Source: a virus. From it: DNA of 24,428 bases. This document shows positions 1 through 24,428 of the stretch, piece after piece. Position numbers and translations under genes: made by a program. Under the pieces are notes generated by a model that worked only from the letters and a program-made list of their open reading frames with translations, did not search any database and was not told the DNA's origin. Numbering within the stretch: position 1 is the stretch's first letter; each line of letters begins with the position of its first letter. The stretch covers positions 1 through 24,428 of IMG/VR virus record IMGVR_UViG_3300020213_000111. One strand, given 5' to 3'.

Positions 1-1123
1 ACGTCGATTTGTCTTTGTTCTTGAACAGGTCGATGACGGCGGAATTGTCTTTGAATACGGTTATCTTGCCGCGGGGGTCGGATGCGTCTTGATACAGAAA
101 TCGTGGATTATTCGGATCGAACGTGCCACCCCCGCTATCATCAACAACCTTGCTTTCGCCAAACCAGTTCTTAAACTCTGGCGTTTCGATAGCGGCAGGC
201 TTTTGCGCAAACACCCCCACGCCTTCAGCCGTCGCAATCTCACCAGTGCGAACCTCTAACCCATCCGCCTTGTAAGCATCGAACGCAGACTGGCCCTCAC
301 CAAGCCGTTCCGCCCGTGTCGCATAGCGAGCTGCAAACACAGCAGCATTCACGCGGGCTTCATCGTCAGGGATACCAGCTTCGCGCAACTGGCGAAATAC
401 ATCGTCATAGACAGGCTTTGCGCTGGCGATAGGAGCAGAGCCACCAGCCAGTTCGTTGTCGATTGCCTTGACCGCGCCATTCCATTCGGCTTGGCTCAAC
501 AGCTTCGCTCCAGCAGCCCCAAGCAATCCGCCAAGAACAACCGACGCCCCGACATTCATGGCGCTTTCCCCAATCGTCCGGGTTTCCTGAATGCCGTAGA
601 GCATAGCCTCTTGCGCAGTTGTCGCAGCAGCGCTAGCACCCGCCACACTCGCAGCCGTCTTGCCGATGGCAAAGCCACCCTTTGCGCCGCGATAGAACGC
701 ACCACCGGGCAGAAATGTCGTCGGGCTTGCAATGCCAGCGGCGATTTCTAGGGGAACAGACTTGTACCAGGGCGAGGCTTCAATCGTTTTGCGGTCGGTT
801 TCTTCCTGATCGATGCGCTGGGTACGAAGATCGAAGTCGCGTGTGTTGCGGATATCCGCAAAATTATCCCAATGTTTTTCGTATTTCGTGCCCTTGATCT
901 TGTCCCAAGCGTTAAACCCGTCTTCCTTCGTAAAGGTCGAACCGTTATCAGCGGCAGCAAGGGCCGCAATCTCATTGCCTTGCCGAAACGCAGCACCGGC
1001 AAGCGTGCCATAATCAGGTGCGTCCGATCCGTTCATATCAGCTTCGCCCGGCGTGACGGCGAAGCCCTTCGGGGTATCGCGCGGCGTGTAGATATCGGGC
1101 TGGACGAGATCAACGATTGGCAT
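1..1123 (-). CDS. Large polyvalent internal virion (ejection) protein, gp16-like position, 3' end outside window
   Basis: Open for 374 codons from an ATG one base after the stop of the preceding small gene, and still open at the window edge, so the C-terminus is missing. Residues 125-210 are Ala/Gly-rich and hydrophobic, as in phage ejection proteins. Residues 313-328 (ETPEFKNWFGESKVVD) and 335-345 (FDPNNPRFLYQ) are linker motifs typical of phage and plasmid polyvalent proteins. Residues 351-374, starting RGKITVFKDN, resemble the lead-in to an HExxH metallopeptidase-like segment in that class. The position, last after the gp14-like and transglycosylase genes, matches T7 gp16, so I infer a DNA-ejection or periplasm-spanning role. 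There is no clear lytic transglycosylase motif at its N-terminus; that activity sits in the previous gene. No strong ribosome binding site is visible, so coupling to the upstream gene is likely. Confidence 0.8.
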   Translation of the reverse strand, partial: MPIVDLVQPDIYTPRDTPKGFAVTPGEADMNGSDAPDYGTLAGAAFRQGNEIAALAAADNGSTFTKEDGFNAWDKIKGTKYEKHWDNFADIRNTRDFDLRTQRIDQEETDRKTIEASPWYKSVPLEIAAGIASPTTFLPGGAFYRGAKGGFAIGKTAASVAGASAAATTAQEAMLYGIQETRTIGESAMNVGASVVLGGLLGAAGAKLLSQAEWNGAVKAIDNELAGGSAPIASAKPVYDDVFRQLREAGIPDDEARVNAAVFAARYATRAERLGEGQSAFDAYKADGLEVRTGEIATAEGVGVFAQKPAAIETPEFKNWFGESKVVDDSGGGTFDPNNPRFLYQDASDPRGKITVFKDNSAVIDLFKNKDKST

Positions 1124-1124
1124 T

Positions 1125-1256
1125 TTATTTCTTGTTTTTCTTGATCAAGGTGTCGCTGCCATCACCCTGTTTCATGTAGATGTTTCCATTGCCGGGATGC
1201 TTGTAATACTGACCGCCCGAAACATCGGCATAGTCTTCGGTGTGTTTCAGAATCAG
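1125..1256 (-). CDS. Small protein (43 aa) with probable CTG start, between two ejection-protein genes
   Basis: A 43-residue frame fills the gap between the transglycosylase gene and the polyvalent gene. It ends with a lysine-rich tail (LIKKNKK) at a TAA one base before the next ATG. The frame is closed upstream by a TAG, and no ATG, GTG or TTG gives most of the frame; the only ATG would leave 16 residues. A CTG at 1256-1254 overlaps the upstream TGA as CTGA, equivalent to the usual ATGA coupling, and a GAGGA motif sits 7 bases before it. An ATT directly after the CTG is the other candidate. The peptide is polar (HTEDYADVSGGQYYKHPG region) and has no recognisable domain. I infer a real, translationally coupled gene, but the start codon is unusual and expression is unproven. 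Confidence 0.5.
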   Translation of the reverse strand: MILKHTEDYADVSGGQYYKHPGNGNIYMKQGDGSDTLIKKNKK

Positions 1257-3883
1257 CGGGTTGTCCTCAAGCTATCCAAAAGGCTCGATTGCTTGTCGCT
1301 GCTCGCTTTCGGCCCTTCGTCCTTGTCCTTGTCCTTAGCCAGACGCTCCGTCTCGGCGTTCATGGCCTTCAGAACATTGCGACGGCCAGCCCCGGATCGC
1401 TCCCGGTTTGTCATGACGGTTTCCTGCGCCGCACGCGCCTGATCAAATCCGGCTTGACGCTCTGCGCTCTGCGCTGCCTTCATCGCAGCGGGATCGGCAA
1501 TGAATGCCTTGCCGGGACTAAGCATTTGTACAGTGCCGTTCTTGTCTTCCCACATCACCATGTAGGGCGGCGGCTGACCTGCCTTGTAAGCCTGCGCTGT
1601 TGCGCCGGGGATCGGCTGAAGCTTGATTGTCTTACGGTCAATATCGTATCCCACACCGGCCTTGATGGCTTCAGCAGCCTGATTTGCAATTAACTCAGAA
1701 ACATTCTCTACGCCCTGATATACAGGCGCGCGTTCCGGCGGGAATTGCATCACGACAGATTTGCCGTTGACGTTCGAGACGCCCCATGACTTTTTAAGGG
1801 TTTCAATAGCGTGACGCTTCGCAAGCGTCATATCGCCCTTGTCCAGATAGTTCTCTTTCACCAGTTCCGAGAATTGCGTGAACATGGAAAGCCGGGTGCG
1901 GGGATCAAAGCCAACACTTGGGTCAGTGAACGGAATCCATTTGCGTTGATCAAAGCCGCCTTCAATGTCGGCAACGCTGACTTCCTTCTTGATCTTCTCG
2001 TCAATGTTCTCGGACTTAATCCGAGCCTTGACGCTCGCCTGATATTCCAGCGACTGGTCGCGGATGACTGATTTTGCAGCCTCGTCGGCAGACATACCGA
2101 GCGTATCGACATAGTGCTGAAACGAAATTGCACTGGTCTCAAGGTCTTTGGTGCCAGCATCGCCCGCGAAGATATTCGGGTTTTTATTCAGCAGGTTGGA
2201 CGACATCGACAACGCCGTCGCCACCTTGGCAGGATCGTTCGACACCAGAGCGCCGCGCATCGAGGTCACGGCAGCCTTCGGCAATATGCCCGTTCGAGAA
2301 ACTATCGCATGCAACGCAGGCGCATTGCCACCAAGCGCCGTGTATGCCTTGTCAATGTATTTCTTCTCATCCGCGTCATACGGATTGAACGCGCCGCCGT
2401 TCGGGTCTTTGAACTTCGTCATGAACCGATTGAGGCCGGCAACATCGCCGGCAGCAGAGTCGTATTGCTTCAGCAGTGTGTTCCGACGCGGGTCATCCAG
2501 CGCCGGGTCTGTCTCGATATCCTTGCGATTAGGCAGGGAGCCGATACCTGCCGAGGCGTCAACAATGCCACGTTCCCAGGTTTCGCTGCGCTCCATCGCG
2601 GTTTTAATCGCCGCGCGGTCAATCTCGCTTTGGCCTTCCCGCAACATTCGCACGCGGGTTTCTTCCGGCAGAATGCTTGCAATCCTTGATGGATCGCTTT
2701 GTTGGCCGAGCTTGGCGTATTCCAGAACGGTTGTCCCGTTGGCGTCCGCAGCGTTGCCCTTGCCGTTCAGTGCATCGCGCGTGCCGCCGACGCCACCAAG
2801 GTGCAGCATGGCATGGAGACCTTCGCGCGTGATTTTGACCCTGCCGACATCCCTGCCGATGAATTGGTCAAACTTGTTGGCGGCAATCTCCTCGTCCATC
2901 TTCTTCGTATGAACGCCGAACGCGGTCTGTTGCGCATCGGGAGAACCTAAGAAATCCTTGAGCGTCTTGACTTCAGGATGACCGGGGACGTTGAACGTGC
3001 CGGACCACTTCTGGCCAGACCAACCACCAGCGGACTTCTTGTCGCTGACATTCTCCCCGGCGCCGGGTGTGTATAGCCCCGTATCAGAGAGACGCGGCGC
3101 ACCGAATTGATAGAGGCCAGCATAGCCGAGATTATTCACAACACCGGGCTTGCCGCCGCTCTCACGCTGGCGCAGCGCACCTTCAAACCCCGCGAGCGCC
3201 TTGACGCGATCTTCCGGCGGCAACAGCGCAATCGCACCCGCCGCATATTTCGTGGTCCATTCCTGCCGGACCTTGGCTGCGTTCTCCTTGGAGTAAACGC
3301 CCTTTTCGGATAGCGACGTAATCAGATCGTTGCCGGACTGCACGAGCCTCGCCCGCTCAACAGGATCCGTGCTTTTCAGCGCGGCTTCCCGGACGGCTTC
3401 CAGCCGCGTGCCGGTATCCGTAATGGTGGCGTCTTTCCAGAGCGTCTGCGCCGTGCTCTTTGCGCCAGCCGTACCGCGCGCCACATCGTCCGCAACGGAC
3501 AAATCGAACAGTTCTCGCGTGCGAGGCTTCTTGATATGCGCAGATGCTTCCCGACGCGCCACGTCCAGATTTGACGTGTACCGATCAGGCAGAGTTTCGT
3601 GGTCAGTGTCGGTTGAAAACTGCGAATCCAGATTGACCTTCTTCGTCAGAAAGTCGGAACGCGCACGGGCAATTTCCAGCTTGTCGTCTTCAAGTTGCTT
3701 GTGCCTGTTCGCAATAGAAATATCGCCAGCGGCGGAATTGATGCCCTTGCCCAGATCAGACACGCCAGAGCCATAAGCAGCAGCCGCGCGTGCGTATCCA
3801 GTTGTGTCAATGTTGGCGATAGGCCGGCCGGAGTTAGCCGAGGAGATGCCGCCAAGATCAACGTCAGAAGGAAGTCGGGCCAT
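1253..3883 (-). CDS. Internal virion protein with lysozyme/transglycosylase-like domain (gp15 position)
   Basis: An 876-residue protein. Residues 235-385 carry a lysozyme-like, lytic-transglycosylase-type domain: RQRESGG with candidate catalytic Glu241, followed by GYAGLYQFG (253-261), which resembles the substrate-cleft motif of goose-type or Slt-like folds. The flanks are long, mostly helical and charged, without signal peptide or membrane segment, as expected for a virion-internal ejection protein. It would locally open the peptidoglycan during DNA entry. It starts at ATG 3883, sharing one base with the stop of the gp14-like gene (TAATG). In T7 the muralytic domain belongs to gp16; here it sits one gene earlier, in the gp15 slot. 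The domain assignment is good; the exact enzymatic class is not resolved by eye. Confidence 0.82.
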   Translation of the reverse strand: MARLPSDVDLGGISSANSGRPIANIDTTGYARAAAAYGSGVSDLGKGINSAAGDISIANRHKQLEDDKLEIARARSDFLTKKVNLDSQFSTDTDHETLPDRYTSNLDVARREASAHIKKPRTRELFDLSVADDVARGTAGAKSTAQTLWKDATITDTGTRLEAVREAALKSTDPVERARLVQSGNDLITSLSEKGVYSKENAAKVRQEWTTKYAAGAIALLPPEDRVKALAGFEGALRQRESGGKPGVVNNLGYAGLYQFGAPRLSDTGLYTPGAGENVSDKKSAGGWSGQKWSGTFNVPGHPEVKTLKDFLGSPDAQQTAFGVHTKKMDEEIAANKFDQFIGRDVGRVKITREGLHAMLHLGGVGGTRDALNGKGNAADANGTTVLEYAKLGQQSDPSRIASILPEETRVRMLREGQSEIDRAAIKTAMERSETWERGIVDASAGIGSLPNRKDIETDPALDDPRRNTLLKQYDSAAGDVAGLNRFMTKFKDPNGGAFNPYDADEKKYIDKAYTALGGNAPALHAIVSRTGILPKAAVTSMRGALVSNDPAKVATALSMSSNLLNKNPNIFAGDAGTKDLETSAISFQHYVDTLGMSADEAAKSVIRDQSLEYQASVKARIKSENIDEKIKKEVSVADIEGGFDQRKWIPFTDPSVGFDPRTRLSMFTQFSELVKENYLDKGDMTLAKRHAIETLKKSWGVSNVNGKSVVMQFPPERAPVYQGVENVSELIANQAAEAIKAGVGYDIDRKTIKLQPIPGATAQAYKAGQPPPYMVMWEDKNGTVQMLSPGKAFIADPAAMKAAQSAERQAGFDQARAAQETVMTNRERSGAGRRNVLKAMNAETERLAKDKDKDEGPKASSDKQSSLLDSLRTTR

Positions 3884-4434
3884 TAGCCGTATGGCCCCTT
3901 CATTGTCTTATAAGCACTGGCAGACCCACCGATCAGCGTACCCGCCGCCGACAGGAACGAGGAATTGCGCTTTGCTTTGCCTTCAGCAAGCGCCGCTTCA
4001 CCCGTCATGCGAGACGCCATGGCAGAATCCATCAAGCCCCTTGCGCGGTTCTCGCCTTTATAGAGTTCGGTCAAGGCGTCATATTCGCCACGTCCTGCGA
4101 TATCGCCCGCAAGATCAAGAACACCGGGGTCGTCGGCGCCGCCACCAGAGGCAGCGGCCCGTGCCTGTAACTTCGAATTGAGCAGCACGCTTTCCCGGCG
4201 TTTATCCATGGCCACGCGCTGGGAGGCCGCCCTGGACTCCTGAGCAGCCATTTCCTCCTGAGTGGCGCGGAAGTTCATGGCGTCGCGCTGGGATTCGCCA
4301 GCCGCGCCCGCAGCCATGCCGCCGGCAATCGTGCCGCCGGCGGACAATGCAGCGCCCGCAACCGCCATCGTCGTCAAAGTGACGGGATCGTGGTGAAATG
4401 CTTCGCCGGTATATAGCCGATAGGCCAACCACAT
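3883..4434 (-). CDS. T7 gp14-like internal core / ejection protein
   Basis: Encodes 183 residues. A hydrophobic Ala/Gly-rich segment (about residues 18-46) precedes a helical region of the form NFRATQEEMAAQESRAASQR, and the C-terminus has another Gly/Ala-rich stretch. This layout is typical of the gp14 family, which forms the outer-membrane pore complex during podovirus DNA ejection. I chose ATG 4434 rather than the ATG 24 bases upstream because it overlaps the stop of the preceding gene (TAATG) and a GGAGG lies 10 bases before it. It sits between the GNAT-like gene and the transglycosylase gene, exactly the gp13-gp14-gp15 order of T7. Assignment rests on architecture and position rather than on a diagnostic motif. 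Confidence 0.75.
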   Translation of the reverse strand: MWLAYRLYTGEAFHHDPVTLTTMAVAGAALSAGGTIAGGMAAGAAGESQRDAMNFRATQEEMAAQESRAASQRVAMDKRRESVLLNSKLQARAAASGGGADDPGVLDLAGDIAGRGEYDALTELYKGENRARGLMDSAMASRMTGEAALAEGKAKRNSSFLSAAGTLIGGSASAYKTMKGPYG

Positions 4435-4805
4435 TAGCGTGCAGCCTCCCAAATCCATGCTTGCTTGTCGTCAATCATCACTTGCTTGAATCCCAATCGA
4501 GCCAGCCAGCGTTCGGCGGCTTCATTTGTTTGATCTGCCAGCGCAACCACCCGGCGAAATCCAAGGCGTCTGGCTTCCGCCATTGCCAACAGCCCCGCCT
4601 TGTGAAGCGCCAGCCTGTATTTCTCAGCGCCCGGAGCCTTCAGGACGAATGCCGCAATTACGCCGCCCGGCTGATACGCAAAGCCACCTATCCCGAGCAG
4701 TTTATCATCCAGTTCGACCGCCCAGGCCCGCACTCGATAGGGCAGGCTTTCGGCAATCATTGCGTCGATGTCGGCGCGCGTTGCCGCTCTAACCGTGGGT
4801 TGCAA
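4434..4805 (-). CDS. GNAT-fold acetyltransferase-like protein, probable gp13-type virion protein
   Basis: The frame shows a GNAT pattern: an N-terminal VRAATRADIDAMI helix, a strand WAVELDDKLLGIGGF, the central beta-4/helix-3 region and a C-terminal ANEAAERW-like helix (NEAAERWLARLGF) followed by a final strand. The loop that normally binds acetyl-CoA (R/QxxGxG/A) reads KYRLALHKAG, so the glycine-rich loop is absent and catalysis is doubtful. T7 gp13 occupies the same place between the tail tube gene and gp14 and has been grouped with acetyltransferase-like folds, so a structural or assembly role is likely. The start is uncertain: TTG at 4805 is used here, overlapping the end of the tail gene by 17 bases; TTG at 4811 or the ATG at 4871 are alternatives. 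No clear ribosome binding site is seen. Confidence 0.75.
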   Translation of the reverse strand: MQPTVRAATRADIDAMIAESLPYRVRAWAVELDDKLLGIGGFAYQPGGVIAAFVLKAPGAEKYRLALHKAGLLAMAEARRLGFRRVVALADQTNEAAERWLARLGFKQVMIDDKQAWIWEAAR

Positions 4806-7536
4806 CGTCAATAACGGCAGCCAGCAACATGCAGGGACGCGGCGCAGTCGCACGCAGGCAAAGCCTTGCATCGGTGTCCCATGAACCGGGAACAGATATC
4901 ATCGGGTTGTCGTAGTCTTCCCAGACCAGAGACGTATCGACTGTTGCGCCATCGATCGACAGCGGCAGGTTGTCCATCGTCGTGAAGGACTGGCCATATT
5001 CGAGGCCCTGATTGTGGGTGTTGGTGAAGATTAACCCGACGCGATCGATCTTCTTTTTCTGAGTCAACGCCGTGCCCATATCCGCCGCGTAGGCGAGTTT
5101 TGCAGACTTGAAGGTGGCAGAGTAGCCAAGGCCGACGCACGCATTGGTAACCGCGCTAGCGAGTCCTGCAACCTGTCCGCCGCTCACCGTGAAGGTGCCT
5201 AAATCCTTGCCGACCGTGGCAACCGAACCACCCGGCTGTGTCGCCGTGAACGGCGTGGCCGTGTTCCAGCCCCAGACCACAACGGATGCGCCCTCAAGAT
5301 GCGAAAGACCCGTGATTGTCTGTGTTGCAGCACCGGAATAATAAACGTGGCTATCGGCGCAGCGGCCTTCAGGAAGCCCGGTGCATTGATCGCGCCGCGC
5401 CAGCTTCTCTAGAAACCGCTTGGTGCTGCCGCCGATCGTGCGCTTGACGGCGTAATAAACCCGGTTCTCCATTGCGCCCGGCAGAACAACGACAGTTTCG
5501 ACTTCCCCCGATGCCCCCGAGGTATCGATGCGCCACCAGGCTTCAACCTGATCCTCGGTATCATGCAATAAGGCTGCAACCTGACCGTCACCCCGAATGA
5601 AGTGCAACTGGGTATCGGGCTGGCGTTGGACGGCAAGATCGACAAAGCCCTCATCCCCGATATCGGGATTGAGCCTTGTCAGGTCACGGGCATTATAGTC
5701 CTGCCCCTCAACCGAGAACCCGAGTTCAAACACCTTGCGATTTGACTGCTGAATGAAAACGCCGCGCGTGTCGATCTTGACCGCTGCAACAGGAGCCGAC
5801 CCTTGAGTGGAGCAATCCTTGATCGTGAAATTCGTTGGCGTCAGCGGCTCGTCGAACGAGCCTGAGCGAACCGAGGTCTCTGCCCCTTCCCGCCCGACAA
5901 TCAGGCGAGAGAGCGGGAGCAACCAATTGATAATATCGACCGGACCAAAGCCGACAGACCGATTGATCGGCCCTGCGTCGCCTTCTGTGTCAATGTCGTG
6001 GCTTGAATAGTCGTCGGAGACCGAGCCCCAGATTTTATCGCGTCCGGCGGACCACAATCGCCCGTCATGGAAACCATTGGACGAGGGCCACCCTACGGCT
6101 GCCGACCAGTCACCCGCCGACCAGTCAGTGGTTGCGGTCAAGCTGGAGAAGGCAGTCAGAACTTCGACAGCGGCGACCGTTGTGGACATGAAGGCGGTTA
6201 CGCGACCGATACCAGCCGCGCCGCCCCCGGTATATGTGAGAGCCAGAACAGCCGTGCCGCTCGTATAGTTGCCCGTCTTGATGCCGAGGCGATACCAGAC
6301 AATCGAGTTGGTCAGGCCGTCATTATAGGATGCGGATTGGTTGACCGTGTATGTGGTGACATCGGTAAAGCCGGTTGTCGCGCTATCGATCGAGCGTTGC
6401 AGCGTCACAGTGGCCGACCACGTTCCGGTCAACGCATAGTTGAATGCACGGTCGACGCCAACCCCCGTGACCCGTATCGCCGTACCGAAGGTATTTTGAG
6501 CCGCAATGGAATCGCTGGTGGCTTGGCCGGAGGAGAACAGCCTGAACAGGCTTCCGACATGGGTTGATTTGAACAGCGCGCGAGAGGCGGTCAAAGTGGT
6601 ATTGCCCGACAGCCCCGCTGGCGTCAGGGTGATATCCGTACCGTTCGCGGCCTGAAAGGGGCCGTCATTCGACTTGTCCAGAACGAAGGACCATGAGTGT
6701 GCCGCACGACGCTCGATCTTGCGTTGCTGCTGGCCTTGGCAGGCAAAGAAAACAATATCACCGGATTGCGTGTAGCGCACAAAAGACAGATCGCCCGCAA
6801 CCCATGTCGTCGGCAGCGTCAACACACCCGCCGCGTCAATTGTGATGGAATCGACAATCTTGGCCTGCGCCGTGATTGTCTCCAGTTGAATGTAGACCGT
6901 GCCGGCGGTTGGCGTAAACGCAAGGGAATGCGTGCCGGTGTCCAGCGTGGTCTCGGAGATCAGATCGTCGGCCCCGTCAGTCAGGCCAGCGCGGAATCGA
7001 ATAGGCCCGCGATCCACAACAATGCGAAAGCCGTGTTCAACGTTCTGGTCGCCGCCAGCAACCGTGACCGTGCGCTTGGCTTGAGCCAGCCCGCCTGCAA
7101 CGGGCGATGACATTGTGAGCTTGCCGCCAGAGATGGCAGACGAAGCCCCCGCGCCCGTGGCGGTCAGTGTCCAGCCCGTCGAAGACGAGAAATCGCCATT
7201 GGTGACGGTCGTTGAAACGCTAGGCCGCGTGACCAGTGTTTCGGTGTCCGCAGTGTCATCCACGATCCAGAACCGCGCCGTGGAGGCGGTTAGCTCAATC
7301 AGCGCCGTGTCACTATTGGAGAATATAAAGGGGATCAGCCGGCAGGTCAGGTCGTTATAAATGCCGCCCTTGTAAGCCGTGCCGGGCCGCAGCATCATCG
7401 GGCCGAGAACCCACGGCTGGAAGTTTACCTGTTCCTCTGCGGATAGCCGCATCCGCTCGATATCGACGCGCGCAAGCGAATAGCGCGATACCTCGCCACG
7501 GTTGAACGAAAGTAAACTTGCGTTGGTGCGGCCCAT
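4789..7536 (-). CDS. Tail tubular protein B-like (tail nozzle) protein
   Basis: A 915-residue protein. The N-terminus has SFNRGEVSRYSLARVD (10-25) and NFQPWVLGPMMLRPGT (38-53), a signature of the podoviral tail nozzle family: an opening that lists bound chains and then an 'RPG' strand. The rest is beta-rich with many Thr/Ser/Gly strands and no membrane segment. It would form the distal tail tube through which DNA leaves. It directly follows the tail tubular protein A-like gene (TAA immediately followed by ATG, TAAATG), matching T7 gp11-gp12. The middle part (about residues 100-250) looks like a carbohydrate-binding or jelly-roll insertion, an inference from composition only. Confidence in the tail role is high; precise equivalence to gp12 is by synteny. 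Confidence 0.82.
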   Translation of the reverse strand: MGRTNASLLSFNRGEVSRYSLARVDIERMRLSAEEQVNFQPWVLGPMMLRPGTAYKGGIYNDLTCRLIPFIFSNSDTALIELTASTARFWIVDDTADTETLVTRPSVSTTVTNGDFSSSTGWTLTATGAGASSAISGGKLTMSSPVAGGLAQAKRTVTVAGGDQNVEHGFRIVVDRGPIRFRAGLTDGADDLISETTLDTGTHSLAFTPTAGTVYIQLETITAQAKIVDSITIDAAGVLTLPTTWVAGDLSFVRYTQSGDIVFFACQGQQQRKIERRAAHSWSFVLDKSNDGPFQAANGTDITLTPAGLSGNTTLTASRALFKSTHVGSLFRLFSSGQATSDSIAAQNTFGTAIRVTGVGVDRAFNYALTGTWSATVTLQRSIDSATTGFTDVTTYTVNQSASYNDGLTNSIVWYRLGIKTGNYTSGTAVLALTYTGGGAAGIGRVTAFMSTTVAAVEVLTAFSSLTATTDWSAGDWSAAVGWPSSNGFHDGRLWSAGRDKIWGSVSDDYSSHDIDTEGDAGPINRSVGFGPVDIINWLLPLSRLIVGREGAETSVRSGSFDEPLTPTNFTIKDCSTQGSAPVAAVKIDTRGVFIQQSNRKVFELGFSVEGQDYNARDLTRLNPDIGDEGFVDLAVQRQPDTQLHFIRGDGQVAALLHDTEDQVEAWWRIDTSGASGEVETVVVLPGAMENRVYYAVKRTIGGSTKRFLEKLARRDQCTGLPEGRCADSHVYYSGAATQTITGLSHLEGASVVVWGWNTATPFTATQPGGSVATVGKDLGTFTVSGGQVAGLASAVTNACVGLGYSATFKSAKLAYAADMGTALTQKKKIDRVGLIFTNTHNQGLEYGQSFTTMDNLPLSIDGATVDTSLVWEDYDNPMISVPGSWDTDARLCLRATAPRPCMLLAAVIDVATHG

Positions 7537-8163
7537 TTACTGGAACGACCCGTCCCAGCGAGAGCCAGAACCGCCGCCGCCCCGCGACATCGCCCACGTT
7601 CCGCGCGGCATAAAGCCGGGCGGTTCATTCATGGCGTCCTTGGACCGGGCATCCGCCCGCGCCCTGTTCTCAGCCCTCAACAGGCTTTCGTCGGGGTCTT
7701 TGCCGGTGACGCGCTTGCAGATTTTAACCGCAAGCCTTTTCGCAACGTAGTCCGCGAAGGTTTCAGGCCAGATTGAGAGATCAAGGCCATAAGCCGTATC
7801 GCTCGATACATACTTGACATAAAGCGGATCGACGTTCGCGTACCAGTAATTCGGTTCATCGACGATATCCAGTAGCGGACTTTTCATCGTGGCTTCCGAC
7901 GACATCGAAAGCGTGCGAATGATATCATCCGGCTTGGTGAAGGCGAAGCTGTAGCCAAATGTCGGGGTGACGCTGGCAGAGGAATCCGCCTGTACCGCTC
8001 GCATGGCGAAATTCCAGAAGCCTGCCTCTAAGCAATAGCGCAGCGTAGTGTCGTAGGCATCGTCCAACGCCCTACGAGGGGCGCGGGATTCTGTTAATGA
8101 AGCCAGCCGTTCTTCGCTGATGTGAAGAAGCGCGTCATTGTAGAGAGCTAATTTTGAAGTCAA
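7537..8163 (-). CDS. Tail tubular protein A-like (head-tail adaptor) protein
   Basis: A 208-residue protein beginning with the familiar LALYNDALLHISEERLASLTE pattern and the RRALDDAYDTTLRYCLE and GFWNFAMRA segments of the T7 gp11-like adaptor family. It would form the dodecameric ring between portal and nozzle. The start is TTG at 8163, with GAGGG about 4 bases upstream; this TTG overlaps the stop of a possible small broken gene (TTGA). The C-terminus is Gly/Ser/Arg-rich and probably disordered. It is followed without gap by the tail nozzle gene. Length is near that of T7 gp11 (about 196 residues). Confidence 0.88.
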   Translation of the reverse strand: MTSKLALYNDALLHISEERLASLTESRAPRRALDDAYDTTLRYCLEAGFWNFAMRAVQADSSASVTPTFGYSFAFTKPDDIIRTLSMSSEATMKSPLLDIVDEPNYWYANVDPLYVKYVSSDTAYGLDLSIWPETFADYVAKRLAVKICKRVTGKDPDESLLRAENRARADARSKDAMNEPPGFMPRGTWAMSRGGGGSGSRWDGSFQ

Positions 8164-8268
8164 GACGCCCTCGCAAAGTCACCAAACAATGATTTGGCCG
8201 CTATCAGATAGGCAGCGGCAGCGGCAGCGGCAGCGGCAGCGGCAGCGCAAGCGTTCGGCGGATATCAT
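8160..8268 (-). pseudogene. Possible small poly-alanine gene split by a one-base frameshift
   Basis: Between the hypothetical gene and the tail adaptor gene there are 104 bases. An ATG at 8268 shares one base with the upstream stop (TGATG) and reads MISAERL, then runs into Arg-Cys repeats and stops at 8179. A second frame, offset by one base, reads twelve alanines and then YLIAAKSLFGDFARAS, and its TGA overlaps the TTG start of the next gene (TTGA). Skipping one base at 8247 joins the two into a plausible 35-residue protein with coupled junctions at both ends. I infer either a recent frameshift at the edge of the hexanucleotide repeat, a programmed +1 shift, or a sequence error. No function is suggested. 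Confidence 0.4.
8211..8246. repeat. Hexanucleotide tandem repeat, six perfect GGCAGC units
   Basis: Six perfect copies of GGCAGC, followed by a degenerate GCAAGC. On the minus strand the repeat reads as alternating alanine codons in one frame and Arg-Cys in another. Unit-number changes keep the frame because the unit is a multiple of three, so simple expansion would not by itself toggle translation. Confidence 0.95.
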
Positions 8269-8702
8269 CAGGCCGCCAGCGACTTAGCGTTGGTCGCCAG
8301 CCAGGAAAAAGCCGCGTCCTTGGTCTCGAACCCGCCCTGAATGATATCCTTGCCGCGCACAACGGCGTGCCTGTGGTGCGGCCCCTTCCACATGACTTCA
8401 TGACCGGCGATATCGGTTGCGGCCTCTACCGCCACATCGAAGTCAATCTTGCGTATCACCTGCACTTTGGCGTGCAGATTGCCGACACTGCGCACGACCA
8501 ATTCAGCAAAGTAGGAACCGTCTTCAGCGTGAACCTCTATGCGATCGGTCGGACGAAGCCGTGACGCGAGATGCGCCCAATAGACCGGGGCCAATACATC
8601 GTCGAACACAGTGCCATCCTCAGGCACAACATGCCAGATATTGCGCTTCTGGTCGGCAGAACCGAACCTCGAAGGATGAATCTTGCGTTTGGTGTCGGCC
8701 AT
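8268..8702 (-). CDS. Conserved phage hypothetical protein
   Basis: A 144-residue protein with no recognised enzymatic motif. An N-terminal basic stretch leads to IWHVVPEDGTVFDDVLAPVY and then a beta-rich core with EVHAEDGSYFAELVV and KVQVIRKIDF. The C-terminus (HAVVRGKDIIQGGFETKDA) resembles the short beta-beta-helix module in which a residue is copied and then 'GFxTKExA' follows. The pattern is one I associate with proteins near the capsid-tail junction of alphaproteobacterial short-tailed phages. The start ATG at 8702 has GGAG 5 bases upstream, and the gene lies just downstream of a strong terminator hairpin, so it may depend on read-through or its own promoter. Confidence 0.8.
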   Translation of the reverse strand: MADTKRKIHPSRFGSADQKRNIWHVVPEDGTVFDDVLAPVYWAHLASRLRPTDRIEVHAEDGSYFAELVVRSVGNLHAKVQVIRKIDFDVAVEAATDIAGHEVMWKGPHHRHAVVRGKDIIQGGFETKDAAFSWLATNAKSLAA

Positions 8703-8725
8703 GCAGGCTCCATGATTGAAAAGGA

Positions 8726-8751
8726 AGCGGGCGAGCCGAAGCCCGCCCGCT
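8726..8751 (-). terminator. Strong intrinsic terminator, probably bidirectional
   Basis: An 11-bp stem (one G-T wobble on the minus strand) with arms starting AGCGGGCG and closing CGCCCGCT around a TTCG tetraloop. On the minus strand it is followed by TCCTTTTC, and on the plus strand by TTTAGTTTTAGTT. It sits between the small capsid-adjacent gene and the hypothetical gene, so it would close the capsid transcript. Confidence 0.8.
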
Positions 8752-8771
8752 TTAGTTTTAGTTGGCGAGGA

Positions 8772-9056
8772 TTAGTCGCTGTCGGTCTGAGTGATCGTGG
8801 TCAGATCGTTCAGATCTGTCGTGCCGTCAGCGGCAGCGCTGACCTGATGCACCGTGACGATAACCGGCGAAGCGTCGGTATCGACCACATAAACCACATC
8901 CTTGACCGCAAGGCCAAGCGAACCGCCGTTGGTGATATAGTTCGCGGCGTCAACAGAGGCAGCCGCGTCGGTGGAGTTGTAAGCCCAGATTTTCGGGCCG
9001 ACGCCTCCGATGCCCTGCGCGATCAGCGCCGGGGGCGAGGAAGTCGAGTAAGCCAT
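8772..9056 (-). CDS. Small capsid-adjacent protein, possible head decoration or fibre protein
   Basis: A 94-residue protein rich in Ala, Thr, Asp and Val, containing DAANYITNGGSLGLAVKD followed by two strands (VVYVVDTD and VIVTVHQVS). This strand pattern recurs in small phage structural proteins encoded next to the major capsid gene, so I infer a virion-surface role; no specific family is proved. The start ATG has a perfect AGGAGG 5 bases upstream, the best ribosome binding site in the window, which suggests high expression. Its 3' end is 21 bases before a strong terminator. Confidence 0.75.
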   Translation of the reverse strand: MAYSTSSPPALIAQGIGGVGPKIWAYNSTDAAASVDAANYITNGGSLGLAVKDVVYVVDTDASPVIVTVHQVSAAADGTTDLNDLTTITQTDSD

Positions 9057-9087
9057 GATGGCCTCCTGATTTGAATGAAGGGAAAAC

Positions 9088-9103
9088 CGGGGCCGTAGCC
9101 CCG
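9088..9103 (-). terminator. Short GC hairpin with T tract after the capsid gene
   Basis: A perfect 6-bp stem CGGGGC/GCCCCG with a 4-base loop lies 5 bases after the capsid stop codon. On the minus strand it is followed by GTTTTCCC. It may be a partial terminator or attenuator that lowers expression of genes downstream of the capsid gene; the T tract is short. Confidence 0.5.
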
Positions 9104-9108
9104 ATCAA

Positions 9109-9948
9109 TTAGGCGGCGATGTAGGCCGAGCCGTCATGCTTCATCTGGACAACGCCAGAGTTCTGCAACAGCTTGGAGCCGAAGAAGCCGGTAACGCGAG
9201 AGTAGGAGTAATCCTGCTCTTCGTTGTAACCGACCGGGGCCTGAAGATTTGCCTTGTCCAGCGCGTGTCCAATGGAGTTGCGATGGTACATATAGCACTT
9301 CTCGGTAGCGCCGCCCGTGCCGGTCAGAAGCGGGTTCTCGATCCAGTTCACGCCATACCAGCGCAGGATCGTACCCGGACGACCGGTGAAGGGCTTGGAG
9401 TCAACGTACTCAGCGGACGCAAACTCACGGACCTGCATCAGGTAGGCCATGAATGCCGGCGTCACGACAGCGAACATATTCTCCACTTCGTTCGTCGGCA
9501 CATAGTTGATACCGAGGATCGCCTTGGACTTCGCCACCATGGCAAGCGATGCAGTTGCATAGCCGCCGGTGTCGTTGGTCGCCGTGTCAAGCTGGGCAAT
9601 GATGTCGAGGTCAATCTTGCGATTGACAACGGCCATCGAGGTTTCCTGCATGATGCGGCGCTGGTCACCCTGCGACGCGAACACGTTGAAGCCGGTCTTC
9701 TGGACGAGGTCATGCCACTCAGCCAGCGTAGCGCTAGCCTGGGTGAGACTGTCCGAACGAGCGGGGATCAGGCCGTTGACGCCGCGAGTCGTGGCAGAAG
9801 CCGCGCCCGAGTCAGCAACGAGGAAGGTGGCGGTATTGCCCTTGATGACGGTATCGGTGACAGTGGTAGAACGAAGGAGCGACTGGCGAAACTCGAAGCC
9901 AGCAATGAACTCCTGACGATATTGGGTCTGAAAGGCTGTTGCAGCCAT
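9109..9948 (-). CDS. Major capsid protein
   Basis: A 279-residue protein that fits the podoviral capsid family: an N-terminal YRQEFIAGFEFRQSLLRSTT helix, a strand-rich region with TATFLVADSG, the AEWHDLVQKTGFNVFASQGDQRR spine-like helix region, and the C-terminal TEKCYMYHRNSIGHALDK and YSYSRVTGFFGSKLL segments. The fold is presumably HK97-like. It lies between the scaffold-like gene and the tail genes, the usual place. A GGAGA lies 6 bases before the ATG. The 184 bases before it are non-coding and potentially structured. There is no separate protease gene nearby and no obvious cleaved propeptide. Confidence 0.85.
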   Translation of the reverse strand: MAATAFQTQYRQEFIAGFEFRQSLLRSTTVTDTVIKGNTATFLVADSGAASATTRGVNGLIPARSDSLTQASATLAEWHDLVQKTGFNVFASQGDQRRIMQETSMAVVNRKIDLDIIAQLDTATNDTGGYATASLAMVAKSKAILGINYVPTNEVENMFAVVTPAFMAYLMQVREFASAEYVDSKPFTGRPGTILRWYGVNWIENPLLTGTGGATEKCYMYHRNSIGHALDKANLQAPVGYNEEQDYSYSRVTGFFGSKLLQNSGVVQMKHDGSAYIAA

Positions 9949-10132
9949 GACAGTTCTCCGATGTTTTCGGTGAGCTGCCTCGTCTCAGGTTGTCCGACTT
10001 GGACACGCAAAAGGGTTGCCGCGAACGTGCGGGCCTATGCCTTGTTAGTCGGGGCTTTGATTCAGCGGGTGAAGTGCGCCGTCACGCCGGAGCCGCTAAA
10101 GCGGGTTGTCCAGCATCTTGCGCGGTTACAGA
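9949..10132 (-). promoter_or_regulatory. Long potentially structured leader of the capsid gene
   Basis: No credible gene lies in these 184 bases, the longest gap inside the virion block. In minus-strand RNA sense several short hairpins can form: CCGC-TTTA-GCGG, CCGC-ACGTTC-GCGG, GTCC-AAGTC-GGAC, TGAG paired with CTCA, and CCGA-AAACA-TCGG, whose 3' arm touches the GGAGA ribosome binding site of the capsid gene. GGACAACC occurs twice, about 116 bases apart. It could hold a promoter, a translational control element or an RNA-processing site; I see no convincing -35/-10 pair. Confidence 0.45.
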
Positions 10133-11065
10133 TCACGCAGCGCGTGATTTGATCTTGTCCTGCGCCTCAATGAGGTCGCGGTATTCCTGTTGAAGGCGGT
10201 CCGACTTCGGACCCTTCCAATATTCTGAATTGCGGTCGCCCATCATTGCCGTGATATCGGCAAGGCGGCCTTCAACCGACTTCGCAGGGTCGCCGCTACC
10301 GAGCGGTACCAGCGTTGCAGCCGGGTTTAATTCACGGGCAAGCGAAGCCATCTGCTTGACGAAAGCCGGATCGTCTCCGATCTTGCGGCCATCGGGTGTG
10401 CGGCCTGCGAGAACGCGAGCGGCAAGCCCTTCGGGCCAGCCGGCCATCATATTGCTGACAGCCGTGAGATTCTGGCGATAGTCTGCGCCCTGCCAGTCAG
10501 TGCGCAACGCCTCTTCGGATTCCTGACGGAACACGGCGTCGGTTTCTTCCATCGCCGCGCGCTGCTTGTCCTGCATGGCGTAGTATTGCGCGACCATGCC
10601 GCTGAAGGCTTTCGGATCGACGTTGCCGGCCAGTGCGGCGGCTGCGAAATCAGCGACGAGCGGCTTGTCTGCCTCGCCAATCACGAGACCATCAGGAAGC
10701 GTCAGCCCCGTGACATAGCCCTCTGCATTATCAGGGAGACCCTGTTCCTTGCGCCATGTTGCGGTTTCTTCCGGCGTCGCGCCTTCCGGCAGCGCACGCT
10801 TCATCTCACCGGACGAGAGTTTCGTCTCAAGTGCGCGATATGATTTGTAGAACGCGGCTTCGTCGGTAAAGCGTCCAAGGCGCTTCAGGGCGTCCTTGTC
10901 TTCCCCGGCAAGTCGTCCGCGCCAGTCAGGGGCAACCGTCTCAGCGGTCGTCTCAGACGCAACGGCTGGCTTGCCTGTATCCGTCGCGGTGTCGAGGATA
11001 GTTCCGGTCGTGTCAGTCGTATCGGTCGTGGTCGTATCAGTCGTGTCAACGGTTTCCGTTGTCAT
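10133..11065 (-). CDS. Scaffold-like protein
   Basis: Encodes 310 residues from ATG 11065 (a TTG three bases earlier is the alternative). The N-terminal 35 residues are a low-complexity Thr/Asp repeat. After that come a DWRGRLAGEDKDALKRLGRF segment, an AAFYKSYRALETKL helix and a long charged helical body ending in RLQQEYRDLIEAQDKIKSRAA. Acidic, helical and immediately upstream of the capsid gene, it fits a phage scaffolding protein that guides procapsid assembly and then leaves. No protease motif is seen. The Thr/Asp repeat is also visible as an imperfect DNA repeat near 11000-11060. The ribosome binding site is weak. Confidence 0.75.
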   Translation of the reverse strand: MTTETVDTTDTTTTDTTDTTGTILDTATDTGKPAVASETTAETVAPDWRGRLAGEDKDALKRLGRFTDEAAFYKSYRALETKLSSGEMKRALPEGATPEETATWRKEQGLPDNAEGYVTGLTLPDGLVIGEADKPLVADFAAAALAGNVDPKAFSGMVAQYYAMQDKQRAAMEETDAVFRQESEEALRTDWQGADYRQNLTAVSNMMAGWPEGLAARVLAGRTPDGRKIGDDPAFVKQMASLARELNPAATLVPLGSGDPAKSVEGRLADITAMMGDRNSEYWKGPKSDRLQQEYRDLIEAQDKIKSRAA

Positions 11066-11089
11066 CAAACACCATTGTTAGGGGGAAGG

Positions 11090-11368
11090 TTACTTCGACA
11101 ACCTTTCGGCCATCGGCATATTGATGTGCTTTACGATCTGCTGGCCGACGAATTGCTTTGCGCAGGCAAATACCGTGTCGCGGTCGCCACCCTCACCAGG
11201 ACGGAATGGCTGGTCATACGTTCCGCAGGCTTGATGGATGATCCAGTTCAGCGCCCGCTTCTGTTGGCTATCGCTGGCAGTACCGGATGCGAGAGACTTC
11301 AGCGCCCGTGTGTCGTCGTCGTCATATGGCGCGGGCTGCCAAGGCTGGATAACCGGACGCTTACTCAT
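11090..11368 (-). CDS. Bbp19-like small phage protein
   Basis: A 92-residue protein with QKRALNWIIHQACGTYDQPF, then RPGEGGDRDTVFACAKQFVG and QQIVKHI. This order (a helix, a Cys-Gly turn, 'F-PG-G', and 'xTxFxxGxRxVG') matches the small protein family named after Bordetella phage Bbp19, found between portal and capsid genes; the role is unknown, possibly structural. It begins with an ATG that overlaps the last 8 bases of the small gene upstream and ends 24 bases before the scaffold gene start. The family call is from memory of the pattern and is moderately secure. Confidence 0.7.
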   Translation of the reverse strand: MSKRPVIQPWQPAPYDDDDTRALKSLASGTASDSQQKRALNWIIHQACGTYDQPFRPGEGGDRDTVFACAKQFVGQQIVKHINMPMAERLSK

Positions 11369-11546
11369 CGTCGTCCGAAACTATTTGCGCCCGAAAGCCT
11401 ATCGCGTTAGCGAAGCCTCTTCCCGGCTGAAGACCCGGCGACAGAGGGCCATCGAGCGGGACGCGAAGTCTCGTCTCAACACCAAGCTTGGCACCTCGAA
11501 TTGGTCGACCTGAAGGATGCTTTAGCCCCTTAGGTTCTAACTTCAC
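11361..11546 (-). CDS. Small hypothetical protein (61 aa), GTG start coupled to portal stop
   Basis: A 61-residue frame exactly bridges the gap between portal and the Bbp19-like gene. Its GTG overlaps the portal TGA by four bases (GTGA), and its TAA lies 8 bases inside the next gene. The sequence is basic and proline/glycine-rich (KGLKHPSGRPIRGAKLGV, then LSPGLQPGRGFANAIGF) with an acidic SDDDE end. No domain is recognised. The double overlap and the sensible composition favour a real gene; the lack of a good ribosome binding site fits coupling. Otherwise this would be a 170-base gap in a block that otherwise has almost none. Confidence 0.55.
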   Translation of the reverse strand: MKLEPKGLKHPSGRPIRGAKLGVETRLRVPLDGPLSPGLQPGRGFANAIGFRAQIVSDDDE

Positions 11547-13228
11547 GCAGGAAGCCCGGCAGCCTGTAGCGATTGCGCGGCATTGCCAGCCGTCTCAACC
11601 GCCGTGCCCATCTGTTCGACCACGCCAGCGCCAGCCGCGAGTTGCTGGGCAGCCATTGCAGCCTGTTGACGCTGTGCGCCCTCTTCCTTGGCTTGGTTTG
11701 CCTGTTCGAGGGGTACGATCCAGTCAGCACGCGCAACGCCAGAGAGAGCGTCGCGCAGTCCCTTGGACACGTCAAAGTCGTATTGTTCGGTCTGTGCCAT
11801 CGCCGCTGCAATCGCCAGCATCTCGCCGGATTGGCGAAACGCCTCGGACTTCACCCGTTCATTGGCCGCCTGCAACGGGCTTTCAAACTGCCAGATCAGA
11901 TCGCGGCCCTTGAGAACGTCAGGGATATCATCCAACGGACCAAACAGGTTGAGGTCCATGGAGAGATTCCATGTCATCTCGCAAAGCCCGCCGTTGTATT
12001 CAACTTCCATCGGCTCGAACAAAGGCAGCGCGCGGCGGATGTATTCCTTGACCCGCTCGCCCGTCTCATAGGCGGTCATCTTGTCGCCTTGGGAGGGTTC
12101 GGGCAGGTTGATGACGTTCAAGAAGAACGCCTCCGAAATCATCTGTTCAATCTTTTGTTCGCGGGATTCACCCCACGACAGGTTGGCTCTGCCGGTGTCG
12201 TAAAGCTGTTCTATCGCCGTGCCGGTACGTTCATCATAAGCTACATCAACCCATGTAATGCCACCAGCAAACGCATTGACGCCGCCCTGAACGGCTTCTG
12301 ACGTAGCCTTCAGCGGAGGATCGACCGCCTTCTGTCCGGCCTCCAGCAGCGTCAGCGTCATTTGCTGAAGCATCCGCGCGTCAGGCAATGCCACGACAGT
12401 TGCTGGCGAATGGGCGTAAGGCGAACCCGGCACAGTCTGCCAGCGCGGGATCACATAAGGAACGCGCTTGGCCGGGACTTCTTCCAGAATAGTCTCGTTC
12501 TCGCAATCGACCATGATCAGGACGAAGGGAAACCGCTTGCCGTTCTTTGGCTTCTCGCCAAGTGTGTAGTCGTACTCATCGGCGGGAATGACAATGCGCC
12601 GGCACTTAATGTCCCGATACGGGTCTTTCTCGGCTGCCTCTTTAGCCTTAACCGAGGCTGTCTTCGGAAACTTCTTGACCAGTGCACGGGCTTCATGGGT
12701 CCAGTTGTGATGCACAACGTCAATGACAAGCTCATCGTTCTCACACCAAGCGACGTCGCGAAGGTGGAACGTGCGGTAAAGAACGCCGGTTCGATCCGCG
12801 TTGACATCGACCGCAATCACGGTCTGGCCGAACGCAACGAAGTCGTGATCACCCTGCTTGGTCGCCCGCGTGAATTGGCTGCGCTGGTCGTACATGACGC
12901 GGCGCATGACATCGGATTTGTTATCGAGCCAGGCACGGGCCGAGGCGTCGGTATTGATGCCCTCGTCACCAGTGCGAGCATAGAACCACGGGGTACCCCG
13001 AGGACGCAGCATGGCTGAAAGAGAATTGCCGAGGTCGCGATGCGCCAGCAAGGGCCGGCCAGTCATCAGGTGCGATGCGTATTCATCGCCTATCGTGCGG
13101 GCTGTGGTGAAGTCGGCGCGAATGGGGCAGAAATGATCGGCAATTACCTGCCACATCGAATGCAGATTGCCTCGCTTGGAGAATAGCCGGTCGCCTTGAT
13201 CTATCAGTTCTCGAACGCGAGTCTTCAT
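11543..13228 (-). CDS. T7-type portal (head-tail connector) protein
   Basis: A 561-residue protein. The N-terminal helix MKTRVRELIDQGDRLFSKRG leads to the WQVIADHFCPIRADF segment and to MLRPRGTPWF (73-82), followed by clip and stem regions such as FHLRDVAWCENDELVIDVV and PLFEPMEVEYNG. This is the pattern of the podoviral head-tail connector family, whose dodecamer forms the DNA channel at one vertex. The C-terminus is Ala/Gln-rich and probably a helical barrel. Its ATG follows directly on the TAA of the small linker gene (TAAATG), with GGTGG upstream. It is flanked by terminase and scaffold genes, as expected. Confidence 0.9.
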   Translation of the reverse strand: MKTRVRELIDQGDRLFSKRGNLHSMWQVIADHFCPIRADFTTARTIGDEYASHLMTGRPLLAHRDLGNSLSAMLRPRGTPWFYARTGDEGINTDASARAWLDNKSDVMRRVMYDQRSQFTRATKQGDHDFVAFGQTVIAVDVNADRTGVLYRTFHLRDVAWCENDELVIDVVHHNWTHEARALVKKFPKTASVKAKEAAEKDPYRDIKCRRIVIPADEYDYTLGEKPKNGKRFPFVLIMVDCENETILEEVPAKRVPYVIPRWQTVPGSPYAHSPATVVALPDARMLQQMTLTLLEAGQKAVDPPLKATSEAVQGGVNAFAGGITWVDVAYDERTGTAIEQLYDTGRANLSWGESREQKIEQMISEAFFLNVINLPEPSQGDKMTAYETGERVKEYIRRALPLFEPMEVEYNGGLCEMTWNLSMDLNLFGPLDDIPDVLKGRDLIWQFESPLQAANERVKSEAFRQSGEMLAIAAAMAQTEQYDFDVSKGLRDALSGVARADWIVPLEQANQAKEEGAQRQQAAMAAQQLAAGAGVVEQMGTAVETAGNAAQSLQAAGLPA

Positions 13229-13444
13229 TTAGACAGCGCCACCGAGCGTTTTGTTCGCGTAGCTATCCCCGACGCGATCCTTTGGAGCGGTCAGAATGGT
13301 GGACGAACGCCCCGCCCGGTTCATAACATCGGCCTGCGCACGGCGCTTGGCTTCCATGACGGCGGTGGAGTTGCTGTCCGGCATGGGAGCCGCGGGCGAA
13401 GGTGTAGGCATCGACTGCGCTTTGGGAGTAAACATTCCAGACAT
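13229..13444 (-). CDS. Small protein between terminase and portal genes
   Basis: A 71-residue protein with a Pro/Ala/Met-rich N-terminal half and a C-terminal half reading EAKRRAQADVMNRAGRSSTI and then LTAPKDRVGDSYANKTLGG. Small proteins with the 'GRxSTILT' motif and a terminal 'TLGG' are common just before portals in short-tailed phages; T7 gene 7.3 has a comparable place and basic, low-complexity character. A virion or adsorption-related role is inferred, not shown. The start ATG is one base after the terminase stop, with AAGAAGAG about 8 bases upstream. Confidence 0.75.
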   Translation of the reverse strand: MSGMFTPKAQSMPTPSPAAPMPDSNSTAVMEAKRRAQADVMNRAGRSSTILTAPKDRVGDSYANKTLGGAV

Positions 13445-13445
13445 A

Positions 13446-15083
13446 TCAGCGTCTCTTCTTCATGTGGGAATAGGCCATGTTCGCCTGCGTCTGGCGCTGG
13501 GATGATTGGTTGATCGCTCGCTTTACAGCGGCGTTTCCCTCGCTTAGGGCCATCGTGACCGCATCTCCCTTTCCAGGAGATCGCCCAAGCCGTTCACGAA
13601 GTTTGTCTTTCGGTTCAATGATGATGCCCCGCGCTCCAACCTCGTAAGTCGGCGCAGCTAGATCGGATCGCAGTTCAGGATCAGGAGGCAAGGCGATGAC
13701 AGACCCGCCCTCTTGATCGGGGTCTAGTTCCTCGCGAAACTTCCACCAGGCTTCCGCCCGTTTGTTGGCAAACTTGAGCTGGCCGTCTTTCGTGGTTTTG
13801 TTCGAGGCATTCGCGCCATTGAACCCCATGTGAGCAATGGCATTGTCTTTCAGCCGAAGCGTAACTGCCCCGCCGTAACCGCCGCCGACATCGACAACAA
13901 CCGGGGCATTGTGCCTGCGATGCGAGATGATCGTACCGGCGGCACGCGAGCCGTCAGCAGTCTCCTCGCCTTTGCTGGTAATGAGTTCGGCGTACCAGCC
14001 GCCGTGACGCATTGCCAATTCAGCAGCATCAGCACCGCCCCCCGCGGGGTCGAACGCCATTGCAGTCATGTTGAAGGCTTTATGACCATCCGGCTTCCAT
14101 CGTCCCTGCGCCTCGATGATCCATTGTGTCGGGATAACCTGAAAATCAGCGTCCTGCCGCGCCGCCATGAAGTTGCCGTCACGAACCGCTGACCTGAGCG
14201 GTTCAGGCAGACCGTCGAGATTGGCCTGATAGTTGGTGTTGATCAAGAACGGATTGTCCTTCAACGCCGCGGGAATGAACGTCCGCGACATCGGAGTGAG
14301 TTTTCGCCCGTCCATTTCAACGAATGTAGGGCCTTCAACCTCTAGATCAGAGCCGTCCGGTGCAGTGACAAACCATCTGAGTTCGCCGTGCTTGGCGGGA
14401 TTCGGATGCGTGATGTCCAGCCAGGGCCGGAAGAAACCTATGATCCAGTCACCGTCCGCATTGAGCGGCGGGTTGGAGCCAAGAACAGCCCGAACACGCT
14501 GGCCATTGTCCGTTGATCGCAGCCAGCCCAAATGGAACCGGACCTGAGATTCAAGAAACTGCGTTGCTTCGTCGAAGTATTTGAAGTCGAAGGCGTGACC
14601 CTGCCAGTCTTCTTCGTCGCCCGCGTGCTGGTTACCGGCGAACTGGATATATCGCCCGTCATCGGTCCTAAGCAGCGGAGGAGGCGAGCCGTTAAAGCCG
14701 TCCCGCTTTCCGTTTATTTTTATCGCGCGTTCCGTCAGCGCCGAAAGATTGGCGTATTTGCGCCGCATAATGAGCGAGCGTTGATGCGTGGTGAAGGCTA
14801 GTCCAATGCCTAGATCGGATTTGCCGCCGCCGCCCTGCCCGCCATAGAGCAGAACGTCTGCGGGGCAGAAGTAGGCATCAGTCTGAGGTCCGGGATTCGG
14901 AACCCATTTCATGCTGGCCGTCACGGCCATTGCGTCGGCAATGACGGCCTTTTTGTCGTCAGGAGACAGAACGCCAAGCTTGGCTGTCAGCTCCTCAAGT
15001 AGAGTAATGCTACCAAATCTCCACGCGGAAGAAGTCGAGGCGGACCGAGTCGCTAGTCGAAGCAGCCGACCAGTCAGCGCCAA
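13446..15083 (-). CDS. Terminase large subunit
   Basis: Encodes 545 residues from TTG 15083. The Walker A motif is GGQGGGGKS (81-89), Walker B is FKYFDEA (167-173) with Asp171 and Glu172, and SNPP (203-206) fits the coupling motif region. The C-terminal RNase H-like nuclease has Asp345 (MAFDPAG), Asp398 (VVVDVGG) and Asp507 (GKGDAV). It cuts and pumps DNA into the procapsid. The start is uncertain: TTG 15083 overlaps the preceding gene by 74 bases and gives an untypical basic leader, while an ATT at 15008, just after the preceding stop and 10 bases after a GGAG, would give a protein starting at TLLEELTAKLG, which looks like a natural N-terminus. I keep the legal TTG as the outer limit. Confidence 0.92.
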   Translation of the reverse strand: MALTGRLLRLATRSASTSSAWRFGSITLLEELTAKLGVLSPDDKKAVIADAMAVTASMKWVPNPGPQTDAYFCPADVLLYGGQGGGGKSDLGIGLAFTTHQRSLIMRRKYANLSALTERAIKINGKRDGFNGSPPPLLRTDDGRYIQFAGNQHAGDEEDWQGHAFDFKYFDEATQFLESQVRFHLGWLRSTDNGQRVRAVLGSNPPLNADGDWIIGFFRPWLDITHPNPAKHGELRWFVTAPDGSDLEVEGPTFVEMDGRKLTPMSRTFIPAALKDNPFLINTNYQANLDGLPEPLRSAVRDGNFMAARQDADFQVIPTQWIIEAQGRWKPDGHKAFNMTAMAFDPAGGGADAAELAMRHGGWYAELITSKGEETADGSRAAGTIISHRRHNAPVVVDVGGGYGGAVTLRLKDNAIAHMGFNGANASNKTTKDGQLKFANKRAEAWWKFREELDPDQEGGSVIALPPDPELRSDLAAPTYEVGARGIIIEPKDKLRERLGRSPGKGDAVTMALSEGNAAVKRAINQSSQRQTQANMAYSHMKKRR

Positions 15084-15609
15084 CGCCGATCACCTGAGCA
15101 ACCGTTGTATCCAGCGTGGTCGAAGCCAGGATTTCCGTGACGTCGTGGACTGCCGTGCCGGAGGCAGCGGGGACTTCAGTATGAGTACCCACGCCGACAA
15201 AGGTGCCGGTTGAGCCGATGGTGCGGATGATACCTTCCCACTCGCCGGCAAAAATGGCGTTATCCGCTACGTCCGTCGCCGTGCCGGTCAGGAGGGCCGT
15301 TCCCGACAGTCCGCCGAGATAGAGCTTGAGGACCAGCGTGTCGGTCGAATTGGTTGCCGTGGCAATACCCTGATAGCGGACCTTGATTAGCGAGCCGACC
15401 TGCAACGTACTCGCGGGGATCGAGAATTGCGTGCTGAATAGCGCCTCCGCGGTCGTGTTGGAATGCGCGGTTGAGGCTGCGGTGTTGGTGTAAACCATGC
15501 GACCGACAGGCTTCGCGTTACCGGCTGTGTCTTCTGCGCCGACCAGAAGCCGGCCAACTGTATCAAGGCCGATTTGGCGACCCTTAATCGAGGAAAGAAT
15601 CTCAGGCAT
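15010..15609 (-). CDS. Beta-rich presumed structural protein, unknown function
   Basis: A 199-residue protein. After a short head (MPEILSSIKGRQIGLDTVGR) it consists of alternating strands rich in Thr, Ala, Gly and Val. The motif KVRYQGIATATNSTDTLVLK and then LYLGG is of a type I have seen in phage surface or fibre proteins with a jelly-roll-like fold. No catalytic signature is visible. AAGGAG lies about 7 bases before the ATG. Its position between packaging genes, with a repeat-bearing spacer before it, suggests a decoration or minor capsid protein, but function is not established. Confidence 0.75.
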   Translation of the reverse strand: MPEILSSIKGRQIGLDTVGRLLVGAEDTAGNAKPVGRMVYTNTAASTAHSNTTAEALFSTQFSIPASTLQVGSLIKVRYQGIATATNSTDTLVLKLYLGGLSGTALLTGTATDVADNAIFAGEWEGIIRTIGSTGTFVGVGTHTEVPAASGTAVHDVTEILASTTLDTTVAQVIGVGADWSAASTSDSVRLDFFRVEIW

Positions 15610-15686
15610 TGTCGTCTCCTTAGTCGTGCTTATTGCTGTTGCTAAGCGGAGGGGTTGCTCAAAAGTAAATCACCCGGGCCGCGTGA

Positions 15687-15753
15687 GCGGGTCGGCGTCA
15701 GGTTGGAATTGAGGGGCCGGGTCGGCGGGTCGGCGTCAGGTTGGAATTGAGGG
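15687..15753. repeat. Two perfect 29-bp direct repeats in an intergenic spacer
   Basis: The 29-base stretch at 15687-15715, which starts GCGGGTCGGCGTCAGG, recurs perfectly at 15725-15753; the period is 38 bases with a 9-base spacer that itself repeats GGGTCGG. The 148-base spacer 15610-15757 holds no credible gene. It lies between two presumed structural genes, upstream (in transcription) of the 15010-15609 gene, so the repeats could be regulator sites, recombination remnants or replication slippage products. Confidence 0.9.
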
Positions 15754-15757
15754 AGGC

Positions 15758-16156
15758 TTAGACCAGCGTTCGCTTTTTCATCACGAGGATGATGGAATAG
15801 GTATCGCCGGATGTGTGGCCCACGGTCGTAAACTGGATATCGCCCGTGATGCCGGTGCCCGCGTTATTGACCAACGTGCCGGGCTGCACCTCGCTGAAGT
15901 CGTAGCATCCATGCTGGTTTGCCGGAACAAGCCACGCCACAACGTCAGCGGTCGCGTCCCAAAGAACGCGAACCGCCATGCCGTCCGTCGCGTAATAAAT
16001 CTTATCGATCGACACCAAAGCCGTTGGCGGCGTCAGAGCCGACACGTCAACCTTGGTCACCGCGGCTTCGCCCGTTCCATCCGACACGTTCGTGAACTTC
16101 ATCACGATATCGGAGGCGGACTCGAAAAGGATTTGGGTTGCTACCGCATCGACCAT
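15758..16156 (-). CDS. Conserved phage structural-type protein, unknown function
   Basis: A 132-residue protein. Key segments are VMKFTNVSDGTGE, AAVTKVDVSALT, then MAVRVLWDATADVVAWLVPA and GDIQFTTVGHTSGDTYSI, ending in a strand with Lys-Lys-Arg. I recognise this order as a widely distributed small phage protein found near terminase and portal genes, apparently beta-rich and probably virion-associated. No catalytic residues are apparent. GGAG lies 7 bases before the ATG. It is preceded by a terminator-like hairpin and followed by the 29-bp repeats. Confidence 0.78.
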   Translation of the reverse strand: MVDAVATQILFESASDIVMKFTNVSDGTGEAAVTKVDVSALTPPTALVSIDKIYYATDGMAVRVLWDATADVVAWLVPANQHGCYDFSEVQPGTLVNNAGTGITGDIQFTTVGHTSGDTYSIILVMKKRTLV

Positions 16157-16176
16157 TTAATTCTCCAAACGACAAA

Positions 16177-16191
16177 GGCCCCATGAGGGCC
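16177..16191 (-). terminator. Short terminator-like hairpin after small terminase
   Basis: A perfect 5-bp stem GGCCC/GGGCC with a 5-base loop; on the minus strand it is followed by TTTGTCGTTT. It lies in the 57-base gap between the small terminase gene and the next structural-type gene. The stem is short, so partial termination or an mRNA 3'-end role is more likely than a complete stop. Confidence 0.4.
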
Positions 16192-16213
16192 AGAGAGCGT
16201 CGCTGATTGATTG

Positions 16214-16720
16214 TTAGTGCTGAGTTGGTTGCGAGCCTTTGGTCAGCGCGAAAGCAATGCGCCGGGCCGCTTCTGTGTCTGAGATGTCTTCGGTTTGAAT
16301 CGGGCCGCCATCTTTGCCGGTGTGTTCCTGACGATCAGCAAGGCCAAGATCGCGCGCGATGATGTTCGAATTCAGGAGATCGGCAGCCGCGCCAGCGAAC
16401 TTTTGTTCCCGGATAATGTTTTCAACCATGCTACAGACTGGCGAAAAATCTTGCCGGGCGCGGTAATCGTCCCATGTCCGCCTGCCAATATCGAGGAAGA
16501 TACACAGCCCCGAGATTGTCATAGCCCGCATCTTGGCTACCGGTTCATGCTTCGTGATGCCTTGGAAGGACACCAGCTTGTCCTCTTGGAGAGGATTGGC
16601 TTCAACCCACTCGAAATACTCGGTGCTGGCCTTCCAGAGCTTTGACGGGCTATCGAAGATAGGGTTGCGACCGTGCGAACTGCGCGCTTCCCAGAAGCGG
16701 TTACCAGAAGGAGCCGCCAT
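16214..16720 (-). CDS. Terminase small subunit, P22 gp3-type
   Basis: Encodes 168 residues from ATG 16720, with AGGA 6 bases upstream; a TTG just before it is the alternative. [38 protein letters not shown] and [20 protein letters not shown], then [11 protein letters not shown], follow the order of the P22 gp3 DNA-packaging protein family. This protein recognises the packaging site and feeds DNA to the large subunit. The C-terminus ([16 protein letters not shown]) probably contacts the large subunit. It is separated from the large terminase by two structural-type genes, and directly follows a holin-like gene, as in T7 where holin and small terminase are neighbours. Confidence 0.9.
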
Positions 16721-16728
16721 CAAACGTC

Positions 16729-16914
16729 CTAGCGAAGCCCAAGCAACGGCAAGAGCTTCATCAGCAGCGCAATCAGGACAACCGCGAACACCATAACCTT
16801 GACGATTTGGGTAATCAGCGGGTCAGGCGAGAACCGTTCTGCAACCCATACAATGACCAGTGCGACAACCACTAGAACAATCAACGGAACTAGGATCGCG
16901 ATAAGTGCGCTCAT
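16729..16914 (-). CDS. Two-helix membrane protein, holin-like
   Basis: Encodes 61 residues from ATG 16914; the ATG 21 bases upstream is rejected because AGGA lies 6 bases before 16914 and just after the previous stop. Two hydrophobic segments are visible, at about residues 3-24 ([20 protein letters not shown]) and 40-58 ([20 protein letters not shown]), joined by a short [11 protein letters not shown] loop. The pattern resembles a family of small phage and bacterial membrane proteins with a 'PL' turn, often annotated as holin-like. The place directly before the small terminase also fits a holin. No endolysin is present in the window, so lysis function is an inference. Confidence 0.75.
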
Positions 16915-16922
16915 GTTATTTC

Positions 16923-17123
16923 CTAAGCCGGACAATCAGCCGGCGGCTCTACGTTGTGAATGTTCAATGTCTCGCCGTTCTGACATTCGAGAACCATCAG
17001 CGCGTCGCCGTCATCGAGCATCTTCCGCAATTCCGCTGCGAGATGGTCTACAGCGTCTTCACGGGTGCGGATTGGCTCGGAGGGCTTACGGGAATAGCCG
17101 CGCATCTGGATTACTTCGCCCAT
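16923..17123 (-). CDS. Small hypothetical protein
   Basis: A 66-residue protein with a basic N-terminus (MGEVIQMRGYSRKPSEPI), a helix TREDAVDHLAAELRKMLDDG and a strand pair around ALMVLECQNGETLNIHNV. No family is recognised. It precedes the holin-like gene with 8 bases between stop and next start. The ribosome binding site is weak (GGCGGAACC). The second ATG, six codons in, is a possible start. Confidence 0.7.
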   Translation of the reverse strand: MGEVIQMRGYSRKPSEPIRTREDAVDHLAAELRKMLDDGDALMVLECQNGETLNIHNVEPPADCPA

Positions 17124-17176
17124 GTCCGGTTCCGCCGCTACTTACCTAGTGAATTAAACGCGGCTCGCGCATCGGA

Positions 17177-17797
17177 TCAGCACTTATAGTGCCTCGGATG
17201 CCAGCCGCTCTGCGCTGATCGGGCGCAGCTAAATCCCGGGACCGCAGCCGTGAAGGCCGTGATATTGAGGGGAGCCCGTTGGCAGTAATTGGATACAGAG
17301 ATCGGCATGTCCCGCAAAAAAACCATATCCACGAGCTTGCGCTGAGCGCCCGTGAGCGAGATAAACGCCGCAGAGAACTTGTCGCGCTTGTTGGCGATGT
17401 CCTCGTAAAGCATCGCCAAATCCTCTGGCGTGCTGCCCAGCTGTGACCATTGCTCACAGATCGCCGAGGCGTTGCCTCGATCCCCCCATGAATCATATTC
17501 GTAAATGCGCTCGATCTTGTCCCCGTCGAGAGATGGTGTGATGTCATCCTGGTCTGGGTACCATTCCGATGGCTGTGGTCGCATAGCGTGCGTGATCTCA
17601 GACCGGATGCTGGTCATCGCCCAGGTCGAAAACCTGGATTTTGCCGCGTCGAATGTTCGGGCGGCTTTTGTCAGGCCGACACTGCCCGCGCCACACAGAT
17701 CCTCGAAATCAACCGAGCCGCCCCGATAGTCGGCGGCAACTACCTGCACGAGGTGCATGTGGTCGGTGATGAGTCTGTTTTGCTCTGCCTCGGTCAC
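17177..17797 (-). CDS. Phage-encoded sigma-70-type factor
   Basis: A 206-residue protein. Residues 8-70 match sigma region 2: LITDHMHLVQVVAADYRGG, then DFEDLCGAGSVGLTKAARTF and KSRFSTWAMTSIRSEI, which cover the core-binding and -10 recognition helices. Residues 147-163 (SLTGAQRKLVDMVFLRD) look like the start of region 4, but the expected helix-turn-helix is replaced by an unusual stretch with SVSNYCQRAPLNITAF, so -35 recognition may differ or be lost. It would redirect host RNA polymerase to phage promoters, probably late ones, as it lies at the boundary of early and late blocks. The start is GTG at 17797 with a G-run 5-7 bases before it; the GTG overlaps the stop of a possible upstream small frame. 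Confidence 0.82.
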   Translation of the reverse strand: MTEAEQNRLITDHMHLVQVVAADYRGGSVDFEDLCGAGSVGLTKAARTFDAAKSRFSTWAMTSIRSEITHAMRPQPSEWYPDQDDITPSLDGDKIERIYEYDSWGDRGNASAICEQWSQLGSTPEDLAMLYEDIANKRDKFSAAFISLTGAQRKLVDMVFLRDMPISVSNYCQRAPLNITAFTAAVPGFSCARSAQSGWHPRHYKC

Positions 17798-17883
17798 GTA
17801 TACCCCCCGCCATTCCTATAGTAGTTATCCCGCCGATTCTGGATTTGTGCGGGGTTGGATAAAAATAATTCGCAGATTTGCAT
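17794..17883 (-). CDS. Possible 29-aa upstream small frame coupled to sigma factor
   Basis: ATG at 17883 opens a 29-residue frame (MQICELFLSNPAQIQNRRD start) whose TGA overlaps the sigma factor GTG by four bases (GTGA). The overlap is a typical coupling junction, but the ribosome binding site is poor and the length is short, so this may be chance. No function is recognised. Confidence 0.28.
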   Translation of the reverse strand: MQICELFLSNPAQIQNRRDNYYRNGGGYT

Positions 17884-17987
17884 TTATTTTCATTTTCCCG
17901 CTTGGACTCCCACACGATCAAAAATCTGATGGATCACGCGAAATCTCCGCCCAATGAGTTTTATCGTCCTGCATAGTTGCCCCCGCT
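17798..17987. promoter_or_regulatory. AT-rich gap upstream of the sigma factor gene
   Basis: This stretch has a marked AT-rich island (about 17858-17960) in an otherwise GC-rich window. It may hold a promoter for the sigma gene, but I cannot fix a -35/-10 pair. Two TTATCC cores occur, on the plus strand at 17825 and on the minus strand at 17862-17857, resembling poor DnaA boxes. A tiny minus-strand frame (17974-17918, 18 residues, starting MQDDKTHWAEIS) has a good GGGGG motif 5 bases before its ATG and could be a leader peptide. Confidence 0.4.
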
Positions 17988-18104
17988 GGTGGTTGGTTAG
18001 CCGTCCAAGGCCGGTTGATCTGGATAGGTGGTTGGTTAGCCGTTCAAGGCCGGTTGATCTGGATAGGTGGTTGGTTAGCCGTTCAAGGCCGGTTGATCTG
18101 GATA
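17988..18104. repeat. Three tandem 39-bp repeats carrying a gene's 3' end and stop codon
   Basis: Units are at 17988-18026, 18027-18065 and 18066-18104. The last two are identical; the first differs by one base at 18005. On the minus strand each unit encodes the C-terminal tail YPDQPALNG (DG for NG in the first) followed by TAA, so the stop codon is repeated too. Only the 18066-18104 unit is translated as part of the gene. The unit length is 13 codons. Confidence 0.95.
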
Positions 18105-18563
18105 CCGATCGATGGTCTCCGCGCCTGGGAAAAGCTGTTTGACGGCACCGACAAACTTAAACGCCTCAACCGAGGCCATGAGCGCCGCGACCTCGTCCGG
18201 CGTAATCCAGATCACCCGATCGCCATGCAGTTCGCGAACCCGATCGACCGCGGCACGCTGATGCCCGATTGCAACCCGGCATCCCGTGCGCGAACACGAG
18301 CCGAGCATGTATGCGTCGTCCTCAGTGCCCGCCGCAGCCAAAGCCCGAACCGCTGCCGCGTAGCCGCGGACCATCCCGCCGCCTTGCAGCGCAATATCGT
18401 CATCGGTCCCGGTGACGCAGGCTGCGTCCCAAAACGAACGCTGTTCCGACAGCCGCCGGGACAGGTCGGCATCGACGCGCGCCAGTGCGCGCATGGTCCA
18501 GCGAGATTCGAACGCCGCCGCAGCGTCCGACACGGAAGAGAGCCAGTGCCGAAGGGCGCTCAC
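18075..18563 (-). CDS. Hypothetical phage protein
   Basis: Encodes 162 residues from GTG 18563, which has GGGG 7 bases upstream; GTG 18593 (ten codons earlier, no ribosome binding site) is the alternative. The protein is helical: ALRHWLSSVSDAAAAF, then WTMRALARVDADLSRRLSEQ, a Gly-rich MVRGYAAAVRALAAAG region, and CRVAIGHQRAAVDRVRELHG followed by WITPDEVAALMASVEAFKFV. The 'TPDEVAALM' segment resembles small phage proteins whose role is unknown. No catalytic motif is seen. The end of the gene lies in the tandem 39-bp repeat. It stands alone between two non-coding strips. Confidence 0.7.
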   Translation of the reverse strand: MSALRHWLSSVSDAAAAFESRWTMRALARVDADLSRRLSEQRSFWDAACVTGTDDDIALQGGGMVRGYAAAVRALAAAGTEDDAYMLGSCSRTGCRVAIGHQRAAVDRVRELHGDRVIWITPDEVAALMASVEAFKFVGAVKQLFPGAETIDRYPDQPALNG

Positions 18564-18593
18564 GACGCGACCCCGACAGCGAGGGAGCAGCAC

Positions 18594-18851
18594 TTTAAAC
18601 GTCGTTCCTTACTTACCCCTATACGCATACGTGTATGTGCGTATGTATCTAGTATATAACTTTTAGAAGAAAGAAGTGCTGTAGTGCTGCGCCGCCTCAC
18701 AACACGTTGTGTTGAAACGACAATTCCCGCTGCACGTTGCGCAGCACTTTGGCCGTAGCAGCACGTTGAAGTGCAGCGTAAAAAATGGCCGCAGCACTTT
18801 GAAAGCCCCAGCAGCACATTGAAAAGTGCCCCGCAACACATTGCTTTTAGC
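18594..18851. repeat. Iterated GCARCACNTTG motif array, candidate replication origin or operator region
   Basis: No gene lies in these 258 bases. On the plus strand an 11-base motif close to GCARCACNTTG occurs at 18699, 18729, 18741, 18758, 18791, 18811 and 18833 (the first two degenerate), often followed by GAAA and a GTGC that pairs back with GCAC. Reverse-oriented GTGCTG copies lie at 18676-18690. CAACAC-GTT-GTGTTG at 18700-18714 is a perfect inverted repeat. An AT-rich strip with an alternating purine-pyrimidine dyad (18621-18644) adjoins. The array abuts the 3' end of the primase-helicase gene, the place where phage origins are often found. An operator array is the alternative. Confidence 0.7.
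18621..18644. repeat. Imperfect palindrome with perfect core CATAC-GT-GTATG
   Basis: The core 18626-18637 is a perfect 5-bp-arm inverted repeat; the outer arms ATACG and CGTAT extend it with two unpaired bases. It is followed by the AT-rich ATGTATCTAGTATATAAC. On the minus strand TATACT in this strip resembles a -10 element for the hypothetical gene at 18075-18563, but no matching -35 is clear. It could equally be part of an origin region with the neighbouring motif array. Confidence 0.55.
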
Positions 18852-21410
18852 TCAAAAACGAGGTGCATTTTGATCCCCTTCAGTGGTCTGTTTCTCATCG
18901 TTGTGGAGCTTGTTGACTTCCGATTTTGAGAGTGCGGATCCCTTCGAACCGCCCTTTAGCTGCGGCCCCTGACTGTGCAAATCCCAAAGCTGAAGCCCTT
19001 CATCGGACAGCGCGAGACCGATCACATAGCGCCTGCCATTGTGTTCAGTCGTATCCGCGACCCACGGCGCGGCACTCCGAAGCCGCGGAAAGAACGCCCG
19101 TGCGCCGAACGCCCGTGCCTCATCGCCGTCCTGTTCGCGCTGCCAGCCGTGGTAGGCACACATCAGATCGGAGCGCGCGACCTTGGAATGGGCCGACCTG
19201 ACGACCGCAGTTCGAGACCATTCTCCGACGGGGTTATTGTCGTCCTTGAAGCGCTGGATAGCGCCGCGCACGGTCTCTGGTAGGTTGTAGGAGCCATGCT
19301 GCAACAGGGCTGTAAGGCCCTCTAAAGCCCAATTCAGAACGCCCGGCCCCTCTGTCTGCATCAGGTGCTGGCCCAGTGTCATCCCCCTGTTTACGTCTGC
19401 CTGTACCCTTGCTTTGTGAGCATCGGATTCGCTTACCTCATTTGTCATCTCGAGCACGATTGAGCGGTTGAATATCGCGTCGGATCGGTCGCGCGCCCGC
19501 GGCAGTGCGTTGGTCGTGAGCAACACCGGCAATTGTAGCTCGACACCCCGCACAGCGGGCCGATGCTTGCGCTCGATGTCGATCGGCTCGCCGGTCACGA
19601 TGGTTTTAAAGCGCTGCGGGTCTAGGTCGTCGCCCTCGTTAATGGCGTCGTCACGAATCCACGCCGCGGCCTCGTAAAGGGAAGACAGTCCGAAGCGGTC
19701 GGACACCTCGGACACTGATGGCGTCGCGATCGGGTCGCCGATCAATAGCCGGATAATGCGCGATAATTCGGTTTTGCCGGTACGGGATGGGCCAACTAGG
19801 ATCAGCGCTTTACGCTCTTCCCGACTCAGGTGAGCGACCGCAAGGGCGCTGCCTGCCCATTGCTGTACAACGGCGGTAAATCCGTCGCGCTCACCCTCGG
19901 CTCGGTCAGCAAACATGGACCGCAGCAGTGCCCGAAAGTTTGGCGCTACGGCACCTGGCTCGTATCGAGTGCCGATCTTGCGGCGCGCATACCACTGGGG
20001 GCCGTGCCCAAACCATTGCCGGTCCGAAATGCGCAGCACTCCGTTTTGACACACGATGACCGAGCCATCGGCCCACACAACATCGCGTTGAAACAGGGCT
20101 GGGTGTTCACACAGGCGCTTCCACGCCGCGGCCAGGTTGGCATTCTTGGCCGGCTCGCCAAGCGTCTCAAAGCCGCGCTGAATAAGTGTCAGAAGCCATT
20201 GCTGGTCGGCTGGCGACATGACGTGCCAGATGCCATCGGCGTATAGCCAGACCTCGCCCTCGGTAAGCAATAGGTCTTGACCAACGGCTTTAACCGCCTC
20301 GATCACGCCATCCGCGACAACATTTGCAATGTGTTGCCGATCAGGCGCAGTTGTCTTCTTCGCGCGCTCTTTGCGCTTTGCGGCAAGGTCCACGACACGG
20401 CCGCCGTTCACAACCTCTTCTTCGGCCCTGAGCTGGGCCACCGTGCGCTGGGCCGGCTGTGGATGCTTCTTCACCCACGCCTCGCACATGGCGCGCAACG
20501 CCTTTTCTTCCCGCTCCCAGTTCCACCGGCTGCCATACTCACCCGCTGCCGCCTTGGTGGCCTCGGTCAATGTTTCCACTACCTCGTCGATTGGTCGGCC
20601 GCTGTTCAGGAGGCTTGCGGACACAGCTAATTGTGTACTGTGAATCGAGCAATCCCCGCCGGCCATGTACGACATCGCGCTCAGGCGCTTCTCAATATCG
20701 AGCGGGGGCTTGAAGCTGAAGCCAAGGCGTGCGGCGGCGGCCAGGAACGGATTATCTTCGGGTGTCTGTTGCGGTCGGACATTGCGCAGAATGACCGGGC
20801 TTGTTTCCGCCAGCCATTCCTCAAGGTCGTCCAGTTCGTACCGCGTAGCGGTATGGGTCAATATTGAGACCGGCACGAACTTGTCAAACTTTGTGTTGTG
20901 GCTCCCCGGCAGCCGCATGAGGCGGGACACCTCACACACCGCGGGATCGCCGCCGACAAGATCAGCCAACAGGCGCAGCGCCGCCTCGATACGGTCGCGG
21001 TTCGCCTGCGTGTCCAGCGCCTCGGTCAGGAGCCAATAGGCGTGGAGCCCGTTGCCGGACGACACGACGATGCTGGGGGGCAAACGCAACGAGGCCAGAA
21101 GCCGCGGCACATCGGCTGGTGCAGTCACGATGCCTTTAAAATCGATGTCGGCATGCAGGCTGATTGTCTCGCTAGCTGTGTCTTTTGCGCGTCGCGGCCC
21201 CGTGATGGTGGAAACGCAGAAAAACAACCCGCGCTTGGGTCGATCCCACTTCGCGATAAATTTGGCAATGTCGGAGCCGTCACGGGTACTTACGTGGCGC
21301 TCGGATGGTTCGCTCGGGTCGTCCCGTTCATTTGCCAGCGAACACAAATAGACCGGTGACTCTGTCACCGGCCCGAAAAGGCTCGCAATAAATTCCCCCG
21401 CTGTTTTCAC
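18852..21410 (-). CDS. Primase-helicase (RepB-like primase N-terminus, D5/P4-type helicase C-terminus)
   Basis: An 852-residue protein. The N-terminal part is an archaeo-eukaryotic-type primase: LHADIDFKG (85-93) gives the DxD metal site (Asp88, Asp90), VVSSGNGLHAYW (115-126) the sxH motif with His123, and SRLMRLPGSHNTK (162-174) a conserved closing motif. The middle resembles the D5 N-terminal region (EGEVWLYADGIWHVM, then CQNGVLRI). The C-terminus is a superfamily 3 helicase: Walker A GPSRTGKT (540-547), acidic WIRDDA (584-589), sensor LLTTNALP (630-637) and an arginine finger near Arg649. It would prime and unwind phage DNA. The start is GTG 21410 with a weak, close G-rich site. It is followed by the iterated motif array. 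Confidence 0.9.
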   Translation of the reverse strand: MKTAGEFIASLFGPVTESPVYLCSLANERDDPSEPSERHVSTRDGSDIAKFIAKWDRPKRGLFFCVSTITGPRRAKDTASETISLHADIDFKGIVTAPADVPRLLASLRLPPSIVVSSGNGLHAYWLLTEALDTQANRDRIEAALRLLADLVGGDPAVCEVSRLMRLPGSHNTKFDKFVPVSILTHTATRYELDDLEEWLAETSPVILRNVRPQQTPEDNPFLAAAARLGFSFKPPLDIEKRLSAMSYMAGGDCSIHSTQLAVSASLLNSGRPIDEVVETLTEATKAAAGEYGSRWNWEREEKALRAMCEAWVKKHPQPAQRTVAQLRAEEEVVNGGRVVDLAAKRKERAKKTTAPDRQHIANVVADGVIEAVKAVGQDLLLTEGEVWLYADGIWHVMSPADQQWLLTLIQRGFETLGEPAKNANLAAAWKRLCEHPALFQRDVVWADGSVIVCQNGVLRISDRQWFGHGPQWYARRKIGTRYEPGAVAPNFRALLRSMFADRAEGERDGFTAVVQQWAGSALAVAHLSREERKALILVGPSRTGKTELSRIIRLLIGDPIATPSVSEVSDRFGLSSLYEAAAWIRDDAINEGDDLDPQRFKTIVTGEPIDIERKHRPAVRGVELQLPVLLTTNALPRARDRSDAIFNRSIVLEMTNEVSESDAHKARVQADVNRGMTLGQHLMQTEGPGVLNWALEGLTALLQHGSYNLPETVRGAIQRFKDDNNPVGEWSRTAVVRSAHSKVARSDLMCAYHGWQREQDGDEARAFGARAFFPRLRSAAPWVADTTEHNGRRYVIGLALSDEGLQLWDLHSQGPQLKGGSKGSALSKSEVNKLHNDEKQTTEGDQNAPRF

Positions 21411-21472
21411 TCTTCCCCGCTTCCGTCTCCTGCCGTTTTGACTCGATACAAACCGCGGCTATTGTTGTAAGG

Positions 21473-21500
21473 CCCGCCCGGCGTTCATGCGCCGGACGGG
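21473..21500 (-). terminator. GC hairpin between replication genes, no T tract
   Basis: A stem of CCCG plus CCGGCG pairing with CGCCGG plus CGGG, with one C-A mismatch and a 6-base loop, lies 11 bases after the stop of the 21512 gene. No T run follows on the minus strand (CCTTACAACA), so it is more likely an mRNA-stabilising or processing hairpin, or a weak attenuator, than a full terminator. The rest of the 100-base gap holds nothing else I can support. Confidence 0.45.
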
Positions 21501-21511
21501 TAGATGTTTGG

Positions 21512-22192
21512 TTAGAACCGCGCGCTCTTGCCGCCGTTCTTGGCCTTCGCGGCCGGAGCGGCGGTTTCTTCTTCGGCGGCGATGTCCGCGAACGAAGATT
21601 TTCCGGCCCAACCAAACACGGACAAGACCGGCGTGAATATCTTGCCGTATTTGTCGTGGACATAATTAGAGGCTTGCAGTTCAACGATTGGGTATTCATC
21701 CGGACGCTGACGCATCTGTTTGCCGTACAACTTGCAAAGCTCGCCCACGGCGCTGATGCCCGACTTGGACGATGTGGCGTAAGTGTAAAGCTGGTCGCCG
21801 CTCTCTTCCTTCAACACCAGATAGTTAGTGAGCTGCCATGGATCCTTGGGCTTGCCATTGTCGATTTCCCAAAGGCTTTCGTCATTGTCGCCCATTTCAC
21901 TGCGACGCGCCGGCTTGTGACCATCGGCAACCTTGCCCATGATCTGTTCAGTCGGTTTGCTGTCTTCCCAGCGAACCCAGCCAATGAGAAGTTCATCCAT
22001 ATTGGCGATGAGCTTTGTGCCCTTCTCCAGTTCGGTCTCGTTGCCCGATACCCACTCACCAAACTTGGTGAACTTCAGGATGTCTCCGACGATGCTCTTT
22101 TGCGATGCGGCATTGCCGTAATCCTCAAACGCATTGCCGCCGGGTACGGTAACGGCTGTCCCCTGCCTGCTGATTTCTGCTACTTCGTTCAT
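21512..22192 (-). CDS. Conserved phage protein, possible single-strand DNA-binding role
   Basis: Encodes 226 residues from ATG 22192, with AAGGA 8 bases upstream; a GTG two codons earlier is too close to that site. Segments such as LKFTKFGEWVSG, LIANMDELLIGWVRWEDSKP, RSEMGDNDESLWE, PWQLTNYLVLKEESGDQLYT and MRQRPDEYPIVELQASNY are ones I associate with a conserved phage protein family found beside exonuclease and primase genes. The core is beta-rich and the tail (AAEEETAAPAAKAKNGGKS) is low-complexity, as in many single-strand-binding proteins, but no OB-fold motif can be proven by eye. Context between a Cas4-like nuclease and a primase supports a replication or recombination role. Confidence 0.75.
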   Translation of the reverse strand: MNEVAEISRQGTAVTVPGGNAFEDYGNAASQKSIVGDILKFTKFGEWVSGNETELEKGTKLIANMDELLIGWVRWEDSKPTEQIMGKVADGHKPARRSEMGDNDESLWEIDNGKPKDPWQLTNYLVLKEESGDQLYTYATSSKSGISAVGELCKLYGKQMRQRPDEYPIVELQASNYVHDKYGKIFTPVLSVFGWAGKSSFADIAAEEETAAPAAKAKNGGKSARF

Positions 22193-22203
22193 GTCCACTT
22201 TCC

Positions 22204-23289
22204 TTATGCTGCTTGCTGGCCATCATCAGCGGATGCCGATGATAGGTCTTGCTCTTTGAGCAAGATGGTGAGGCGATCCATAGGTTCGCCAATGGTTGAA
22301 AACTGTTCTATGTCGATGCCCGCCGCCTGTGCCGCCTCGCGCAATGCTTTGTTGTCGTAAGACGGGCTGCCTTTGACCGACGCCCAGGACAACACTTTTG
22401 GAATCTTGCGAATGCCTCTGGCGCGCAGCCGGTTTTTCAAATCTTCTTGCAAATCGCGCGACGCTGTTTCATCGGATTTGATCGAGACTTTGAGGCGCTT
22501 GATGGCAAGCGCCAGGTCCGTCGCCTCCGCTATGAATTGCGGACCGGCAACGCCGCCTTCCGCCGGAACTGATCGGCGTTCAACGCCACATGCGCCAGTG
22601 AATGGGCAATATTCACACTCACCCCCCCCAGCGATCCAACCTTCCGGCTTTAGTTCGGCGGCGTTTGTTGCAGTCATGATCTCGGCGGCACGTGCCTTGC
22701 CACTAGCGTATATTTTTGGATTAAATTCGATCACAAATTCCTTCACCTCTGACCAGAAACTTGCATCGGTGTAGGAGAGGATCGAATGCGTCGGTTGGTA
22801 CAGGGTCAGTTCACGGATTAGACCCATCTGAATATGCGTCTGATAGACGTTCTCGGCCTTGGCCTCGCTCAAGTTTGTTCGCGGATCAGCGGTCTTGCAC
22901 TCGACCGTCACTTCCGTGCCGCTCCCCGGCGCAATGCTGTCCGGTTCACATCCACCGAGCAGCCCATCAGGCGTTGCAGATATGAAGCCTGATACGAAGG
23001 TTTTCTGTTCGGTTCCCGCAAACATCAGCCGCGGGCCAAAACGAGCGCGCATTGCGGGCACCCAGAAAGATTCCTCGAATACTGTCCCACGCATGCGACC
23101 GCCCCAACTGTCTACATAGTCAGGATCGCGCGGTGCTCCGTGAACAGGGTCGCCTTCGTTCTTTGTCCAGAATGTTTTTCGTGCGCACTGACCAACGTCT
23201 GACGCGCCAACAGTTTGGCTCCGATCAGACGCCCATATCTTGTTCTGTGTGGCCGCGTATTGGTCGAGCGTGGTTGAGATTATGCCCAT
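22204..23289 (-). CDS. Cas4/YqaJ-like PD-(D/E)XK exonuclease with probable Fe-S cluster
   Basis: A 361-residue protein. The nuclease core shows SATPDG (Asp108), VTVECKT (Glu130, Lys132) and YQTHIQMGL (Gln150), the PD-(D/E)XK plus QxxxY-type arrangement of RecB-family nucleases. Cys35 (VGQCARKTFW) and the cluster Cys225-x2-Cys228-x5-Cys234 match the one-plus-three cysteine pattern that holds a 4Fe-4S cluster in Cas4 and AddB-type proteins. A C-terminal extension of about 110 residues is helical and charged. It would resect DNA ends for phage recombination or replication. There are no cas1 or cas2 genes and no repeat array, so a CRISPR role is not indicated. It overlaps the upstream gene by 10 bases. 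Confidence 0.87.
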   Translation of the reverse strand: MGIISTTLDQYAATQNKIWASDRSQTVGASDVGQCARKTFWTKNEGDPVHGAPRDPDYVDSWGGRMRGTVFEESFWVPAMRARFGPRLMFAGTEQKTFVSGFISATPDGLLGGCEPDSIAPGSGTEVTVECKTADPRTNLSEAKAENVYQTHIQMGLIRELTLYQPTHSILSYTDASFWSEVKEFVIEFNPKIYASGKARAAEIMTATNAAELKPEGWIAGGGECEYCPFTGACGVERRSVPAEGGVAGPQFIAEATDLALAIKRLKVSIKSDETASRDLQEDLKNRLRARGIRKIPKVLSWASVKGSPSYDNKALREAAQAAGIDIEQFSTIGEPMDRLTILLKEQDLSSASADDGQQAA

Positions 23290-23705
23290 GTCCCAACCCC
23301 CGTAAGCTCGTGCCGCACGGTTTCGTAAACGGTCGGCGGCTCGTCGCTATGCGGCAGCGAGTCATTGAACGGCGGCAGACCCGAGCGAACACGCAATCGG
23401 GCAATGTGGGTTGCGATCAGACCAAGCACCTCGCGCCGAACATTTGCGTCGGCGGCCTGCACCCAAGCGCACTTCGCAATGTAGGTTATGAGCGCCGGCC
23501 CGCCTTCCAGCGTGATTGTGTCCAGCAATTGCTCCAGCGCTTTCACCTCAGCGCCCCATTGTCCTTCACGAAGCGCGCGGAGCTGGAGTCGCTTGGCCCG
23601 TTCATAATTGCGGAAAAGCTCCTGCGCCTCGAACATCTGCGCTTCGGCGGCAGCTTCGAATGCGTTGGCTGCGTCTATCCCGCTCATGGCGTCCACCCCG
23701 CTCAT
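23280..23705 (-). CDS. Hypothetical helical protein in the replication block
   Basis: Encodes 141 residues from ATG 23705, chosen because it overlaps the upstream stop as ATGA with a GGGGG 8 bases before it; ATG 23720 is the alternative. The body is helical: AANAFEAAAEAQMFEAQEL, FRNYERAKRLQLRALREGQ and NVRREVLGLIATHIARLRV. The C-terminus is proline-containing and acidic. No family is recognised. It lies between two nuclease genes, so a DNA-metabolism accessory role is possible but not shown. Confidence 0.7.
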   Translation of the reverse strand: MSGVDAMSGIDAANAFEAAAEAQMFEAQELFRNYERAKRLQLRALREGQWGAEVKALEQLLDTITLEGGPALITYIAKCAWVQAADANVRREVLGLIATHIARLRVRSGLPPFNDSLPHSDEPPTVYETVRHELTGVGTWA

Positions 23706-24049
23706 TCCAACATCCCCCATGCGCCGACCTGCGCCATTCCTTCTTCGACCGAGCGAGCCATGGCCCAGCGATGACCCAGCGATTCCAGTTTGGTCCGCAT
23801 TCCGATTTGCTCTTCAGAAAGACGGCCAACATTGTTTTTGAGTTCGAGCCATGCGACGCCGTTTTCATCGGCAAAGAGCAAATCAGGCATGCCAGGTCGC
23901 AAGCCTTCGGCCTTCATTTGCTTGGCAACGACCCAGTTGCGTAGCCCACCATTCGGGATGGAGCAGAACACAACCTCAGGTCGGATGCTGACCTTTAATT
24001 CACTGACCAGATCGCACTGGATTTTGTGCTCGGATGGATGCTCTCTCAC
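23702..24049 (-). CDS. VRR-NUC domain nuclease
   Basis: A 115-residue single-domain protein. CSIPNGGLRN (29-38), GLRPGMPDLLF (49-59) with Asp56, and WLELKN (67-72) with Glu69 and Lys71 give the PD-(D/E)XK core of the VRR-NUC family, and GRLSEEQ (75-81) is its usual follow-on. These small phage enzymes are thought to act on branched or flapped DNA, as Holliday-junction-type or flap nucleases. The start is GTG 24049, overlapping the stop of the DnaA-like gene as GTGA. Family call is firm; substrate is not known. Confidence 0.87.
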   Translation of the reverse strand: MREHPSEHKIQCDLVSELKVSIRPEVVFCSIPNGGLRNWVVAKQMKAEGLRPGMPDLLFADENGVAWLELKNNVGRLSEEQIGMRTKLESLGHRWAMARSVEEGMAQVGAWGMLE

Positions 24050-24428
24050 GACCCAATCTCTTCCTTCATCTGGTCAAACCGATTGCGGAAGGCCTCCTCC
24101 GTAAGTAGTGGCTTCATTCGCGTTCGCGCGTTGATGACGCAGGTATGATCTCGGTTAAGATAGCGTCCGATGGTGTGGAGGGAAAAGTCCGTCATTTCGA
24201 GAAACAGATTTGCTGCGACGAAGCGCGGAGTGATGATGTGATCTTTGCGAGACGGTCCGCAAATGTCGGTAATGGTCACGTTAAATTCGTCGGATACGAC
24301 CCATAGAATGCGCCGGGCAATCGGCATGTTCGAGAACGGACGGCCCTTGGTTTCGTATTGGCGGCGCTTGATGACGCAAGTGAGATTAGCTGCGGGCTTT
24401 GCTGCGGGCTTTGCTGCGGGCTTTGCTG
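24046..24428 (-). CDS. DnaA domain IV (DNA-binding) protein, 5' end outside window
   Basis: The frame is open to the window edge, giving at least 126 residues. The last about 90 are the DnaA C-terminal DNA-binding domain: ILWVVSDEFNVTITDICG, then PSRKDHIITPRFVAANLF and SLHTIGRYLNRDHTCVINA, whose RDHTCV corresponds to the DnaA signature RDHTTV (Thr to Cys). The AAA+ domain is not visible. Upstream, in frame, come NLTCVIKRRQYETKGRPFSN and a linker of AKPA repeats, with no start codon before the ATG at 24327, which itself lacks a ribosome binding site, so the gene most likely starts outside the window. It could bind DnaA-box-like sites to open the phage origin, block host initiation, or act as a regulator. 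Confidence 0.82.
   Translation of the reverse strand, partial: AKPAAKPAAKPAANLTCVIKRRQYETKGRPFSNMPIARRILWVVSDEFNVTITDICGPSRKDHIITPRFVAANLFLEMTDFSLHTIGRYLNRDHTCVINARTRMKPLLTEEAFRNRFDQMKEEIGS
24389..24428. repeat. 12-bp tandem repeat encoding AKPA units, runs to window edge
   Basis: Three perfect copies of GCTGCGGGCTTT (24389-24424) plus four bases of a fourth reach the end of the window. On the minus strand they encode repeated Ala-Lys-Pro-Ala, a typical flexible basic linker. The true length of the array is unknown. Confidence 0.95.

Follow-up and report, generated by a model that had tools for sequence, protein, structure and literature searches.

The stretch of DNA analysed here (the window) is a 24,428-base IMG/VR virus record, a fragment of a tailed phage whose recognisable genes lie on the minus strand and for which no DNA-level match to deposited phages was found. 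In transcription order its replication part opens with a DnaA domain IV protein, and packaging and head genes follow the sigma-70 region 2 protein. The genes around the feature under study are as follows:

24327-24046, minus strand: DnaA domain IV protein, first in the transcription order of the replication part
between the DnaA domain IV protein and an unknown gene, minus strand: VRR-NUC nuclease
between the VRR-NUC nuclease and the RecE-like exonuclease, minus strand: unknown gene
23289-22204, minus strand: RecE-like exonuclease, upstream of a small conserved protein
22198-21512, minus strand: small conserved protein, directly before the primase-helicase
21410-18852, minus strand: primase-helicase (Pfam and PHROG matches), the proposed initiator, after which the array comes next
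18563-18075, minus strand: gene X, a conserved neighbour with a GTG start at 18563; elsewhere the array is present without it
17177-17797, minus strand: sigma-70 region 2 protein, placed after gene X and before the packaging genes

The DnaA domain IV protein (24046-24327) is free-standing, without an AAA+ part, and was otherwise seen only in the relative L017. A 12-base tandem repeat (GCTGCGGGCTTT, 3.3 copies) sits in the frame upstream of it at 24389-24428, the very end of the record and perhaps the point at which assembly ended. A 39-base tandem repeat (GGTGGTTGGTTAGCCGTTCAAGGCCGGTTGATCTGGATA), in three near-perfect copies at 17988-18104, overlaps the 3' end of gene X, and the sigma-70 region 2 protein (17177-17797) was found in none of the relative stretches examined. 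The small protein encoded upstream of the primase-helicase (21512-22198) and the primase-helicase itself both have an -RF terminus in most relatives, and these tails may dock the same partner. The tail of the upstream protein reads DLDDDIPF in L047 and EIPF in L028, which we take to resemble the tip of bacterial SSB, and the gene may encode an SSB.

The array that follows the primase-helicase gene consists of ten 7-base sites, seven direct and three inverted, spanning 18587-18839 around the AT-richest strip of the window. Its elements, listed from the primase-helicase side, are:

18833-18839, plus strand: direct site 1, GCAACAC, with matching sites in near relatives
18811-18817, plus strand: direct site 2, GCAGCAC, at the same offset in L007, L020 and L084
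18791-18797, plus strand: direct site 3, GCAGCAC, at the same offset in L007, L020, L084 and L022
18771-18777, minus strand: inverted site, a GCTGCAC variant, at the same offset in L007, L020, L008, L017 and L022
18758-18764, plus strand: direct site 4, GCAGCAC, at an offset shared with most near relatives
18741-18747, plus strand: direct site 5, GCAGCAC, an exact match to the longer motif
18729-18735, plus strand: direct site 6, a GCTGCAC variant, at the same offset in L007, L008, L017, L020 and L084
18676-18690, minus strand: inverted tandem anchor pair, GCAGCAC (18684-18690) and ACAGCAC (18676-18682) at an 8-base step
18599-18675, no strand: AT-rich strip, a candidate melting element, which begins after the anchor pair with a CTTCTTTCTTCTAAAA tract (minus strand) that is conserved in A2
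18587-18593, plus strand: lone distal direct site, GCAGCAC, just upstream of the gene X start, at offset 253-275 in most near relatives

The longer motif GCARCACNTTG is matched exactly on the plus strand at 18741, 18758, 18791, 18811 and 18833, and near copies at 18587 (GCAGCACTTTA) and 18729 (GCTGCACGTTG) bring the direct total to seven. Elsewhere in the 24.4 kb record a single exact match occurs, at 20327 on the minus strand. One 11-mer occurs eight times with two mismatches or fewer, where 200 dinucleotide-preserving shuffles gave three at most; the array is neither a chance cluster nor scattered over the genome. An earlier note, made from the letters of the window, had described about seven direct copies with reverse copies next to the primase-helicase gene and placed them at 18594-18851. 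The repeats are real, the reverse copies starting at 18676, 18684 and 18771, but the array begins at 18587, so a start at 18594 cuts a copy. The AT-rich strip described in the same note is also borne out, with an AT content of 63% over 18599-18673 compared with 42% for the window and with best 50-mers (70%) that tie for the window's AT-richest. This strip is flanked on both sides, by the anchor pair on one and by the single distal site on the other. The CAACAC-GTT-GTGTTG inverted repeat is present at 18700-18714 as claimed; this 15-base palindrome is not conserved in relatives and is therefore probably incidental. GC skew shows no switch at 18.6 kb, a test that says little because the window is a fragment, and no known Rfam RNA family matches the region. 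A stop-free frame (18560-18898, minus strand) runs through the array from the primase stop to gene X in the window and in most near relatives, with a chance probability of 3-7% in each of four tested; as a gene it was rejected, its peptide being unconserved beyond close kin.

Relatives were collected by primase-helicase searches and comprise IMG/VR contigs and two alphaproteobacterial genome contigs, from an Afipia MAG and Bradyrhizobium elkanii; one locus, L143, duplicates L045. A family-wide genome search returned, beyond the Afipia contig, only distant helicases, and no earlier description for this phage group was found in the open-access literature. In nearly every checkable relative an array lies at the 3' end of the primase-helicase gene or just beyond it, the same place as in the window, and each phage or small group has a word of its own:

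GCAGCAC: the window, L020, L023
ACAGCAC: L009, L010, L022, L084
GCAACAC: L007, L008, L014, L017, L027, L052, L103
GTGGCAC: L011
GGGGCAC: L028
AGGACAC: L030
AGGGCAC: L104
GCGTCAC: L105, L106, L108, L109
GCGGCAC: L110, L111
ATGACAG, ATGACAC, GTGACAC, GTGACCG, GTGACCA, GTGACAA: phages of the second helicase clade

These words come from exact k-mer counts and from tables of sites, since in several loci a motif search by expectation-maximisation strayed to palindromes or A-rich tracts; the array of L022 is mixed, and the words of L012 and L025 are poorly defined. Type-A words keep the CAC half in nearly all cases and vary in the other four bases. The sites fall at offsets of 12, 34, 54-55, 73-74, 87-88, 116, 161, 169 and 258 from the primase stop, and among close relatives these offsets agree to within a base or two despite different words. 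The anchor pair with its 8-base step is found in nearly all type-A relatives. The inverted tandem copies at offsets 161/169 lead directly into a CTTCTTT(C)TCTTAAAA tract, which is conserved. The array of many second-clade phages starts inside the 3' end of the primase gene and thus encodes part of the protein's tail. Within single genomes the arrays are homogeneous: across 13 phages, 107 of 125 sites carry their own genome's commonest base at position 4, a count that reached at most 85 in 20,000 shuffles.

The primase-helicase combines a RepB_primase-like N-terminal part with a D5_N/DUF5906 SF3 helicase and a C-terminal winged helix, and both sequence and fold comparison identify the SaPI5 primase-helicase (PDB 7ola) as its closest solved structure. 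Among full-length relatives the N-terminal half is 31-78% identical to that of the window, and the other half is of two types. Comparison of recombinants places the word with the helicase/C-terminal half, with which it travels. In L024, the N half is window-like (66/68%), the helicase half is type-B (25-28%) and the word is type-B as well.

Within the type-A proteins, two residues follow the word. In a column scan done after the pattern had first been seen by eye, residue 788 is the only one of 835 columns that uniformly separates CAGCAC phages (T in all six) from CAACAC phages (Q in all seven), and residue 790 is the only one of 562 that separates words beginning with G (H in all ten) from those beginning with A (A, D, A and D). 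The window has T at 788 and H at 790. In the predicted C-terminal winged helix, 788 closes the first wing strand and 790, two positions further on, falls in the wing turn; in the modelled piece they are residues 351 and 353, with strands at 348-351 and 357-364. The matching wing column of the second clade holds N in eight of nine GTGAC phages and in none of seven ATGAC phages, L054 being the exception. Of the loci found afterwards, L152 and L158 fit and L146 is mixed. Word labels are not clustered on the helicase tree, and the sisters L007 and L020 (100/99) carry opposite words and opposite residues. Two independent switches are well supported and four appear on the best tree, all of them concordant; with so few, a sign test is ruled out and the weight rests on the column scan. 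Recombination, homogeneity and covariation apparently point alike to the helicase/C-terminal half as the predicted reader of the word.

For a C-terminal Rep domain that binds iterons, the covariation of wing and word is strong, and one clade (L105-L111) misfits. The primase-helicases of this set are ~90% identical and face either GCGTCAC or GCGGCAC at homologous sites, most of which have switched; a C-terminal domain change matching the L109/L111 word switch was sought and not found. The arrays include mosaics, with the L111 anchor still reading GCGTCAC and the last site of L105, L106 and L108 reading GCGGCAC. L105, L106 and L108-L111 are close phages caught in the act of changing their word, with site positions unchanged. 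The protein may accept both words in this set, the arrays may be in flux, or the word may be selected by something else as well.

Taken with its setting, the region 18587-18851 is probably an iteron-type replication origin, and the adjoining primase-helicase its initiator, in the manner of the SaPI/PICI Pri-Rep-ori systems. The earlier note had favoured an iteron-type origin, and this remains the best reading, given an array kept in relatives, an adjoining AT-rich strip and an SF3 primase-helicase akin to that of SaPI5. Two outcomes that the note had named as refuting it were looked for and did not appear: relatives do have the array, and copies of its motif are not spread at random. In the SaPI and SCCmec relatives of the SaPI5 primase-helicase, an iteron origin lies directly downstream of the rep gene, and the C-terminal domain of Cch2 binds its iteron origin, the iteron being AAGTG (PMC7581432). 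Gram-negative PICIs have several Pri-Rep alleles, and their AT-rich region is flanked by two iteron sets (PMC6092414). The window resembles these systems (SaPI5, 7ola; E. coli PICIs) in fusing a primase to an SF3 helicase with a C-terminal winged helix, in placing iterons directly after the rep gene (as in its relatives), in having iteron sets on both sides of an AT-rich region and in the existence of several Rep alleles. It differs in that the carriers are tailed phages of alphaproteobacteria-like hosts and not satellites, the N part is RepB-type, about ten short sites stand at fixed offsets, and the words are re-spelled from phage to phage. SCCmec Cch2 is likewise a D5_N/SF3 helicase with short direct repeats just downstream of its gene, and its AAGTG iteron has a likeness in the window's sites, which read AAGTGCTGC; it lacks a fused primase and has only three iterons.

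More distant parallels share the initiator architecture or its behaviour. P4 alpha, with ori/crr, joins primase, helicase and winged helix in one initiator and binds origin repeats, as described in PMC4234260; its primase, unlike that of the window, is of the Toprim type. pRN1 ORF904 and the BIP-1/BPP-1 replication protein combine an AEP-type primase, an SF3 helicase and a winged helix with an origin 3' of the gene, although that origin has been described as a stem-loop rather than as iterons: for AEP-SF3-winged-helix proteins, that of Bordetella phage BIP-1 among them, the authors of the pRN1 work proposed recognition of a stem-loop located 3' of the gene (PMC4234260). In BPP-1 (L141, 1101-1215), the DNA downstream of the primase has tandem TTTGCCTCG words on one side of an AT-rich dyad and reversed copies on the other, so an iteron reading may hold for this phage as well. 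In the V. cholerae PLEs, RepA varies along with its iterons and replication requires a cognate pair; the change may be driven by a nuclease directed at the origin, ICP1 Odn (PMC8263062). Such joint variation of initiator and iterons is seen in the present phage group as well, whereas the PLE initiator is unrelated, of the RepA_N type, and is paired with three iterons of about 30 bp.

An array of binding sites would fit a regulatory role as readily as an origin, and the earlier note had offered operators for the 18075-18563 gene as its alternative. The primase-helicase or another phage protein would then control gene X and the late genes from this array, which lies between the early and late blocks, and has one conserved site just upstream of gene X; in addition, a TATAGGGG-like tract is conserved in near relatives. 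This reading is unlikely. It is weakened by several array-keeping phages in which gene X was not detected beside the array (L028, L047, L050, L060, L068 and L074). The region shows no sigma-70 promoter-like site, the array is tied to the primase-helicase and not to what comes after it, and the SaPI/Cch2 precedent speaks for an origin.

It is distinctly improbable that the word is read by another protein (the DnaA domain IV protein, the gene X product or a host factor), the wing match being coincidence or linkage. The window does encode a DnaA C-terminal domain protein, which the earlier note had named as a possible binder, and the C-terminus of the primase-helicase shows no change to go with the L109/L111 word switch. 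However, among the stretches examined only the window and L017 have such a DnaA domain protein, which is therefore not a general binder. Neither gene X nor the upstream gene nor the exonuclease contains a uniform separating column, a fixed host factor would leave the private word of each phage unexplained, and close sisters with opposite words differ in the wing residue too. That a single-strand stem-loop is the functional element and the words only its stems, as proposed for pRN1/BIP-1 (PMC4234260), is very improbable: inverted copies can pair, and alifold pairs direct sites with the anchor pair, some changed on both sides, but those paired changes follow from the shared word itself, the fold of the window array is only a little better than that of shuffles (z -1.76), the alifold covariation term is about zero, and pairing needs no common word among the direct copies, yet all carry one.

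An iteron origin of a known kind is therefore the most likely identity of the array. In the mechanism that we infer, from binding through melting and priming to origin activity, the C-terminal winged helix would bind the repeated 7-base word and gather helicase subunits both at the array and at the tandem anchor pair. Melting by the SF3 helicase would follow, in the AT-rich strip that separates the anchor pair from the lone distal site, and the first primers would be laid by the primase half. In type-A phages, residues 788 and 790 track two of the four variable word bases. Words could change by two routes, either with many sites changed coordinately together with the wing or with the helicase half swapped along with its array. 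Tentatively, the wing may be a small evolvable code in which 788 sets the base beside the constant CAC (T selecting G, Q selecting A) and 790 the first base (H selecting G), most origin sites being re-spelled to match. The resulting replicons would be mutually incompatible, perhaps escaping replication interference or origin-directed nucleases.

The added interest of this origin lies in the re-spelling of sites at fixed positions and in the two wing residues that follow the word. How initiator and origin change their joint specificity, with many sites changing at once, is an old question for iteron replicons. The phage group offers a graded natural series for it, from re-spelled arrays at fixed positions through mosaics (L111, L105) to swapped helicase-array modules, and the two candidate residues are testable by single mutations. 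The arrays also offer a way of finding origins in phages with this primase-helicase type, and what has been proposed as a stem-loop origin in related phages may turn out to be an array of words.
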